Part shown: one piece after another, positions 1-64,000 of the stretch
How the letters are laid out: each line of letters opens with the position of its first letter
How positions within the stretch are numbered: the first letter of the stretch is position 1
Origin: Corallococcus sp. NCRR
GTDB lineage: Bacteria; Myxococcota; Myxococcia; Myxococcales; Myxococcaceae
Length of the DNA: 64,000 nt
Direction of reading: 5' to 3'
Assembly (NCBI RefSeq): GCF_026965535.1
Contig: NZ_CP114039.1
Coordinates: 7,006,001 to 7,070,000, forward strand
Translations under genes and position numbers: made by a program
The notes under the pieces: model-generated
What the model was told of the DNA's origin: nothing
The model's input: the letters and a program-made list of their open reading frames with translations, nothing else
Database searches by the model: none

Positions 1-822
1 CTGGCGGATGCCGGTGACGGCCTGGGCGTTGGTGATGGCCTGGTTCTTGGGGCTCTCCGCGGCGGCATTCAGGATGGCCACGTCGTGGCGGGCCACCTCC
101 GGGAACACCACCGACACGCGGTCCACGTCCGCCGCGCGCAGGGTGAGCGGAGTCCCGGTGGCGTCCTTCGCCGCGCGCAGCTGGTAGCCCTGCGCCGTGT
201 AGTCGTACGCCAGCACGCCGTTGCGCGTGTGCACGAACCAGACGACGAAGTCGTAGAAGCTGGCGCCGGACTCCGGGGACAGGCCCAGGAAGATGAGCGG
301 CAGCGTCGTGTCCAGCTGCGCGGCCCAGTCATTGGCCAGGGTGATCTTGTCGCCCTTGTGCGCGTCCAGCACGTCCTGGAGCGTCTTCTGCGTGTAGAGC
401 ACGCAGGGGTGGTGCTGCGTCCACAGGAGCCGCGCGGGGTCCACGAAGCGCACGGTGTAGTGCCGGTAGGTGATGCCCGCGCCCTTGGCCTGGGCGACGG
501 ACTCCTCCGTGAGGGCCTTCTCCTGCACCAGCCCCTTCACCTTCAGCGACGTGAAGGTGGGCTTCGTCGCCGTGTCGGAGTGCACGGCCTTCAGCTCCAG
601 CGCCACCTCCGCCAGGTCCGGCTTGAGGAAGTCCGCCAGCAGCTTGTCCTGCTTCTGTCCGCCGTGCCCCGTCTCATCGAGCACGCGGAACTCCACCCTC
701 CCCTCGTGCCCCCAGCCGTGCAGGTCCAGCTCGAAGGCGAGCACGTCCGAGGAGGGGATGGCGTGCGCCGTCCCGCCGATGGTGAGCGTCAGGCCCAGGT
801 CCAGGCGGTCGGCGAAGGCCAT
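1..822 (-). CDS. VgrG/TssI-like T6SS hub-spike protein (C-terminus outside window)
   Basis: Start ATG at 822 overlaps the tssE stop by one base (TGATG), so the two are translationally coupled. The visible 274 residues begin MAFADRLDLGLTLTIGG. They contain a segment of the type YRHYTVRFVDPARLLWTQHH followed by LYTQKTLQDVLDAH, which resembles the gp27-like hub region of VgrG and phage baseplate hub proteins (a Y-x-Y-x-V strand, then a variable residue and an xxxQKTVxDIL-like helix). The family forms the trimeric hub and spike at the tip of the Hcp tube. The C-terminal gp5/needle part cannot be seen, so whether there is a fused effector is unknown. A different contractile-tail baseplate protein is the main alternative. 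Confidence 0.6.
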   Translation of the reverse strand, partial: MAFADRLDLGLTLTIGGTAHAIPSSDVLAFELDLHGWGHEGRVEFRVLDETGHGGQKQDKLLADFLKPDLAEVALELKAVHSDTATKPTFTSLKVKGLVQEKALTEESVAQAKGAGITYRHYTVRFVDPARLLWTQHHPCVLYTQKTLQDVLDAHKGDKITLANDWAAQLDTTLPLIFLGLSPESGASFYDFVVWFVHTRNGVLAYDYTAQGYQLRAAKDATGTPLTLRAADVDRVSVVFPEVARHDVAILNAAAESPKNQAITNAQAVTGIRQ

Positions 823-1211
823 CAGGTGTCCTCCGCCTGCACGCGCACCCGGCCGGTGGTGGAGTGGAACATCAGCGACAGGTGGCAGGGCTGCCCGTCG
901 AAGGTGCCCTTGCAGTCGAAGTACAGCCACAGCGCGCTGTCGCGCCCGCGCAGCTTCACCTCCGGGTCCACCAGCCGGGGCTCGTGCTGCGTCACCTCCT
1001 GCTGGATTTCAGCGGTGAGCGCCTCCACCAGCTCGCGCGTGCCCAGCTTCTCCGTGTACCCGCCCAGCCCGAAGTCGTGCATGAAGAAGCCGTAGCCCTT
1101 CTTCGTGTTGAGCACGGCTTCGATGTTGCGCATCACGTGCTCCAGGCTGTCGCGCGAGTTGGTGCGCTCCCTGCGGGTCGCGAACTTGTCCAGGAACGGT
1201 GCGCGCGCCAT
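822..1211 (-). CDS. tssE: TssE, T6SS baseplate wedge protein (gp25-like)
   Basis: 129 aa, ATG at 1211. A longer upstream reading frame exists but overlaps tssK and gives low-complexity sequence; homology begins at MARAPFLDKF. The protein has the typical TssE layout: an N-terminal RTNSRDSLEHVMRNIEAVLNT helix-turn region, then GYGFFMHDFGLGGY, then a gp25/lysozyme-fold C-terminus. TssE joins TssF, TssG and TssK in the baseplate on which the sheath assembles. It lies 5 bp downstream of tssK and overlaps the next gene by one base, consistent with one polycistronic unit. Length is normal for the family. Confidence 0.85.
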   Translation of the reverse strand: MARAPFLDKFATRRERTNSRDSLEHVMRNIEAVLNTKKGYGFFMHDFGLGGYTEKLGTRELVEALTAEIQQEVTQHEPRLVDPEVKLRGRDSALWLYFDCKGTFDGQPCHLSLMFHSTTGRVRVQAEDT

Positions 1212-1216
1212 GGCGT

Positions 1217-2467
1217 CTAGCTCCTCCGCCAGAACAGCGAGGTCTGGGCGCCCCGGAGCGCGGGCGTCACGTAGAAGGCCAGGCCGTCCTCGCGCAGCGC
1301 GTGCTGCCACTCCTCGCCGTTGCTCAGCAGGTACCAGTCGATCTCCGGCCCCAGCGCGTGCGGGAACGACGGATACGGCACGTGCTTGAAGGGCACGCCC
1401 TTCAGGGCCTGACGGCGCACCAGCGGCAGCCGCGAGGGGCTCGCCAGCTTCACCCCGTCCAGCGGCGTGCGCTCCCCGGGCTGGGTGCGCTGCACCAGGA
1501 GGTACGCCTCGCTGGCGGAGCGGATCTCCGGCGGCAGCGGCGTCATCTGGAACTGCCCTTCCTTCGCCTGGAAGGCCTTGTGCGTGGAGCGCGTGGCCTC
1601 TGGCTGGAAGCTGCGCGTGAGCAGGCGGATCCACCCGCCCAGGGCCTCGTTGAGCCCCTCGTGCTGGTACACCGGCATCTGCTCGTCCGGGAGCATCTCC
1701 AGGTAGCAGCACGCCTCGAAGTACAGCCGGCGAAGCGCGTCGAACAGGTGGTACGGGTGCACGTACACCTGACGGAACATGTCCCGGCGCAGCGCGATGA
1801 GCCGCTGCACCTCGAAGAGCGCCCGGCGCGCGTTGGTGAGCCGGTCCGTGCGCAGGTACGTGTCCGAGATGTTGGTGAGCAGCTGCTGGCGCACCTGATC
1901 CAGCAGGTCATCGAGCGTGGAGAGCAGCTTCTCCAGGAAGGGGTTGGGCCCCACGAGCAGGAGCGGCGGCACCCAGTCCGGGGACGTGTGCCACGCGCCG
2001 TCCTCGTCCTGCGACACGGCGGCCAGCCCCAACGAACCGATGGTCCCGTCCAGCACCGGCTCCGTGGACAACTGCAGCTTGTGCAGCACGCGCTGGAGCA
2101 CCGGCGGATCATCCGCGTACAGGCGGATGCCCTCCGCGCTGACGGTCTCCTTGAGCACGTGCAGGTAGACGATGAACTCCGTCTTGCCCACGGCTTCCAG
2201 CGACAGGGGCGAGATGACGGAGTTGCCCGGGACGTCCAGCAGGTCCCCGGACTTGGTGACGACGGTGAGCGCGGAGATGGACAGGCTGCCGCTCTGCAGG
2301 AGCGACTCGTTCCAGGCCAGGTTCGCGACGCCGTAGGAAGGCAGGCCGGACAGCGTGGAGTGGAGGCGGATCTCCGCGTCCAGCGCGTCCTCCTGCGCGA
2401 CGAAATGCTCCGGAAGAAGCGTCTGGCCAACGTGCCAGCGGACCCGTGCGAGCTTGTACCGCTGCAT
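1217..2467 (-). CDS. tssK: TssK, T6SS baseplate-membrane complex connector
   Basis: 416 aa. The start MQRYKLARVRWHVGQTLLPEH contains the family's conserved V-x-W-x-x-G-x-x-L-x-P-x-H-F signature. The middle has the expected shell-domain beta strands, and residues around FLEKLLSTLDDLLDQV match the helical neck region. TssK trimers dock the TssEFG baseplate wedge onto the inner-membrane TssJLM complex. The gene lies between hcp and tssE and is slightly shorter than many proteobacterial homologues (about 440 aa). No frameshift or missing segment was noticed. Confidence 0.9.
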   Translation of the reverse strand: MQRYKLARVRWHVGQTLLPEHFVAQEDALDAEIRLHSTLSGLPSYGVANLAWNESLLQSGSLSISALTVVTKSGDLLDVPGNSVISPLSLEAVGKTEFIVYLHVLKETVSAEGIRLYADDPPVLQRVLHKLQLSTEPVLDGTIGSLGLAAVSQDEDGAWHTSPDWVPPLLLVGPNPFLEKLLSTLDDLLDQVRQQLLTNISDTYLRTDRLTNARRALFEVQRLIALRRDMFRQVYVHPYHLFDALRRLYFEACCYLEMLPDEQMPVYQHEGLNEALGGWIRLLTRSFQPEATRSTHKAFQAKEGQFQMTPLPPEIRSASEAYLLVQRTQPGERTPLDGVKLASPSRLPLVRRQALKGVPFKHVPYPSFPHALGPEIDWYLLSNGEEWQHALREDGLAFYVTPALRGAQTSLFWRRS

Positions 2468-2553
2468 GCGCCTTTCTTTCCTTCCACCCGCCTGAACCCG
2501 GCCGGGAGCGAATCCTGCTCCCGGCCCGGTTTAGACCCGGACCGCGGCCAAAG

Positions 2554-3138
2554 CTACTTGGCGGCCGCCTCGGTGATGCCCCACTTCTTCGCGATCTTCT
2601 TCGTCGAGGAGGTGGCGAGGTTCAGCGACTGCTCGCTCGCCTGCGGCTTGATGCCGATCTGGAACGTGAAGTTCTTGGGCGACTGCACCTCGCGCGACTC
2701 GTTGTCCGCGATGGACATGTTCAGGTCGTCGCCGTTCTTCTCGAGCAGGCCCTTCATCTCCGCGTCGAGGAAGTTCGACTTGAAGTACTTCTTCCCGATG
2801 GGGTCGTACTCGTAGATGACGTACTTGAAGTTGACTTCGATGTTGCTGAAGTTGCCCAGCAGCATCTCCGCCACCTTCTGCTTGTTCGCCACCGACACCT
2901 GGCCGGAGAAGTACATGGCGTCCGTCACGCCCGTCTCCCACAGGTAGTGGTTGAGCACCGCGACGACCTTGTCGGCGATGGCCGCGTCCGGGTTCTCAGG
3001 ATCCTTGATGGTCTCCTGATCCGCCGCCAGCGCCTCGCCGCCAATGGTGATGGCGGTGATGTAGCCCACGGGGGTCTGCTTGTCCTTCTTGAAGTTGAAA
3101 CCCTGATACACGTCCAGGTTGCGCGAAAACTGGGGCAT
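2554..3138 (-). CDS. hcp: Hcp-like T6SS inner tube protein (TssD)
   Basis: 194 aa, ATG at 3138. The start MPQFSRNLDVYQGFNFKK is followed by beta-rich sequence (VGYITAITIGGEAL, VNFKYVIYEYDPIGKKY, NFTFQIGIKP). It is encoded between tssC and tssK, where hcp is commonly placed, and 55 bp downstream of tssC. Hcp hexamers stack into the tube that is expelled by sheath contraction. It is longer than the typical 160-170 residues and lacks the classical Hcp N-terminal motif, so the call rests on position, size and predicted beta-barrel character more than on residue signatures. Another beta-rich T6SS component is possible. Confidence 0.65.
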   Translation of the reverse strand: MPQFSRNLDVYQGFNFKKDKQTPVGYITAITIGGEALAADQETIKDPENPDAAIADKVVAVLNHYLWETGVTDAMYFSGQVSVANKQKVAEMLLGNFSNIEVNFKYVIYEYDPIGKKYFKSNFLDAEMKGLLEKNGDDLNMSIADNESREVQSPKNFTFQIGIKPQASEQSLNLATSSTKKIAKKWGITEAAAK

Positions 3139-3193
3139 CTGTCACTCCAGGGTAAGGGGGGCAGGCTCTCACCTGCCCCAAGTGGGATGCGGC

Positions 3194-4681
3194 CTAACCG
3201 AGCCGCGACTCGAGCATCAGCTCCACGTTGAGGCCTTCGAACTGGATGTGCGGGAGCACGGCCAGCTTGCAGTCATACCAGCCGATCTCACCGGGGCGCG
3301 GGAAGACCGTCACGCTGCTCGCCTTGAACGGGAAGCGGCGCACGGTGAGGTCGTCCGGGTTGGCCACGGTCGTGACGTAGTTGGACAGCCACGAGTCCAG
3401 CTGCCGCTGGATGTAGGGCGCGTCCGCCGTGTTGCCGATGTTGTCGCGCATGATGCACTTCACGTAGTGCGCCAGCCGCGTGATGGAGAACGTGTAGGCC
3501 AGGTTGGTGACGAGCTGCGAGTTCTCCGAGTCCTTGGGGTCCTTGAACGTCTTGGCGACCTTGGCGGACTGGGTGCTGAAGAACGTCGCGTCGCTGGAAC
3601 CCTTGCGGTACACGAGCGGGATGAAGCCCGAGCGCGCGAACTCGTACTCGCGGTAGTCCGGGATGGCGATCTCCACCGGGGCCTTGATCTCCTCCTGGCC
3701 GCGCAGGGAGAAGGTGTCCACGGGCAGGCCCGTGATGAGTCCACCGCCCTTGGGGCCGCGGATGGACTGGCACCAGCCGGAGATCTCGAACGCCTTCACC
3801 ATGTTGCGCGCGAGCAGGATGGCGGAGTTGCCCCACAGGTACTTGTCGGAGTCGCCGCGCGCCGTCTCGGTGAAGTTGAGGACGTCGCAGGGGTTCTTGT
3901 CCGGGTGCCAGGGCAGGCGCAGCACGTAGCGCGGGAAGGTCAGGCCCACGTACGCGGCCTCCTCCGTGTCGCGGAACGCGTTCCAGCGGCCGAAGCGCGG
4001 GTGGGCGAGCACGCCCTCCAGGTTCTTGATGGCCTCCATCTCCTCGATGGTCTCGCAGCCGAAGAACTTGTGGTTCACGGCGGAGATGAACGGCGCGTGC
4101 GCGGCGTTGGAGACCTTGGCCATGCGCTGCAGCCAGGTGAGGTCCGCGGGCGTGGAGGAGAAGTCGTACAGGCCGACGATGGCGCCGAAGGGACGGCCGC
4201 CGTACTGGTCGTACTCCTGGATGTAGACCTTGTCGAACAGCGCCCCGGCGAAGATGTTGCTGGAGTTGTTCTCGAAGTCCTCCGCCAGCTCATCCTTGGC
4301 GACGTCCAGGATGTCGATGGCGATGTTCGCCTTGAAGTTGGTGTGGCTGACCAGATCATCCAGGCCGCGCCACGTGGACTCCAGCTTCTGGAAGGTCTCG
4401 TTGTGGAGGATCTCGTTCATCTGCGCGTCGATCATGCGATCGATGCGGCTGATGACGTCCAGCACCTGGCCCTTGTCGAAGCGGGCGGTGTTGTCCGGGC
4501 CCTCCACGGGGGCCACGTTCTGCAGCAGCGCGGCGACGCTGGAGAGGAAGCGGCTCTCCAGGGTGACCTGCTGCTCGTCGCCCGCGGGCGCGAAGTTGGT
4601 GGTGATCATCGGCGCCGATTCCTGGGGCGGATCGAGCCGGACGCTGGTGAACAGGCGCTTCAGGTAGGTGGTCTCAGCCAT
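3194..4681 (-). CDS. tssC: TssC, large subunit of the contractile sheath
   Basis: 495 aa, ATG at 4681. It shows the family's characteristic sequence: LESTWRGLDDLVSHT in the N-terminal third, FGAIVGLYDF, HAPFISAVNHKFFG, and the C-terminal FPRPGEIGWYDCKLAVLPH strand that interlocks with neighbouring subunits. TssB and TssC polymerise into the sheath around the Hcp tube and are disassembled by ClpV. The gene sits 40 bp downstream of tssB, the usual order. Length is normal. Confidence 0.96.
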   Translation of the reverse strand: MAETTYLKRLFTSVRLDPPQESAPMITTNFAPAGDEQQVTLESRFLSSVAALLQNVAPVEGPDNTARFDKGQVLDVISRIDRMIDAQMNEILHNETFQKLESTWRGLDDLVSHTNFKANIAIDILDVAKDELAEDFENNSSNIFAGALFDKVYIQEYDQYGGRPFGAIVGLYDFSSTPADLTWLQRMAKVSNAAHAPFISAVNHKFFGCETIEEMEAIKNLEGVLAHPRFGRWNAFRDTEEAAYVGLTFPRYVLRLPWHPDKNPCDVLNFTETARGDSDKYLWGNSAILLARNMVKAFEISGWCQSIRGPKGGGLITGLPVDTFSLRGQEEIKAPVEIAIPDYREYEFARSGFIPLVYRKGSSDATFFSTQSAKVAKTFKDPKDSENSQLVTNLAYTFSITRLAHYVKCIMRDNIGNTADAPYIQRQLDSWLSNYVTTVANPDDLTVRRFPFKASSVTVFPRPGEIGWYDCKLAVLPHIQFEGLNVELMLESRLG

Positions 4682-4721
4682 GGCGGAGTCCTTTTAGAAG
4701 TCGAAGGGTTGGGAAGGCGGA

Positions 4722-5357
4722 TCAGGAAGCGGCCGGGGGCTTGGCACCCGCGGCGACGGTGGCGGCGACCGCGGCCGTGGCGGCGGCGGCCCCCCCGGCG
4801 GGCTTGCCAGCGGCGGCGGCGGGCGCGTCCGCCTTCGCCGCGGACTCACCGGCGGGCAGGCGCATGGTCTCGTAGCCCTTCAGCTCGTTGAGCAGCTCCT
4901 TGAGCGCCTCCGGCTTGGAGAACAGCTCGTAGAGCTCGCGGCGCAGGTCCTTGCGGTTGTCGATGTTCGACTGCATCTCCACCAGGAGCGTCTTCAGGAG
5001 CAGCAGCGCCTTGAGCTTCGGCACGTGCTTGACGATCTCATCCGGGTGGAAGGACTTCATCCGGTCGATGGGGAGCGTGACGTTCAGCTCCTCCTCCACG
5101 TCCGGGTTGATGCGGTTGGCGACCTGGAAGTTGGTGGACATCTTCATGTCCTTCATCAACTCGTCCAGGTTGCGGCCGTCCACGGAGCGCAGCTTGCGCG
5201 TCTCCAGATCCGTCTTGCGGTCCTCGGAGGAGCCCAGGGAGAAGTCCCCCATCACCAGGAGGCGCAACGGCAGGTTCACCGTCTCCTGCTCGCCGTTGAT
5301 GGTGGTGCGGTACGTGAGGGTGATGCGGGATTTGGGAAGCTGGTCCTGAATGGCCAC
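4722..5357 (-). CDS. tssB: TssB, small subunit of the contractile sheath, with Ala/Pro-rich tail
   Basis: 211 aa, ATG at 5357. Residues 1-165 are the TssB core: SRITLTYRTTINGEQE, LPLRLLVMGDFSLG, and a helical C-terminal segment ELYELFSKPEALKELL. Residues from about 170 to 211 are almost entirely Ala, Gly, Pro and Lys, a low-complexity tail not usual in proteobacterial TssB, which is about 160-170 aa. The tail may lie outside the sheath, where ClpV gains access in the TssB/TssC family, or it may be a neutral GC-driven extension. A candidate promoter lies in the 135-bp gap upstream. Confidence 0.93.
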   Translation of the reverse strand: MAIQDQLPKSRITLTYRTTINGEQETVNLPLRLLVMGDFSLGSSEDRKTDLETRKLRSVDGRNLDELMKDMKMSTNFQVANRINPDVEEELNVTLPIDRMKSFHPDEIVKHVPKLKALLLLKTLLVEMQSNIDNRKDLRRELYELFSKPEALKELLNELKGYETMRLPAGESAAKADAPAAAAGKPAGGAAAATAAVAATVAAGAKPPAAS

Positions 5358-5444
5358 GGTGACTCCCTGACAATCGCAGTGCGTTTGATGCCCCCCGTAC
5401 TGCCCTGTCGCTCCGGGAGTACGCCCTGCCGAGTGAACATTTAC

Positions 5445-5474
5445 AGCCTAGGCGCGATCAGGAAATCCCGTCAA
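5445..5474 (-). promoter_or_regulatory. candidate sigma-70-type promoter for tssB-tssC-hcp
   Basis: On the minus strand, TTGACG (5474-5469) and TAGGCT (5450-5445) are separated by 18 bp, placed about 90 bp ahead of the tssB start. It lies in the only sizeable gap (135 bp) inside the core tss genes. The -10 match is weak (3 of 6), so this is suggestive only. Confidence 0.3.
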
Positions 5475-5492
5475 CCAGCCGACATGACAGGT

Positions 5493-6389
5493 CTAGCGGG
5501 GTTCCGATGATCGCAGTTGAGCGGTGTCCCCCGTGAAGAGGAGGACCTCCTGGGTCTGCTCCGGGCCGCCTACCAACGGCTCGTAGCCCAGGTGGCTTCC
5601 GTCGATCAGCCGCGCGTGGCTGCTCTGATCACGCAGGCAGAGGATGACGGCGAGCGCGAGCGGGGTCTCCGCGAGGCTCGGGAGGATGCGGGTGTTGAGG
5701 CGCCGGCGGGCCTCCACGGCCCAGGGGGTGCCGGTGCCGGAGTGCGGCTCGTTGAGGAACAGCCGCACCTCCACGCCGCCCGTGGGGACGGTGGCGAAGC
5801 CGCCCACCGCGCTGCCGTCTCCGAGCGCGGCGGCGCCCAGGCGGATGCCCTTGGCTTCGATGCGCTGGCGGCGCGTCTCGCGGCGCACCACCACCTCCGC
5901 CTCCGGGAAGACCTTGGCGAACAGCCAGTGCAGGCTGCTGGGGCACGCGAGCCGCAGCAGGCGCAGCCGGTGCGCGGTGGAGTGCTCCCAGCCGGGCAGC
6001 AGGGATTCGTCGCGATCCGGGAACTGGCCCGCGAAGCGGGTCCGCAGCAACAGGTGGTCAAAGTAACCCAGGAAGTCCGCCATCGTGTCCTGCTCCAGGC
6101 GGTCCATGGCCTGGAAGAGAAACGAGGGCAGCGGTGTCTGCAGGCTGAGCAGGCCCAGGTTGACGGTGATGACCACGCGTTTGCGCGGCTGGCGGGTGAA
6201 TTCAATGGCATGCACCAGGTGGGGCTGGTGCACGGTGCTGCGGTGGCTGCGGAACTCCACCTCCGCCTCGCCGTAGCCTTCCTTGGCGAGCAGGTCCAGG
6301 AGGGCCGGCACGTCGAAGCCGCGGATGCGCTCGCTGATGCGCTCCTCGACGGTGAGCTTGCGGCCCGGCTGTTCGCGCTCCAGTGCCAT
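5493..6389 (-). CDS. tssG: TssG, T6SS baseplate wedge protein
   Basis: 298 aa, ATG at 6389. N-terminal VEFRSHRSTVHQPHLVHAIE corresponds to the TssG region that aligns strands ahead of the conserved LGL...PLPSFLFQ...MADFLGYFDHLLLRTRF stretch (LGLLSLQTPLPSFLFQAMDR here). That stretch, a long aromatic helix after a PLP motif, is the family hallmark. TssG pairs with two TssF copies and TssE in each baseplate wedge. No tssF is visible in the window, so it must lie elsewhere, probably to the left. The gene begins 5 bp after the upstream TssA-like gene and ends 135 bp before tssB. Confidence 0.75.
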   Translation of the reverse strand: MALEREQPGRKLTVEERISERIRGFDVPALLDLLAKEGYGEAEVEFRSHRSTVHQPHLVHAIEFTRQPRKRVVITVNLGLLSLQTPLPSFLFQAMDRLEQDTMADFLGYFDHLLLRTRFAGQFPDRDESLLPGWEHSTAHRLRLLRLACPSSLHWLFAKVFPEAEVVVRRETRRQRIEAKGIRLGAAALGDGSAVGGFATVPTGGVEVRLFLNEPHSGTGTPWAVEARRRLNTRILPSLAETPLALAVILCLRDQSSHARLIDGSHLGYEPLVGGPEQTQEVLLFTGDTAQLRSSEPR

Positions 6390-6394
6390 GGGGG

Positions 6395-7483
6395 CTATTC
6401 GTCGTATTCCGAGCCGCCACGCGGCTGGCGCGCCTGGGCGACGAGGAACGCGTCCAGGTCCACGCGGTAGAGCTGATCCATGGCGCGGAAGGACAGCGTC
6501 TCCGTGTTGTGCAGCATGGGCTCGATGGCTTCCGCGTGCTGCGCCAGGCCATTGAAGAAGCCGGAGAAGAGCTGCGGCAGGTACACGCGCGGGTCGAAGC
6601 GCTCCACGGTGGCGAGCACGTCCACGGCGATGACGCTCGCCTTGGTGTAGTCCTCGCGCTCCACCAGCGCCTCGAAGGCGGACAGCTTGCGGACCAACTG
6701 CGCGAGCGCGGGGGACATGGGCACGGTGGGGCCCGCGTCCGCTTCCACCTGGCGGGCGGCCTTCTTGCGGCGCACGGGGCGGATCTCCTCTTCCTCCTCC
6801 TCGTCGTCGTCCTCGTCCTCCTCCCCTTCGTCGTCGTCCGGAGCGGCGGCGAGCTCAACCTCGGGGGCCGCGGCGGGCCCGGGCTCCTCCGGCGGGGGCA
6901 GGAAGGGCACGGCCTGGGCGTGGGAGCGCAGCGCGCCGAGCAGCGTGCGCATGGCGTCCATGCACGCGCTCTTCTGCAGGATGGCGAGGGCGGCGATGAG
7001 CGGGTCGCCCAGGGCCAGGGCCTCTTCCATGGGCTCGCGGTTGCCGGGCGCGCTCCAGGTCTGCCATTGCGCGTCCTTGAGGCGCGAATGGTGTTCCAGG
7101 TGCTTGCCCATCATCTTCAGCAGCCAGCGCAAGCCGGTGTCCGCGAAGACGAGCTTCTTCTCCATCGGGCCGAAGAAGTCCCAGTTCTCCGTCAGCGTGC
7201 GCTTGAGGGAGCGGAACACGACGGGCAGCGCCTTCATTCCGTCCGCGAAGAAGTGGCCGAAGAGGTACGGCCCCACCACGCGCACGTCGCGCACGCCCTG
7301 GCGCAGGAGCCCCGCGGCGGCGCGGGCCGCGTCCGCGTATTCGCTCTTGGCGACGAGGCCGGTGATGGCCTCCAGGCGCGGATCCGGGCCCTCGGACTCG
7401 TCGAGGGGGACTGGGGCGGTGGTGAACTCCACGTCCAGCAGCGTGAAGTCCACGGGCTCCAACACCTGCGCGGGGCTACCCAT
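6395..7483 (-). CDS. TssA/IglI-like T6SS protein with acidic linker
   Basis: 362 aa. Two helical regions are separated by a strongly acidic low-complexity linker (about residues 210-240, runs of D and E) followed by a basic patch RPVRRKKAARQ. The N-terminal region (DPRLEAITGLVAKSEYADAA) is helical, similar in layout to ImpA/TssA or IglI-family T6SS proteins. TssA proteins prime baseplate and sheath assembly. The start overlaps the PAAR-like gene by 8 bp and the stop lies 5 bp before tssG. I recognise the class from context and general layout rather than a firm motif; it could be a lineage-specific component. Confidence 0.55.
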   Translation of the reverse strand: MGSPAQVLEPVDFTLLDVEFTTAPVPLDESEGPDPRLEAITGLVAKSEYADAARAAAGLLRQGVRDVRVVGPYLFGHFFADGMKALPVVFRSLKRTLTENWDFFGPMEKKLVFADTGLRWLLKMMGKHLEHHSRLKDAQWQTWSAPGNREPMEEALALGDPLIAALAILQKSACMDAMRTLLGALRSHAQAVPFLPPPEEPGPAAAPEVELAAAPDDDEGEEDEDDDEEEEEEIRPVRRKKAARQVEADAGPTVPMSPALAQLVRKLSAFEALVEREDYTKASVIAVDVLATVERFDPRVYLPQLFSGFFNGLAQHAEAIEPMLHNTETLSFRAMDQLYRVDLDAFLVAQARQPRGGSEYDE

Positions 7484-7862
7484 CCGTCACCGCCATCTGG
7501 CCCGGGGCCGTGATCTGGATGACGCCACCCCAGTTGCACATGCACTTGGAGTTGCTCTCCAGCGCCGGGAAGTTGGCGATCAACACCGTGGGACACCCGG
7601 GCACCCAGGGGGCCACCGTGGCGGGGATGCAGGGCATGGGCGTGAGGACGCCGAGGGCCGCCGCGGTCGCCGCCGCCACCATGGGGTTGGCCAGGGACTG
7701 GCACATGCCGAAGGGCATGATGTTCAAGAGCGGCTTGTTGTCCATGATGTTCGCCGCGGGCGTGGTGGCCATCACCATGTTCGCGGGGAGCACCATCAGC
7801 GCGGAGGGCGCCATCCCGAAGCTGCATTGGAGCATCGCTCCCGTCACGACCTGAGCACCCAT
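7476..7862 (-). CDS. DUF4280 PAAR-like T6SS tip protein
   Basis: 128 aa, ATG at 7862. The sequence carries the DUF4280 pattern: VVTGAMLQCSFGMAPSAL near the start, ANIMDNKPLLNIMPFGMC, a Met/Pro/Cys-rich middle (MPCIPATVAPW), and a C-terminal CNWGGVIQITAPGQ. DUF4280 proteins are regarded as PAAR-like sharpening tips for VgrG spikes. It overlaps the TssA-like gene by 8 bp, firmly placing it in the T6SS operon. No C-terminal effector domain is fused, so it is probably structural. Confidence 0.8.
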   Translation of the reverse strand: MGAQVVTGAMLQCSFGMAPSALMVLPANMVMATTPAANIMDNKPLLNIMPFGMCQSLANPMVAAATAAALGVLTPMPCIPATVAPWVPGCPTVLIANFPALESNSKCMCNWGGVIQITAPGQMAVTDG

Positions 7863-7877
7863 TGTGCCGCTCCTTCG

Positions 7878-9593
7878 TCAGCGCGCTGGCGACGGGCCAT
7901 CTTCACCCGAAGCGGCAGCGCTTTCCAGCAGTCGTCCCCGCAGGGCGGTGAGGGCCTGGAACATCGGGTCCTTCGACTTCTTGTGCAGCGCGCCGGTGAG
8001 GAACTGCGAGGCGCACCACCTGTCGTCGACCGCGCCCTTCACCCGGTGGGGAAAGAGCGGAAAGAACTCGATGCGGTCGGGTAGGAAATCCCCGCCGAGC
8101 AGCATTTCGATGCGCCGGTGGATCTCCTGCTCGCCGGACGGGGGAGCAGGCGTGGCCCCGGTGAAGGCCAGGAGGATGAAGCGGGAGTGGCTGGCCAGGC
8201 CGCTGGTGGACACCGGCACCACGCTGGTGCCCGCGAGGAAGGGCAGGTCCTCCAGCGCGGCGGTGACCTCCTTCGAGGAGTAGGCGCGGCCGTCGTGCCG
8301 GAAGCCCAGCGTGCCCCCGTAGTGGTAGCGCTGGCGGATCCGCGCGAGCAGGACGTGCCCCGGCGGGGAGTCCTTGTCCGGAAGGAGCGTGAAGACGCCC
8401 ACGTCCGTGGGAGCGCCCTGCCCGCTCAGGTTCGGATCCTTCAGCGTCCAGGCCCGGCCCGGAACGGGGAGGACGTCCGTGTGCACGTCCGTGGTCGGCG
8501 CGTTCACGCCGCGCGAGGACACCAGCACCGCGCCGCCAGCGGACGCGTCGATGAGGACGTTGGAGGACGGCACGGCCTGGAGGCCGCACTGCTTCACCCA
8601 CGCGCGCCAGGCCTGGGCGTCGAAGGGCTCCTCCGGGTTGCGGAACCAGTGCTGCACGTTGCGCAGGGAGGCGCGGTGGCGCAGGAGCAGGTCGCGCAGC
8701 TTCGGCGTGACGCCCAGGGCGCGCAGCGGGTGCTCCAGGAGCGGGGCCGGGTTGAGCGCCAGGTCCGCCATCTCCAGGTGCAGCCAGGTGGCGCCGCGCA
8801 GGAGCGTGGCGAAGAAGAGCGCCGGCAGGTGCTGGAGCACCGGGAAGTCCGGCGCCGCGAGCAGGTCCCCCGGCGACAGGCCGAAGGTGAGCATCCCGTC
8901 GCAGATGGCGCCCCGCCACGCGTTCTCCGCGGTGAGGGGCACGGGCGTGTGCGGCGGATCCACCAGCGGTGAGAAGAGCAGCCCCACCACGTCCGAGGGC
9001 TTGTACGTGTGGGACGTGAAGCCCGGCGCTCCCCTCCCCTGGCTCTTGAGCAGGAGCTGCTCGTGGCCCTTGAGGAGCGGGAGCTGGTGGGGCTCCGCGG
9101 CGATGAAGTCCGGCGTCAGGGCCTCCAGCCGCGTGGCCATGGCGCGCGGGCCCATGGGCGGCAGGAGCGTGAAGCAGCCTCCCAGCTTCAGCGTGGCCAG
9201 GAGCGACACGAGCAGCTCCTGCCCCACGCCGTGCACGAGGCACACCTTGGCGCCCGGCTCCACCCCCTGATCCGCCCACTCGCTGGCGCGGCGCGAGGCC
9301 AGGTCGTGCAGCGTGCGGTAGCCCAGGGCCTGCCAGCCCTGGATGCGCTGGTGCGTGCGGAACGCGGGGCGCTCCAGCGCGACGTGGCGCACGATGAGGT
9401 CGTGGAAGAAGTCGTACTGCTGCCCCGGGCGGCTCTTGGGCGGCGGGACGCCGCGGCCCGCGTGGGCCTCCGCGAGCGCCACGGCGAACCCTTCGGGATC
9501 CTCCCAGCTCTCCTGCCACCACTTCGGGGCGCCTGACTCCGGGTCGAAGCCGGCTTCCAGCTGCCGGAGGATGTCCTTCACGTCGAAAGGCAT
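7878..9593 (-). CDS. degenerate ANL (AMP-dependent synthetase/ligase)-like protein in T6SS operon
   Basis: 571 aa. Residues about 90-170 have the N-terminal layout of acyl-CoA synthetases and adenylation domains (YRTLHDLASRRASEWADQGV, then a LKLGGCFTLLPPMGP segment). The phosphate-binding loop that should read TSGTTGxPK is replaced by LLFSPLVDPPHTPVPLT (about residues 205-221). The C-terminal hinge motif is also altered (GFRHDGRAYSSKEV, about residue 455, in place of G-R-x-D-x-x-I-K). The protein is therefore probably not a working adenylating enzyme by known chemistry. It sits 15 bp upstream of the PAAR-like gene and 6 bp downstream of an unknown gene, so it is co-transcribed with the T6SS. 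Possible roles are effector adaptor, scaffold or divergent enzyme. Confidence 0.65.
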   Translation of the reverse strand: MPFDVKDILRQLEAGFDPESGAPKWWQESWEDPEGFAVALAEAHAGRGVPPPKSRPGQQYDFFHDLIVRHVALERPAFRTHQRIQGWQALGYRTLHDLASRRASEWADQGVEPGAKVCLVHGVGQELLVSLLATLKLGGCFTLLPPMGPRAMATRLEALTPDFIAAEPHQLPLLKGHEQLLLKSQGRGAPGFTSHTYKPSDVVGLLFSPLVDPPHTPVPLTAENAWRGAICDGMLTFGLSPGDLLAAPDFPVLQHLPALFFATLLRGATWLHLEMADLALNPAPLLEHPLRALGVTPKLRDLLLRHRASLRNVQHWFRNPEEPFDAQAWRAWVKQCGLQAVPSSNVLIDASAGGAVLVSSRGVNAPTTDVHTDVLPVPGRAWTLKDPNLSGQGAPTDVGVFTLLPDKDSPPGHVLLARIRQRYHYGGTLGFRHDGRAYSSKEVTAALEDLPFLAGTSVVPVSTSGLASHSRFILLAFTGATPAPPSGEQEIHRRIEMLLGGDFLPDRIEFFPLFPHRVKGAVDDRWCASQFLTGALHKKSKDPMFQALTALRGRLLESAAASGEDGPSPAR

Positions 9594-9599
9594 GGGTGT

Positions 9600-10517
9600 C
9601 TAGCGGGAGGGAAAGTCGAAGCCGACCTTCACCATGAAGCGGACCTTGGAGCGCACGTTGCTGTCCGGGGCGTAGTCGATGGGGGTCGCCCCGCGCTTCG
9701 CTGGCGTCTGCTGCGGCTTCGCGCGTTCGATGGACGTGGGCTCGACGACGCGCACCAGCGGGTGGCGGGCCAGGAGCGGCGGCACGTGCATGTCCACGTC
9801 CCGGCCGAAGAGCCACGCGCCACAGCGCCAGAGGACGTCGTGGCGCCGGGTGAGCAGCGTCCAGAAGCGGTCCCGCGTCTCCGTGGCCTCGAAGAGCAGC
9901 GGGGAGCTGGAGTCCTCACGGGCCGCACCGGGGGCCGCGAGCAGGGCGCGCAGCTGCTGCGCCACGCGCTCCACCTCGTCCACGTCCTCGGGGGTGACGG
10001 GGGAGCGGCCGGCGAGCTTCGCCTCGTGCCGGCGGAACAGCGCCACGAGCCCCAGGCAATCCCGCACCACGTCGCGGTGGCCCTCTGAGTGGGCGGCCGT
10101 CACGTCCGCGGCGGCGAGGAAGGACGCCTCCGCGAGCGCCTCCGCGGTCTTGAGCAGCTTGCGGCGCAGCTGCTGGGCGCGGTCGAAGAGGGTCCCGAAG
10201 GAGCTGGCCCGCATGTCGCGTTGGACGCGCAGCGCGGCCCAGGCCAGGCCCTGGGCGAGCAGTGGCAGCTCGCGCAGCTCCTCCACGTTCACGCCCGGGA
10301 GCGCGGCGACCTCCGCCTCACGGGCGAGGACGCTCTCCACCCCGCGCTTCGTGTTGTGGAAGGCGAGCGCGATGTTGGAGCGGCACTCCTCCACGGGGCC
10401 TTCGAGGGCACGCGCGGGAGCGAGGAACACGTCATAGCCGGGCTCGGAGCCAAGGGCCTCCAACTCGGCGATGTCGTCGGGCCCCAATCCCGCTGTCGCG
10501 TGCTGGCCTCCAGCCAT
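9600..10517 (-). CDS. unknown T6SS-operon protein, largely helical
   Basis: 305 aa, start MAGGQHATAGLGPDDIAEL. Not recognised. It is rich in Ala, Leu, Glu and Arg, with long predicted helices (residues about 60-210). A C-terminal beta-like end reads RSKVRFMVKVGFDFPSR. No signal peptide or membrane segment is seen. It lies 6 bp upstream of the ANL-like gene, suggesting co-translation and a shared role, and 108 bp downstream of the cyclic-nucleotide-binding gene. A baseplate accessory, effector chaperone or adaptor are all compatible with the position, but nothing in the sequence decides between them. Confidence 0.6.
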   Translation of the reverse strand: MAGGQHATAGLGPDDIAELEALGSEPGYDVFLAPARALEGPVEECRSNIALAFHNTKRGVESVLAREAEVAALPGVNVEELRELPLLAQGLAWAALRVQRDMRASSFGTLFDRAQQLRRKLLKTAEALAEASFLAAADVTAAHSEGHRDVVRDCLGLVALFRRHEAKLAGRSPVTPEDVDEVERVAQQLRALLAAPGAAREDSSSPLLFEATETRDRFWTLLTRRHDVLWRCGAWLFGRDVDMHVPPLLARHPLVRVVEPTSIERAKPQQTPAKRGATPIDYAPDSNVRSKVRFMVKVGFDFPSR

Positions 10518-10625
10518 GACGGGCAGGATAGCGGGCGCCTCCGGTCGTCACAACCTGGCGTCCCGTACGGCTGCGTCAGGTGACTCGCGGGGTGGGATGC
10601 CGACCCGGGGACCCGGGAGGGCGCT

Positions 10626-12491
10626 TCAGACGAGGATGAGGTCTTCGTCCTCGTCGCCCGGCGCGCTCCCGGCCTGGCTGTCCAGCACGTGCTGCGTGCG
10701 GCGCAGGCGTTCATCGCTCAGGTCCGAGACGAGCATCAGGACCTGCGGGTGGCTGGAGATCAGCGAGTCGAAGTCCTCGCGCGGCAGGCGCAGCAGCGTG
10801 GTGTGGCGCGAGGCCTCCACGGTGGCGGTGGCCGGCGTCTTCTGCAGGAGGGAGATTTCCCCGAAGAGGTCCCCTTCCTTCAGGCTCGTCAGCCGCTGCC
10901 CGCTCTTGTGGACCTCCACCTCGCCGGAGAGGACGACGTAGAGGCCGTCCGTGGCGTCGCCTTCGCGGATGATGACCTCACCGCGCTCCACGTCACGGGC
11001 CCGGAAGCGCTCCACCAGGTTGCGGCGGTCCTTGCGGTTGAAGGGACGGAACAGCGCGGAGCTGTTCATCACGTTCGCGAGGAGCCGCTCGCGGCAGAAC
11101 TTCTTGAGGGCCTTGGCCACGGGCGGATGGCCGCGCGAGAGCGTGGCGAGCACGGCGGCGGAGATCTCGAGCACCTGCGTGTCGTCGGACACGGACTCCA
11201 CGGAGGCGGCGCGCGGAGCTCCGGACAGGAGCGCCATCTCGCCGAAGAAGGCTCCGCCCTCCAGCGTGGCCAGGTCCTGGCGGCGGCCGTCCTCTTCCCT
11301 GAAGACGCGCACGCTGCCTTCGCAGATGACGTAGAAGGCGTCGCCGTGCGTGCCCTGCGCGAGGATGCGCTCGCCGGGGCCGAAGCGCCGCAGCGGGCAG
11401 CGTTCGAAGAGCTGGATGAACGCGTCGCGCGGCAGGTCGGAGAAGAGCGGGATGGACGGCAGCGCGTCCCAGGTGCCGGGGCCGGCCTCCTCGGTCAGCT
11501 CGTAGACGGGCTCTTCTTCTGGCGCGTGTTCGGCCAGGCCCCGCTGGGCCGCGAGCTCCACCGCGTGCAGCAGTGAGTCCGCTTCGATCTCCAGCTCCGT
11601 GAAGCTGGAGGCGCGCAGGGACGCGCGCCAGGGCTCCGGGGCTCCGGCGGTGGTGGGCACCACGGAGGCTCCGGCGGCGACCGTGGCCGTGGGTCTGGAC
11701 GGCGTGTCGACGCGGCGGGGGCGCAGGCCCGGGGGCGCGGCTGGAGCGGAGGGCTTCGGCTCGGTGGAGGCCGGCGCGGTGTCGGGGCCCGTGATGGGCG
11801 GCGCGAGCGCCTGCCAGCGTCCGCTGGGCGTCCGGATCTGGGAAGGCTCGGGCATGGGAGATGGGGACGGCGGTGCGACCCGGACGGACTGGTCCGCCGG
11901 TGCGGGTGCGGCGGCGACAGGCACGGGCGCCTCGGGCATGTCCTGCGCCGGCGTGAGATCCACTTCGACGGAGAGCACCACCTCGGTGTCGTCCGCGACG
12001 GGCGCGTTCGACAGGGCCAGCTCGGGCGGGAGCGCGTCCGACAGGTCCACCGGGGCTCCGCCGGCCTCCAGTGGCTTCGGGGGCGCGGCGCTGGGGGCCT
12101 CCCGTTGGGCGATGAGGCTCGCGGGGGTGGAGGGGGGCGCGGCGTCCTTCGGCTTCGCCCTGGACGTGGCCGGCGTGCCCCTTCGCGCGTACAGGTCCGC
12201 GAGCATCTGCTGCACGCCCTGGTGGGACGGATCCAGCTCGAGGATCAGCTTGCTCGCGGCGATGGCGCGCGGGAGGAAGCCCTCCTTCGCGAAGCCCTCC
12301 GCCGCGGACTGGTACGCGGAGACGGCGCGGTCACGCTGACCGGCTTTGGACCACGCATCCCCCATGCGCAGGCGGCTCTGGTGGTCCTTCGGCTCCGCCT
12401 GGCAGTAGTCCTCGTACAGCTCGGCGGCCTTGGCGAAGCGGCCCTTTCCGAAGGCCTCCGTCGCCTTGTCCTTGAGCGCGCGGGACTCCAT
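10626..12491 (-). CDS. TPR protein with two cyclic-nucleotide-binding domains
   Basis: 621 aa. Residues about 5-95 are TPR-like (KAAELYEDYCQAEPKD, RAIAASKLILELDPSH). Residues 105-290 are a Pro/Ala-rich linker. Two CNMP-type beta-barrels follow, about 345-460 and 475-590. The first phosphate-binding cassette, FFGEMALLSGAPRAASV, keeps the arginine (R427) that contacts cAMP phosphate in CRP-like domains. In the second, LFGEISLLQKTPATATV, the equivalent position is Ala554, so it probably does not bind cAMP normally. No DNA-binding or catalytic domain is present. The start abuts the stop of the upstream HEAT lipoprotein (zero spacing). I infer a regulator that senses a nucleotide and docks onto a partner via TPRs. 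Confidence 0.8.
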   Translation of the reverse strand: MESRALKDKATEAFGKGRFAKAAELYEDYCQAEPKDHQSRLRMGDAWSKAGQRDRAVSAYQSAAEGFAKEGFLPRAIAASKLILELDPSHQGVQQMLADLYARRGTPATSRAKPKDAAPPSTPASLIAQREAPSAAPPKPLEAGGAPVDLSDALPPELALSNAPVADDTEVVLSVEVDLTPAQDMPEAPVPVAAAPAPADQSVRVAPPSPSPMPEPSQIRTPSGRWQALAPPITGPDTAPASTEPKPSAPAAPPGLRPRRVDTPSRPTATVAAGASVVPTTAGAPEPWRASLRASSFTELEIEADSLLHAVELAAQRGLAEHAPEEEPVYELTEEAGPGTWDALPSIPLFSDLPRDAFIQLFERCPLRRFGPGERILAQGTHGDAFYVICEGSVRVFREEDGRRQDLATLEGGAFFGEMALLSGAPRAASVESVSDDTQVLEISAAVLATLSRGHPPVAKALKKFCRERLLANVMNSSALFRPFNRKDRRNLVERFRARDVERGEVIIREGDATDGLYVVLSGEVEVHKSGQRLTSLKEGDLFGEISLLQKTPATATVEASRHTTLLRLPREDFDSLISSHPQVLMLVSDLSDERLRRTQHVLDSQAGSAPGDEDEDLILV

Positions 12492-14609
12492 TCACCGCGC
12501 CCCGCCAGCCGCCGTGCCTTCCTTCGTCAGCGAGGCCCCCGCCGCGACGCGGACCTCGCGGAAGTAGTCGCCCTTCAGCGCGTCCAGCGGCTCGGCCTCC
12601 GCGCCGGTGTTCATCTTGCGCAGCGCCGTGGCCGCGGCGGCCCGGATCTCCGGCAGGTCGTGGTACAGGTCCCGCCCCACCACCTCCGCGGACTTCGCGT
12701 CGCCCATGGCCCCCAGGGCCAGCAGCACGTCACGGCGGGCCACGCTGTTGGAGTCGTCCAGCGCCTTGAGCAGCGTGGGCACCGCGTCCTTCGCGCCCAT
12801 CCGCCCCAGGAGCTGCGCCGCGAGCGCCGCCTCCGCCCCACCCTCCTTCACCACGCCCTGCAACGCCTCCGACGCGGACGCAGGCGGTGGTCCCACGCGC
12901 GTCAGCGCATCCAGGACCACCAGCTTCTCGCTGCCCATCTTCGGCAGCGACGCCACCAGCGCGAGCTGCCCGGCCTCGCCCTGCTCCGCCAGCGCCAGCG
13001 CCAGCGTCTTCTGCAGCTCGCGGTCGGGCTCCAGCAGCGCGGTGCGGGTCACCTCGATGCCCTCCGGCCCCACGGACGCGAGCCCCACCAGCGCCGCGGC
13101 GCGCAGCGCCGGGCTCACGTCATCCGCGTAGCCCTTGAGGATCTCCAGCGCTCCGGGCGCCTTCAGCGTCCCCAGCGCGGTCAGCAGCGTGGCCAGCGGC
13201 TGCAGCTTCGCGGGCTCCACGTCGTCGCTCAGCTCCGAGGGGACTCGCGGCGGCACCACCACGCGTCCGGCCTCCTTGGCGCGGGCCGCGTTGAGCGCCT
13301 GGAGCCGCTCGAAGAGCTGCGCGTGCTTGGCGGGCCGGGGATCTTCCTTCGCCCTGGCCGCTTCCGGACGCGGGGCCGACGGATCCAGGTCCGCGGCGTA
13401 CTTCCGCGGCAGCGCCTGTGGGATCCAGTCCGCGCGCAGCGCCGCGAGTCCGGCGACCTCCTGCTCGTAGAGCTTCTGGATGACGGGCACCACGGAGGCA
13501 TCGCCCACGTGCGTCACCGCCTCCACCGCGAGCGTGCGCAGCCCGACGTCCGGATGGTTGAGCCACGGCGTCACCTTGGGCAGCAGCGCCTGCGCCGCCG
13601 GGCCCAGGCCCGTCACCGCCTGGAGCCCCGACGCCGCGGTGGCCGGGCGCGACAGCCGGTCCGCGATGGGATCCACCGGACAGCCGCCTCGCGAACGCAT
13701 GGCGCGGGCGGCGTCCAGGGCCTCGCCCCGGGCGCCGTCGAGCGCGATGGCGCACAGCGCGGCGTCCGTCGCGGGCGTGCGCGGGAAGGTCAGGATGGCG
13801 TCGGTGGCCAGCGGGCTGACCGCGCTCTTCTCCACGGCCACCGCCTGGAGCTTCGTCGCGGCGGTCGGGTCCTGCAGCTTCATCAGCGCGCCGATGGCGG
13901 ACTCGCGCAGCTCCGGGAAGCTCTCGTCGAGGAGCAGCGCGATGGGGGCCACCGCGCGGGTGTCGCCCGCGTCGCCCAGTCCGCGCACGGCGGCGGCGGC
14001 GAGGATGACCTGGCTGTCGCGCACCATGGGCAGCAGCCGGTTCACCGCCTCCACGCGGCCGCTCTTGCCCAGCTCCTCCGCGGCGCCCACGCGCTCCGGG
14101 AGCGCGCCTTCGGTGAGGGCCAGGAGGTTGCGGTCCCAGAGGCCCTTGGACTCGGCGGCGACGACGGTGGCCATGGCGCCGGGGACGTTGGCGCTCTTGA
14201 GGGCCTGGACGATGACCCGGCGCGTGGCGCGGCCCCGCCGTCCGTACTGGAGCGTGAGGTACGCCTTGGCCTTGTCGCTCTTCACCTTGGCGAGCGCCAG
14301 GGCGGCCTGGCCCTGCACGGCCTCGTCGGGATCCTCCAGGAGCTCTCCGAGCAGATCCACGACGCGCGGGTCCTGGCTCTCCCCGAGCGCGGCGGCGGCT
14401 TCACCTCGGACGAACGCGGAGAGGTCCTTGGCGGCGCGGGTGAAGAGGACCAGGTCGTCCGGGTTGTTCTGTTCGGCCAGCTTCCGCACGGCGGCGGCGC
14501 GGGTTTCGGGACGGGGGTCCTGGATCTCCGCGAGGAGCTGATCCCGGTTGCCGTTGCACCCGACGAGCAGGGTCAGGGCGAGGAAGAGGGGTCGCACGCG
14601 GATTCGCAT
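12492..14609 (-). CDS. HEAT-repeat lipoprotein
   Basis: 705 aa. The N-terminus MRIRVRPLFLALTLLVGCNGN is a lipoprotein signal with lipobox LVGC (Cys18). The remainder is built from about 15-20 HEAT-like repeats of the form VRGEAAAALGESQDPRVVDLL, a curved solenoid used for protein binding. The presence of Asn after the Cys rather than Asp suggests an outer-membrane-type lipoprotein in E. coli terms, though myxobacterial sorting rules differ. It directly abuts the TPR/cNMP gene, so the two are probably translated together. It could be a periplasmic or outer-membrane scaffold for the T6SS, but that link is by position only. Confidence 0.8.
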   Translation of the reverse strand: MRIRVRPLFLALTLLVGCNGNRDQLLAEIQDPRPETRAAAVRKLAEQNNPDDLVLFTRAAKDLSAFVRGEAAAALGESQDPRVVDLLGELLEDPDEAVQGQAALALAKVKSDKAKAYLTLQYGRRGRATRRVIVQALKSANVPGAMATVVAAESKGLWDRNLLALTEGALPERVGAAEELGKSGRVEAVNRLLPMVRDSQVILAAAAVRGLGDAGDTRAVAPIALLLDESFPELRESAIGALMKLQDPTAATKLQAVAVEKSAVSPLATDAILTFPRTPATDAALCAIALDGARGEALDAARAMRSRGGCPVDPIADRLSRPATAASGLQAVTGLGPAAQALLPKVTPWLNHPDVGLRTLAVEAVTHVGDASVVPVIQKLYEQEVAGLAALRADWIPQALPRKYAADLDPSAPRPEAARAKEDPRPAKHAQLFERLQALNAARAKEAGRVVVPPRVPSELSDDVEPAKLQPLATLLTALGTLKAPGALEILKGYADDVSPALRAAALVGLASVGPEGIEVTRTALLEPDRELQKTLALALAEQGEAGQLALVASLPKMGSEKLVVLDALTRVGPPPASASEALQGVVKEGGAEAALAAQLLGRMGAKDAVPTLLKALDDSNSVARRDVLLALGAMGDAKSAEVVGRDLYHDLPEIRAAAATALRKMNTGAEAEPLDALKGDYFREVRVAAGASLTKEGTAAGGAR

Positions 14610-14707
14610 CGTTCTCCCGGAGCGGCGGACGCTGGAGGTAGGCGGCGGTTATATCAACGCCCTCCCGGGCCGCCCACCGACGGAGCGACCCAGGAGGAAG
14701 GTTGTTT

Positions 14708-17356
14708 TTAGCGGGAGCGGCCACCGCGAGGAGGCGGACGGCCTGCCCCTCCCCGAGGCGCCTTGCTGCTCCAGCTCGGCTCGGAGGCGCGCGTCTTGCG
14801 CTCCTTGAAGTCCTGGTAGCCGCCGCCCTCGCTCGGGGGGCCCTTCTTCACGCCCGCGCGGACGATGCGCTCGCCGGACGCGCTGGACGAGGCTCCACCG
14901 CCGCCGCGAGACCGGCTGCCGGAGTCCTCGCCACGGGGCTTCCGCTCGGGACGGCCGGCGGACTCGCCGCGCGGCTTCCATTCACGGCGCTCCGGACGGT
15001 CGCCACCCGCACCGGCGGGCTTGCCGAAGCGGGTACCCCCGCGCGCCCCGCCCTCGGAGCGGCCGGCACCGGCGGGCTTGCCGAAGCGGCCACCGCCACG
15101 AGCCCCACCCTCTTCGCCACCGAAGCGGCTGCCACCCGCCGGCTTGCTGAAGCGGCCGCGAGGAGCACCACCCTCGTCACCGCCACGGCCCGCGCCGGCC
15201 GGCTTGCCGAAGCGGCCACCGCCGCGCGACGCGCCGCCCTCTGCACCGAAACGGCCCGCGGGCTTGCCGAAGCGACCGCCGCCGCGAGGCGCGCCGCCCT
15301 CGTCACCGAAGCGGCCCGCGGGCTTGCCGAAGCGACCACCGCCGCGAGGCGCACCGCCCTCGTCACCGAAGCGGCCCGCGGGCTTGCCGAAGCGACCACC
15401 GCCGCGCGACGCGCCACCCTCGGCACCGAAACGGCTGCCACCGCGCGGAGCGCCTTCGTCACCGCCACGGCTCGCCGGCTTTCCGAACCGGCCGCCACCG
15501 CGAGGGGCACCGCCCTCTTCACCGCCGAAGCGGCTCGAAGGCTTGCCGAAGCGGTCACCGCCACGCGATGCACCACCCTCGGCGCCAGCACGGGCCGGCC
15601 TGCCGAAGCCGCTGCGCGGAGCCTCATCACCACCGCGGCCAGCCCGGGCCGGCTTGCCGAAGCGGCCCGCGCCACCCTCGTCACCGCCACGACCCGCACC
15701 GGCGGGCTTGCCGAAGCGGCCTCCACCGCGAGGAGCGCCGCCCTCTTCACCGCCGAAGCGGCCGGCGGACTCGCCGCGCGGCTTCCATTCACGGCGCTCC
15801 GGACGGTCACCGCCCGCGCCCGCAGGCTTGCCGAAACGGCCACCGCCGCGAGGCGCGCCACCTTCGTCACCGCCACGGCCCGCCGGCTTTCCGAACCGGC
15901 CGCCGCCGCGAGGCGCGCCGCCTTCGTCACCGAAACGGCCGGCGGGCTTGCCGAAGCGACCACCGCCGCGAGGAGCATCCCCCTCGGAACCCGCACGGGC
16001 CGGCTTGCCGAAGCGGCCCGCGCCACCCTCGGAACGACCCGCACCGGCCGGCTTGCCGAACCGGCTGCCACCGCGCGACGCACCACCCTCGGCGCCGAAG
16101 CGACCACCGCCACGGGACGCACCACCCTCGGCGCCGAACCGGCTACCGCCGCGCGACGCACCACCCTCGGAACGACCGGCACCGGCCGGCTTGCCGAACC
16201 GCGCGGCGCCACGGGGAGCACGCTCACCCTCGGGCTTGGCGGAGCGGCCCGCGCCTCGCGCGGCCTTGCCGTAGGTGGCTCCCTCGGCGGCGTCCGACTC
16301 CACCTCATCACCTTCGTCGTCGAACGTCGGCACGTCATCCAGATCCGCGCCGTCATCCGCGGCCAGCGTCGCACCACGCTTCGCGAACTTCGGGGGACGC
16401 GTGCCTCCGTCCTGCACGCCCTTCCACTCCTTGCGCTCCGGACGCGCCTCGCGGGTCTTGGGCCCCGTCGCGGGAGCCTTCTTCGCCGCGCGCTCCGTCT
16501 TGCGCGGCGCCACCGGCGCGTCGTCGTCCATCGACAGCTCCATGTCGTCGTCATCCGCCCCGCCGAAGCCCGGCGCCGAACGTCCGTGACGGCGCGGCGG
16601 CAGCTTCAGGTCCGAGGCATTCGGCTGCGCACGGCCCTCCGCAACCTCCGTGAGCTGCATCACTTCCGCGGTCTTCAGCTTCCGCAGCTCACCGGGGCGC
16701 AGGCCCTCCACGCCGATGCCCGCGTAGTTCGGGCGGAACAGGCGCACCACCGGGTGCCCCACCGCCGCGCACAGGCGCTTGATGAGGTGCGGACGGCCTT
16801 CCGCCACGACGATCTTCAGCCAGGTGTTGCGCTCGGCCTTCTCGAAGATGTCCACGGACACCGGGGTGGCCATGCCGTCTTCCAGCCGCACGCCTCCGCG
16901 CAGCTTCTCCAGCGTGGGCATGTCCGGCACGCCCTTCACCTTCGCCAGGTACGTGCGAGGCACCTGGAAGCTCGGGTGCGTGAGCTTGTGCGCCAGCGCG
17001 CCGTCATCCGTGAAGAGCAGCGCCCCTTCGGCGTCGTAGTCCAGACGTCCCACGGGGAACAGGCGGCGGCCCGTCTCCTCCACGTAGCTGGCCACCGTGG
17101 GCCGGCCCTGCGGATCCGACAGCGTCGTCACGACGCCCACGGGCTTGTACAGCAGGTAGTAGGACGACTCTTCCGGCGGCGTGACGAGCTTCCCATCGAC
17201 GGTCACCAGGTCCACTCCGGGCTCCACCCGGCTGCCCAGCTCCGTCACCGTCTCGTTGTTCACTCCGACGCGACCGGAGGTGATGAGTTCTTCCGCGTGC
17301 CGGCGCGAAGCCACTCCCGCGCGAGCCAGGTACTTCTGCAAACGTTCCGCCGCCAT
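14708..17356 (-). CDS. RsuA/RluB-family 23S/16S rRNA pseudouridine synthase with giant RG-rich tail
   Basis: 882 aa. Residues 4-45 form an S4 RNA-binding domain (RLQKYLARAGVASRRHAEE). The catalytic domain runs to about 245, with the family's GRLDYDAEG motif (catalytic Asp106) and KPVGVVTT upstream. RluB-type enzymes isomerise a uridine in 23S rRNA. Beyond 245 come acidic patches (267-278, 334-358) and then about 480 residues of near-tandem repeats built on RFGKPAG and EGGAxRGG. Normal family length is 240-350 aa, so the tail more than doubles the protein. It follows scpB by 30 bp, the common trpS-scpAB-rluB arrangement. The enzymatic core looks intact. Confidence 0.9.
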   Translation of the reverse strand: MAAERLQKYLARAGVASRRHAEELITSGRVGVNNETVTELGSRVEPGVDLVTVDGKLVTPPEESSYYLLYKPVGVVTTLSDPQGRPTVASYVEETGRRLFPVGRLDYDAEGALLFTDDGALAHKLTHPSFQVPRTYLAKVKGVPDMPTLEKLRGGVRLEDGMATPVSVDIFEKAERNTWLKIVVAEGRPHLIKRLCAAVGHPVVRLFRPNYAGIGVEGLRPGELRKLKTAEVMQLTEVAEGRAQPNASDLKLPPRRHGRSAPGFGGADDDDMELSMDDDAPVAPRKTERAAKKAPATGPKTREARPERKEWKGVQDGGTRPPKFAKRGATLAADDGADLDDVPTFDDEGDEVESDAAEGATYGKAARGAGRSAKPEGERAPRGAARFGKPAGAGRSEGGASRGGSRFGAEGGASRGGGRFGAEGGASRGGSRFGKPAGAGRSEGGAGRFGKPARAGSEGDAPRGGGRFGKPAGRFGDEGGAPRGGGRFGKPAGRGGDEGGAPRGGGRFGKPAGAGGDRPERREWKPRGESAGRFGGEEGGAPRGGGRFGKPAGAGRGGDEGGAGRFGKPARAGRGGDEAPRSGFGRPARAGAEGGASRGGDRFGKPSSRFGGEEGGAPRGGGRFGKPASRGGDEGAPRGGSRFGAEGGASRGGGRFGKPAGRFGDEGGAPRGGGRFGKPAGRFGDEGGAPRGGGRFGKPAGRFGAEGGASRGGGRFGKPAGAGRGGDEGGAPRGRFSKPAGGSRFGGEEGGARGGGRFGKPAGAGRSEGGARGGTRFGKPAGAGGDRPERREWKPRGESAGRPERKPRGEDSGSRSRGGGGASSSASGERIVRAGVKKGPPSEGGGYQDFKERKTRASEPSWSSKAPRGGAGRPPPRGGRSR
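14820..16261. repeat. tandem imperfect repeats encoding an RG/FGKPAG low-complexity tail
   Basis: The DNA is made of repeated blocks of roughly 45-60 bp containing GGCTTGCCGAAGCG (plus strand) alternating with CCACCGCCGCGAGG-type units, across about 1.4 kb. On the coding (minus) strand they translate as RFGKPAG followed by xxGGxxEGGAPRGGG. Because the unit length is a multiple of three, long open frames also appear on the opposite strand; these are artefacts. The block boundaries are approximate. Copy number is likely to vary between strains. Confidence 0.9.
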
Positions 17357-17386
17357 TCCGTGCCTTCTTCCAGTTGTTGCCGCCCA

Positions 17387-18388
17387 TCACTCGGGCTTGG
17401 GCCCCTCGCTATCACCCTTCTCGGGCGAAGGGGGGCTTTCCAGGATGCTGGCGCTGACCTTCTGGCTCCGCTCCGCGGCGGCCATGGCCTCCTCCAGCTC
17501 CTCCAGGGCGGCCTCGCTGGCCGCCTCGTTCTTCTCCATCCGCTTCGTGAAGTTCGGGTCCGACAGCGCCGCCACCGTCCCCTCCGCCTTCGGAGCCGGG
17601 GGCGCCGCCTCCTTCTCCACGATTTCCCGGTGCTCCTGGGTCAATTCATGGAATTCACGGAGCGTGGGCAGCGCGGAGAGGTCCTTCAGCGCGAAGAACT
17701 CCAGGAACTCGCGCGTGGTTCCATAAAGGATGGGGCGGCCGACTTCTTCCCGCTTCCCCAGGATTTTCACCAGCTTGCGGTCCATCAGCGCCTTGAGCAC
17801 CGCGCCGCAGTCCACGCCGCGGATGTCCTCCAGCTCCGGGCGGGTGACGGGCTGCCGGTACGCGATGATGGCCAGCGTCTCCACGGCCGCGCGGGTGAGC
17901 CGCTGCGGCTTCACCCGGAGGTAGCGCCGGACATACTCCGCCGAGTGGGGGTCCGTGCGGAACTGCCACCCGCCCGCCACCTCGTAGAGGACGACGCCGC
18001 TGATGCCCTCGCGGTGGATGCCGGAGAGCTGATCCAACGCCTGGAGGATGGGCTCCCGGGGGATGCCGGTGGCCTGGTAGAGCTCGTCCACGTTCAGGGG
18101 GCGCTCGGCGACGAAGAGCACGCTCTCCAGCACCGTGCGGATGCGGTCCGGGGAGAGGTTGCGGCTCTTGGCGACCAGCTTCTCGAAAGAGGACTGGAGG
18201 TCCGGGACGTTGTCGTCTTCGTCCGAGCCCTCCTCGATGGCGGCAGCCTCCACCCCGTCCAGCTCCGCGTCGTCGGGGCCGGGGCCGGTGACGGATGCGA
18301 TCTCCTCCTCGGAGAACTGTCCGGGGCCGCCGGGCGTGCCGGGGGCGGGCGTCTCGTCACCGTCGTCGGGACCGTTACCGGTAGTCAC
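17387..18388 (-). CDS. scpB: ScpB, condensin (SMC-ScpAB) subunit
   Basis: 333 aa. Residues about 70-250 hold the two winged-helix domains of ScpB: IRTVLESVLFVAERPLNVDEL, RAAVETLAIIAYRQPVTRPE (family signature) and GRPILYGTTREFLEFF. An acidic N-terminal extension (about 65 residues) and a Glu/Ala-rich C-terminal tail make it longer than the usual 180-200 aa. ScpB dimers bind ScpA to regulate the SMC ring in chromosome segregation. Its start overlaps the scpA end by 14 bp. Confidence 0.95.
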   Translation of the reverse strand: MTTGNGPDDGDETPAPGTPGGPGQFSEEEIASVTGPGPDDAELDGVEAAAIEEGSDEDDNVPDLQSSFEKLVAKSRNLSPDRIRTVLESVLFVAERPLNVDELYQATGIPREPILQALDQLSGIHREGISGVVLYEVAGGWQFRTDPHSAEYVRRYLRVKPQRLTRAAVETLAIIAYRQPVTRPELEDIRGVDCGAVLKALMDRKLVKILGKREEVGRPILYGTTREFLEFFALKDLSALPTLREFHELTQEHREIVEKEAAPPAPKAEGTVAALSDPNFTKRMEKNEAASEAALEELEEAMAAAERSQKVSASILESPPSPEKGDSEGPKPE

Positions 18389-19250
18389 TCTCGTCGACCT
18401 CCGTGGGGATGAGCTTCTCCAGCGCGTCCCCGTTGGGCGTCACCTGGATGGGGCCCAGGGGCTCCTCCTGGAAGACCTTGATGAGGCGGCGCTTCACCAT
18501 CTCCAGCATGGCGATGAAGGTGATGACCACCTCCTGGCGCGTGGCCGCCTCCGTGAACAGCGCCTCGAACACCACCTGCCCGTCCTTCTTCACGCGCTCC
18601 GCCACCCGGAGGATGGCCTCGGACAGGCTGACGCGCTCCAGCACCACCTCGTGCTGCACCTTGGGCGTCAGCCGCTCGAGGACCCGGTCGAGCGCCTCCA
18701 CCAGCTTCAGGACGGAAATCTCCTGGAGCCCCACCTCGTCCTCGGGGATGGGGACCGCCTCCACGGGCACCTTCCGGGCGAACACGTCCCGGTCCAGGAT
18801 GTCCTGCATGGCCAGGTGCTCCGCGGCCTCCTTGTACTTCTGGTACTCCAGGAGCCTGCGCACCAGCTCCGCGCGAGGGTCCTGCGCCTCCTCCACCGCC
18901 GCGAGCACGTCCGCCCCTTCCGGGACCTGGGCGGCGTCCTGCCGGGGCAGGAGCATGCGGCTCTTCAGGTGGGCGAGCGTGGAGGCCATCACCAGGAACT
19001 CGCCGGCGATGTCCAGGTTCAGCTCCCGCATCCGCTCCAGGTACTCGAGGTACTTGGCCGTGATCAGCGCCAGCGGGATGTCGAAGATGTCGACCCGGTG
19101 CTCCTTGATGAGATGGAGCAGCAGGTCCAGGGGACCCTCGAAGTTGGGCAGCGCCACCCGGAAGGCATCTCCGGGCGTGCGCGGCAATCCCTCCCCGTCG
19201 GGGTCCGGCGGGAGGTCGTCGGGCGGTGGGGGCTTGCGACCTTCGCTCAC
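18375..19250 (-). CDS. scpA: ScpA, condensin kleisin subunit
   Basis: 291 aa. It has the kleisin signatures: N-terminal FEGPLDLLLHLIKEHRVDI and IPLALITAKYLEYLERM, the DIAGEFLVMASTLAHLKSRM helix that contacts the SMC neck, and a C-terminal winged helix VVITFIAMLEMVKRRLIKV that binds the SMC head. ScpA bridges the SMC dimer with ScpB. The first 30 residues are Pro/Asp-rich and variable. It lies 138 bp downstream of trpS and overlaps scpB, so it is in the same transcription unit. Confidence 0.96.
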   Translation of the reverse strand: MSEGRKPPPPDDLPPDPDGEGLPRTPGDAFRVALPNFEGPLDLLLHLIKEHRVDIFDIPLALITAKYLEYLERMRELNLDIAGEFLVMASTLAHLKSRMLLPRQDAAQVPEGADVLAAVEEAQDPRAELVRRLLEYQKYKEAAEHLAMQDILDRDVFARKVPVEAVPIPEDEVGLQEISVLKLVEALDRVLERLTPKVQHEVVLERVSLSEAILRVAERVKKDGQVVFEALFTEAATRQEVVITFIAMLEMVKRRLIKVFQEEPLGPIQVTPNGDALEKLIPTEVDESDYR

Positions 19251-19388
19251 CGGCCGGCGTCCTTCTGGGGGGATGGGAACTTCGTCATGCGGAAGGGGCC
19301 GAAATTCCAGCCTTTACGAGCGCCGGAGGGACAGACCTCCTTAGCAATGCCTCCCAGGGGGGTCAAACATTTGAACAGGAACGGGCGT

Positions 19389-20402
19389 TCAGGGGATTCC
19401 CACGGCCCGTCTCACCTGGTCCATCAAACGGGTGGCTTCGGCCCGGGCGCGGTCGGCGCCGTCCTTGAGGATGCGCTCCAACTCACCCGGGTCGTTGAGC
19501 AGCTCCTGGCGGCGCTGGCGCGCGGGGCCGAAGGTGACGTGGAAGGCGTCCAGGAGCTTCTTCTTGAAGTCGCCGTAGCCCTTGCCGCCTGCCTTCCAGG
19601 ACGCGTCCACGTCGGAGAACTCACCGGGCGGGAGCATCAGCTTGAGCAGGTCATAGAGCGGCGCGTCCGTGGTGGGCTTGGGCGCGTCCACGGGCGTGGA
19701 GTCCGTCTTGATGGACATGATGCGCTTCTTGATGTCCTTCTCCTCGCCGAACAGCTCCAGCGTGTTGCCGTACGACTTGGACATCTTCTGTCCGTCGATG
19801 CCGGGCACCGTGGCGGCGTTCTCCTGCACGAAGGCGGCAGGGAGCTTGAGGATGCCGGGCGCGTGGCCCCGCTCCTTGCCTTCCGGATCCGCCGGGTCGT
19901 AGCCGGGGACGTACTGGGTGTTGAACTTCACGGCCCAGTCGCGCGCGAACTCGATGTGTTGGATCTGGTCCTTGCCCACCGGGACCTGATCCGCGCTGTA
20001 GAGCAGGATGTCCGCGGACATCAGGACGGGGTACGCGTAGAGGCCGAAGTCCGCGCTGATGCCCTTGGCGACCTTGTCCTTGTAGCTGTGGGCGCGCTCC
20101 AGGTGGGCCTGGGGCACCACGGTGCCGAGGATCCAGTTGAGCTCTAGGACCTCCTTCACGTCGCTCTGGCGGAAGAGGACGGCCTTCTTCGGATCCAGGC
20201 CCAGCGACAGGTACGTGAGCGCCGCGTCGCGCGTCAGATCCAGCGCGAGCTTGGGATCCCTCACGGTGGTGAGCGCGTGGTAGTTGGCGATGAAGTAGTA
20301 GGCCTCGCCCTGGTCCTGGAGCTGCACGAACTGCCGCATCGCCCCGTAATAGTTGCCGATGTGCAGCCTTCCGGACGACTGGACGCCTGAGAGAATCCGC
20401 AT
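19389..20402 (-). CDS. trpS: tryptophanyl-tRNA synthetase
   Basis: 337 aa starting MRILSGVQSSGRLHIGNYYG at ATG 20402. A further upstream in-frame codon would add 20 unlikely residues. The class I signatures are intact: HIGN within SGRLHIGNYYGAM and KMSKS within GQKMSKSYGN. The enzyme charges tRNA-Trp with tryptophan in the cytoplasm. The length is normal. It is first in the trpS-scpA-scpB-rluB run and divergent from the DUF4388 gene, with 245 bp between the starts. Confidence 0.97.
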   Translation of the reverse strand: MRILSGVQSSGRLHIGNYYGAMRQFVQLQDQGEAYYFIANYHALTTVRDPKLALDLTRDAALTYLSLGLDPKKAVLFRQSDVKEVLELNWILGTVVPQAHLERAHSYKDKVAKGISADFGLYAYPVLMSADILLYSADQVPVGKDQIQHIEFARDWAVKFNTQYVPGYDPADPEGKERGHAPGILKLPAAFVQENAATVPGIDGQKMSKSYGNTLELFGEEKDIKKRIMSIKTDSTPVDAPKPTTDAPLYDLLKLMLPPGEFSDVDASWKAGGKGYGDFKKKLLDAFHVTFGPARQRRQELLNDPGELERILKDGADRARAEATRLMDQVRRAVGIP

Positions 20403-20647
20403 CGCGATTCGCGCTCCGAATGACGGGTGGAGGACACGGCTCGTTCGCACACCCGCCGTCACGCTGCAACCTTCCGTTGGGACAGGTGGGCCCTTTCAAT
20501 GCCTGACACTCGTGTGCCCGGCATTCCTGGAACATTTTGCCCTGGCAGGAAAAGTCCAGGAGTTTCAGGGAGTTGAGACGTCTCAAGTCTCCCAGATACC
20601 CTGGCGGCCGGCGCAGCACAGCGGACCGCCTTGGAGGGCGCCCACGG

Positions 20648-21835
20648 ATGGAAGCGTTCACAGGAAACCTGGCCAGCTACCGGCTCCAGTTGGTGTTGCC
20701 CCCGCTGTTCGCGACGCCTGGGGTGGAGGGGACGCTGCGGGTGGAGCGGGGCGCGGTGCGCCGGGAGTTCTACCTGCGGGACGGGCACCTGGTGGGGGTG
20801 GCCTCCACGGATCCGAGGGAGCACCTGGCGCAGGTGCTGGTGAACCTGCGCATCCTGGACGCGCCCCGCGCGGCGGCGGCGTTCGAGGCGTCGGAAGGGG
20901 CCAACCTGCCCTACGGCACGTTCCTGGTGCAGCGCTGCTTCGTGGAGCTGTCGCAGCTGACGGAGGCGATGGAGCACAAGGCGCGCGAGGCGCTGTTCGA
21001 CTGCTACGCCTGGGAGTCGGGCGAGGTGGAGTTCACGCCAGGGCTGCCGCTGTCCGGGCGGGCGGTGGGCCTGCGGCTGCCGTTGAGCACGCTGCACCGG
21101 GATGCGGTGGCGCGGGTGCAGGAGTGGGCGCAGTTCCGGGACATCTTCCCCCGCCTGGACACCACGTTCCGGGTGTTCCGCGAGTTCGCGGTGGAGACCT
21201 TCTCCGAGGAGGAGGACGTGCTCCTGGACCTGGCGGCCGGAGGCGCGACGCTGGGCGAATTGCTGGCGAGCGCGAGGGAGGCGCCCTTGTTCGCGGCGCG
21301 CTGGGTGCTGCACCTGTACCGGCGCGGAGCCCTGGCGCCGCACCGGTCGACGGGCCTCACGGTGGGCGAGTCCACGGAGTTCACGGAGCTGCTGGCGCTG
21401 GTGCGCGCGTTCCTGTCGTCGCGCAAGTACGACCTGGCGGTGGCGCTGGCGGCGCAGGTGCTGGAGCGAGGGCCGGTGCCGGAGGCGCACGCGCTGTACC
21501 GCGAGGCGGAGGTGGGGCTGACGCTGGCGTTGAGTGACGCGCTGTTCGCGTTGGACGGGAGGCTGGTGTTCGAGCCCATCCCCCGCCCTGCCCCGCCGGA
21601 CCTGACGGCGGACGACCTGTATCTCTATTCCAAGCTGAGGGGCAGCCGGAGCATCCGGCAGGCCCTGCGCACGGCGGCGATGGGAGAGCTGGCCGCGTCA
21701 CGCTCCGTGGATCGACTGAGGGCCGCGGGGTTGATCCGCGTGGCGCCGCTGGCGCCCGGTGCCCCGGAGCCCGGGCCCAGGCGCACGACGACGGATCCGT
21801 ATGGTTTGAATCTGGGGGACATGAGCGGAAACTGA
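20648..21835 (+). CDS. DUF4388 (PATAN-type) domain protein
   Basis: 395 aa from ATG at 20648 (MEAFTGNLASYRLQLVLPP). The start is chosen because the DUF4388 domain, with a GNLASYxLxxVLxxL beginning and a GTLRVERGAVRREFYLRDGHLVGV strand pair, begins here. Two such units are suggested (residues about 5-130 and 130-260). The C-terminal third is helical and may contain another winged-helix-like module (YSKLRGSRSIRQALRTA). The domain is common in myxobacterial signalling and gliding proteins, but the role of this member is unknown. It ends 4 bp before the RNA ligase gene, so the two form an operon. Confidence 0.75.
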   Translation: MEAFTGNLASYRLQLVLPPLFATPGVEGTLRVERGAVRREFYLRDGHLVGVASTDPREHLAQVLVNLRILDAPRAAAAFEASEGANLPYGTFLVQRCFVELSQLTEAMEHKAREALFDCYAWESGEVEFTPGLPLSGRAVGLRLPLSTLHRDAVARVQEWAQFRDIFPRLDTTFRVFREFAVETFSEEEDVLLDLAAGGATLGELLASAREAPLFAARWVLHLYRRGALAPHRSTGLTVGESTEFTELLALVRAFLSSRKYDLAVALAAQVLERGPVPEAHALYREAEVGLTLALSDALFALDGRLVFEPIPRPAPPDLTADDLYLYSKLRGSRSIRQALRTAAMGELAASRSVDRLRAAGLIRVAPLAPGAPEPGPRRTTTDPYGLNLGDMSGN

Positions 21836-21839
21836 GGGC

Positions 21840-22814
21840 ATGCGCTTCCGACCCTTCCTGAAGATGTCCTCCGCGGGCGATGCACGGGGGCAGGCCAGTC
21901 CTTCCGGGAGCTGGGTGGCACTGGAGAAGCTCCATGGCGCGCAGCTCGTCCTGGGCGTGCAGGACGGGGCGGTCCACTTTGGCAAGCGCAAGGCGTGGCT
22001 CGAGGAGGGGGATTCCTTCTTTGGATGGCAGCTCTTGCGCCTGTCCTTGAGCAACGCGGCCCTGGAGGCGGTCCGGGCGCTGGGGCTCACCGACGCGCGC
22101 GTGTACCTCTACGGTGAGCTGCTGGGAGGCCGCTATCCCCACCCGGAGGTCCCCGCCGTGCCTGGAATGATGCCGGTCCAGACGGGCATCTGGTACGCGC
22201 CGGGCCTTCACTGGGTGCTGTTCGATATCCTCGTGGCCCGGTCAGACGAGGAAGAGGGAGTGATGCTCTCGCATCGCGACGTGGAGACGGCCGCGAAGGC
22301 CGCCGGGGTGCTCGCGCCTCCCCTCGTGGCGCGAGGAACCCGGGCGCAGATGGAAGCCGCGCCCACGCGAGCGCTGACCCGGCTCCCGGCGATGCTGGGC
22401 CTGCCCCCGCTGGCGGACAATTGGGCGGAAGGGCTCGTCATCAAGAGCGAGCAGCCCGCGGCACCGGGGCAGCGCGTCGCCTTCAAGCGGAAGATCGAGG
22501 AGTTCAACGAGGCCCGCTTCGACGAGAGCACGGCCTGGGATGCCCACCAGCGGCTGTCCCTCACCGAGTTGCAGGACTGGTCGTCGCGTCTGGTGAATCC
22601 CGCGCGGATCGCCAGCGCCCTCTCGAAATGCGGGCGCGACGATGAAGAGGCCGTGGTGAGCGAGGTGGAGCTGGATGTCCGGGTGGACCTGGAGCTGGCC
22701 TTCCCTACCGCGTGTCAGTCATTGGATTCGGTGAGCGAGGAACGTCTGGCCACGCACGTTCGTGACCTTGCCCGGCCGCTCATCCGGGAGGCCTTGGACG
22801 CCGCCAGGAGCTGA
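21840..22814 (+). CDS. Rnl2-like RNA ligase
   Basis: 324 aa. The nucleotidyltransferase motifs are visible: motif I EKLHG (Lys30 as the adenylated lysine), motif III-like VYLYGELLGG, motif IV EGLVIKS and motif V AFKRKIEEFNE. EKxHG rather than KxDG is typical of T4 Rnl2-type RNA ligases, which seal nicks in double-stranded RNA. The family acts in RNA repair or editing. It lies 4 bp downstream of the DUF4388 gene and ends 6 bp from the converging DUF2019 gene. Which RNA it repairs is unknown; tRNA repair after nuclease attack is a plausible inference given the neighbouring toxin. Confidence 0.8.
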   Translation: MRFRPFLKMSSAGDARGQASPSGSWVALEKLHGAQLVLGVQDGAVHFGKRKAWLEEGDSFFGWQLLRLSLSNAALEAVRALGLTDARVYLYGELLGGRYPHPEVPAVPGMMPVQTGIWYAPGLHWVLFDILVARSDEEEGVMLSHRDVETAAKAAGVLAPPLVARGTRAQMEAAPTRALTRLPAMLGLPPLADNWAEGLVIKSEQPAAPGQRVAFKRKIEEFNEARFDESTAWDAHQRLSLTELQDWSSRLVNPARIASALSKCGRDDEEAVVSEVELDVRVDLELAFPTACQSLDSVSEERLATHVRDLARPLIREALDAARS

Positions 22815-22820
22815 AGCTGA

Positions 22821-23183
22821 TCAAGGGAACTTGAGCGTGCCCTCACGCCAGGCCTTGAGGACGTAATGCGCAGCGAGCCCATTGCGCCCCGGACGCTTCT
22901 CGATCCAGAGCAGTACCGGCTCACCGAACTCGGGCGCAAACTCCATGGCATGAGCCGCGACGTTGGTTCGGACGGTTTCGTCCTCGTTCTGGAGAAGGGC
23001 GAGGAGATGGGATGTAGCGCCACGGCTTCGAAGCTCTCTATAGGCTGCGGAGATTTTGTCGGCGGCGCGATTTGCGGACCGAGAGTCCGCAGCCTCCAGC
23101 GATTGGCCATATGCGATGGACGCCTCCGCGTACCACTGGACGAGATCTTCGATGCTGGCCTTTTGAAATTTCCGGGTGCTCAA
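22821..23183 (-). CDS. DUF2019 immunity protein for the upstream SitA-like toxin
   Basis: 120 aa from TTG at 23183, which overlaps the toxin stop as TTGA. A longer frame from 23258 would overlap the toxin end and adds sequence unlike DUF2019 proteins. The sequence EDLVQWYAEASIAYGQSLE, ANRAADKISAAYRELRSRG and the ending EGTLKFP match the DUF2019 family, an alpha-helical family linked to polymorphic toxin immunity in myxobacteria. Translational coupling to the toxin is expected. Compare the orphan relative at 58390-58752. Confidence 0.75.
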   Translation of the reverse strand: MSTRKFQKASIEDLVQWYAEASIAYGQSLEAADSRSANRAADKISAAYRELRSRGATSHLLALLQNEDETVRTNVAAHAMEFAPEFGEPVLLWIEKRPGRNGLAAHYVLKAWREGTLKFP

Positions 23184-24427
23184 GGAAGGGCTCCAAAGCG
23201 AATGAGGGTCTTCATTCCGAAGTCGCGTTGCGCCTGAAAGGACTGGCTGCTCAACCATTGCCGAACGGTCTGAGGGCCCGTTAGAACGACTTCCTTCGAT
23301 GAATAGTAGGCACTGATCCGTTGGTGGACGGATTCGTCAATCGCGATCACGTTCTCCGTGTTGTGCAGGGCCTGGGGACCGAAGCGCTGCACGTTGCCGT
23401 CCGTCTGCTCGACGATGTGGTGCCATTGCTTCCCGGAGCCCGCGGGCCCTCTTGCCCTCTTGAGGGCGCTGAAGGATCCCCAGGAGTTCGCGTTGGCCTG
23501 CGGGGTTCCGCTCCCCTTGACCGCCATGGCGACCACCGTGGACGGCAGGGAGAGCGTGATGACTCCACCCGAGACGGCCACCGCCCTCACCTGATCAAGG
23601 CTCGCGACGTTGACGCCTACGCGTGAGGCCACCGCCGCGCCTCCCGGGAAATTCGGCAGCGTCGCTATCCGGGCCGCCAGCAACGACGCGCCGCCGGTCA
23701 TTCCGTGGCTCACGGCGACCGTAACCGAGAGGACCAGGACTCGCGCGATGGATGGACCTACCCGTGCTGCGAAGCGCTGGCCGGATGCATCCAGCTCCTT
23801 CCACGTGGAGGCCTGGTCCGTGGCGAGCTTCAGGTCCTGGCTCGCCTCAATCAGCTCCAGGAACGTCTCCGCGCCCAGGTAGATCAGCAGCAGCGCGGAG
23901 ATGACCGCAGCGCCCTTGGTGAAGGCGGGTTCGGGATTCGCGGCCAACGCAGCCCAGGTCACCAGGCCCGTGGCGATCACCGAGTAGAAGAGCTGCGGCG
24001 CCAGCGTCTCCTCCACGGCCCTCGCGATGCTCGCCTTGAGCGGGTCGAGGGACAACGTCAGCGCCACGCCGAACTTGTCCCAGTCGCTCAGCCCCACCAC
24101 GTCTTCGAGCAACGAGATGCAGCCACCCCGACGGACTCCCGGCTCGCAGAAGCCCCCGAAGGCACGGTCCGTATCCTCCGTGACGTAGGAAGCGCGCACC
24201 CATTCGCCGGACCGTGAAGCCCGAAGGCGCAGGGGCGTCACCAGCACCAACCCGGTCAGCGCCTCCTCGAAGGCGCCCTCCCCCACCGTCACCGCCCGGC
24301 CGGAAGAAGGCGGGCTGTACTCGATGGGTGCACCTTCGCCCGTATCCAGCCGCACCCTGCCCCTCGGGGCGGCACACGCCCCCAGCAAGGCGAGAAGCAG
24401 GACAGCGAGCTGGACTCGAAAGGCCAT
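23180..24427 (-). CDS. SitA-like lipoprotein toxin with C-terminal HNH-type nuclease domain
   Basis: 415 aa from ATG at 24427. The signal MAFRVQLAVLLLALLGAC ends in a lipobox (LGAC). The middle is hydrophobic and Ala/Leu-rich, with possible membrane-penetrating segments (about 125-280). The last 80 residues look like an HNH-type nuclease: QWHHIVEQ (His336-His337), QALHNTENVIAID and VHQRIS (His368). The layout (lipoprotein leader, hydrophobic middle, nuclease tip, adjacent immunity gene) matches SitA polymorphic toxins. In Myxococcus xanthus those are delivered by TraA/TraB outer-membrane exchange between kin cells. The nuclease class is inferred from the HH...N...H spacing. Confidence 0.75.
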   Translation of the reverse strand: MAFRVQLAVLLLALLGACAAPRGRVRLDTGEGAPIEYSPPSSGRAVTVGEGAFEEALTGLVLVTPLRLRASRSGEWVRASYVTEDTDRAFGGFCEPGVRRGGCISLLEDVVGLSDWDKFGVALTLSLDPLKASIARAVEETLAPQLFYSVIATGLVTWAALAANPEPAFTKGAAVISALLLIYLGAETFLELIEASQDLKLATDQASTWKELDASGQRFAARVGPSIARVLVLSVTVAVSHGMTGGASLLAARIATLPNFPGGAAVASRVGVNVASLDQVRAVAVSGGVITLSLPSTVVAMAVKGSGTPQANANSWGSFSALKRARGPAGSGKQWHHIVEQTDGNVQRFGPQALHNTENVIAIDESVHQRISAYYSSKEVVLTGPQTVRQWLSSQSFQAQRDFGMKTLIRFGALP

Positions 24428-24610
24428 GGACCCCTCCGGGTCCACTCCCTAGCGTGTGACTCGCCCCCAGGGGAAGCCCGGCGGGTCCTCGAAGAACGGA
24501 GCACACACCTGTGGACGTGCGCGTCTACGGGCGGCTGGGCGACGAGGCGCATGCCTGGCTCCGGAAGATGAACACCGTGAGCAAGGTCTTCGAGAGCCCC
24601 GTGGCGGGCT

Positions 24611-25054
24611 TCAGCGCGCGTCGGCCATCTTCTTGTCGGACACCAGCACCCAGACCGAGTCCGTCTTGTCGCTGTAGAACAGCGTGATGGCCACGTGGCG
24701 CGCGCCGTGCGCGAAGCGGAAGACGAAGCCGAACGTCTGGTAGAGCTTCTTCGCCCTTACGCCCTCCTGGAACAGGCCGAAGAACTGCCGCACGCGCGTG
24801 CACGGCGCCACGTCGTAGAAGAAGTTCTTGCCGATCTGCTCGCGAGCCTGGATGCGCGCCAGCGCGGCCTCGGTCCGGTTGAACTTGAGGATCCGCCCTT
24901 GCCCGTCGAGCTGGATCATCCCCAGCGGGAGGTGATCCAGCTCCACCTCCGACATGCCGTCGACGCGCTGGATGAGCGCGTCGAGCGACTCCAACGAGGG
25001 CGCTTGCAGGGGAAAGGGTTCGCCAGTGGGGGGCGTGTGCGGGGTCGGGTTCAT
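24611..25054 (-). CDS. photoactive yellow protein (PYP)-like PAS sensor
   Basis: 147 aa from ATG at 25054. The core aligns by eye with Halorhodospira PYP: LPLGMIQLDGQGRILKFN, then REQIGKNFFYDVAPCT. Cys85 matches the Cys69 that holds the p-coumaroyl chromophore, and Glu62 matches Glu46. Tyr42 is replaced by Phe58. An Asn/Lys-rich beta strand ending in VWVLV follows, as in PYP. An N-terminal extension of about 40 residues precedes the core. PYP is a blue-light sensor, but the family in non-phototrophs sometimes works without a chromophore. No p-coumarate-forming genes were seen nearby. The gene stands alone in orientation with its neighbours. Confidence 0.8.
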   Translation of the reverse strand: MNPTPHTPPTGEPFPLQAPSLESLDALIQRVDGMSEVELDHLPLGMIQLDGQGRILKFNRTEAALARIQAREQIGKNFFYDVAPCTRVRQFFGLFQEGVRAKKLYQTFGFVFRFAHGARHVAITLFYSDKTDSVWVLVSDKKMADAR

Positions 25055-25182
25055 GCGCGCACCGTAGAAGACGTCCGCGCCGGCACGTCCGTGCGATGGC
25101 GGTGTTCAACGTTTGATCGTTGGGTGGTGTGCTTCCACCCGCGAACGACCCTCCGCTATCCGACGAATGCCCCCCGCGCGCC

Positions 25183-25926
25183 TCAGCTCGCGGCGCGCAG
25201 GGACACGCCCGCGGTGCGGGTCGCCGCGTCCACCCGTCCGAGCCATGCGCTCAAGCGCTCGCGCCGCTCCACCTCCGCGCCCTGCCAGGGCGTCAGCGGC
25301 GTCCGAAAGCTCTGCATCTGCCCGAACAGGGCCAGGTCCGCCACGCTCAGCGCCCCTGACAGCCAGAAGCCCTGCTCCGGCGCCCGCGCGTCCAGTTGAT
25401 CCAACAGCGCCCCGAACCGGCGCCAGCAGGCCTCCGGGCCCGCGCGCCAGACGTCCCGCGCCACCAGCCGCTCCACCTGCTTGCGGCGGATCAGCGTCGG
25501 CACCACCGCGCGCACCGGCGCCGGCATGAAGTGGAAGAACGTGGCGCGCGTCCGCGGCCAGTTGCGGTCATCCGCCCAGCGGGACGCGACCAGGAAGCCG
25601 TTGAGGGACGTGTCCGCCAGCTCCTCCCAGAGCAGCGCCTCCGGAGAGGCGTCGATGCGGCCCGGCGCGAGCTGCTGGATGCGCGCGAGGATGGCCGTGG
25701 AGTCCGGCACCGCCTCCTTCCCCACCAGCAACACCGGCACCTGGCCGGTGGGGTTGTGCGCGCGGTGCGAGGCCGGGTTGTCCGCGCAGCCTCGGGCGTA
25801 TGGCAGCCCCGCGTACTTCAGGGCCCGGTGGGCCTTGAGGCAGAAGGGAGAGTAGCTCTCGATTCCCGGCAGGCCGGTGTCGGCCAGCTCCAATAGGGTC
25901 AGCGGTGGCAAGGCGTTCGGGGTCAT
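25183..25926 (-). CDS. glutathione S-transferase family protein
   Basis: 247 aa. The N-terminal thioredoxin-fold part reads GIESYSPFCLKAHRALKYAGLPY with an SPFC site, then a typical NPTGQVPVLLV cis-Pro segment and PDSTAILARI. The C-terminal half is the helical domain with a GFWLSGALSVADLALFGQ motif, a variant of the GST S-x-A-D-x-x-L signature. GSTs conjugate or transfer glutathione or serve as chaperone-like sensors. It has 128 bp to the PYP-like gene and 57 bp to the gene on its other side. A Grx-like or maleylacetoacetate-isomerase-like role cannot be excluded. Confidence 0.8.
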   Translation of the reverse strand: MTPNALPPLTLLELADTGLPGIESYSPFCLKAHRALKYAGLPYARGCADNPASHRAHNPTGQVPVLLVGKEAVPDSTAILARIQQLAPGRIDASPEALLWEELADTSLNGFLVASRWADDRNWPRTRATFFHFMPAPVRAVVPTLIRRKQVERLVARDVWRAGPEACWRRFGALLDQLDARAPEQGFWLSGALSVADLALFGQMQSFRTPLTPWQGAEVERRERLSAWLGRVDAATRTAGVSLRAAS

Positions 25927-25983
25927 GAAGCCACCCTGGGCCCACCTTGTGACAGCCGTTTGTCAGGATAGTGACCGCCCGGG

Positions 25984-27867
25984 TCAGCTGTCCCAGTGGA
26001 TGTCCAGCCACTTCAACCCGGGGATCTCCGCCTGGAACGGGGTGAGCATGAGCTTGCGGTAGTCCATCACCACCTGGGTCATCTTCTTCTCCAGGAACTT
26101 CCGAACCTCCGCGTTCCGCTCGAAGTAGTCGTCGACCCGCTTCAGGGCGTCCTGGATGCCGCGCATCTCCGTGCCGGTGTAGCCGTTGGTGAACTCTTCC
26201 CGCGTCCGCACGAGCATGAGGAAGGTGGTGAGCTCATCCGCGACGACCGGGGGGATGAACTCGTAGTGCATGGCGATGAAGGCGGCGATCTCGTTCTTCG
26301 TGCCGCCCAGGAAGTTCGCGTTCGCCGGATCCAGCGAGGCGCCACTCAGGCTGTTGCAGTACGCCCGCATCACGTCCTTGATGGCCGCCAACTGGCGCAC
26401 GTCCGCGACGGATTGGATCTGGTAGTTCGTCAGGGGCTTGAGCTTGCTCCCGAGCTCCCCTTGCGGTGGAACGAGCATGAAGGACGCCGCGCCCAGGACG
26501 TCGAGTCGGCAGCGCTCGGAGAACTTCTTCCGCAGCCCGATGGCGGCCTCCTTCAGCGCGCCCTTGCGCCGCGACAGGCTCCGGAAGAGCCAGCCCTCGT
26601 CGTAGAGGGCCTCCAGCTTCGGGTCGTCGATCTTGTTGGACTTCACGTCCACCAGCTGGCTGTCGACCAGCAGCTTCGCCACCCCGGACGGGCTGTCGTT
26701 GACCTCGTTCCCGATGCAGTAGACGTAGACGTGGACGTCGTCGAGGGTGGTCAGGAGCGTCTTCGACTTGTTGCTCTCCACCTTGTAGGCCTTCACCTGG
26801 AGGGTCGTGCCCCCAGAGCTTTCGACCTCGGAGTAGCTCACGTTCTTCTGGAAGGTGGACGTCACCCCCCGGTTCAGGTGGGTCCCGTTCTGGGCGAGCT
26901 GGGGGGCATTCACGAGCAGGGAGTTGGCGAGGATGTTCACCCCGGAGCGCACCAGCCAGTGCACCTTGTGGCCGTACCGGATGGCCTGCTCGACCGCGTC
27001 GATGGCCGCGTTGCCGCCCTGGATGCAGATCGTCTTGCCCGTCTCCCCGCTCGTCGCCAGGTAGCGCATGAGCTGATCCATGTCCATGATGCGCCGGTCC
27101 TGCTCCCACCCCTGGGGGGCCTTGATGCCGTTGGCCTCCGTCGGCTTGAGGTAGCTGCCGTTGCCCGTCATGACGAGCAACTCGCGGGCCTTGATGGGCT
27201 CATCCACCTTCTCGAAGCTCGCCGGGGCGAAGGTGATCTCGAAGTGCTTGTCGTCCTCGCCTCCGGCGTCCTTCCACTCGATCTTCGTCACGTGCCCCGA
27301 GATCCAGAGCAGGCCCAGGTTCATGGCGCGGGCCACCACGTTCAGCCACTCGTCCTTGAAGCTCTCGCGGGTCGTGTAGCCCTGTGACTGCTCGAACAAC
27401 ACCTCCTCGCCGAGCACGGGGTCGCTCGTGCGGAAGACCTTCTGCCACTCCTCCTTCACCTGGGCCCGGGTCTGGGAGTTCTGGAAGGAGGAGAGCGGCC
27501 GGGTGCTGATGACCTGGCGGGTGTGATTGACGACGTAGTTGCTGCCGCGCCCCGTCTGCGTGTCGCTCTTGGTGATGTGCCACGGGTTGCTCATGCCGAT
27601 GAGCACCGTGTTCGCGAACAACGCGCGCTTGGAGGTGAGGTCCAGGAGCGACTGGTCCTCCGGCGCCTTCTTCATGTCGATGTCCTTGTCACCGACGAAC
27701 ATCAGGTGCTCCAGCGCCTTCTTGCGGGACTCCAGGTCCTGGATTTCACCGAGCTGCTGCTTGAGCTGCTCCCGGATGCCCGACGTGAGGTCGGACCCCA
27801 TGCGCGCATCGAGGTAATACATGGCACCGCCACCGGCTCCGATGATGGCCTTGTCGAAGATGGGCAT
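25984..27867 (-). CDS. large dinucleotide-binding (FAD/NAD(P)-type) protein
   Basis: 627 aa. An N-terminal Rossmann start IIGAGGGAMYYLDAR (residues about 8-22) and a second dinucleotide fold CIQGGNAAIDAVEQAIRYG (281-299), followed by KVHWLVRSG, are what a flavin-dependent monooxygenase or oxidoreductase shows. The VYCIGNE segment near 385 fits the third conserved strand. The C-terminal 230 residues are helical and unfamiliar. No signal peptide is seen. It follows a lipoprotein with one c-haem site by 24 bp, so the two probably share a pathway. Substrate is unknown; several catalytic signatures of known classes are absent. Confidence 0.6.
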   Translation of the reverse strand: MPIFDKAIIGAGGGAMYYLDARMGSDLTSGIREQLKQQLGEIQDLESRKKALEHLMFVGDKDIDMKKAPEDQSLLDLTSKRALFANTVLIGMSNPWHITKSDTQTGRGSNYVVNHTRQVISTRPLSSFQNSQTRAQVKEEWQKVFRTSDPVLGEEVLFEQSQGYTTRESFKDEWLNVVARAMNLGLLWISGHVTKIEWKDAGGEDDKHFEITFAPASFEKVDEPIKARELLVMTGNGSYLKPTEANGIKAPQGWEQDRRIMDMDQLMRYLATSGETGKTICIQGGNAAIDAVEQAIRYGHKVHWLVRSGVNILANSLLVNAPQLAQNGTHLNRGVTSTFQKNVSYSEVESSGGTTLQVKAYKVESNKSKTLLTTLDDVHVYVYCIGNEVNDSPSGVAKLLVDSQLVDVKSNKIDDPKLEALYDEGWLFRSLSRRKGALKEAAIGLRKKFSERCRLDVLGAASFMLVPPQGELGSKLKPLTNYQIQSVADVRQLAAIKDVMRAYCNSLSGASLDPANANFLGGTKNEIAAFIAMHYEFIPPVVADELTTFLMLVRTREEFTNGYTGTEMRGIQDALKRVDDYFERNAEVRKFLEKKMTQVVMDYRKLMLTPFQAEIPGLKWLDIHWDS

Positions 27868-27891
27868 GGAGTCCTCCCCGAGGTCACGGGT

Positions 27892-29415
27892 CTACTGGCC
27901 GTTGTACTTGAGGTCGCGCGGATTGACGGTCGGCTTGCCGCGGAGCTGGTCGGCGGCCTCGAAGGCCTTCATGCCGCTGTTGCCCTGCGTCGCCTGCTGC
28001 CACGCGGGCAGCGACTTGAAGGCGAAGACCATGTCGAAGTCCATGGGCACCGTCCCGGGATCCAGCGGCACGTTGCCCGGATTGTTCTGGAACCACTTCA
28101 GCCACGCCGTCGAACCGGGCTGCTCGAGGACCAGTGCGTCGCCCACGACCGTCGGCGGCATCGTGGTGGTGGGCAGGAGGAACGTCTTCATGGGCCACTC
28201 GGCCACGCTGTGGCAGCTCATGCACGACGAGGCCTGCACGGCGGGCACGATCTGCCCGTTGATGGAGGCCGGGGCCACCACCGCGCCGTCGTTCGGGCCG
28301 GACAGTCGGCCGCCCCACCCCAGCGTCGCCGTGGAGTACGCGGGCGCCGCGGGGTTGATGACCGTCTCCTGCAGCGGCATGGTCGGGTTCAGCGTGGAGT
28401 TGACGTTGGGATCATCCCCCCACATCGCGCCCAGGGGGATCATCTTGTCCCACGGGCTGCCCGGCACGCGCATGTCATAGACGAGCGTGGAGAACACCCA
28501 GCCCGTCTTGGGCGCCGTCTTGGTGTCCTTGACGATGATGTCGAACTGCATGATGGACGCGTTCATCGTCACCGGCTCCGCGCCGGAGGGGCCGTTGGGC
28601 GGCGGCACGTAGACGGGCCACAGCGACGCGCCCTGCATCACCGGCCAGTCCTTGGCCAGCGCGCTCGTCAGGGCCACCTTGATGACGATGGAGCCTTCCG
28701 GGAACTGCGCGGACGTGTTGGTGAGCGTGGGGTTCATGGCCGTCTTGCCCCACACCTGCCCCAGCGCGTACGCCGCAACCTTGTCGTAGTAGGTCAGCAC
28801 GTACGTCGTCATGTCGACCTTGAGGCCGGACGCGGCGAAGGTGGCCGCGGGGAACTCGGAGCCCACGTACGTGCCGTGGATGCTCTCACGGATGGAGGCG
28901 AGCCACGGCTCGTTGTACCAACCCTCCTTCGCCGCGTCCCACCGGCGGTAGTCGTAGAGCAGCGTCTGCATGGACGGCGCGATGTACGCCTTCAGCGCGT
29001 TGACGTACGCGAGCGCGTTCGCCTTGGAGATGGGCTGCCCCTTGAGCGCGGCGATCCACGGCGGGTTGGCCGGCGGCGCCACGGGCGTCTGCGGATAGTC
29101 GTGGCTCAGGCTGAACAGCGGGCCCTGGTACTGCCACGACGGCGGGATGTTGCCGTTGTTGTCCGCGAAGGGGTTGGCGTTCACGCCGCTGCGCTCGAAG
29201 GCCTCACGGGCCACGGCGAACGGCGTGCGCGCCTTGGAGGACGCCTCGGGGGTGGTGGCGGAGGCCGGCACCACGTTGGCGGTGGGCGCCTTCTTGGGCG
29301 GCGGCTTCGCTTCCGCCGCGTTCGCCTCCGGCATCTTGCATCCGGAGAGGGACAGCGCCACGCAGCCGGTGAGGGCCAGGGCGCCTGACATCAGGGATTG
29401 GCGAGAACGCTTCAT
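27892..29415 (-). CDS. lipoprotein with a single c-type haem site
   Basis: 507 aa from ATG at 29415, chosen because it begins a lipoprotein signal, MKRSRQSLMSGALALTGC, with a second lipobox-like LSLSGC (Cys26) just after. Which Cys is lipidated is uncertain. One CxxCH haem-attachment site, CMSCH, lies at 398-402, typical of cytochrome c. Residues 45-390 are large and Pro-rich with no obvious domain. It probably sits at the outer or inner membrane facing the periplasm. The following gene, 24 bp on, encodes the dinucleotide-binding protein, suggesting an extracytoplasmic oxidation pathway, though a cytoplasmic flavoprotein would need a carrier. Confidence 0.65.
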   Translation of the reverse strand: MKRSRQSLMSGALALTGCVALSLSGCKMPEANAAEAKPPPKKAPTANVVPASATTPEASSKARTPFAVAREAFERSGVNANPFADNNGNIPPSWQYQGPLFSLSHDYPQTPVAPPANPPWIAALKGQPISKANALAYVNALKAYIAPSMQTLLYDYRRWDAAKEGWYNEPWLASIRESIHGTYVGSEFPAATFAASGLKVDMTTYVLTYYDKVAAYALGQVWGKTAMNPTLTNTSAQFPEGSIVIKVALTSALAKDWPVMQGASLWPVYVPPPNGPSGAEPVTMNASIMQFDIIVKDTKTAPKTGWVFSTLVYDMRVPGSPWDKMIPLGAMWGDDPNVNSTLNPTMPLQETVINPAAPAYSTATLGWGGRLSGPNDGAVVAPASINGQIVPAVQASSCMSCHSVAEWPMKTFLLPTTTMPPTVVGDALVLEQPGSTAWLKWFQNNPGNVPLDPGTVPMDFDMVFAFKSLPAWQQATQGNSGMKAFEAADQLRGKPTVNPRDLKYNGQ

Positions 29416-29674
29416 GGACGAGCAGACCTTCGTGGGCCACACCGCGCCCGGGTGGGGTGGAACGCGACGACCGTGCGACAGGACAGCGGACGCCATGTCC
29501 GCCGCCGCCGTCCTGCACTGCACAAGGCGATCCACTTCCCCGAAATGCTGCGCTTCCTCTGCGAACCGCCTTCAGCGGCACGCGGCCGCGCTCAGCGCGC
29601 GTCTCCACCGCAAGCGATTGCGTTCGCGCGCGACGCAAGCGCCACGCGCACCTCCCCCAGGTCCCGGGTCCCCC

Positions 29675-30613
<939 letters not shown>

Positions 30614-30840
30614 GGTCCGCGGAGGGTAGCGAAGAAGCGCGACGGGGCAACTCCCCGGCCGGTGGCCGGGTCCCGTCTCGCGTCCCGCTCGATGTTCATC
30701 TTCTGTGCGGACGCCATGAGGGTCCAGCAGCCCGCCTGGAGTGCCTCGCCGGGCAATGGGTCCGTGCCCCGGCCATCCCGAAGCTCATTCGCATCCGGAC
30801 GCGGCTGGCCCGCTTCCGGCAACCCAATCAAGGAGCTGCG

Positions 30841-31257
30841 ATGCGTTCGAGCGGATGGATGCGGATGGGAATCCTGGCGATGTTGACGATGGCGACGCCG
30901 GTGTTGGCGCAGGATGACTCGGAGCCCAAGAAGCCCGCGGGCTCCGCGCAGTCGGGTGGGGCCGTCTCCATGCCCAGCGACGAGGAGCTCGCGCAGGCGG
31001 AGGCCGAGGCCAAGGAGTCCTCCAAGGCCGAAGGCACCCTGGAGATCATCAAGCCCAGGGCGAGGACGTTGCTGCCCGAGCAGGAGTTCATCGTGAAGCA
31101 ATCCGCGGGGCGGGATCTGAAGTTCCGTTTCAACAAGAAGACGGACAAGGAGCTCGCGCAGCAGTTCAGCGAGCTGCAGAACGGCGACCAGGTGACCGTG
31201 TCCTACAACATCGACAAGGAGGGCAATCGCGTCATCCAGTCCCTGAAGAAGAAGTAG
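30841..31257 (+). CDS. small secreted protein, paralogue of the next gene
   Basis: 138 aa, ATG at 30841 after an AAGGAG ribosome site. A signal peptide is present (MRMGILAMLTMATPVLAQ). Residues 40-65 are Ala/Glu-rich. The C-terminal half, with DLKFRFNKKTDKELAQQFSEL, NGDQVTVSYNIDKEG and a Lys-rich end, resembles a small beta-barrel of OB or DUF5666 type. The next gene has the same C-terminal layout, so the two appear to be tandem duplicates. Function is unknown; an envelope stress or polymer-binding role is a guess. Confidence 0.65.
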   Translation: MRSSGWMRMGILAMLTMATPVLAQDDSEPKKPAGSAQSGGAVSMPSDEELAQAEAEAKESSKAEGTLEIIKPRARTLLPEQEFIVKQSAGRDLKFRFNKKTDKELAQQFSELQNGDQVTVSYNIDKEGNRVIQSLKKK

Positions 31258-31330
31258 TCCGCCCCCGCCGTTGCCTTCCTCCGTGAGCAAGGCCAGCATC
31301 CTCGCCCTCCCCCAACCCGGAGCGGCGAGG

Positions 31331-31624
31331 ATGCGCGGACAGGCATGGATGTGGATGACGGTGCTGATGCTCGGCTTCATGGGTGACAGCGCCCTGGCCC
31401 AGGCCACGAAGACCCGGGAGGGCAAGGTGAAGAGCGTCAGCCCGTCCAGCATCCAGTTGGAGGGCGCCACCGCGGACGCCCCGCCGCTCACCTACGTGGT
31501 GGACACGACGAAGCCCCAGCTCACGCAGGCGCTCCAGGGCATCAAGGCCGGAGACTCCGTGAGGCTGACCTACGCCCCCAACGACGTGGGCGCGAAGGTC
31601 GTCACGGACGTGCGGAAGCAGTAG
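31331..31624 (+). CDS. small secreted protein, paralogue of the previous gene
   Basis: 97 aa from ATG at 31331 (MRGQAWMWMTVLMLGFMGD), which starts a signal peptide ending near ALAQ; a longer frame would not. The mature part, with TREGKVKSVSPSSIQLEG, LTYVVDT and GDSVRLTYAPNDVG...VTDVRKQ, has the same GD-x-V-x-x-x-Y layout as the preceding protein. It lies 73 bp downstream of that gene in the same orientation. Function is unknown. Confidence 0.65.
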   Translation: MRGQAWMWMTVLMLGFMGDSALAQATKTREGKVKSVSPSSIQLEGATADAPPLTYVVDTTKPQLTQALQGIKAGDSVRLTYAPNDVGAKVVTDVRKQ

Positions 31625-31641
31625 CGCCAGCAGGCGGCCCC

Positions 31642-31664
31642 GGGCCCCTTCAGGCCTGGGGCCC
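31642..31664. terminator. candidate bidirectional terminator hairpin
   Basis: Arms GGGCCCC (31642-31648) and GGGGCCC (31658-31664) flank a 9-base loop (TTCAGGCCT) between two converging genes. The 3' end of the minus-strand gene lies inside it. There is no U run, so it could also be a GC-rich pause or a chance palindrome. Confidence 0.35.
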
Positions 31665-32636
31665 CGCCGAGGCCTCCTGGGCGTGCGCGCGCTCCAGCGC
31701 CTCCACCACCCAGGGCCAGCCCACCAGGATGTTGCCCGGCGAGCGCAGGCACGCGTCCGCCACCGCCAGCACCTCCGCCGGCCGCGAGCGCACCGCCAGC
31801 GCCAGGTGACGGCTGAGGAACGGGTGCGGCAGGTAGCTCAGGTTGTGGTGGCGCACCGGCACCCAGCGCAGCGTGGGCTTCCCGGTGAAGCGCTCCACCG
31901 CGTACGCCACCGCCTGCGCCAGCACCTCCAGCGCGTAGAACGGCAGCCGGAACGCGCACGTCAGGAAGGCCACCAGCGCGCTCGCCGCCACCGCGCCCGC
32001 GAAGGACGCCGTCGAGGCGCTGCTCCACACCAGCATGGGCACCAGGCTCGTGGCGATGGCCGCCACCTGCACGTTGCGCACGGACGGACCGCGACCGCTG
32101 CTCAGGCCGCCAATGCTGCCCGCGGACAGGCCGGACACGATGCCCAGACACAGGCCCACCGTCATCGCCGCCCCGCCTCCATGCTCCGGACCGAAGGCGC
32201 CGCCCGCCGTGGCGTGCAGCCCCGCCAGCATGGACACGCTCGCCAGCGAGCCCAGCAGCACCCCGGACGCGAGCCCCGACACCAGCGCCACCAGCAGCCC
32301 CACCGCGCTACACAGCGCCGCGGAGACCAGGTACACGCCCCGCATCGGCACGCCCATCAGCCGCAGCCCCAGCCCCGCGAGCACCGTGAGGGTGGGCGAC
32401 AACACGACGAGCAGGAGCAGCATCCGCGCCACGTAGGCCCCCGCGGCCCGGCCACCTTCGGCCTGTTCGCGCCACAGCTGCCCGATGCGGCCCGCCGGCG
32501 AGCGGATGCCCGCCTCGCGCAGCCGGTAATGCAAATCAATGGGCCGGAACACCAACAGGCCCAGCAGCGCGAGCGCGCCCGGCACCCGCTCCGGTGAGTC
32601 GACGACAGGCGTTGCTGGTAGGTCCCCCTCGGCCAA
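31650..32636 (-). CDS. multi-pass membrane protein of unknown function
   Basis: 328 aa. It has about six to seven hydrophobic segments (e.g. YVARMLLLLVVLSPTLTVLA, VYLVSAALCSAVGLLVALVSG, SFAGAVAASALVAFLTCAF) and a cytoplasmic or periplasmic C-terminal tail of about 80 residues. The N-terminus contains RPIDLHYRLREAGI and the C-terminus HHNLSYLPHPFLSRHLALAV. No known transporter signature was recognised. It lies 23 bp downstream of the Sua5/YciO gene on the same strand. Confidence 0.6.
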   Translation of the reverse strand: MAEGDLPATPVVDSPERVPGALALLGLLVFRPIDLHYRLREAGIRSPAGRIGQLWREQAEGGRAAGAYVARMLLLLVVLSPTLTVLAGLGLRLMGVPMRGVYLVSAALCSAVGLLVALVSGLASGVLLGSLASVSMLAGLHATAGGAFGPEHGGGAAMTVGLCLGIVSGLSAGSIGGLSSGRGPSVRNVQVAAIATSLVPMLVWSSASTASFAGAVAASALVAFLTCAFRLPFYALEVLAQAVAYAVERFTGKPTLRWVPVRHHNLSYLPHPFLSRHLALAVRSRPAEVLAVADACLRSPGNILVGWPWVVEALERAHAQEASAGPQA

Positions 32637-32659
32637 GACTTCCCCCTCTGGAATGGATT

Positions 32660-33280
32660 TCAGGACTCCAGACTACCCTTGCCCTGCCTCAGGATTTCAA
32701 GCGTATCGCCTATCAGTGAAACCACCGTGGACGGCTCGTTCAACGTGACGCCGCCGTCCAGAATCAAATCCAGCCCATGGCCCAGCGCCGTCTTGATGTC
32801 CCGCGCGTCAGAAAGAACCGTACCGTCGGTATGGGTCGCCGACGTGGTGATGAGCGGGCGGCCGAGCGCCTTCGCCAGCTCGCGGGGCAAGGCGGCATCC
32901 GGCACGCGCAGGCCCACCTGCTTCTGCTTCGTCATCATCACCTCCGGCACCAGGCGCGTGGCCTCCAGGATGAAGGTGAAGGCCCCCGGCGTGAGCCCCT
33001 TCATGGCGCGGTAGGCGAAGTTGCTCACGTGCGCGTAGCGGGCCACGTCCGACAGGTCCGGGCACAGGAGTGACAGCGGCTTCTTCTTGTCGCGACCCTT
33101 GAGCTGGTACAGCCGCTCAATGGCTTTCTTGGCGTTCAGATCGCAGCCGAGCCCGTAGTACGTGTCCGTGGGGTAGGCGATGAGGCCGCCCTTCTCCAAC
33201 ACCTCCACCGCGCGTGCGACATGGCGGGGCGAGGGGTGTTCCACGTCCACCTCGAGGATGGGAGCGACGGCGGCGGGCAT
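32660..33280 (-). CDS. Sua5/YciO/YrdC-family L-threonylcarbamoyladenylate synthase-like protein
   Basis: 206 aa from ATG at 33280 (MPAAVAPILEVDVEHPSP); a longer frame adds sequence without family similarity. Typical segments: YPTDTYYGLGCDLNAKKA, KGRDKKKPLSLLC and LITTSATHTDGT in place of the usual TSAN. YrdC-fold proteins make the threonylcarbamoyl-AMP needed for the t6A modification of tRNAs. The TSAT variation and length fit YciO-like members, whose activity is less certain. It lies between the membrane protein and the antiporter gene, in the same orientation. Confidence 0.85.
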   Translation of the reverse strand: MPAAVAPILEVDVEHPSPRHVARAVEVLEKGGLIAYPTDTYYGLGCDLNAKKAIERLYQLKGRDKKKPLSLLCPDLSDVARYAHVSNFAYRAMKGLTPGAFTFILEATRLVPEVMMTKQKQVGLRVPDAALPRELAKALGRPLITTSATHTDGTVLSDARDIKTALGHGLDLILDGGVTLNEPSTVVSLIGDTLEILRQGKGSLES

Positions 33281-33332
33281 GACGGGAGGCTCCTGGAAGA
33301 GGCCAACCCCCGGGTGAGGGGGTGTGCCCCCA

Positions 33333-34631
33333 CTATGCGCCGCCGCCCGCCTCCTCCGCACGGATTTCGCCACTGCCCAGGAGCGCACGCCGGGTGAGGA
33401 CGGGCCCCACCAGCTCGTGCGCGGTGATCATCGCGATGATGAGCACCTCCACCTGCGGCCCGAAGGACGGGAAGGTGCGCGACACCAGCGCCGCCAGGCC
33501 GAACGTCACGCCCGCCTGGGAGATGAGCCCCATCCACAGGTAGCGCTTGAGGCGCGGATCCTCCGCGGGCGCGAACTTGCGGCACGCGCCCCAGATGGCC
33601 AGGCCGCGCAGCGCCACGAGCAGCAGCGCGGCCGGCCCCACGGTCACCAGCGCGTCCAGCTTCAGCCCCGCCCCCGCCGCGGCGAAGAAGAGCGCGAACA
33701 CCGGCAGGCCCGCCTGGTTGATGGCCTGGTGGATGCGGTGGCCCTCGCGCTCGTCCAGGTTCGCGATGATCGCCCCGGCCGCCAGCGACACCAGCAGCGG
33801 CGACAGGTGCAGCCGCGCCCCGCCCTCGGCCGCCGCGAAGGACAGGCCCACGAGGAACAGCGGCAGCTCGCGGTTGACGCCCCGCATGTACAGGAGCATC
33901 GCCACGGCCAGCAGGCACCCCACCGCCACGGAGCCGAACAGCTCCCACCCCACCCCGCCCACCAGCGCGGCCAGGTCCAGGCCGTTGCCGAACGTCGCGC
34001 GGGTGATGCCCGCGGCCAGGCCAAAGGCCACCATCACGAACAGGTCCCCGATGATGACCAGCGCCATCAGGAACTCCGTGAAGGGGCCGCGCGCGGACGT
34101 CTCCTGCACGATGGCGATGGTCACCGTGGGGGAGAACGACACCACCACCGTGGACATGAGCGCGCTCACCGCCAGCGCCTGCGGCACCGTCATGGGGGCC
34201 AGGAACGGCAGCACGGGCTTGAGCGCGAACGTGGCCCCGAAGCACACGGCGAACGTCACCCCGCACACCGCCGCGCAGAGCAGCGCCACGCGCGCGCCCA
34301 CCCGGCGGATGAGCCCCAGGTGCAGCTCCGTACCAGCTACGAGCGCGATGAGGCTCACGGCCAACCCCTTCACCAGCTCCAGCCCCTTCACGCCCGCGTT
34401 GGGGATGAAGCCCAGCGCGTACGGCCCCACCGCCACGCCCACCAGCAGGTAGCCGGTGAGGCGCGGCAGGCCCAGGCCCTTGGCCACCTTGCCCGCGAAC
34501 AGGCCGCACAAGAGCAGCGCGCCCGCCGCCAGCAGCACCGGTGTGCCCGCGTCCGCGCGAACCACCTGCGCCTGGGTGATGGCCGCCAGGAGCCCCATGA
34601 GCAGTAGCAACCGGAAGATGGACCCCTTCAT
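33333..34631 (-). CDS. CPA2-family cation:proton antiporter, paralogue A
   Basis: 432 aa with about 12 transmembrane segments, beginning MKGSIFRLLLLMGLLAAITQ. Recognisable features are GLPRLTGYLLVGVAVGPYA and an acidic intramembrane site (VIIGDLFVMVAF) with one Asp. It overlaps the start-side partner gene by four bases (ATGA) and so is coupled to it. Family members exchange Na+ or K+ for H+ across the inner membrane. The pair probably works as a heteromeric or complementary unit. Ion specificity cannot be read from the sequence. No C-terminal TrkA-N domain is present. Confidence 0.8.
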   Translation of the reverse strand: MKGSIFRLLLLMGLLAAITQAQVVRADAGTPVLLAAGALLLCGLFAGKVAKGLGLPRLTGYLLVGVAVGPYALGFIPNAGVKGLELVKGLAVSLIALVAGTELHLGLIRRVGARVALLCAAVCGVTFAVCFGATFALKPVLPFLAPMTVPQALAVSALMSTVVVSFSPTVTIAIVQETSARGPFTEFLMALVIIGDLFVMVAFGLAAGITRATFGNGLDLAALVGGVGWELFGSVAVGCLLAVAMLLYMRGVNRELPLFLVGLSFAAAEGGARLHLSPLLVSLAAGAIIANLDEREGHRIHQAINQAGLPVFALFFAAAGAGLKLDALVTVGPAALLLVALRGLAIWGACRKFAPAEDPRLKRYLWMGLISQAGVTFGLAALVSRTFPSFGPQVEVLIIAMITAHELVGPVLTRRALLGSGEIRAEEAGGGA

Positions 34632-35863
34632 GCCGCCACCCCCGCATCACCGGCGGAGGACGCGCCGCGCGAGGCCGTGGCCTTGCGCTCGCTGTTCAGC
34701 ACGTGCCGGAAGGCCCCGTGCGCGAGCATCTCGTTGACGACCGCGCCCACCGCCACCACGTCCAGCACCCGCTGCGACAGCGAGCCCGGCACCAGCATCA
34801 CGTACTCGGCCACCAGGCACAGCGCCAGGCCGCCCTGGGAGATGAGCGCGTAGCCGAAGCGCGGCGGCAGCTCCAACACGCCCGCGGTGAGCCGCTGCGC
34901 GAACCGCCCGCCCAGCACCTTGCCCAAAAAGCGCAGCCCCACGAACGCGGGCAACATCGCCCAGGCGGACACGTCACGCGCGTGGATCTGACAGCCCACC
35001 AGGAACACCAGCACCAGGTACGTGGGCCGCTCCACGCGCGAGAGCGCCCGCGCCACGCGCTCCGCCGTGCGCCCGCCGATCAGCGCCAGCGTCGCGCCGC
35101 AGGCCACGCCCGCCAGCAGCGACGACAGCCGCAGGTACGCCGCCGCGCCGCCCACCAGCGCCACCATGCCCAGCGTCACCGTGGTCTGCTCCGCCAGGTC
35201 CTTGAGCGAATACGTGAGGAACGCCAGCAGCGCCCCGCACGCCACGCCTAACAGCAGCGCCAGCGCCAACAGGCCCAGCCCTTCCGCCGCGTTGCCGGTG
35301 ACGCCCAGCACCAGGCCCAGCGCGAGCACGCCCAGGCCCACCGCGTCGTCCATCATCGTGAGCAGCGCCACGCCCAGGCCCCGCGCGCGCTCCAGCCGTC
35401 CGTTGCGGTAGCCCAGCACCGCGAAGTGGCCGGAGGACAGGCTCGCCGCCGCGCCCAGGAGCGCCGCCGCGCCCACCGCCACCAGGGGCCGCAGCCCCAT
35501 GGACAGAAGCAGCGGGACGGACAGCGGCAGCGCGACGAAGAGGAAGGCCGTGCCCGCGTGCGCGACCGCCGCCGCGTACACGGGCCGGGGCAACAGCCGC
35601 AGGAGGCGCGGCTCCAGGTTGAGCCCCAGCAGCACGCCCCCCGTCCCCAGCCCCAGCGCCACCAGCGGGCGCAGCGAGTCCAGGTTGCGCGCGGTGAGCA
35701 CGCCCAGCAGGGACGGCCCCAGGAGGGCCCCGAAGATGAGGAACAAGAGGCCGCTGGCCGCCAGCTGCGCCAGCGCCGGGAAGCGGCCCGGATCCAGGAG
35801 CGACCGGCTGGACGCGAGCAGCGACAACGCCGCGACGATGAGGAAGACGAGCAGCGCTTGCAC
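34628..35863 (-). CDS. CPA2-family cation:proton antiporter, paralogue B
   Basis: 411 aa with about 12 membrane segments, starting MQALLVFLIVAALSLLASSR. The intramembrane acidic site TMMDDAVGLGVLALG has two Asp (DD), whereas paralogue A has a single Asp in an IGD context. The DD is typical of electrogenic antiporters in this superfamily and the single-acid form of electroneutral ones. Gene order B-A on the minus strand with an ATGA overlap suggests a two-subunit system. The C-terminus, after the last helix, is a short charged tail with no recognised domain. Confidence 0.8.
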   Translation of the reverse strand: MQALLVFLIVAALSLLASSRSLLDPGRFPALAQLAASGLLFLIFGALLGPSLLGVLTARNLDSLRPLVALGLGTGGVLLGLNLEPRLLRLLPRPVYAAAVAHAGTAFLFVALPLSVPLLLSMGLRPLVAVGAAALLGAAASLSSGHFAVLGYRNGRLERARGLGVALLTMMDDAVGLGVLALGLVLGVTGNAAEGLGLLALALLLGVACGALLAFLTYSLKDLAEQTTVTLGMVALVGGAAAYLRLSSLLAGVACGATLALIGGRTAERVARALSRVERPTYLVLVFLVGCQIHARDVSAWAMLPAFVGLRFLGKVLGGRFAQRLTAGVLELPPRFGYALISQGGLALCLVAEYVMLVPGSLSQRVLDVVAVGAVVNEMLAHGAFRHVLNSERKATASRGASSAGDAGVAA

Positions 35864-35895
35864 GCAGCGTGCTTACACCCGCCCGCCCCCGCGCG

Positions 35896-36234
35896 TCATC
35901 CACGCCGATGCGTGGGCGCCGCCAGGACAGGCAGGGCCACCAGGCGGCCCATGGGTGGGTCGTCCGCGTCCATCTCCAGTTGCACGCGCTGGAGCATGCG
36001 ATCCAGCTCCTCCTGCGGGAGGGAGGGCAGCACGCTCACTAGGACGATGCGGTCCTCATCCGCGCCCAGCGCGAGGCTGCGCAGTCCGGCGAACACCGGG
36101 ACCTCCGCGGACAGGGCCGCGGCGGCGCTGCGCGCCCGGATGACCAGCGGTTCCGGGATGCCAAACTCCCGGAGCCGGCGGATCGCCCGCTCGGTCGTCT
36201 CCACCTGTTCGAGGAACGTGATGACCAGGTACAC
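35896..36234 (-). CDS. small protein with PII-like (ferredoxin-like) features
   Basis: 112 aa from GTG at 36234; no ATG is available in this frame before the preceding stop. The sequence MYLVITFLEQVETTERAIRRLREFGI, followed by a strand RIVLVSVLPSLPQEELDRML, looks like a beta-alpha-beta fold as in PII-type proteins. No nucleotide-binding loop typical of GlnB is seen. It lies 39 bp downstream of the KGG-repeat gene and 32 bp upstream of antiporter B, so a regulatory subunit for the antiporters is a guess (PII-like proteins regulate some membrane transporters). Confidence 0.5.
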   Translation of the reverse strand: MYLVITFLEQVETTERAIRRLREFGIPEPLVIRARSAAAALSAEVPVFAGLRSLALGADEDRIVLVSVLPSLPQEELDRMLQRVQLEMDADDPPMGRLVALPVLAAPTHRRG

Positions 36235-36273
36235 GCGGCCGTCATACCGGAAGACCGCGCTTCCTGTCCCCCG

Positions 36274-36597
36274 TTACTCGTTGCCACCCGGCTGAGCGGG
36301 CTCTTCCGGCGTCGCGGCCGGAGCGGCGGGGCTCTCGGAGGGCGCGGGGGCGTTCCCGGCCTGGCCCTCCATGGCGGCGCGGGCGGCGCGCTTGCCCTCT
36401 TCGATCAGCTTCTTGACCTTCTGCCCGCCCTTGCGGCCGATCTCCTCATAGAAGTTCGGACCGCGGGTGGCCTTGACGCGATCGCCGCCCTTCTTGCCGA
36501 TCTCCTCGTAGAACTTCGCGCCGCGCTCGGCCTTCACGGTCTCGCCGCCCTTGCGGCCGATCTCCTCGTAGAAGGAGCGACCGCGCTCGGCCTTCAC
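36274..36597 (-). CDS. KGG-repeat stress protein, downstream part of a split gene
   Basis: 107 aa from GTG at 36597, which overlaps the upstream part's stop as GTGA. It contains three KGG-type repeats: RSFYEEIGRKGGETV, KFYEEIGKKGGDRV and NFYEEIGRKGGQKV. These belong to the stress-induced bacterial acidophilic repeat motif (YciG-like). A basic then Pro/Ala-rich tail follows. The frame is open and conserved, but the natural protein likely includes the preceding 42-residue piece joined by one missing base (see findings). The repeats are thought to be small stress-response peptides; function is not known in detail. Confidence 0.65.
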   Translation of the reverse strand: MKAERGRSFYEEIGRKGGETVKAERGAKFYEEIGKKGGDRVKATRGPNFYEEIGRKGGQKVKKLIEEGKRAARAAMEGQAGNAPAPSESPAAPAATPEEPAQPGGNE

Positions 36598-36722
36598 CGT
36601 GGCGCCGCCCTTGCGGCGATGGTCTCGTAGAACTCGCGACCGCGCTCGTTGCGGACCGTCTCTCCGCCCTTACGCCCCGCCTCAGCCACCGTCATGCTGC
36701 CCTTGTTGTCCTTGTCCGACAT
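36594..36722 (-). CDS. KGG-repeat stress protein, upstream part of a split gene
   Basis: 42 aa from ATG at 36722 (MSDKDNKGSMTVAEAGRKGG). It carries one and a half KGG repeats (AEAGRKGGETVRNERGREFYETI), then leaves frame and ends AARAAPR. In the intact repeats the DNA reads GGCCGC at the GRK codons; here the coding strand has one G fewer (ATCGCCGC for expected ATCGGCCGC, near 36613). Restoring one base would join it to the 107-aa part as a protein of about 151 residues. The GTGA overlap would allow the second half to be translated anyway. Confidence 0.55.
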   Translation of the reverse strand: MSDKDNKGSMTVAEAGRKGGETVRNERGREFYETIAARAAPR

Positions 36723-37037
36723 GTCCGTGTCTCCTCTCGTGACTGCCCAACCCCGTCCGCGCCTTGGTGTCCCTTGCCTGAAACCTTGGGACGGAAGCGC
36801 CCCGATGCAAGCAAGCTCCGTACACCGCCAGCCGTTCTCTCCTGACATTGCATGCATAATCCCCAGGGATTTCGCGCGCTTATCAGGCCTGCTGGGCATC
36901 CGGACGGGACGGGTGATTGCCCGGCAGGACGCTCTCGTTGTTCACAACAATTCAGCCCACGTTGCCGATTCCCTGCTCGGATCCCACCTTGTGCGCAACG
37001 CCTGACACATCGGTCTGGCGGGTGTGGGGAGGTTCTT
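36723..37037. other. 315-bp intergenic region between divergent genes
   Basis: This is slightly less GC-rich than its surroundings. It must carry promoters for the KGG gene (minus) and the TVP38 gene (plus). I see no convincing -35/-10 pair and no RNA gene. The strong ribosome site for the plus-strand gene is GGGGAGG at 37026-37032. Confidence 0.5.
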
Positions 37038-37781
37038 TTGGCGAGCGTCAGGAGTGGGCTGAAGACCTGGTTGCGGATCCTCGCGCCCATGGTCGTCTCC
37101 ATTGGCGGTCTGGTGATGCTCCGGCTGTTGGGGCCGGACTTCATCGATCAGCGCACCATCCGGGAGCTGCTGCTGCCCCTGGGCGACTACGCACCCCTGG
37201 CCTACGTGGCCTTCCTGGCCGTGAGGCCCCTGACGCTGCTGCCGGGTCAGGTGCTCACCGCGGTGGGCGGGATGATGTTCGGAACCCTTGCCGCGACCCT
37301 CTATTCACTAACAGGCAGCTTCCTGTCCGCCACCCTGCTCTACTTCGTCGCTCGCAAGCTGGGCACGCGGCCCATGCAGCGTCTGTGCGGCAGCAAGTAC
37401 CCGGCGATCGCCAAGGCGGCGCGGCGGCACGACTTCCAGTTCACGTTCCTCGCGTGCCTCAATCCGCTGTGCCCCACGGACATCATGCTGATCGCGGGCG
37501 CGGCGAGCGGCGCGCGCTTCTGGCCGTCCGTGCTGGGCGTGGTGCTGGGCACCATCCCGGGCACCTTCCTCACCGCGCAGTTCGGCAGTGGTCTGGCGCA
37601 GGGCCGCACGGTGATGACGGCGGTGTCCGCGGTGGGCATGGTGGTGTCGCTGGTGCTGGGCGTCATCTTCGGCCGCCGGTTCTACAAGGAGGTCAACGAG
37701 GCGTCGGTGGAAGTGACCGCGCCCGAAGCGGAGGCCCCGCGCGGCCTGCCCGCCGCGAAGGAAGTGCTCACCACGCCGTGA
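37038..37781 (+). CDS. TVP38/TMEM64 (DedA-like) inner-membrane protein
   Basis: 247 aa from TTG at 37038, chosen because GGGGAGG lies 5 bp ahead; an earlier frame would add 62 residues of poor quality. It has about six hydrophobic segments. The family motif is LTLLPGQVLTAVGGMMFGTL followed by TGSFLSATLLYFVARKLGTRPM; FxxxRxxPLxPxxxxxxxAGxxx-like CLNPLCPTDIMLIAGAASG lies in the second half. TVP38/DedA proteins are thought to act as lipid-linked scramblases or to support proton motive force and envelope integrity. It converges on the LysR gene with 14 bp overlap at the 3' ends. Confidence 0.85.
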   Translation: MASVRSGLKTWLRILAPMVVSIGGLVMLRLLGPDFIDQRTIRELLLPLGDYAPLAYVAFLAVRPLTLLPGQVLTAVGGMMFGTLAATLYSLTGSFLSATLLYFVARKLGTRPMQRLCGSKYPAIAKAARRHDFQFTFLACLNPLCPTDIMLIAGAASGARFWPSVLGVVLGTIPGTFLTAQFGSGLAQGRTVMTAVSAVGMVVSLVLGVIFGRRFYKEVNEASVEVTAPEAEAPRGLPAAKEVLTTP

Positions 37782-38673
37782 CGGTGCGCAGCTCCTCCAC
37801 CAGGTGCTGGAGGAGCGCGCGGACGCGGGGCACGGACTGGCGCCCCGGCAGGCACAGCGCGTGGACCGGAGGCCCCTCCGCGGCGTACTCCGCCAGGACC
37901 TCCACCAGCGCGCCCTCGCGCAGCCGCGCGTCGCTCATGAAGTCCAGCACCTGGCAGAGCCCCGCACCCGCGGCGGCCAGGTCCAGCAGCGCCGGGCCGT
38001 GATCCACGTCGATGGCCGCGCGCGTGCGCACCACTCCGGCCTTGTCGCCGCCGGGGGACTCGCGGAAGTGCCACTCGCGGGTGATGCCGCGCGGATCCAC
38101 GAACTTCAGGCACGCGTGGCGCTCCAGCAGTGACGGGTGCTCCGGCGTCCCATGCCGCGCCAGATAGGCCGGCGACGCGAGCGTCATCCAGCGCGTGGAG
38201 AACAGCCGCCGCGCCACCAGGCTGGAGTCCTCCATCCCGCCCACGCGGATGGCCACGTCGACCTGCTCCTCCACCAGCTTGCTGAGCCGGTCGCTCATGC
38301 GCACGTGCAGCGTGAGCTGCGGGTGGCGGGCCTGGAGCCGCGCCAGCCGGGGCAGCAGCACGGGGCCCAGGATGAACGGCAGCGACACCGTGACGGGCCC
38401 CCTGGGCGCGCGGTGCGCCTGGGCCACCGTCTCGCGCGCGGCGCGGATCTGCGCCACGGCCTCGCGCGCCCGCTCCAGGAAGGCGACGCCCTCGGACGTG
38501 AGGGCCACCTGCCGGCTGGTGCGCTCCAGCAGCCTCGCGCCCAGCTCCTCCTCCAGCTTCCGCACCGCCTTGCTCACCGCCGCCACGGTGACCCCCAGCC
38601 GCTCCGCCGCCTTCCGGAAGCTCCGCTCCTCCGCCACGTGGAGGAACGGCAACACGCCCGTGAACAGGTCCAT
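37768..38673 (-). CDS. LysR-family transcriptional regulator
   Basis: 301 aa from ATG at 38673 (MDLFTGVLPFLHVAEERSF), the usual start for this subfamily; a TTG at 38688 is less likely. The N-terminal winged helix-turn-helix is clear (FRKAAERLGVTVAAVSKAVRKLEEELGARLLERTSR). The C-terminal effector-binding domain follows from about residue 90. It is divergently placed with the NADP-oxidoreductase gene, with a GTCAACCC palindrome in the gap, so the two likely form a regulatory pair typical of LysR proteins. Confidence 0.9.
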   Translation of the reverse strand: MDLFTGVLPFLHVAEERSFRKAAERLGVTVAAVSKAVRKLEEELGARLLERTSRQVALTSEGVAFLERAREAVAQIRAARETVAQAHRAPRGPVTVSLPFILGPVLLPRLARLQARHPQLTLHVRMSDRLSKLVEEQVDVAIRVGGMEDSSLVARRLFSTRWMTLASPAYLARHGTPEHPSLLERHACLKFVDPRGITREWHFRESPGGDKAGVVRTRAAIDVDHGPALLDLAAAGAGLCQVLDFMSDARLREGALVEVLAEYAAEGPPVHALCLPGRQSVPRVRALLQHLVEELRTVTAW

Positions 38674-38683
38674 GGGCCGGATT

Positions 38684-38741
38684 GTCAACCCGGGGTTGAC
38701 GATGGTTCAACCCGGACGTGCTCACGGCCGCCTGGGTTGAC
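38684..38741. promoter_or_regulatory. candidate LysR operator in the divergent promoter region
   Basis: A palindrome GTCAACCCGGGGTTGAC (38684-38700) sits just upstream of the LysR start. Related half-sites GGTTCAACCC (38704-38713) and GGGTTGAC (38734-38741) follow within 40 bp. The spaced, repeated half-sites resemble LysR regulatory and activation sites. The region serves both the regulator and the plus-strand NADP-oxidoreductase. Confidence 0.45.
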
Positions 38742-38775
38742 GATTAGGGTCCTCCCCACACGAAAGGGAGTCCTG

Positions 38776-39426
38776 ATGAAGATCGCGATCCTGGGTACGG
38801 GCATGGTGGGCGAGACGCTGGGCGGCAAGCTGGTGGCGCTGGGCCACGAGGTGCGCATGGGCTCGCGCACGCCGGACAACGCGAAGGCCGCCGCGTGGGT
38901 GAAGAAGGCCGGGGGCCAGGCGTCGCAGGGCACGTTCCGGGACGCCGCCGCGTTCGCGGAGCTGCTCTTCAACTGCACGCTGGGCAACGCCTCGCTGGAC
39001 GTCCTGAAGTCCGCGGGCGAGGAGGCCCTGCGCGGCAAGGTGCTGGTGGATGTCTCCAACCCGCTCGACTTCACCAAAGGCATGCCGCCGGGGCTCTCCA
39101 CGCCTCCGGACGACTCGCTGGGCGAGCAGCTCCAGCGCGCCTTCCCGTCGCTGAAGGTGGTGAAGACGCTCAACACGATGAACTGCGAGGTGATGGTGGA
39201 TCCCTCGCGCGTGCCGGGCGACCACGACGTCTTCGTGTCCGGCAACGACGTGGACGCCAAGGCCCGCGTGAAGCAGCTCCTCACGGAGGGCTTCGGCTGG
39301 AAGCACGTCATCGACCTGGGCGACATCACCACCGCCCGTGGAACCGAGGCATTCCTCCCGTTGTGGCTGCGGCTGTGGGGCACCCTGCGCACCGGCAACT
39401 TCAACATCCACGTCGTGAAGCGCTGA
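38776..39426 (+). CDS. NADPH-dependent F420 reductase-like (dinucleotide-binding) protein
   Basis: 216 aa from ATG at 38776, after the ribosome site AAAGGGAG. A longer reading frame starting at 38137 runs antisense through the LysR gene and was rejected. It has a Rossmann start KIAILGTGMVGETLGGKLVA and MGSRTPDNAKA for NADP binding, followed by LVDVSNPLDF and VVKTLNTMNCEVM. The length and motifs fit the F420-dependent NADP oxidoreductase family; some members are NADPH-only reductases. It is probably controlled by the divergent LysR protein. Confidence 0.85.
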   Translation: MKIAILGTGMVGETLGGKLVALGHEVRMGSRTPDNAKAAAWVKKAGGQASQGTFRDAAAFAELLFNCTLGNASLDVLKSAGEEALRGKVLVDVSNPLDFTKGMPPGLSTPPDDSLGEQLQRAFPSLKVVKTLNTMNCEVMVDPSRVPGDHDVFVSGNDVDAKARVKQLLTEGFGWKHVIDLGDITTARGTEAFLPLWLRLWGTLRTGNFNIHVVKR

Positions 39427-39512
39427 ACGCCATGACGCGAGGGGACGCAACTTCCCGGGCCAGATGCGGATAACCTACCCAGACCCACTTCCCCCGGTGG
39501 TTGGAGGTTTCC

Positions 39513-40526
39513 ATGAGCACGATCGACCGCACCCGTTCCCTCGCCGTGCCGTCCTCCACTTCGAAGACGGCCGCGGAGCCGCTCGCGAAGAAGCCGGCGG
39601 CGCATCAGCCCGCGTTCCAGAAGTCCTCCTTCGAGTCCGCGCCGGCGCAGAAGAACAGTCTGCTGGGCGGCCTCATCGACGCGGCGGTGGGCGGCATCAA
39701 GGACATCCCACGCTTCGTGGAGATGGGCGCCAACGTCTTCAACGCCACCACGGTGAAGGAGATCACCAGCCTCTTTGGCGGCGCGAAGCCGGACCGCGCG
39801 CAGGACGGCATGTTCGTGGGCGCGGGCGGCAAGGTGCTGCCGTCGACGACGAAGCTCGGCGACGTGCCGGGCGTCACGCCGAAGAACAATCCCAACCCGG
39901 ACAAGACCCTCCTCTACGTCAACGGCATCATGACGCCGACGGCGGGGCAGCTGGGTGAGATGCAGGCGCTGGCGGACAGCTCCGGCGCGAAGGTGGTGGG
40001 CATCCACAACGCCACCGAGGGCCTGGTGAAGGACCTGGGCCAGTGCGTGACGGACAAGCTGGACAAGGGCAAGAACCCGGCCGTGGACACGCTGGCGGAC
40101 ACGCTCTACTCGGAGCTGAAGGCTGGCCGCGACGTGCACCTGGTGGGCTACAGCCAGGGTGGCCTCATCACCGCGCGCGCGCTGAATGACGTGGCGAAGC
40201 GGCTGCGCGTGGAGGACGGGCTGTCCCCCGCGCAGGTGGAGGCGAAGCTGAGCCACCTGCAGGTGGAGACCTTCGGCGCCGCGTCCACGAAGTACCCGGA
40301 CGGCCCCCAGTACGTGCACTACGTCAACAACGCGGACCCCGTGCCCACGCTCACCGGCCTGGGCGGCGACGTGGATCCGCTGGCCTTCTTGAAGGACGCG
40401 GGCAAGGGCGCGGTGGTGCACCGCTTCACCGACGGCAACCTGAACCCCATCAGCAACCACATGCTGGACACGCTGTACCTGAAGCACCGCGTGGACTTCG
40501 ACCAGGCCCGGCAGAACCAGTTCTAG
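39513..40526 (+). CDS. alpha/beta-hydrolase-like protein (GYSQGG)
   Basis: 337 aa from ATG at 39513, with GGAGG 5 bp ahead. The N-terminus is Ser/Ala/Lys-rich (about 50 residues). A central VHLVGYSQGGLITARAL segment has the nucleophile elbow G-x-S-x-G of lipase- or esterase-like alpha/beta hydrolases. A likely acid and His lie in the following VHYVNNADPVPTL and ISNHMLD segments. No signal peptide is visible, so it may be cytoplasmic or exported non-classically. It could be a predation-associated or effector-like hydrolase, but that is a guess. Confidence 0.65.
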   Translation: MSTIDRTRSLAVPSSTSKTAAEPLAKKPAAHQPAFQKSSFESAPAQKNSLLGGLIDAAVGGIKDIPRFVEMGANVFNATTVKEITSLFGGAKPDRAQDGMFVGAGGKVLPSTTKLGDVPGVTPKNNPNPDKTLLYVNGIMTPTAGQLGEMQALADSSGAKVVGIHNATEGLVKDLGQCVTDKLDKGKNPAVDTLADTLYSELKAGRDVHLVGYSQGGLITARALNDVAKRLRVEDGLSPAQVEAKLSHLQVETFGAASTKYPDGPQYVHYVNNADPVPTLTGLGGDVDPLAFLKDAGKGAVVHRFTDGNLNPISNHMLDTLYLKHRVDFDQARQNQF

Positions 40527-40570
40527 TTCCAGGGTTGCAGGAGCCGGGGCGCGGCTAGGATGCCGCGCCC

Positions 40571-41380
40571 ATGAAGCCCTTCCCTGTCGCAACCGCCCTC
40601 ACCATCGCCGGCTCGGACAGCGGCGGTGGCGCGGGTATCCAGGCCGACCTCCGCACCTTCTCCTTCCACCGCGTGCACGGCACCAGCGCCGTGACGGCCA
40701 TCACCGCGCAGAACACTCGCGGCGTCACCCGCGTGGACCTGCTCCCGCCCGAGTCCGTCACCGCGCAGGTGGACGCCGTCGCATCGGACATGCGCGTGGA
40801 CGCGGTCAAGGTGGGCATGCTGGCCCAGCGCCCGCTGATCGAAGCCGTGGCGGATCAACTCTCCCGCGTGTCGCTGGGCCCCATCGTGGTGGACCCCGTG
40901 ATGGTGTCCCGCGCGGGCTCGCAGCTCATCGACAACGAGGCGGTGGAGGCGCTGCGCTCGCGCATGCTGCCCCTGGCGGCCATCCTCACGCCCAACCGCC
41001 ATGAAGCGAAGCTGCTCGCGGGCATGGACATCCAGACGCTGGAGGACATGCGCGAGGCGGCCCGGCGCATCCACGCCCTGGGCTCCCGCGTGGTGCTGGT
41101 GAAAGGCGGCGGCATGCCGGGCGCGCTGCGCGGCACGGATGTGTGGTTCGACGGCACGCGGATGGAGACGCTGTCCGTGGCACCCGTGGACACGCCGAAC
41201 ACGCACGGCACCGGGTGCACGCTGTCCGCCGCGATCGCCGCGAGGCTCGCGCTGGGCACCCCGCCGCTGGAGGCCGTGCGGCTGGCGAAGGAGTACGTCA
41301 CCTCCGCCCTGCGCTACCCGCTCGCCGTGGGCCACGGGAACGGCCCGATCGGGCACTTCTTCCCGCTGATTCATGACTGA
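40571..41380 (+). CDS. thiD: hydroxymethylpyrimidine/phosphomethylpyrimidine kinase
   Basis: 269 aa, ATG at 40571. The ribokinase-like signatures of ThiD are present: [17 protein letters not shown] at the N-terminus, [30 protein letters not shown], and the C-terminal catalytic [18 protein letters not shown]. It phosphorylates HMP and HMP-P in thiamine biosynthesis. No other thiamine gene is adjacent. It starts 44 bp after the hydrolase gene. The extreme C-terminus reads [11 protein letters not shown], as in family members. Confidence 0.95.
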
Positions 41381-41430
41381 AACACAGACAAATCAATGCA
41401 ATTGACTGCAATCAACTACAGACATCGCCA

Positions 41431-41467
41431 CAATGAAGCATGTATTTATTTGATACATGTTTCATTG
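41431..41467. repeat. 15-bp stem inverted repeat with 7-nt loop
   Basis: Arms CAATGAAGCATGTAT (41431-41445) and ATACATGTTTCATTG (41453-41467) pair 14 of 15 positions, the odd one being a possible G-U. The loop is TTATTTG. It lies downstream of thiD and could act as a terminator-like structure or be part of a small RNA or a mobile-element end. Confidence 0.7.
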
Positions 41468-41495
41468 AGTGTGCCGAGACCCACTGAAAACGCGA

Positions 41496-41608
41496 TCATG
41501 TAGGCATGGCAATACTGATCCGGGAGGTGGATGTAGGTGCCGGCGGCATCTGTTCGCCGACAAACGGCGCACCTTGCCCACCTGATCACTGTTTCATGTA
41601 GGCATGGC
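41496..41608. repeat. 15-bp direct repeat, two copies
   Basis: TCATGTAGGCATGGC occurs at 41496-41510 and 41594-41608, 98 bp apart start to start. Both copies are followed or flanked by GATC-containing sequence. Could be remnants of a duplicated segment or a paired binding site. Confidence 0.6.
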
Positions 41609-41635
41609 CGATCAGAAACTCAGGACTGATCGACC

Positions 41636-41730
41636 GTTCAGGCCAAGCGGCGCTGAAATGGCTAAAAGTCTGTTCAGTGCGTGTTCAGGCACCTGAACAG
41701 CCCCGGAAAAACCACGGAAAGACCGTTCAG
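41636..41730. promoter_or_regulatory. cluster of GTTCAG motifs around a palindrome
   Basis: GTTCAG occurs at 41636, 41672, 41683 and 41725, and inverted (CTGAAC) at 41693, within 95 bp. The last plus-strand copy overlaps the stop of the SNF2 gene. The pair at 41682-41699 forms an 18-bp palindrome TGTTCAGGCACCTGAACA. The cluster looks like multiple sites for one DNA-binding protein. It sits beyond the 3' ends of both neighbouring genes, so its target is unclear. Confidence 0.4.
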
Positions 41731-44700
41731 TGCTTCGTCGCGGCGGAGTCGAGCCCGTCGATGCCCGGCAGCCGCTGCGCGAGCAACCCGAGCAGCTCCT
41801 GGGTGGACAGGCGGGCGGCGGCGTCCTTGCCCTCCAGCACGCCGGCCACCAGGGCCCGCTTCTGCTCATGGAGCGAAAGCATCTGCTCCTCGATCGTCCC
41901 ACGCGCCACCAGCCGGTAGACCGTGACGGGGCGCTGCTGGCCGATGCGGTGGGCGCGATCGGAGGCCTGATCCTCCACGGCGGGGTTCCACCAGGGGTCC
42001 AGGTGGATGACGCTGGTCGCGGCCGTCAGGTTGAGTCCGAAGCCGCCTGCCTTGAGTGAAATCAGGAACAGGGGTGCGTCGCCCTCCTGGAAGGCACGCA
42101 CGCGGTCCGCGCGGGCACCGGCGGGGGTCGAGCCGTCCAGGTACTCGTAGGCGATGCCCTGGGCGTCCAGCACCTCGCGCACCAGCGCCAAGTGGGACGT
42201 GAACTGGCTGAACACCAGTGCGCGGTGGCCTTCCTCGCGCAGCTCCTGGATGAGCTCCATGAAGCGCTCCAACTTGGAGGACTCCAGCTTGGACGACTCG
42301 TCGTACAGGCGCGGGTGCGACGCGAGCAGCCGCAGCCGCGTCAGCGCCGCCAGCACCTCGATGCGCCGCTCCTGGTCCTTCATCTTCGCCTTGCGCGTCT
42401 CCAGGTCGGACAGGGCCGCCAGGCGCGCGTCCTCGTAGAGCGTCCACTCCGGCGGGGACAGGACGACGGGCACCTTCACGTCCGTGCGAGGCGGCAGCTG
42501 CGCCTCCACCTGGGCCTTGGTGCGGCGCAGGAGGAAGGGCTGGAGCACCCGGGCCAGCGCGGGCGCGGCCGTCGGGTCCACCTGCTTCTCGATGGGCGCG
42601 GCGAAGCGGTTGCGGAACGCCTCCAGGCTGCCCAGCAGCCCCGGGAAGACCACGGCGAAGAGGGCCCACAGCTCGCCCAAGTGGTTCTCCAGCGGCGTGC
42701 CGGACAGCGCGAACCGGAAGTCAGCCTGGAGCGCCCGCGCCGCGCGGAAGCGCTGTGTGGCCGCGTTCTTCAGTTGTTGGGCCTCGTCGAAGACGATGGT
42801 GGCGAAGCGCAGCGAGGCCAGCCGCTCGATGTCACGCACGAGCAGGCCGTAGCTGAGCACCAGCACGTCGCGAGGCCCCAGCCGCTCCAGCGTGCCGCCC
42901 CGGTCCTCCGCGTCGGAGAAGATCGTCACCTTGAGTGACGGCGCGAAGCGCTTCGCCTCGTCCCGCCAGTTGAAGGCCACCGACGTGGGGGCCAGCACCA
43001 GCGCGGGCCCGTGCTTCGCGCGCTCCAGCAGCACGGCCAGGGCCTGCACCGTCTTGCCCAGGCCCATGTCGTCCGCGAGCACCCCACCCGCGTTCCACGA
43101 CGCCAGCCGCGTGAGCCAGCGGAAGCCCTCGAGCTGGTAGTCGCGCAGCTCCGTCTTGAGCGCCGCGGGCACCCGGGGCTTCAGCTCCTTCGCCGCGAAG
43201 ATGCGCTCGACCAGCGTCTTCCAGGACGCATCCGCGTCGATGAGCGCGCCCGCGGTGCCCAGCCCCGCCAGGGCCTCCGCCGCGGACGGGCCCACCTCCA
43301 GCCCGTGCTTCGATAGGTACGCGTGATCCGCCAGCTTCTCCAGCTGCTCGCGCAGCGCCGCTTCGATCTCCACCCACGTGCGCGCGTCCACCTGGACGAA
43401 GCGCTCCTTGCGCCGGGCCGCGTCCAGGAGCCGCGCCAGCTCCACCCGCTCGCCCTCCACGGACAGGCCGCCCAGCACGCCGAACCACTCGCGCTTGCGC
43501 TCCAGGACGACCTTCAGGTCGCCCGCGCCGCGCTTGGGCACGAGCCGCATGGACGCGCCCACCCACTCCAGCTCCGGCCGGGGCTCCATCTCCGCGCACG
43601 CGGCCAGCACCGCCAGCCCGCCCTGCGCGCTGTGGAAGAGGAAGCAGAACGGCAGCTCCTGCGGCTCCGCCGTCTGCAAGGGCAGCCGGGCCTGGAGCGC
43701 CGCGGCCGCCGTCAGCTCACGCCCGAAGTCGCGCACCGCGTGGAACGACCGCGTGTCGCGCCGCACGTGCACGTCGCGAGGCCCCTCGCCGGGCAGGTAC
43801 GCCGGGCCATCCGGCAGCGCGCGCAGCCGCAGCTCCAGCCGCACCGCGCCCCCGGGCTGTCCTTCCAGCCGGAGCACCGGGAGCTGCCGCGGCGCGATGG
43901 ACTCCCCCATCACGCTGCGGGGCATGGCCACCGGCAGGCGCACGGAGAGCTTCGACAGGTGCTCCAGCAGCGCCCCGTGACTCTCCGGGGGAAACGCGTT
44001 GCCGTGCTTCTGGAGCACCGTGGCCATGGCGCGCACCTCCGGGCTCACGTCCAGCACCGTGAGCACGTGCGCGCCTTCGTCCCAGAGGAACACCGCGTCC
44101 TCGGGCTTCGCCTTGCGCACGCGCTCCAGGAGCGGCGCGGGCAGCACGGCGCCATCCACGCCCGCGTTCACCAGCACGGTGCCGCCCCGGTCCTCCGCGA
44201 CCAGGCCCACCTTCTCGCGTTCGATGCGCACGGGGAGGTCCTGCGTGCCCTCCAGCGACAGGCGCGGATGATCAATCAGCTCGAACAGCAGCGCGCGCGA
44301 AGCGGGCGCCGTGCTGTCGGTGAGCAGCGCGGCGATGCGCGAGTCCGAGGGGCTGAGCTGCGAGCCGTACTCCTGCAACAGCTTGCGCCGGGTGACCTTC
44401 GCCCCCGTCGTGCGCACGCCCTTCTTCGTGCGCCGGTGCACGTAGGGCGCGACCTCCACGCCGTACCCTTCGATGACGTCCAGCCGCCAGGAGATCTCCA
44501 CGCCTCCGCCGCCGCCCGGGCTCTCCTCCACCGCCCGCTCCAGCGCGCGCAGCGTCCGGGCCCACGCGGGCCGCACCAGCTCCTCCAGCGTCTCGCCGAA
44601 GTCCTCCGTCCAGCGCTGCCGCAGCCAGAGGAGCGCCGTGTCCACGGCCGCCAGCTGGTGCACGCAGAACGTGGCGCCGCATGAACAGTCCGCCGTCACG

Positions 44701-45299
44701 CCGGACGGACTGAACGTCAGCCGCGCCTCCGCGAGGATGAAGCCCGAGCCCGGCGGGGACACCGGCAGCTCGGAGATGCGCGTCTCCTTGAGGCGGAAGC
44801 CCGGCAGGTCCGGCTCCTCCACCAGTGCTTCCAGCGGCAGCGCGCGCTCCGGACGCGGCGCGATGCTCGAAGGCACCCGGACGCGCCACGCCATCAGCAT
44901 CCCGTGGACCGTGTGCGTGCGCGTATCGGCCGGGGGCGTGAGGCGCTCCGGGACGGAGGCCCGGGCCTCGATGGCGCCCTGCCGCTCGTCCTCCACGTAG
45001 CGCCAGGCGAGCTTCGGCAGCAGGTCCCGCATGCGCGGCGTGGGCAGCATCTCGGCCGTCCAGCGGTCGAGCGTGTCCTGGGCCAGCACCTCCACCAGCC
45101 GGCGGCGGGAGATGACGGCGCGCACCTGCGGCAGGTACGCGGCCTCCACGCGAGGCGTGAGCAGCGACAGGCTCAGGCGCGACAGGTGCTCCAGGCCCTC
45201 CGCCCGCAGCCACGCGCGCAGGTCCGCCTCCGTCTGGAACGGGGGCGCGTGGGGGTCCTGCGAAGGCTTGGGACTGGGCGGGGGGGACTGCTCGGCCAT
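41727..45299 (-). CDS. SWIM-SNF2 family helicase
   Basis: 1190 aa, ATG at 45299. A SWIM zinc finger CSCGATFCVH lies at about residues 205-214. The C-terminal third contains the SNF2 motor: Walker A DDMGLGKTVQA (about 742-752), motif II FDEAQQLKN, ALSGTPLEN, and the helicase C-part LVFSQFTSHLALVREVL, GGFGLNLTAATSVIHLD and RAHRIGQQRPVTVYRL. Bacterial SWIM-SNF2 proteins are ATP-driven DNA translocases thought to act in repair or chromatin-like remodelling. The size matches the family. Confidence 0.93.
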   Translation of the reverse strand: MAEQSPPPSPKPSQDPHAPPFQTEADLRAWLRAEGLEHLSRLSLSLLTPRVEAAYLPQVRAVISRRRLVEVLAQDTLDRWTAEMLPTPRMRDLLPKLAWRYVEDERQGAIEARASVPERLTPPADTRTHTVHGMLMAWRVRVPSSIAPRPERALPLEALVEEPDLPGFRLKETRISELPVSPPGSGFILAEARLTFSPSGVTADCSCGATFCVHQLAAVDTALLWLRQRWTEDFGETLEELVRPAWARTLRALERAVEESPGGGGGVEISWRLDVIEGYGVEVAPYVHRRTKKGVRTTGAKVTRRKLLQEYGSQLSPSDSRIAALLTDSTAPASRALLFELIDHPRLSLEGTQDLPVRIEREKVGLVAEDRGGTVLVNAGVDGAVLPAPLLERVRKAKPEDAVFLWDEGAHVLTVLDVSPEVRAMATVLQKHGNAFPPESHGALLEHLSKLSVRLPVAMPRSVMGESIAPRQLPVLRLEGQPGGAVRLELRLRALPDGPAYLPGEGPRDVHVRRDTRSFHAVRDFGRELTAAAALQARLPLQTAEPQELPFCFLFHSAQGGLAVLAACAEMEPRPELEWVGASMRLVPKRGAGDLKVVLERKREWFGVLGGLSVEGERVELARLLDAARRKERFVQVDARTWVEIEAALREQLEKLADHAYLSKHGLEVGPSAAEALAGLGTAGALIDADASWKTLVERIFAAKELKPRVPAALKTELRDYQLEGFRWLTRLASWNAGGVLADDMGLGKTVQALAVLLERAKHGPALVLAPTSVAFNWRDEAKRFAPSLKVTIFSDAEDRGGTLERLGPRDVLVLSYGLLVRDIERLASLRFATIVFDEAQQLKNAATQRFRAARALQADFRFALSGTPLENHLGELWALFAVVFPGLLGSLEAFRNRFAAPIEKQVDPTAAPALARVLQPFLLRRTKAQVEAQLPPRTDVKVPVVLSPPEWTLYEDARLAALSDLETRKAKMKDQERRIEVLAALTRLRLLASHPRLYDESSKLESSKLERFMELIQELREEGHRALVFSQFTSHLALVREVLDAQGIAYEYLDGSTPAGARADRVRAFQEGDAPLFLISLKAGGFGLNLTAATSVIHLDPWWNPAVEDQASDRAHRIGQQRPVTVYRLVARGTIEEQMLSLHEQKRALVAGVLEGKDAAARLSTQELLGLLAQRLPGIDGLDSAATKH

Positions 45300-45322
45300 G
45301 GGGACTGACGACGACGAACGCG

Positions 45323-47035
45323 TCAGTCTACCTTGGCCACGCGGCGGCGATCACCGAGGAACTCTTCCACTCCCAGCACGATGTTCTTCGCCACCTCGTC
45401 CTGGTAGCGCTCGGACGCCAGGCGCTTCTCCTCCTCCGAGTGCGACAGGAAGGACGTCTCCACCAGGATGGCGGGCATCTTCGCGCCCAGCAGCACGTAG
45501 AACAGCGCCTCCTTGTGGCCCAGGTCCTTGATGCCGTCGTACTTGCCGGACAGGCCCGTCACCAGGTTGTGCTGCACGGCGTTCGCCAGCCGGCTCGACT
45601 CCTCCGTGTTCGCCTTGGTGGCCAGGTCCGCCAGGATGAACTGGAGGTCGCTGATGCCCTTCTCGGAGGACGCGTTCTCGCGAGCGGCCAGGCGGATGGA
45701 GTAGCGGTCCGCGGACGTGTTGAGCGTGTACGTCTCGATGCCGCGCAGCTTGTGCGTCGCCGCCGAGTTGCAGTGCACCGAGATGAACAGGTCGCCGTGC
45801 GCCTCGTTGGCCAGCTTCGCGCGGTCCTCCAGGCGGATGAAGGTGTCGTCGTCGCGCGTGAGCACGACCTCCAGGCCCTTCTCCCGCAGGCCGTCCGCGA
45901 CCTTCTTGGAGATGGCCAGCGCCACGTCCTTCTCCTTCGTCCCCGCCTTGCCGATGGCGCCGGAGTCATGGCCGCCGTGGCCCGCGTCGATGACCACGCG
46001 ACGCACCTTCAGCCCCAACTGCTCCGCCAGCGTCAGCTCCGCGTGGCGAGACTGCTTCGCCACGGCCTTGAGCCGGGCCTGCGCCACCTGCGCGTCCACC
46101 GGCGCCGTCACCGGGCGAGGCGCCTCCGGAGCGGCCGGCTTCGTCTCCGGCTTCGACGCCACCGCCACGGGGGCGGCCGGCTTCGACGCCACCGGGGCGT
46201 TGTCCACCACCGGAGCCGGCGCCTTCGACGCCACGGCCGGGACCTCCACGCGGGCCTCCGGCTTCGCGGACGCCACCGCCTCCGGAGCCTTCGCGTCGGC
46301 GACGGTGGGCGCGTCCACGATGTTCGCCGTGGCGTCCTTCGAAGTGGTCTCGGCGACCGGGGCCGGGGTGCTCGGAGGCACCGGCGACGGCTCGCGGGCG
46401 AGCTTGGAGATGGCGTCCACCAGCGGCGAGCTGGGGGGCGCGGCGGCGACAGCGGTGTCCGGCGTGGACTTCACCACCGGGGGCAGCGGCTTCACCGTGG
46501 GCTTCGCGGACGGCGTCTTGCTGGGCGGCGGCAGCGAGGCCAGCAGCGACTTCAGCTCCCGGTTCTGATCGCCCTTGGGGATGGTGGCCAGCGATTCGTT
46601 GAGGATCTTCCGGGCCGCCTCCGGCTTGTCCAGGCGGTTGACGTGGATGCGCGCCAGCGCCAGCGCCGCGTCATCCGCGAGCCGGTGCTTCGGGTGCGCC
46701 TCCACCAGCTTGGAGTAGTCCGAGATGGCCGCCTGCAGGTCCTCGTCCACGAAGGAGATGCGGCTCAGCTCCTGGAGCAGGTCGCCCGCGGTGAAGAGGG
46801 CGTCGGGAGCGCGGTCGCTCTTGGGGAAGCGCGTGGCCACGGACTCGAAGCGGTGCACGACGTTGAGCCAGTGGTGGCGCAGCTTGCGGCGGGACGCGTC
46901 GTCCTTCAGCGCGTAGTAGGCGCGGCGGGCCTGCTGGTACGCCTCCTCCGCTTCGTTGCGCTTGGCGGCTCCGACGGCGCTCGGGGCCGTGAGGAGCAGC
47001 ACGGGCAGCACGAAGTGGGAGAAGCGAACGCGCAT
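45323..47035 (-). CDS. N-acetylmuramoyl-L-alanine amidase with N-terminal TPR region
   Basis: 570 aa, ATG at 47035. A signal peptide (MRVRFSHFVLPVLLLTAPSAVGA) is followed by TPR-like helices (to about residue 170), a Pro/Ala-rich linker (about 175-325), then the Amidase_3 domain: VVIDAGHGGHDSGA, a TRDDDTFIRLEDRAKLAN region, FISVHCNSAA and ILVETSFLSHSEEE. The zinc-binding His and Glu positions are visible in these. It cleaves the amide between muramic acid and L-Ala in the periplasm. The linker resembles AmiC-type domain separators. It lies 23 bp upstream of the SNF2 gene, same strand. Confidence 0.93.
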   Translation of the reverse strand: MRVRFSHFVLPVLLLTAPSAVGAAKRNEAEEAYQQARRAYYALKDDASRRKLRHHWLNVVHRFESVATRFPKSDRAPDALFTAGDLLQELSRISFVDEDLQAAISDYSKLVEAHPKHRLADDAALALARIHVNRLDKPEAARKILNESLATIPKGDQNRELKSLLASLPPPSKTPSAKPTVKPLPPVVKSTPDTAVAAAPPSSPLVDAISKLAREPSPVPPSTPAPVAETTSKDATANIVDAPTVADAKAPEAVASAKPEARVEVPAVASKAPAPVVDNAPVASKPAAPVAVASKPETKPAAPEAPRPVTAPVDAQVAQARLKAVAKQSRHAELTLAEQLGLKVRRVVIDAGHGGHDSGAIGKAGTKEKDVALAISKKVADGLREKGLEVVLTRDDDTFIRLEDRAKLANEAHGDLFISVHCNSAATHKLRGIETYTLNTSADRYSIRLAARENASSEKGISDLQFILADLATKANTEESSRLANAVQHNLVTGLSGKYDGIKDLGHKEALFYVLLGAKMPAILVETSFLSHSEEEKRLASERYQDEVAKNIVLGVEEFLGDRRRVAKVD

Positions 47036-47119
47036 GGAAGCCTCCGGACGTTGCAGCTACAGGCGTGTGTCACACGGCCTCCGGGGGCCAGCAACTTTTC
47101 AACCCCACCTGTCCGTCCG

Positions 47120-47887
47120 TCAGCGCACCCAGCCCAGCGTCCGCGCCAGCTCCTCGTCGATGACGCGGCACCAGCCCGGCTCGGAGGGCACCACGGCGGC
47201 CAGCACCTTGCCGCCATTGCGCACCGGGGCCCGCTGGGGGCGGCAGCGCGCCCGCACGGCGTGTTTCACGTCCTGGCGGAAGAAGTGCGCGGGGAACACG
47301 GCCTCGCCCTTCCCTTCCGGCAGGAAGCCGTCATCCGGGGTGAGCCACACCAGCGCGCCCAGCCGCAGGGGCACCACCTCCCGGCGCCACAGCCGCCGCA
47401 CCTCCCACGCGAAGCCGCCCAGGGCCACCAGCGCCCCCAGCCCCAGGCCCCAGGGCAGCAGCCCCACGCGGGACGCCTGGGCCCGGGCATGGGTCGCTTC
47501 ACGAGGCCGCCCCGGCTGGGACGGATCCACCAGCAGTTGCACCCGGGCGCCATGGCCCAGGCCCGCCGCGTGGTCCGCGGCCGTGCGGACTCCGGACACG
47601 GAGTGGTCCTCGCCCGCGAACGTGTAGAGGACGTCCAGCGTGCCCTCCGCGTCCTCGCGCTGGCTCGGAGGGGGCGCATGGCTCGCGCCCACCACCGCGT
47701 CCACCAGCTCCGCGCTGGACGTGAAGCGCTGCTCCTCGATGAAGTAGCGGCCCACGTAGCTGGCCCCCAGGCCCAGCACGGTGATGAGGACCAGGCCCAG
47801 CACCACCCCGCGCACCAACCGCGCCACCGCCCCGGGAACCTGGGCCAGTCGAACACCGCGGGGGGCATGGGGGATGGCGAGCTGCAT
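47120..47887 (-). CDS. DUF3592-like membrane protein
   Basis: 255 aa, ATG at 47887. Two hydrophobic segments: VVLGLVLITVLGLGASYVG (about 28-46) and VGLLPWGLGLGALVALGGFAW (about 138-158). Between them lies a beta-rich extracytoplasmic loop of DUF3592 type (LDVLYTFAGEDHSVSG...VQLLVDPSQPGRPREA). The C-terminal part after the second helix is cytoplasmic and unrecognised. Function is unknown. It lies 49 bp downstream of the SitI-like gene and 84 bp upstream of the amidase, same strand. Confidence 0.65.
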   Translation of the reverse strand: MQLAIPHAPRGVRLAQVPGAVARLVRGVVLGLVLITVLGLGASYVGRYFIEEQRFTSSAELVDAVVGASHAPPPSQREDAEGTLDVLYTFAGEDHSVSGVRTAADHAAGLGHGARVQLLVDPSQPGRPREATHARAQASRVGLLPWGLGLGALVALGGFAWEVRRLWRREVVPLRLGALVWLTPDDGFLPEGKGEAVFPAHFFRQDVKHAVRARCRPQRAPVRNGGKVLAAVVPSEPGWCRVIDEELARTLGWVR

Positions 47888-47936
47888 GGCGGGCGGGGAG
47901 CCTACTTCACGGCTGGTGTTCGCGCCCGATTCCAGC

Positions 47937-49271
47937 TCAGCCCCGGTGCCGCTCTGCCTCCCGGAAGAACTGCGTCAGCGAGAAGTCCAGGAGCGACGGA
48001 CATGAGCGCATGTATCGGCGGGCGCGGAGAAAGGGAAGCCAGACGCGCTGGCCGACACGCACCTGAGACTCCTCCAGCTTTTGCCGCAACACCCACGTCC
48101 CGCCAAGCCGCCGCACCAGCACGCGTCCCAGGTAGGCTCCCACCGCCGGAGCGGTGTGCCCGTCGATGAGGTTCCGCGGGTACCGCTCCGGGAAGCTTTC
48201 CTTCGAGAAGTAGAAGTCGAGGTCCGTGAGGGACTCAGGCGTCTCGTCGAAGATGCTGGGCACATGAGTGTGCAGCGCCGCCACGAGTCCCTCGGACAGG
48301 TCGTCGTAGTCGCTGAGGACACGCTCCGGATTCCCGACGTCCGACGGGAGTGCGTCCGGGAGCCACTCCTCCGGCTCCGGCGGCTGGAGGGCGTTGAATT
48401 CGGCAATCCTCCGCTGCCGTTCGCTGATGGCGAGTTCGAACGAAAGCCGGGAAAGGAGCGGCGCCAGGTCAGGGTGAAAGCGTGGCGCCACCGGCGTGAG
48501 GGCAGCACTGCGCTCTCGCAGGGTCCGCAGCACCGTGTCGAAGTCGAGCTCCGGCCGAAGATGCACATGGGCGCGGGCCTGGGCGACGCGCGCCTCTTCA
48601 CTGGCGAAGTCGGCGGGGGTGGGCCGCAGCACGACAAGGACAGAGCCGTTGGGTAGCTCCTCCGCGAGGTGCGCGGGAGTCGAGAGCATCCGCCCACGGC
48701 CTACCCTCTCCACCAGCCCTGGACCGAAGATATTGAGCCAGGAAAGTTCACGAAGCCCGGCTCCACCCGGCCCCTCCCGGTCGTCATCACCGGGGACAAG
48801 GGCTGATGCGTCCGCCAATTGATCATCGGCAAGACTGTTCGCCGTGGCGCCCATCACTGGAAAATGGGAGGCCCAGGCGCGGACCATCTCCACGAACTGA
48901 TGGCAGCGCTCTGACTCCTTGAAGAGGGAAAGCGGCTGAACGGAAATCCAGACGTTCAACCTGGGGGCGGAGGGAGGCAGCCAGAAGCTGAGAGCCATAT
49001 CCAATGAAGGCCATTCCGCACGAGAGAGGCCAATGGATGTGCTCCTCGTTCCGCGCTTCTCTTCGAGCGCTTTCAGAACGAGGTCTCGAGAATAGGCGTA
49101 CGGCCGTTTCCCTCCAACAATGTCCGGCATCCATGCGCCCGCATGTGCCTCAAGCACGTCCAGAAATGGCTCGAGTGCATGCTTCAGGCCTGTCTTCTGG
49201 TCGAAGGTCGCTTCGAAGGAGAGACGAAGGCGGTCGTCAGCGTTGAACTCGTGCGTCCCTGCTCCATTCAT
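47937..49271 (-). CDS. candidate SitI-type immunity protein
   Basis: 444 aa from ATG at 49271, overlapping the toxin stop as ATGA. No signal peptide or membrane segment, so cytoplasmic. The middle contains WLNIFGPGLVERVG and a following Val-rich strand, similar in layout to type VI immunity (DUF3396-like) proteins. The C-terminal half is Leu/Arg/Pro-rich and may be a second domain. Position directly after the lipoprotein toxin, as in sitB-sitA-sitI, is the main support. The pairing of this protein and toxin has not been seen experimentally. Confidence 0.6.
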   Translation of the reverse strand: MNGAGTHEFNADDRLRLSFEATFDQKTGLKHALEPFLDVLEAHAGAWMPDIVGGKRPYAYSRDLVLKALEEKRGTRSTSIGLSRAEWPSLDMALSFWLPPSAPRLNVWISVQPLSLFKESERCHQFVEMVRAWASHFPVMGATANSLADDQLADASALVPGDDDREGPGGAGLRELSWLNIFGPGLVERVGRGRMLSTPAHLAEELPNGSVLVVLRPTPADFASEEARVAQARAHVHLRPELDFDTVLRTLRERSAALTPVAPRFHPDLAPLLSRLSFELAISERQRRIAEFNALQPPEPEEWLPDALPSDVGNPERVLSDYDDLSEGLVAALHTHVPSIFDETPESLTDLDFYFSKESFPERYPRNLIDGHTAPAVGAYLGRVLVRRLGGTWVLRQKLEESQVRVGQRVWLPFLRARRYMRSCPSLLDFSLTQFFREAERHRG

Positions 49272-51457
49272 CGAAACGACACCTCCACTCCGTCAACTTC
49301 ATTCTGCGACTCACGCAGTGCCGCCCTCAGTGCTTTCGGGTCGGCGGGCTTGAGGTGACCGCCCTCATAGATGAGACGAACTCTCTGGACCTGTGTTGTC
49401 TGTTCAATTCCAGGGCGGCGAATGCGCAGGGTCTCACCGTAGTACTTCATGGCGGCGCTCGCATCGTCGATCATCTGGGCCTTGAGCGCGTCGAATCCGA
49501 ACCGTGAGAGGTCACGGCTCTTGAAGCTGAAGGTCTCCACACGAGGAGACCGACCCGGAGCAGACCGTTCCTCGATGACGAGCACATCCGCGAAGCGCAG
49601 GTCCGACTTCATCACCCCCACGTGCGTTTCGATGCGAGGTTGCTCGAAATCACCGAGCCATCGGCGTTGCGCCCGTGGGAGGGCCGCATCCGCCTCCAGG
49701 AGGGCAACCATGGCTCTCTCGAAGGCCCAGCCCCGGCTGTATTGGGCGAACATCTCCTGGTAGCCCGCCCACTTCAGGGGGCCCTTGACCTCCGCCCCCC
49801 TCAGAATCTCCTGGAGCCGCCGCTCTCGGTAGGAGACGTAGTCGCGCCAGAGGCCCGCGCCCCGCTCGACTCCCGCTGGAGGGGCATCCCGTTCAGGAGC
49901 CAGCCCCTTCAGCAACTCCACGTCCTTGGGAAGGCGTGCGCCAGGGGCCTCCAGTTCGGCCTGGAGCAGCTTGGCTTTCGCCGCCTCCAGCGCGGACGCG
50001 GCTGCGTCCTGTGCCAGCGATGCGGAGCCGCCGGCCCGCTTCCCGGCCACGCCCTTCGTTGACGCGGCCCGGGCCGAATCGCGGTGGGCCTCCGCCAGCA
50101 CCGCCTGCGCCTTCACCGGATTGCCGCGCGACTCGTATAGCGCCAGCAGCCCCGCCTCGCCCCACTCGGCGGCGACCCTCGCACCCTCTCGGCTCGCCTG
50201 GAGGTAGCGCAGCAGATCGCGAGCAGCATTGACGCCCAGTTGCTCCTCCAGGCGTCCCAGCAGCGCCTTCATCCCTTCCAGGTCCAATGCGGGCATCTGG
50301 ATCCGTCGCGGTCCGCCGCGCGCCTCGACCAGGGCCCGTGCGCCCCTGCCCCCAGCGTACAGCGCCACCGTCAAGGCCGCGGGCGCGAGTTCCCGGCTGG
50401 CCTGCTCGTACTTGCCTTGCGCCAGCGAGTACGCCCCGTGCCCCGTCCCCGCCACCAGATGGTAGAAGCCGAGCGGCACGCCAAACGTCAGGTGGTCGAA
50501 GACCCCAGCCGAGATGCTTCCGGCCGAGTAGTGCCGCGCCATCAAGTCCTTCTGCACTTCGTCGAAGGCAACTTGATAGGGCGATGGCAGCTGCCTCCGC
50601 ATCGCCATCAGATCCGCGTACCGGGCCTCACCACTCACGGTGGTGCTGGAGAGCATGTCCCGGCCCGCTCGCCCCAGCCCGCGCAACACATCTGGGGCCT
50701 GATCTCCTCGTTCCGGGAAGTCCTCCAGCGCCAGCTCCCGCCGCTTCAGCTCCTCGCGGACGGCAGCCATGCTCCCCAGCGTCTCCCCCAACTGCTTGTC
50801 GCGCGCCAGCAGCCGCACCACCTCGCGCACTTCGTCGTCGAAGGCCGAATGGAGGATGAAGAGGGCAAGGACCTCGGCATACGGCACGCCATATTTCTCG
50901 GTGGCGGCGACAAGGAACACCGCGCGCTTACGGCAGAGAATCTCCGAGGCTCGCGCGTCGAGCGGCCCCAGCGCCCCCAGCCGGATGGCGTCCCAAGGCT
51001 CCAGCGACTCCACCAGCGAGGCCATGTCCACTCCACGCTGCATGGCCACGAATTCCGCGGGCGAGGCACACGTCAGGAAGGGCGCCAACATCTCCCGGCT
51101 GGAATCCAGGTGGGGCCAACCGGAAGGCACGGCCTTGCCACCACAGGCGAAGGCAAGCCCACCCAACCCACCCGAGCCGCGCGTCCCCGTCCTTTCAACG
51201 GCGTCCGTCAGCGGGCCACGTCGAAAGCCCAGGGGCGCCGCCTCCACGCCTTCCCCATGAAGGGAGCCCGGCGCCGCGTCCCCCGCGTACACACCTGGCA
51301 CCGTGCTGCTCGCGGCCTGAGTGATCCCGGACAAGGAACGGATGGCCAACGTGGCGCCATGGCGTGTTTTCGCGGGGACCGACGCGCAGCCTGATGCGAT
51401 GAGCGCCACCATCAACACGAGGCCAGGTCCGCCATGCAGCCAACGCTCAGCGCACAT
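49268..51457 (-). CDS. SitA-like polymorphic lipoprotein toxin
   Basis: 729 aa, ATG at 51457. The signal ends at a lipobox (ALIASGC, Cys24). The long central region (about 100-560) has hydrophobic stretches (SISAGVFDHLTFGVPLGFYH) and Ala/Leu-rich helices, as in SitA pore/translocation regions. The C-terminal 130 residues look like a nuclease tip: SDLRFADVLVIEE (about 618-630) and VETFSFKSRD (about 640-649) resemble a PD-(D/E)xK core with substitutions. It overlaps its SitB-like neighbour by 11 bp and the immunity gene by 4 bp. The tip type is a weak guess. Confidence 0.7.
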   Translation of the reverse strand: MCAERWLHGGPGLVLMVALIASGCASVPAKTRHGATLAIRSLSGITQAASSTVPGVYAGDAAPGSLHGEGVEAAPLGFRRGPLTDAVERTGTRGSGGLGGLAFACGGKAVPSGWPHLDSSREMLAPFLTCASPAEFVAMQRGVDMASLVESLEPWDAIRLGALGPLDARASEILCRKRAVFLVAATEKYGVPYAEVLALFILHSAFDDEVREVVRLLARDKQLGETLGSMAAVREELKRRELALEDFPERGDQAPDVLRGLGRAGRDMLSSTTVSGEARYADLMAMRRQLPSPYQVAFDEVQKDLMARHYSAGSISAGVFDHLTFGVPLGFYHLVAGTGHGAYSLAQGKYEQASRELAPAALTVALYAGGRGARALVEARGGPRRIQMPALDLEGMKALLGRLEEQLGVNAARDLLRYLQASREGARVAAEWGEAGLLALYESRGNPVKAQAVLAEAHRDSARAASTKGVAGKRAGGSASLAQDAAASALEAAKAKLLQAELEAPGARLPKDVELLKGLAPERDAPPAGVERGAGLWRDYVSYRERRLQEILRGAEVKGPLKWAGYQEMFAQYSRGWAFERAMVALLEADAALPRAQRRWLGDFEQPRIETHVGVMKSDLRFADVLVIEERSAPGRSPRVETFSFKSRDLSRFGFDALKAQMIDDASAAMKYYGETLRIRRPGIEQTTQVQRVRLIYEGGHLKPADPKALRAALRESQNEVDGVEVSFR

Positions 51458-52850
51458 GGTCCACCCCGAGCCCCACGGCCACGAACGCTTCTGGCCGCAG
51501 CGTCCCTTCTGGCGTGGGAGACAACAGCGTGCCGCCCTGCCCCACCGCGTACAGTGCCCCTCCCAGGAAGCGCCACCGCACCTCGCTCGACGCGAGGTAG
51601 CGGGCTGCCGGCTGGCCCATTCCCATCGCCATGCCGCCAGCCGCCACGGTCAGGTTCCGATGGAACACCTGCGCCTCCAGGCGCCCCTCCGCATCCATGC
51701 GGCCCCAGTTGAAGGCCTCCGCCCCCAGGGTCAGGCGGAAGTGGCGATTCCCCAGCACGCCCAGGCCCTCCGCGTCCCAGGTGAGAATCACCTCGCCATG
51801 GGCCGAGGCCCCATCCGGGAAGGGAGCATCCGCTTGCGGCAGGGCGGACGGTCCCGCCACCTGGAACCGCGCCAGTTCGTAGTCCGGACCGAAGGCGCCC
51901 TGGCGGAAGCCTCCCCGCTGCAGCCGCCCTTCCAGACGCGCCCGTAGGTCCAAGGTCGAGGACACGGACTCGACACCCAGGCCCACCACCGCGCCCCAGG
52001 CACCTCCTTCGCCGGGACGTCCACCCCAGCCTCCCATCGCCTGCAACTCGAAGCCGCCCTCGGGATTTCTGCGCCGCACGAGAATGGCCGTCCCATCCAG
52101 GTGGGCCAGCGTCATGGGGGCCGACGCCCCACCGGCCTTCCCCCAGTCATGCACCGCGGACATCGACAGCATGTACCGCAAGGGATTGTGAGAACGGCCG
52201 AAGAGGAGGTGCTCCGCATCCAGGACGACTTCCGCGCCCATCAGCCGCGCACCGAGCACGTCCGAGGCGAAAGCCTCCACGTAGACGGGCGCCATCAGGC
52301 CCGTCACCACCGCCCCAGCGGGGTGATAGTTGGGATTGCCCCGGTTGTTGTATCGACGCACCAGGTGCCCGGACAGCAGGGTGTATGACTCCAGGGCGCC
52401 CATCCACAGCGAGTTCGGCGCATCCCCTCCCACCGTAAGGATGCGCACCACCTGCCCCCAGTCGGACAGCGTGTCCCAGTCCTCCTTCCGCACGCGGCCG
52501 GCCCCTGTCCCACCGCCCCACATCCGCAGCCGCACCGGAGCGCCCAGGCCCAGGTGAAGCACTCCTGGCCTTGCCACCACCCACTTCGGCGCCACCTGCA
52601 GAAAGCCTTCAGCCCCATCCACCGTCCTTCGGGGGAGCAACGTCCACGTCGTGGCCTCCAGGCTCACGAGGTTCGCCCAGCGCGAACGCGAAGCGGGCGG
52701 GGTTGGCGGCGGAGACTCATCCTCGAGCTGGATGGGGATGAACTCCTCCACCGCTTTGGAATCCTCGTCGTTTGGTATCTCCTCCGCCCACGCCGCTCCG
52801 GACAACAACAGCAGTGACACGATGGCCCGGCTCCAACGCACGAACATCAA
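51447..52850 (-). CDS. candidate SitB-type outer-membrane beta-barrel-like protein
   Basis: 467 aa. A signal peptide (MMFVRWSRAIVSLLLLSGAAWA) is followed by an acidic, Pro-rich stretch (about 24-55). The rest is Gly/aromatic-rich alternating-strand sequence (WTLLPRRTVDGAEGFLQ, LHLGLGAPVRLRMWGGG, RFLGGALYAVGQGGTLL), suggesting a beta-barrel. In M. xanthus sitB precedes sitA and enhances SitA toxicity. The same B-A-I order occurs here, with 11 bp overlap. The beta-barrel call is by residue pattern only. Confidence 0.6.
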   Translation of the reverse strand: MMFVRWSRAIVSLLLLSGAAWAEEIPNDEDSKAVEEFIPIQLEDESPPPTPPASRSRWANLVSLEATTWTLLPRRTVDGAEGFLQVAPKWVVARPGVLHLGLGAPVRLRMWGGGTGAGRVRKEDWDTLSDWGQVVRILTVGGDAPNSLWMGALESYTLLSGHLVRRYNNRGNPNYHPAGAVVTGLMAPVYVEAFASDVLGARLMGAEVVLDAEHLLFGRSHNPLRYMLSMSAVHDWGKAGGASAPMTLAHLDGTAILVRRRNPEGGFELQAMGGWGGRPGEGGAWGAVVGLGVESVSSTLDLRARLEGRLQRGGFRQGAFGPDYELARFQVAGPSALPQADAPFPDGASAHGEVILTWDAEGLGVLGNRHFRLTLGAEAFNWGRMDAEGRLEAQVFHRNLTVAAGGMAMGMGQPAARYLASSEVRWRFLGGALYAVGQGGTLLSPTPEGTLRPEAFVAVGLGVDHVR

Positions 52851-53063
52851 CGCCTCCCGAGTAGGCCCTGACTGGGCAACAAGGGTGGAGCTTCCCTGTT
52901 GGGTCCGACAGGGAATGACGAGACCTGGGCGCTCGAACCGAACTTCACTTCGATGGGACCCGGGGCGTGCCCAGCAACGTGGTCGGGATGATGCCTGCGC
53001 GCTCCATCCACCAAATCAACGCGCTAGGCTCAGCGATTGATTGACCATGCCGCCCGCCCAAGG

Positions 53064-53822
53064 ATGACGACCATGCCGACAGTCTCCATCACCGTGATTC
53101 CGGACAACAACCTGCGCCTGGACATTGATGGACACGTCTGCTGTTTCAACCCGATGACGGAGGAAGAGGAGCGGGAAGAGGCGGACGCTGACACCCTCTT
53201 CATCCTCGAAAGCGGGGAACTGACGCAGAAGCAGGACCCCTCGGCCTTGAGCGTCGAGGCCTATGAACTGGAGAACGGGATCAAGCTCCTCCGGAAACCC
53301 TCCTCGGAGATCTGGTGCTCGCGCTCCTTCAAGCAACACCTTGAGCAACGCATCGAGGATGCCAGGGCGGGCAGGTGCCGGTTTCCGGGCCAGAAGGCGT
53401 TCTATTCGAGCCTCGCGGGCAAGGTTCATTGGCTCCACCCCCAGCACGTGCTGGACCGGAACGGCTTCAGCCTCCGCCTGCTCGAGGTCACCCCGCAGCC
53501 CCTCTTCCCCGCGCGCAGGTCTGGAGTCCTGCTCACCTTCGGGGAGAGAAACCTCCTGGTCGCGAATGGCTCCGCCTGCGAGGGCGACTACACCGGCGCG
53601 ATCGTGCCAGGGCTGGAGCTGCTGATCCTCGATCCCGACGTCCCGAAAGAACGAGCGACGCAGCTCGTGAAGTTCGTCCGATTCCTGCGCCCGGCAAGGC
53701 TCTTCCTCAAGCCCCGGAGCGTCGGGAAGAAGCTGAACGCGGAGCTGCTCGAACAGCTCAAGTCTCAAGCGCCGGAGATCGAGGTCATCCGGCAGAAGGC
53801 GCTCCAGCTGACCTTGTCCTGA
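53064..53822 (+). CDS. protein with metallohydrolase-like layout but no metal ligands
   Basis: 252 aa from ATG at 53064; another ATG lies at 53073. The second half has a GVLLTFGERNLLVANGSA strand, PGLELLILDPDVPKERA and FLRPARLFLKPRS, an order like metallo-beta-lactamase-fold proteins. The HxHxDH signature and further His ligands are absent, so metal-dependent hydrolysis is unlikely. An acidic N-terminal segment (TEEEEREEADAD, about 37-48) is unusual. It is close to the DUF2381 gene, which ends 4 bp away on the opposite strand. Confidence 0.5.
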   Translation: MTTMPTVSITVIPDNNLRLDIDGHVCCFNPMTEEEEREEADADTLFILESGELTQKQDPSALSVEAYELENGIKLLRKPSSEIWCSRSFKQHLEQRIEDARAGRCRFPGQKAFYSSLAGKVHWLHPQHVLDRNGFSLRLLEVTPQPLFPARRSGVLLTFGERNLLVANGSACEGDYTGAIVPGLELLILDPDVPKERATQLVKFVRFLRPARLFLKPRSVGKKLNAELLEQLKSQAPEIEVIRQKALQLTLS

Positions 53823-53826
53823 GTCC

Positions 53827-54744
53827 TCAAGGAAACGTCACGTTCCCCAGCGTGATGTTCCGGGGACCGTTTGCTTCCCAGAGCTTGAGTGAGAACGGTC
53901 CTTGGAGGGCAGCCACTGGCGCCTCGGCCTCCACGAACACGCGTGCCCCGGGGCCTCCTGGCAGGATGGGCGTTGCTTGCCACACGCGGAGGATCTTCAA
54001 CTCCTCACCCGACCTGCCTTTGAGCACCGCCCCCTCCGCGGTCCACGGCTGCGTTCCCGCCTTCACCTGGATCCAGACATCCACGGCCACCAGCTTGCTG
54101 GACCGATAGCTATTGACGAGCGATGCCTCCAAGTGGTGGGGCGACGTTTGCACGACGGCCTTGGTCAGGACGTGCCCCGCTACGCCGTTCGGGTCCAATC
54201 CCCCGCTGTAGAGAATGCCTGTCAGGCCGCCCGGGGTCTCATGCTCGGACGTCATGCGCACCAGCTCTTCCCGGCAATGGAACGCCTCCGCTCGCACATC
54301 CCGGAGCTCCTGCTGATACGACTCGATCGTCCGCCGTTTCCGGAAGACCTCAAGGGTGGCCTCGGCTTTCGCCGGATGGACCCTCAGCAGGAACACCACC
54401 GCCAAGGGCGCGGCGCCGTCCCGAAAGCGCGCGACGAGTTTGAACTTCTCGCCTGGCGTGGCGCTCGCCGAAGGCACGAGCCTGAGAGTGGCCTGCCCCA
54501 CATCCACCAGCGAGAAGCGCTCCCGGCCTTCCAGTTCGATGCTCTCCCGCTGCAACTCCGAGTCGAAGAGAAGCATCGTGGAGAGGCCCGGGCTGACCAT
54601 CACTTCACCAACGCTGCCAGCTCCATCCGAGCCCAGTTCGATGCGACGTGCTCCGGGCACTGAAGACGCGTCCTCCAACTGTGCAACCGCGGCGCTCCCG
54701 ACAAGGAGCAGCCCCAGGAGGACGACCTGCACTGAAGATTGCAC
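53827..54744 (-). CDS. DUF2381 family secreted protein
   Basis: 305 aa. A signal peptide MQSSVQVVLLGLLLVGSAAVA is followed by the typical DUF2381 layout: VPGARRIELGSDGAG, a beta-sandwich-like region, then the long charged helix EVFRKRRTIESYQQELRDVR and a C-terminal beta half. DUF2381 proteins form a paralogous, myxobacteria-enriched family usually encoded next to Ser/Thr kinases. Here it follows a receptor kinase by 24 bp. Function is unknown; a periplasmic ligand or sensor for the kinase is plausible. Confidence 0.85.
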   Translation of the reverse strand: MQSSVQVVLLGLLLVGSAAVAQLEDASSVPGARRIELGSDGAGSVGEVMVSPGLSTMLLFDSELQRESIELEGRERFSLVDVGQATLRLVPSASATPGEKFKLVARFRDGAAPLAVVFLLRVHPAKAEATLEVFRKRRTIESYQQELRDVRAEAFHCREELVRMTSEHETPGGLTGILYSGGLDPNGVAGHVLTKAVVQTSPHHLEASLVNSYRSSKLVAVDVWIQVKAGTQPWTAEGAVLKGRSGEELKILRVWQATPILPGGPGARVFVEAEAPVAALQGPFSLKLWEANGPRNITLGNVTFP

Positions 54745-54768
54745 TCGATGATCTTCCCTTTGGAGTCG

Positions 54769-56574
54769 CTATTCGAACTCAGCGACGGCCTTCACATATG
54801 CCGTCGTCCAGATGCGCGCGCGGGAGGGAGAGTCATCACCTGCTTCTCGCGCCATCCCTCGCGGCCCCTCTTCGGCATGCACGTCAAAACAGACAGGGAA
54901 GCTGTCGCCTTGGGGCGTCGTTGCCCAGGTGAGACGAACATAGACGCGGTCGCGCACGATGCTGCGCCCGGACACGACGCTGTCGCCTGGCAGCCCCTTC
55001 CAGCCCCCCAGGAGGCGCACTTCAACAGGCCCCTCTCCGATTGAAATGAGATGAGGGATTCCTTGAGCGAAGAGCGTCGGCTGCTTGTCTCCGATTCTGG
55101 CTCCCCGCTTCTCCATGGCCTTCACCGCGCCAATCGGACACGGCTCCGGCGGCGGAGGCTGGCGCACCTGCGCTCCAGGACACGCGAGCGCCGTGCAAGC
55201 CGCCGCCGTGCTCACCGCACGGGCCATGACGCCCATGCCTTTCTTCGCGGGCTTCTGGGGGAGCTGAAGGGGCTGCGTGTCTTTCTGCGGCGTCGTCACG
55301 GTGGCGGAATCCTCCTGGTGCGTCGCGGAGAGGGCGACGGCCGCGGCGGGGGCCTCCGGCCCGGTGGGGGTCGCGGCGCGGGCAGCTTGAGGCGACTTGC
55401 CTGAAGCCGCTACTTCCTGACGGGCTGGGGGCTCCCCTGGAACGCGTGAGGCTCGAAGCCACAGCGCCCCCACCGCGGCCAACACCAACAGCACGACGGC
55501 AAATACCCACGGAGAAACAGGCCTGCTCGGCTTCGCCTCGGTCCCCGGCGCGGACGGCGTTGCCTCATCAGCAGGAGGCGGAACCCGCCTGCCCCGTCGA
55601 GGCCGGTACAGGGGCGCATGCAGCCACTTCTCCTCACTGTCCTTGTCGCCCTCCGTCGTCGCGGTGTCCTCGCCGTAGGCATCGCAGATCGGCACGTCCC
55701 ATGTCGCATCCGCGTCCGCCAGCACCCGCTCCAACTCCGTCACGGCGGCCAGGGCGCTCAACGTCCGCGTCTCCGGCGTCTTCTCCAGGAGGCACATGCA
55801 CACGTCGCTCAGCGCGCGGGGCACCCGTGCGTTCTCCGCGTGCGGCGGCACCGGATCACGCGTCATGACGGCCTCGATGAAGCTGGGGTCGTCGGCCTCA
55901 TCGAAAGGCTTGCGCGCCGTCAGCAGCGTGTAGAGGACCAGGCCCAGCGCCCACAGGTCGTCCGAGGGCCCGGCTTCGTACCGGGCACCAGGCACGTGGA
56001 CATGCTGCCGGAAGAAGCGCCACGCCTCCGGAGCGCGGTACTCCGGAGTCCCCGGCGGGAGGATGTCCACCGTCAGGCCTCGCGCGCCCTCGTAGTCGCC
56101 GATGCCGAAGTCCACCAGCTTGGCCACGCCGTCCAGGGCCCGCACCATGACGTTGGCCTCCTTGACGTCCCGGTGCAGCACTCCCGCCGCGTGCGAAGCC
56201 GCCAGCGCCCGCGCGACATCCAGCGCCACGCGCGTTACCTGCCGCGCCGAGGGGTTCTCCTCGTCCGCCCAGACGTCCAGCCGGCGCCCGTCCACGTACT
56301 CCATGGCGATGACGCCGAACCGCGGCGCCCCGGGTGGCCACAGGCCATGGCCCTGAAGCCCCACCACGTTGGGGTGGCGCAGCTTCAAGAGGATGGAGAC
56401 CTCACGCTCCACCCGGTCCCCCACGCGCGGCAGGTGCAGCAGCTTCAAGGCGAAGGGCTGGCCCGCGTTGCGCGCGAGGTACACCGTGCCGAAGCCGCCC
56501 TGCCCCAGCTGGCGCTCCACCGTGTAGCCCAGCACCTCAGCCCCGGGCGGCAGGATGGCGGGTGGCGGCCTCAT
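54769..56574 (-). CDS. receptor-type Ser/Thr protein kinase
   Basis: 601 aa. The kinase domain covers about 15-290: glycine loop LGQGGFGTVYLA, Lys in FALKLL, catalytic VLHRDVKEANVM, and metal-binding DFGIGD. A transmembrane segment WVFAVVLLVLAAVGALWL (about 358-375) follows a Pro-rich linker. The C-terminal 220 residues are extracytoplasmic and lack a familiar domain (with CTALACPGAQ near 470). All catalytic residues are present. It is adjacent to the DUF2381 gene on one side and divergent from an XRE regulator on the other. Confidence 0.93.
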   Translation of the reverse strand: MRPPPAILPPGAEVLGYTVERQLGQGGFGTVYLARNAGQPFALKLLHLPRVGDRVEREVSILLKLRHPNVVGLQGHGLWPPGAPRFGVIAMEYVDGRRLDVWADEENPSARQVTRVALDVARALAASHAAGVLHRDVKEANVMVRALDGVAKLVDFGIGDYEGARGLTVDILPPGTPEYRAPEAWRFFRQHVHVPGARYEAGPSDDLWALGLVLYTLLTARKPFDEADDPSFIEAVMTRDPVPPHAENARVPRALSDVCMCLLEKTPETRTLSALAAVTELERVLADADATWDVPICDAYGEDTATTEGDKDSEEKWLHAPLYRPRRGRRVPPPADEATPSAPGTEAKPSRPVSPWVFAVVLLVLAAVGALWLRASRVPGEPPARQEVAASGKSPQAARAATPTGPEAPAAAVALSATHQEDSATVTTPQKDTQPLQLPQKPAKKGMGVMARAVSTAAACTALACPGAQVRQPPPPEPCPIGAVKAMEKRGARIGDKQPTLFAQGIPHLISIGEGPVEVRLLGGWKGLPGDSVVSGRSIVRDRVYVRLTWATTPQGDSFPVCFDVHAEEGPRGMAREAGDDSPSRARIWTTAYVKAVAEFE

Positions 56575-56652
56575 GTCGTCCTTCCCTGGGCGCTTCGGGC
56601 CACTCGCATGCGACGTCCTCTTCGCGCGGGCGTGCGCGCTGCCAGCAGCCCG

Positions 56653-56666
56653 GTATCGTCTGATAC
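56653..56666. promoter_or_regulatory. candidate operator between kinase and XRE gene
   Basis: GTATC-GTCT-GATAC: 5-bp arms with a 4-bp spacer, about 70 bp ahead of the XRE start and 80 bp ahead of the kinase start. XRE repressors bind such short dyads. This is one weak palindrome only. Confidence 0.3.
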
Positions 56667-56735
56667 ACCTCGCGCGGCACCTGGGACGCCCCAGCCGCGC
56701 ATCCTCCTTCCTCCACCTGCTCCCGAGCCGGTCCC

Positions 56736-57095
56736 ATGAACGAAGAACTGGCCATCACCATCGGCAGAACCGCCCGCGCCGCCCGCGAAGAACAGGGCCT
56801 GACGCAGGCCGAGGTGGGTCCTCGCGTCGGTCTGCTCTCCACCGTCTACAGCCGCCTGGAGCGCGGGAAGATGCTTCCCAGCGTCCCGACGCTCTACCGG
56901 TTGTGCACGGAGCTGAAGGTGTCGCCGGAGGACATGCTGGGCCTCACCGCCCTGGTGCGAGGCCGCAAGGGCCAGCGCCCGCGTCCCCGCGAGGACGAGA
57001 CCCCCGCCCTGAAGCGGCTGCTCTACCTCGCGCGCAAACTGGACGCGGAGAAGTTGGAAGCGCTCCTCCATGTCGCCACCGTCCTGACCCGCTGA
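56736..57095 (+). CDS. XRE-family helix-turn-helix regulator
   Basis: 119 aa. An HTH_3 domain covers residues 5-65 (ITIGRTARAAREEQGLTQAE, then VYSRLERGKMLPSVPTLYRL). It is followed by a basic linker and a C-terminal helix (LKRLLYLARKLDAEKLEALL). It is a small repressor- or activator-like protein. It lies divergent to the receptor kinase and convergent to the pseudokinase gene, whose stop is 6 bp away. It probably regulates this kinase cluster. Confidence 0.85.
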   Translation: MNEELAITIGRTARAAREEQGLTQAEVGPRVGLLSTVYSRLERGKMLPSVPTLYRLCTELKVSPEDMLGLTALVRGRKGQRPRPREDETPALKRLLYLARKLDAEKLEALLHVATVLTR

Positions 57096-57101
57096 AGGCT
57101 G

Positions 57102-58268
57102 CTATTTCCGCGGAGGCAGGCCTCCGAATTCGTGCGCCTCCAGCCCTTCAGGGAAGAGGCCCCCCTCGCCGAACTCCACCGCGTCCCGCAGGCCACCGCC
57201 CTCGGCCAGCACGGTCGCCACCTCCTTGGACGCCTCGTGGCGCCCATAGCCTGGATGCCGTCGAGCCAACGCGGCACGGAGCGCGTCACGCATCTCCGAC
57301 GCCGTGGCGAAGCGCTCCGTCGGGTCGGCGCGCAGGGCCGTGTGCAGCAGCGCCTTCACGTCCGGCGAGAGCCCCGCGACCGCCGCCTCGACGTCCGCCG
57401 GGCTGAACCGGGCGAGCAGGATGCGCATCTGCGTCAGCGGCAAGGAGGGGAAGACTTCAATCTGCAGGGGCGGCAGCCCCGTGGAATCGAAGGACACGTC
57501 CTGCACGTCGAAGAGGTGCTTGCCGGTGAGCAACTCCACCAGCAGCACGCCCAGGCTGAAGACATCGGAGCGTGGCGACAGCGGCTGCTTCTCCAGGTAC
57601 TCGGGTGAGGCATAGGCCACGTCTCCCCGGACGAGGTTCATGGGCGACTCCTCGCGCCCCACCATCACCGAGTACGCCGCGCCGAAGTTCGTCAGCTTCA
57701 CGCCGCCGTGCGCTCCCACGTAGACATGCCGGGGGTTGACGTCGCGGTGGATGATGCCGAGCGGCCGGCCCTCCTCGTCCGTCAGCGTGTGCGCGTGATG
57801 CAGCGCCTCCGCGAGCTCCGCCCCCACGTAGAGGCCAAAGGACTCGGAGACAGGCCTGCCGCGCGCGACCCCGGCGCTGACCAGCGTCTCCAGCGAAGGC
57901 CCGTCCACGTGCTCCATGACGACGTGGAGGAAGTCCTCGTGCACCTTCCGGAAGTAGACCTGAGCGATGCCGGGATGGTTGAGGCGGAAGGCCAGCTGCA
58001 CCTCCTCCATCAGCCGCTTGCGGCGCAGGTAGGTGGAGGGATTGGGCAGCCGGCGCACGAGGCACAGGCCCGACAATGCGCCATCCGCCACCTGCCGCCG
58101 ACGGGTCAGCAACAACAGCTCCCCAGTCTGCATCCGCACCAGCTCGCGGATCGCCTCGTAACGGATGCCCTGGACGGAGAAGAGGAAGCGCGGCGCGTCA
58201 GGTGTCGGCGAAGGCAGGCGACGCGCGGGCTGGGTGCTGCCTCCGCGATCAGGGGTGGACGGGGTCAT
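57102..58268 (-). CDS. Ser/Thr kinase-like protein with NFG in place of DFG
   Basis: 388 aa from ATG at 58268 (GGAGGAG is just upstream). The protein-kinase fold is visible from about 30 to 290: VVMEHVDGPSLETLV, catalytic loop IIHRDVNPRHVYV (HRD intact), GDVAYASPEYL and DVFSLGVLLVELLTGK. The metal-binding DFG reads NFG (TNFGAAY), and the glycine-rich loop and VAIK lysine are degenerate. Activity is therefore doubtful; it could be a pseudokinase that binds or regulates another kinase. Confidence 0.75.
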   Translation of the reverse strand: MTPSTPDRGGSTQPARRLPSPTPDAPRFLFSVQGIRYEAIRELVRMQTGELLLLTRRRQVADGALSGLCLVRRLPNPSTYLRRKRLMEEVQLAFRLNHPGIAQVYFRKVHEDFLHVVMEHVDGPSLETLVSAGVARGRPVSESFGLYVGAELAEALHHAHTLTDEEGRPLGIIHRDVNPRHVYVGAHGGVKLTNFGAAYSVMVGREESPMNLVRGDVAYASPEYLEKQPLSPRSDVFSLGVLLVELLTGKHLFDVQDVSFDSTGLPPLQIEVFPSLPLTQMRILLARFSPADVEAAVAGLSPDVKALLHTALRADPTERFATASEMRDALRAALARRHPGYGRHEASKEVATVLAEGGGLRDAVEFGEGGLFPEGLEAHEFGGLPPRK

Positions 58269-58330
58269 GGCTCCTCCGGGCATGCGCAGGGGCGCGAGCA
58301 CGCCGCCCGGGGAGTCTTCATCGTCAAAAC

Positions 58331-58361
58331 CCTAAAAGTCCAGTACAGACGACCTTTTAGG
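58331..58361. repeat. 8-bp inverted repeat upstream of the orphan DUF2019 gene
   Basis: Arms CCTAAAAG (58331-58338) and CTTTTAGG (58354-58361), 15 bp apart, in a locally AT-rich patch 30-60 bp before the DUF2019 start. It may be a regulator site for this gene or for the opposing kinase-like gene. Confidence 0.4.
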
Positions 58362-58389
58362 TACACAAGCATATCGAGGCGAGGACCAC

Positions 58390-58752
58390 GTGCCCTACGA
58401 GTTGAAGATGCTGGAGCTTGTCGAGCAGTTCGCCCAGAACGTAGTCGCGCAGAACGAGGCCATCTTCCGGGGAGACGCCAAGACCGGGAACAAGCACGCC
58501 AGGAAGTACGGTGCCGCCGTCGACAAGCTCTTCGCGCACGGCGATGCCGGACGTGACGCGCTCAGCGTGCTGCTCAAACACGAGCGAATGGATGTGCGCG
58601 TGATGGCCGCCGCCCATCTGCTCCGCTACCGGACGGCTGAAGCCAAGGCGGTCCTGGAAGATGCCGCCAAGGGACAAGGATTGGGCCCTTTCGGAGCACA
58701 GCAGGCATTGAAGCGTTGGGAAGAAGGGACGTGGGCGCTCGATCCAGGCTAA
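58390..58752 (+). CDS. orphan DUF2019-type immunity-like protein
   Basis: 120 aa from GTG at 58390. The sequence LVEQFAQNVVAQNEAIFRGDAK, NKHARKYGAAVDKLF and the ending EEGTWALDPG match the DUF2019 layout and length of the immunity protein at 22821. There is no adjacent toxin gene; an opposing kinase-like gene lies on one side. It may protect against toxins delivered by other strains. The IS630 element is inserted at the TA of its stop codon. Confidence 0.75.
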   Translation: MPYELKMLELVEQFAQNVVAQNEAIFRGDAKTGNKHARKYGAAVDKLFAHGDAGRDALSVLLKHERMDVRVMAAAHLLRYRTAEAKAVLEDAAKGQGLGPFGAQQALKRWEEGTWALDPG

Positions 58753-58770
58753 GTAGGCCGCCAGAAGTTC
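58750..58770. repeat. left terminal inverted repeat of the IS630 element
   Basis: 21 bp, 20 of 21 matching the right end in inverted orientation; the mismatch is C/T at the ninth position. Confidence 0.85.
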
Positions 58771-58807
58771 CGAGACAAATTCCGGCCGCATGCACAGTTT
58801 CTGATGC

Positions 58808-59741
58808 ATGCGACCGGCAAGGAGCCCTGCCGAACTGGGGCTGACAGCATACGACAGGCAGAAGCGGGCGCTGCGGCAGGCACGCGATGCCCGCCACTTC
58901 CGTCGCCTTCTGGCCATCAAGCTCATCGGCGAGGGTAAGAGCCCGGGCGAGGCCGCGCACCTGGCGGCCTTGAGCCGGCCGGCCGTCTACTTCTGGCTGG
59001 AGCGCTACCTGACGGAGCGCACCCCGTCTGCACTGGTGCATGCCCCGCGCTCGGGCCGCCCCAGAGCAGCCCCGCGTCTCACCTCCAAGCGTCTGCGCAG
59101 GGTGGTACGCACCAGCCCACAGAAGGCGGGATGGGCCAGCCATGGCTGGACGGTGCCGCTGCTATGCACCCACCTCAATCGGAAGGGTTTCGAGGTGTCA
59201 GCCCGTACGCTGCGCCGACGGTTGCATGAGGCGGGCCTGGCGTGGAAGCGACCGCGGTACGTGTACGCAACAGCAGCACCGCACCCGGGGCAAAAAAAAG
59301 TGGCCTTGTTCGCCGTCTGAAGCGGCTCAAGCGCCAGTGGCCCCGTGCGGTGCTGCTGGTCATGGACAGCACCGTGCTGCGCTGGTTTCCACCACTGCGC
59401 GCGGCGTGAGCTCCGGTGGCCGAGCAGTCGCTGGTGAAGATTACCGGCGAGAATGCCAAGAGCACGTTGTGGGGGGCCATCAATCCGCGCACCGGCACGC
59501 GTATCGTGATGGCGACCCGGCCAAGCAGCGCTCGGAACTCAACTGCATGGACCACCTTTGGCGTCCGCTCAAGCAGCGCGTTTCAGCCAACCGGCAGTAC
59601 CCGACGGTGGAGCAGCACGTCGACGCCGCACTCCAGTGGGTGCTGGGCCTTTCACCTCAGGACGCCCTCCGCAAGGCGGGCTGCCTCGCCGAGGGCTTCT
59701 GGCTGCGCGATTTGTTAGAGAACTTCTGGCGACCTACTTAG
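58808..59741 (+). pseudogene. IS630-family transposase, disrupted
   Basis: ATG at 58808. The first 170 residues form the N-terminal helix-turn-helix (HFRRLLAIKLIGEGKSPGEA, RPAVYFWLERYL) and part of the core. At an A8 run (59292-59299) the frame ends soon after, while the -1 frame continues as GLVRRLKRLKRQWPRAVLLV, including the first catalytic Asp region (VMDSTVLRWFPPLRAA). A TGA at 59407-59409 then stands where Trp is expected. The sequence resumes in frame (APVAEQ...LWGAINPRTGTRIVM), but a stretch including the second catalytic region is missing before ELNCMDHLWRPLKQRV in a third frame. The A-run slip could be a programmed -1 frameshift, as seen in some IS630 members, but the nonsense codon and deletion make it non-functional. 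Confidence 0.85.
59720..59740. repeat. right terminal inverted repeat of the IS630 element
   Basis: Inverted match to 58750-58770. It encodes the last codons of the transposase frame. Confidence 0.85.
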
Positions 59742-59971
59742 TCATACGAAGGCTTGTCGTGGCGCGATGCTTCAAGCAACCTTTCTGCCCACGGTACGGC
59801 TAGCATCCGGCCCGATGCAGTGGGCCCTTCAGCCTGATCGGCCCAGATGTTGTGGCTCCTTACCCTGCGAAGTGGCTCAACGTGCTGGGGACAGGGGTCG
59901 GTCTACTGACATTGTACTACTCCACCACCATCGCAATCACGGTGGGTCCGCATCAAGGTCGGGATATTCGA

Positions 59972-62900
59972 ATGACCGCTGTAGTTCCAGAAGCTCCGAC
60001 TCCATCGGCGCTGCCGCCGAGGCCCTGGAAAAGCGCTTCTTACTCCGACTGGAACGAATGGCTCTTCGCCCACACGTTCACCAGAAGCATGAGTCCGGAG
60101 CCGATCAGGTACATCCCGGCTTCCATCAAGGAACTCTGCATCATCGTGGGAGAGTCCCCCGAGCATGCGCAGGAGGTGCTGAAGGCCTTCTCGGATGCCA
60201 TCTGCCAGGAGCTCGACAAGGAGAGGTGCACCTTCGAGAGCTACTACCTCCAGTACCGTCTCCGCAGCGGTAGCCCCGACGCGTATTGGAGCCGCTTCAG
60301 CGACAAAGAGCCATACTTCTTCGGCTGCCTCTGGCTGACCTGCTTGGTTGCATCGGGCTACCCTCCGCATGAAGGGCAGTTCTATCCCCGCATGGGTCTG
60401 ATGCTTGGGAGACCTGTCAGCAGCTTCTCCTCCACCCGGGAGTCCGGCAGCCTGGAAGACGTCTGGGACGATCTCGCCGACTGGACGCAGTGCCATCGCG
60501 ACCGGCACCGGGAGCTGATCCTCCCACCACGCGACACCTATCGAAAGATCATCGGGCGCTCCTTTTATCTGGTCTTTCCCAACCACGCGGATCGGCTACA
60601 GCTGAGAGCTGTGCTGGAGAAAGCGGATCTGCTCGTGGACAAACCTCCCATCACGCCAGTGCTGGAGGCGTTGCGCCGCTCGAAACAGGTCTTCGGCAAG
60701 GAGTTCCAAAAGGAGTTGGACAGCTTCTTCAACAAGTACCTGCAGAGCGGCCGGGATCCAGGAGAGAGCCCGTTCTGGCGCGCCGTGGCGCAGGAGGCGA
60801 GTACGCCCGGTCTGGAACGGACGAGCGGGCTAGAGCGCACTGGCCATACCACGCTGATGGCTCGCCTCGACGAAGACGACCTGCTCGACCTCTACGTCGC
60901 CTGCACCGAGCAGTACGCCGACAGGCCCGGCTTCACCCGTGAAGATCTCGGCTTCAAGGCAGGAGATTTCAGCTACCGGTTCGTACCGGAAGCCTCCGCC
61001 CGTTCGCAGCGGCAGCCGTTCGAACAGCTCCTCACGAGCGCGGCCCGACGGGCCTTCGCGAGCGGTGTCGTGCCCTTGTTACGGGTCATCACGGGCGAGT
61101 ACCGGCTCGCCCATGGCGAAGAGCTGGCAGAGTGCGACCGTGCCCTCGTCCGCGATGACAGGGTCGAGGCCTTCGTGCGGACGTTTGGAGGGAAGAAGAC
61201 CCAGTGTGCGCTTCCAGGGTGGCGAGAGGTCGAAGGTTGCCAGCTACACCAGTTGGATTCGCCGCCCGAAGGACTTGAGGGCGTCTACGCGCTTCTCCAT
61301 ACGACGGAGCCCCAACGACCTCACTTCGTGGGAGGGCTACGCACCTCGATGGGCGGTTTCTATCGGCTGAACGGCTACCTGCCACGCATCCACGCGCCCG
61401 GCGCCGAGAAGGTCGAGGTCGCCGTCGCAGGCTCGTGGTTACCGTGCCAACGCATCACTGACGAGCAACAGGCAGCGGAGTGGCACCTTCCCGCAGGCCT
61501 TGACCTCAAGGCTCTCGACGAGTTGCACGTGGCTGCGACCTGGAAGGTGCACATCGAAGGCTATGCCCTGGAGCGCCGGGGCGAGGCGAAGGTCTCCCTG
61601 GATGCCTTGAGCCTCGCGATCGACCATAAGGGGCTGCCGAGCGGAGACTTCTGGCTTGAGACGACCTCGCGCCGGCTCAAGACCCTCCGCGGCCCGGTGG
61701 GCGAGATTCCCCTGGGCCTTACGACCTGGGACCGCACCCGCACCATGGACATGCTGTTCTTCGATGCGACGGCGCGCTGGCTCGGGCCCGGCGTCGGAGA
61801 GATGTCCCTCGTGGCTATCAAGGGTTTTCCGTGGCTGGCCATCGGCCCCAACAACTCCCCGACGATGATCGTCTTCGTCGGAGACGCGCCAAAACCGGTC
61901 CTGCCGGACGACGACTTCTCGCCTCTTCAAAAAGACCGGCGCCACTGGAAGCGGGCCTTCTCGGGAGAGACCGGCTCCGTCTTCGTTCGGGAGGGCTCCG
62001 AGTACGTGCCGATCGTCGAGCGGCACGAGGCGCGGACCATCCACTCCGCCTACGTGAAGGCTGCACACTCCAGTGTCCGTCCGGCAGGGAGCGAGTGTGC
62101 ACCGACGGACCTGGACAGGTACCTCCAGGACACGAAAAAGGTGAGCGGCGACTACTCCAGGGAGGCCGCGCTCCTGCTGGATGTCCTCTCCTCCATCGCG
62201 CACAGCCGCAGCGGCATCCCCCTGCGGGAAGTCCACGAGCACCTAGCCCGGCTCACGCACACGGACGAGCACCACTCACTGCGCTACCACCTGCTCCGGT
62301 CGCTGGCAGAGGTGGGCGCCATCGATACACTGCTGCGCTTGAATGGCAGGCAGACGCTCGTCGTGGCCCGCAAGCCGCGGCTCGTCATCTCCCGGCGGGG
62401 AAACCGCTTCAGCGGCACCGTGCTGGGCCTACTGCCGCAGACGATCTCCAGGCGCGTTGAGCCGGAGAGCCGTAAGCACGGCCTGCAGGTGACCTACGCG
62501 GCGCCCCCCAACCGCTTCCAACCTCCCATCATCCACCTGGAGGCGGAAGATGGAGCCCTAGAGCCGCTCAAGGCCCTCTCCTGGGAGCTGGCCTTCGCCC
62601 CGCCTGAGTTCATCGACTGGCCCGAAGCGTCCCTCGTCCCCCCGCATTTCACCGTCTGCGACGAACTCGCGCGGGACGAGCCTCCGGAGATGTATGTGCG
62701 CGAGGCGACCTGGTGCTGGAAGAGTGGCGCCTTCAAGTTGAACGCGGAAGAGCCGGGCGAGGTGAGCATCGAGCGGCGCAGTGATGGCCAGCGCACCCCC
62801 ATCTACGTCGTCACCCGGGCAGGGACACCCATGGGATGGAGCTACTCCCGAGCGTGGGCGCTCCTGGATGCCGCGGAGAAGGCGGGGCGGCCGCCCTTCA

Positions 62901-63127
62901 CGCTTGAGGGCGGAGTGCTCCGAGCCATGGCCCACGCCCCCTTGCACCTGCCTCTGCCGCTGGCCCGCCTGTGCACGGTGGTCGGCGCTGGGGCGCCCGG
63001 CCCATGCATCGAGGAGCGCGCAGGCCGCCCGGTGGTCACCTCATACGTCTATCCGTTCGGCAGGAAGCTCGCCCCGCTAGCCGCGCGGGCAGTTCCCGAG
63101 TCGTGGATTCAAAGGAAGGTGGAGTGA
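59972..63127 (+). CDS. large unknown protein, candidate DruH-like defence component
   Basis: 1051 aa from ATG at 59972 (MTAVVPEAPTPSALPPRPWK), preferred over an earlier in-frame start that would add a poor 40-residue segment. The stop overlaps the helicase start by one base (TGATG), so both are translated together. The N-terminal third is helical (WNEWLFAHTFTRSMSPEPI). Middle and C-terminal thirds contain mixed alpha/beta sequence without a motif I recognise. Type III Druantia systems consist of DruH, about this size, followed by the DruE helicase. I infer this from size, order and the partner gene only. Confidence 0.5.
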   Translation: MTAVVPEAPTPSALPPRPWKSASYSDWNEWLFAHTFTRSMSPEPIRYIPASIKELCIIVGESPEHAQEVLKAFSDAICQELDKERCTFESYYLQYRLRSGSPDAYWSRFSDKEPYFFGCLWLTCLVASGYPPHEGQFYPRMGLMLGRPVSSFSSTRESGSLEDVWDDLADWTQCHRDRHRELILPPRDTYRKIIGRSFYLVFPNHADRLQLRAVLEKADLLVDKPPITPVLEALRRSKQVFGKEFQKELDSFFNKYLQSGRDPGESPFWRAVAQEASTPGLERTSGLERTGHTTLMARLDEDDLLDLYVACTEQYADRPGFTREDLGFKAGDFSYRFVPEASARSQRQPFEQLLTSAARRAFASGVVPLLRVITGEYRLAHGEELAECDRALVRDDRVEAFVRTFGGKKTQCALPGWREVEGCQLHQLDSPPEGLEGVYALLHTTEPQRPHFVGGLRTSMGGFYRLNGYLPRIHAPGAEKVEVAVAGSWLPCQRITDEQQAAEWHLPAGLDLKALDELHVAATWKVHIEGYALERRGEAKVSLDALSLAIDHKGLPSGDFWLETTSRRLKTLRGPVGEIPLGLTTWDRTRTMDMLFFDATARWLGPGVGEMSLVAIKGFPWLAIGPNNSPTMIVFVGDAPKPVLPDDDFSPLQKDRRHWKRAFSGETGSVFVREGSEYVPIVERHEARTIHSAYVKAAHSSVRPAGSECAPTDLDRYLQDTKKVSGDYSREAALLLDVLSSIAHSRSGIPLREVHEHLARLTHTDEHHSLRYHLLRSLAEVGAIDTLLRLNGRQTLVVARKPRLVISRRGNRFSGTVLGLLPQTISRRVEPESRKHGLQVTYAAPPNRFQPPIIHLEAEDGALEPLKALSWELAFAPPEFIDWPEASLVPPHFTVCDELARDEPPEMYVREATWCWKSGAFKLNAEEPGEVSIERRSDGQRTPIYVVTRAGTPMGWSYSRAWALLDAAEKAGRPPFTLEGGVLRAMAHAPLHLPLPLARLCTVVGAGAPGPCIEERAGRPVVTSYVYPFGRKLAPLAARAVPESWIQRKVE

Positions 63128-64000
63128 TGCAGGACCCCATTGGAAACTTCGAGCGCATCCGCGAGCTCTACATCAGCTACCTCGATACCGCCTTCCGCAT
63201 CGGTGACGAGAGCGTGGCCGAGGAGCGGCGCCGGCTGCTGCGCCAGCCCGGCACCTTCTGCACCGAGCCGCTCATTGAGGCCATTCCCCGGTACGAGCCT
63301 GCGGAGCTGTCCTTCGACGCGCTCTACCAGGACACCTCACCCGAGGGTCCCCTGGCCAGCTTCACAGAGCCAGCGCGGCGCGCGTTCATCGACCTGACCC
63401 TGGCGGGGCTGTTCGGCTCGGAGCCTCAGGAGAAGGGCAGCCTGCCGCTGAAGCGCAAAGCGAAGTACGCGCCCTATCGTCACCAGCTCCAGATGCTGCA
63501 CCGGGGCGTGCGGCCCGGCATGCCTGGCGTCGTCACCTCCGGCACGGGCTCGGGCAAGACGGAATCTTTCATGCTGCCCCTGCTGGCGCGGATCTCCCAG
63601 GAGGCCGTCGGCTGGGAGGCCCCCGGGAAGGGCTACCTTGAGCAGCACTGGTGGATCGATCCGGCGACAGGGCAGCCCTACTCCGAGGAGAAGAAGGGGC
63701 GGCGCTACCTCGCGCTGCCCAAGCACAAGCGGCCCGACGCAAAGAATCCCCTAAACACCGCCTTCGCGCGGCACCGCGCGGGCGAGAAGCGCATGGCGGC
63801 GGTCCGCGCGCTCGTCCTGTACCCGATGAACGCCCTGGTCGAGGACCAGCTCGTGCGCCTGCGCAAGGCGCTCGACTCTGCCGAGGCGCGCGAGGCCATG
63901 AAGGAGCACTTTCATGGCAACCGCATCTTCTTCGGCCGCTACATCGGCGCCACCGAGGTCACCGGCCATCCCGGCTCGACGAGCACCCCTCGCGGGCTGG
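63127..64000 (+). CDS. DEAD-type helicase, candidate DruE-like (C-terminus outside window)
   Basis: Visible 291 residues from ATG at 63127, coupled to the upstream gene by TGATG. A Q-motif-like YAPYRHQLQML is followed by Walker A VTSGTGSGKTESF (about 136-148) and motif Ia LVLYPMNALVEDQLVRL. The wording YPMNALVEDQ and NRIFFGRYIGAT is typical of large DUF1998-type defence helicases such as DruE and DrmA. Alternatives are a DISARM DrmA or Dpd-cluster helicase; no methylase or other DISARM gene is upstream. Motifs II-VI and the DUF1998 region fall outside the window. Confidence 0.6.
   Translation, partial: MQDPIGNFERIRELYISYLDTAFRIGDESVAEERRRLLRQPGTFCTEPLIEAIPRYEPAELSFDALYQDTSPEGPLASFTEPARRAFIDLTLAGLFGSEPQEKGSLPLKRKAKYAPYRHQLQMLHRGVRPGMPGVVTSGTGSGKTESFMLPLLARISQEAVGWEAPGKGYLEQHWWIDPATGQPYSEEKKGRRYLALPKHKRPDAKNPLNTAFARHRAGEKRMAAVRALVLYPMNALVEDQLVRLRKALDSAEAREAMKEHFHGNRIFFGRYIGATEVTGHPGSTSTPRGL

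Follow-up and report, generated by a model that had tools for sequence, protein, structure and literature searches.

A predicted Druantia variant with a druK gene behind the helicase gene in Corallococcus sp. NCRR

The window analysed here, a 64,000-nucleotide stretch of the Corallococcus sp. NCRR genome (contig NZ_CP114039.1, positions 7,006,001 to 7,070,000), ends within a five-gene operon, druF-druE-druK-vsr-druM, that is transcribed on the + strand and was read to its end on the extended contig. Judged by its sequence, the operon almost certainly belongs to the Druantia family, and its status as a variant of a known system is well supported: the helicase groups in a clade beside type II, and the gene for a predicted DruK nuclease stands in place of that for the usual subunit DruG. 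Our best explanation, which we consider probable, is a complete five-gene anti-phage operon with druK placed after the helicase gene.

Organization of the operon and its flanks

The initial annotation described a two-gene unit composed of a 1,051-residue protein and a helicase; on the extended contig (L002, in which coordinates are window coordinates minus 54000) the operon has five genes and continues to 72592. Its layout in window coordinates is as follows.

58390-58752: DUF2019 gene (25.8 bits, cutoff 23.3)
about 58749-59741, no strand: IS630-like relic flanking the unit and not part of the system; 22-bp terminal inverted repeats, HTH matches
59737-64000, + strand: part of the five-gene unit inside the window, running on to window-equivalent 72592
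59972-63127, + strand: druF-like gene, 1,051 aa (open reading frame, PADLOC DruF2, profile-profile comparison)
63127-69741 (63127-64000 inside the window), + strand: druE helicase gene, 2,204 aa, L002 9127-15741 (PADLOC DruE2, motifs)
69738-70952, beyond the window end, + strand: druK, 404 aa (PADLOC DruK, Pfam PDDEXK_1)
70959-71411, beyond the window end, + strand: vsr, 150 aa (TIGR00632, PADLOC Vsr)
71408-72592, beyond the window end, + strand: druM, 394 aa (PADLOC DruM2, Pfam DNA_methylase)

Three of the four junctions within the unit are overlapping. The 1,051-residue reading frame is coupled to the large helicase gene by TGATG, as initially described, with the druF stop codon (63125-63127) overlapping the druE ATG at 63127, and there are 4 nt overlaps between druE and druK and between vsr and druM. 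A blastn comparison with two contigs of Corallococcus terminator, where all five genes recur in identical order, shows that the span 59737-72592 is common to both. GC3 is 0.71-0.88 across the five genes versus 0.96 in mutS, which lies ~1.7 kb from the end of the unit. The decayed insertion sequence and the orphan immunity gene reported upstream are both recognizable. The former, to judge from 22-bp ends that differ from each other at one base and a first open reading frame with HTH_29, HTH_32 and HTH_33 matches and a sub-threshold Tc3 match, is an IS630/Tc-type helix-turn-helix transposase relic; the latter is the DUF2019 gene.

The five gene products

The 1,051-residue protein was said to have no recognizable motif, and it has no match in Pfam at E<=1 or in NCBIfam at E<=0.1. 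It does match the PADLOC DruF2 model (E 1.9e-23, best stretch residues 25-313), and profile-profile comparison aligns it with canonical type II DruF over nearly its full length (probability 100%, E 4e-41, 786 columns). It is thus a predicted DruF, divergent and full-length, and an example of the partner other than DruH that the initial annotation had allowed for. The open reading frame is not a chance one, because it is conserved almost end to end in three other genomes, at 76%, 33-34% and 25-26% identity. A DruF-DruG fusion was ruled out, the two profiles comparing at a probability of 0.7%. A hint of a DruF-DruL fusion comes from a ~1,035-residue Shinella open reading frame hit by both profiles (1.4e-17 and 1.6e-13); the PADLOC DruF2 models also cross-match DruL proteins (best 3e-11), and canonical DruF and DruL profiles compare at a probability of 61%. 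Compared directly, the DruF C-terminus and DruL gave no significant match, and the unit has no separate druL gene; the C-terminus may correspond to DruL, indirectly at most. Structure models had a mean pLDDT of 41 for the whole protein and 53 for a 181-residue C-terminal piece (three sequences each), values too low to lend a sensor role of DruF any structural backing. A winged-helix look of residues ~728-818 is only an impression, with Zur-like PDB matches (E 0.19 and 0.35) that are not significant. Neither the DruF nor the DruG profile found a convincing partner chain in the PDB. Searches of viral contigs and of phages found no DruF, and a scan of further genome contigs returned two loci, both of them known copies (C. 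terminator and Anaeromyxobacter).

DruE is a YprA-class SF2 helicase of Druantia by its PADLOC match (DruE2, E=0, 1825 bits), its motifs (I, SGTGSGKT at residue 138; II, LDELH at 510; III, SASLP at 553; VI, QRVGRAGR at 1495) and a solved relative. PDB entry 9WAE and six further entries, each a 'Helicase' of 1,970 aa, score 1,145 bits against this DruE and 1,675 bits against a Roseomonas type II DruE; a type II-like DruE has therefore already been solved, by score one outside the clade of the present helicase. The description of this protein as a DUF1998-type helicase holds in part: the C-terminal part has a C-x3-C-x2-C cluster ending in LDW, from residue 2046 on, that is of the kind expected of DUF1998/MZB and occurs in 16 of the 18 helicases compared, but Pfam gives no DUF1998 match at E<=0.1. 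Bell et al. predicted that the C-terminal nucleases of Druantia I and II helicases are inactivated (PMC12458937), a statement about those types and not derived from this protein. Wu et al. described loading of type III DruE on 3' ssDNA and suggested that partner proteins determine activation (PMC13192584).

The third gene product matches PADLOC DruK (1e-15), with only residues 158-341 aligned, and Pfam PDDEXK_1 (69 bits). The motifs G-x-L-x-H, G-x2-D, D-x-K and Q-x3-Y are invariant in 4/4 sequences, together with four cysteines, one N-terminal and three C-terminal, that follow the AddB/Cas4-type pattern alongside the catalytic residues. An AddB/Cas4-type motif with these cysteines is linked to a 4Fe-4S cluster. 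We regard DruK as a predicted nuclease of the PD-(D/E)XK type whose cysteines resemble those of AddB/Cas4. Among solved structures it best matches chains of UvrD/Rep-type helicases, for example 7sjr and 6ppu, which we take to be the helicase-nuclease AdnAB. Because the models matched are in PADLOC-DB (PDLC00058-60), DruK had been catalogued as Druantia-linked by 2023; a literature search for 'DruK' together with 'Druantia' found no paper.

The last two genes encode a predicted Vsr endonuclease (TIGR00632, 125 bits, cutoff 97.85; PADLOC Vsr, 4.4e-26) and a predicted C5-cytosine methylase, DruM (Pfam DNA_methylase, 164 bits). The initial annotation had named a downstream methylase as a sign against its reading; one is present, but its best PADLOC match is DruM2 (3.1e-97), ahead of DISARM DrmMII (2.1e-37). 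DISARM was rejected, with a DrmA match that is local only (2.9e-9, 83 residues) and neither DrmB nor DrmC among the matches listed.

Druantia types and related loci

The PADLOC matches on five consecutive genes agree with the initial assignment to a Druantia-like defence unit, the function being predicted. In a DruE tree of 18 rows, the five rows from loci with druF, druE and druK (F-E-K) form one clade (98/98) beside the six type II rows (100/100), and the type IV rows lie apart. Type II (DruM, DruF, DruG, DruE) is thus the nearest helicase clade, its DruF is homologous to this one over nearly the full length, and its DruM and DruF are both found here. It differs in gene order; in druK, which follows druE in the F-E-K loci; in DruF length (837-927 aa in type II, 1,003-1,052 aa in F-E-K loci); and in DruE length, the six type II proteins having 1,935-1,968 aa and the four complete F-E-K reading frames 2,151-2,233 aa, ~200 aa longer. 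It also differs in DruG, which went unmatched (E<=0.1) across all five F-E-K genomes or records, whereas a held-out control locus (L031) was matched at 1.2e-13. PADLOC type IV (DruE, DruF, DruL) shares DruE and DruF, with DruF model positions 8-649 covered in the profile comparison, and lacks DruM and DruG; the F-E-K unit has a DruM2-like gene and vsr and no separate druL. Type III (DruH, DruE) likewise has a large partner gene overlapping the DruE gene, but here the partner is DruF and there are five genes. None of the type I proteins DruA-DruD is among the matches listed for the five proteins (best 25 of 35 for the helicase, best 25 of 60 for the methylase).

Only five F-E-K loci were found: this one, that of C. 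terminator, two in Anaeromyxobacter-type genomes (G015 and G016) and one on a Rubrobacter plasmid. The druF-druE-druK genes are adjacent in all four loci with readable surroundings (own, G016, G015 and Rubrobacter), which span two phyla. The druE gene of C. terminator is interrupted, and the Rubrobacter druF is spread over several frames; barring errors in the records, two of the five copies thus appear inactive. A small gene upstream of the unit in G016 (165 aa) and G015 (157 aa) gives no significant match between the two, and there is none in the window. A literature search for Druantia with Corallococcus found nothing.

In the comparison with C. terminator, DNA identity is 92-95% for druE, druK, vsr and druM and only 82% for druF, and dS is 0.47 (95% 0.39-0.55) for druF versus 0.15 (0.14-0.17) for the remaining four. 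Because of this lower identity and roughly threefold greater synonymous divergence, druF looks to have been exchanged as a cassette, in one species pair (this genome and C. terminator).

Alternative explanations and a possible mechanism

An alternative that we consider unlikely, yet a real contender, is that DruM and Vsr are a separate solitary-methylase and mismatch-repair pair, and that druF-druE-druK alone provides defence, with no methylation mark required. Both druM and vsr vary in position and strand, being downstream on the same strand here and in G015, downstream on the other strand in G016 and upstream in Rubrobacter, and the G015 methylase best matches another family (PADLOC MTase_II PDLC03324); for these reasons the methylase may be only loosely associated with the unit. 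Among type IV-like loci a methylase match was seen in just three of seven and a Vsr match in one of seven, counting one locus (L025) that begins at the first base of its record, so that its upstream side lies outside the scope. Against a separate pair, a C5 methylase and Vsr lie within ~6 kb of druF-druE-druK in 4/4 readable F-E-K loci, as they do near druE in 6/6 type II loci (the methylase by phmmer in five and by annotation in one); vsr and druM overlap here and share the 92-95% identity of the unit with C. terminator; and DruM has been called a requisite of type II Druantia (PMC8565338).

It is improbable that this is an ordinary type II Druantia that has lost DruG, with DruK an incidental neighbour without a role. 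The type II affinity of the helicase and the DruM2 and DruF2 matches agree with such a loss, but druK directly follows druE in all four readable loci and in C. terminator, overlaps druE here, and accompanies helicases that form a clade of their own; moreover, DruG was unmatched in five genomes or records under a search that recovered the held-out DruG locus.

We give little credence to a DNA-repair helicase-nuclease in place of phage defence. The YprA family includes repair enzymes too (PMC12458937), DruK is similar to segments of UvrD/Rep-type helicase chains, and mutS is close by. The unit is, however, patchily distributed (4/147 genomes of the class, 2/16 of the genus), absent at the same site in two relatives, low in GC3 and flanked by mobile sequences, and of the other copies one is plasmid-borne and one adjoins a phage integrase. 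Type III Druantia, proposed initially from sizes and order like those of DruH-DruE (the M. smegmatis pair is given as 1,132 and 1,667 aa in PMC13316683), has next to no likelihood, with DruF2 matched, no PADLOC DruH model matching the 1,051-residue protein at E<=1, 275 bits for DruE3 against 1825 for DruE2, and three further operon genes.

Returning to the complete five-gene anti-phage operon, its gene content, order, overlaps, conserved motifs and helicase clade, and the negative DruG searches, are observations; the outline of its working given next, with all enzymatic activities, the coupling of DruE to DruK and the roles of DruM and DruF, is inferred, and we give it not quite an even chance. 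DruM would mark self by methylating cytosines at a host site, and Vsr would repair T:G mismatches arising from 5-methylcytosine deamination. DruF would act as the sensor or adaptor, selecting the DNA or phage trigger to be engaged; DruE would load onto single strands exposed in phage DNA, whether incoming or replicating, and then unwind that DNA; and DruK would cut or resect the product of unwinding, thereby providing in trans the nuclease reportedly lost by type I and II DruE. More tentatively, F-E-K could be a distinct Druantia subtype: an Fe-S PD-(D/E)XK nuclease would have taken the place of DruG and would work in trans for a helicase whose own nuclease is dead, and DruF would be an interchangeable recognition cassette that passes between species in the manner of HsdS subunits, the core of helicase, nuclease and methylase staying nearly unchanged.

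The literature searched gave no description of how DruF-containing Druantia types work. With DruG absent and a recognizable nuclease beside the helicase, the F-E-K set makes the identity of the effector testable, and a species pair with 92-95% identical cores and sharply different druF genes offers a ready subunit-swap test of the role of DruF in specificity. Should the F-E-K reading be wrong, the locus would still represent, in clean and complete form, a rare branch of Druantia in myxobacteria.

A five-gene Druantia-family operon

With open reading frames listed for a further 30 kb past the end of the window, which is 7006001-7070000 of a 9.79-Mb single-contig genome, five rightwards-transcribed genes are seen (window-equivalent positions carry the window numbering beyond its end):

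59972-63127, +, druF-like ORF, 1,051 aa; PADLOC DruF2, 1.9e-23
ends at window-equivalent 69741, +, druE helicase gene, 2,204 aa; PADLOC DruE2, E=0, 1825 bits
window-equivalent 69738-70952, +, druK, PD-(D/E)XK protein, 404 aa, 4-nt overlap; PADLOC DruK, 1e-15
window-equivalent 70959-71411, +, vsr, 150 aa; PADLOC Vsr, 4.4e-26
window-equivalent 71408-72592, +, druM, C5-cytosine methylase, 394 aa, 4-nt overlap; PADLOC DruM2, 3.1e-97

The initial annotation described a two-gene unit of a 1,051-aa unknown protein and a DUF1998-type helicase. The TGATG overlap joining the first frame to the helicase gene is real and this coupling stands, but the pair is not alone, as contig extension adds druK, vsr and druM downstream. 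Pfam searches of the operon proteins returned DEAD, Helicase_C, PDDEXK_1, Vsr and DNA_methylase, with no Pfam match for the first protein, and the PADLOC match to it lies mainly in the first 300 residues. A profile built from four relatives aligns nearly full-length with canonical type II DruF (probability 100%, E 6.7e-41 and 4.1e-41) and with model positions 8-649 of type IV DruF (97.6%), and gives no alignment with DruG, the type II subunit (0.7%). Judged by these profile comparisons, the protein is a divergent DruF and is no longer to be called unknown. The indications that its C-terminus is related to DruL, the type IV subunit, are only indirect.

Three gene sets beside druE

Searched with neighbour profiles drawn from most of the same rows, such that matches are partly by construction, 17 druE loci carry DruG in 6 instances (type II), DruL in 5 with two further weaker or fused matches (type IV-like), and DruK in 4 (our locus, the Anaeromyxobacter-type G016 and G015, and a Rubrobacter plasmid), with no DruK match in the remaining 13. 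Our DruK as a single query finds the same four loci and no other among the 17. Corallococcus terminator, outside this set, also has druK, vsr and druM. A DruG search at E<=0.1 had no match in the five genomes or records with druF, druE and druK (F-E-K loci); as its control, a DruG locus kept out of profile building was recovered at 1.2e-13. In a maximum-likelihood tree of 18 helicases, in which taxa are few, some branches long and composition uneven, the five F-E-K rows form one clade (98/98) beside the six type II rows (100/100), and the five type IV rows take two placements, both outside these clades. On a Shinella plasmid, an ORF of about 1,035 aa (L030 5904-9011) matches the type IV DruF and DruL profiles alike and is a probable natural F-L fusion.

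DruK is not a new component, as it is already named in PADLOC-DB. In the PADLOC paper, type II requires DruM and DruG, and type IV is defined by DruL without DruM and DruG (PMC8565338); our locus falls under neither definition. A literature search, with thin coverage of subscription journals, found no paper treating Druantia together with DruK, and none behind the type II-like DruE already solved in the PDB (9WAE and others).

Conserved motifs and a possible mechanism

The helicase motifs of our DruE are intact, and so is its DUF1998-like cysteine cluster. DruK residues G54-x-L56-x-H58, G175-x2-D178, D192-x-K194 and Q212-x3-Y216 are kept in 4 of 4 sequences, as are cysteines 31, 279, 282 and 288, a set that we take as the signature of iron-sulfur nucleases of the AddB/Cas4/Dna2 kind. 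Among solved structures, the closest chains are 7sjr and 6ppu (listed as UvrD/Rep-type DNA helicases, presumably AdnAB) and 4ic1 (listed as a 206-aa uncharacterized protein, presumably a Cas4). In Vsr, the residues T34, E37, D63 and H81, which we assume to be catalytic, are the same in all five sequences. Bell et al. report that the helicases of Druantia types I and II have predicted inactivated nucleases at their C-termini (PMC12458937).

For type III, published work indicates that DruE engages 3' ssDNA, with activation suggested to depend on partner proteins (PMC13192584), and that the DruH-DruE interaction is required and a minor tail protein is the activator (PMC13316683). By analogy, DruF would be the sensor, DruE the loader and unwinder, and DruK the nuclease of the system; DruM would provide a self-mark, and Vsr would repair its side effects. 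The DruM self-mark is the weakest link, because the position and even the family of DruM differ among F-E-K loci. The same variation favors the idea that DruM and Vsr are passengers, a separate methylase and mismatch-repair pair travelling with druF-druE-druK; we consider this possible though rather unlikely, as a methylase and Vsr are also nearby in all six type II loci.

Distribution, flanking features and possible exchange of druF

The unit is sparsely distributed. Relatives of our DruF are present in 4 of 147 class genomes (two of these belong to the genus, which has 16 genomes in the set), a DruF profile search finds 4 of 195 phylum genomes, and DruK (PDLC00058) is in the same four of 193. 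DruE matches above 900 bits are confined to those four of the 147 class genomes, with some weaker helicase match in 110. The 72,556 plasmid records contain two DruF matches, in Rubrobacter marinus (89% of DruF) and Rhizobium sp. WSM4643 (21%), DruK in Rubrobacter alone, and 40 DruE matches, 14 of which were read, picked non-randomly by rank and variety. On the Rubrobacter marinus plasmid (L012 13965-17121 and 25054-28480) DruF is spread over several frames and is probably inactive; downstream of druK there are genes for an ATPase of the GHKL type and an Mrr-type endonuclease. The Anaeromyxobacter copy (L008 4378-6096 and L009 8017-11673) has a phage-type integrase ahead of it and Z1 and DUF4420 genes behind it, surroundings that resemble a mobile defence island.

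In our genome the unit lies between the following features (L002 coordinates are window coordinates minus 54000):

58390-58752 and window-equivalent 73895-74229 (L002 ~19895 into L003), DUF2019-type paralogues flanking the unit on both sides
58749-59741, IS630-like relic immediately following the first DUF2019 gene; its terminal inverted repeats are 22 bp long and its transposase frame is disrupted
L002 18904-19323 (+) and 19266-19793 (-), two remnant transposase genes beyond the operon; by eye one resembles IS5, and one matches Pfam HTH_Tnp_1

The decayed IS that had been noted ahead of the unit is thus confirmed. The paralogues share 72% DNA identity and the second adjoins mutS; two relatives (G059 and G070) have one DUF2019-type gene adjoining mutS, and the unit is absent from this matching neighbourhood. 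In our genome mutS lies about 1.7 kb from the end of the unit. GC3 is 0.71-0.88 in the five unit genes and 0.96 in mutS.

In C. terminator the same unit is split over two contigs, matching window-equivalent 59737-72592 and ending at the druM stop. The break in its druE falls in the motif I region, close to the codons for Walker A (the starts of contigs L042 and L043), and the two contig matches share 8 nt, the kind of overlap expected from an IS insertion. At the DNA level the part of druE compared is 95% identical, druK 94%, vsr 92% and druM 95%, but druF 82%; dS is 0.47 (0.39-0.55) for druF and 0.15 (0.14-0.17) for the other genes, and druE codons 1-138, which share a contig with druF, show 94.9% identity and a dS of 0.14. 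With mutS 90% identical, the core of the unit is less diverged, and druF more diverged, than mutS between the species. The simplest reading of this single species pair is that the core would have been transferred recently and druF replaced.
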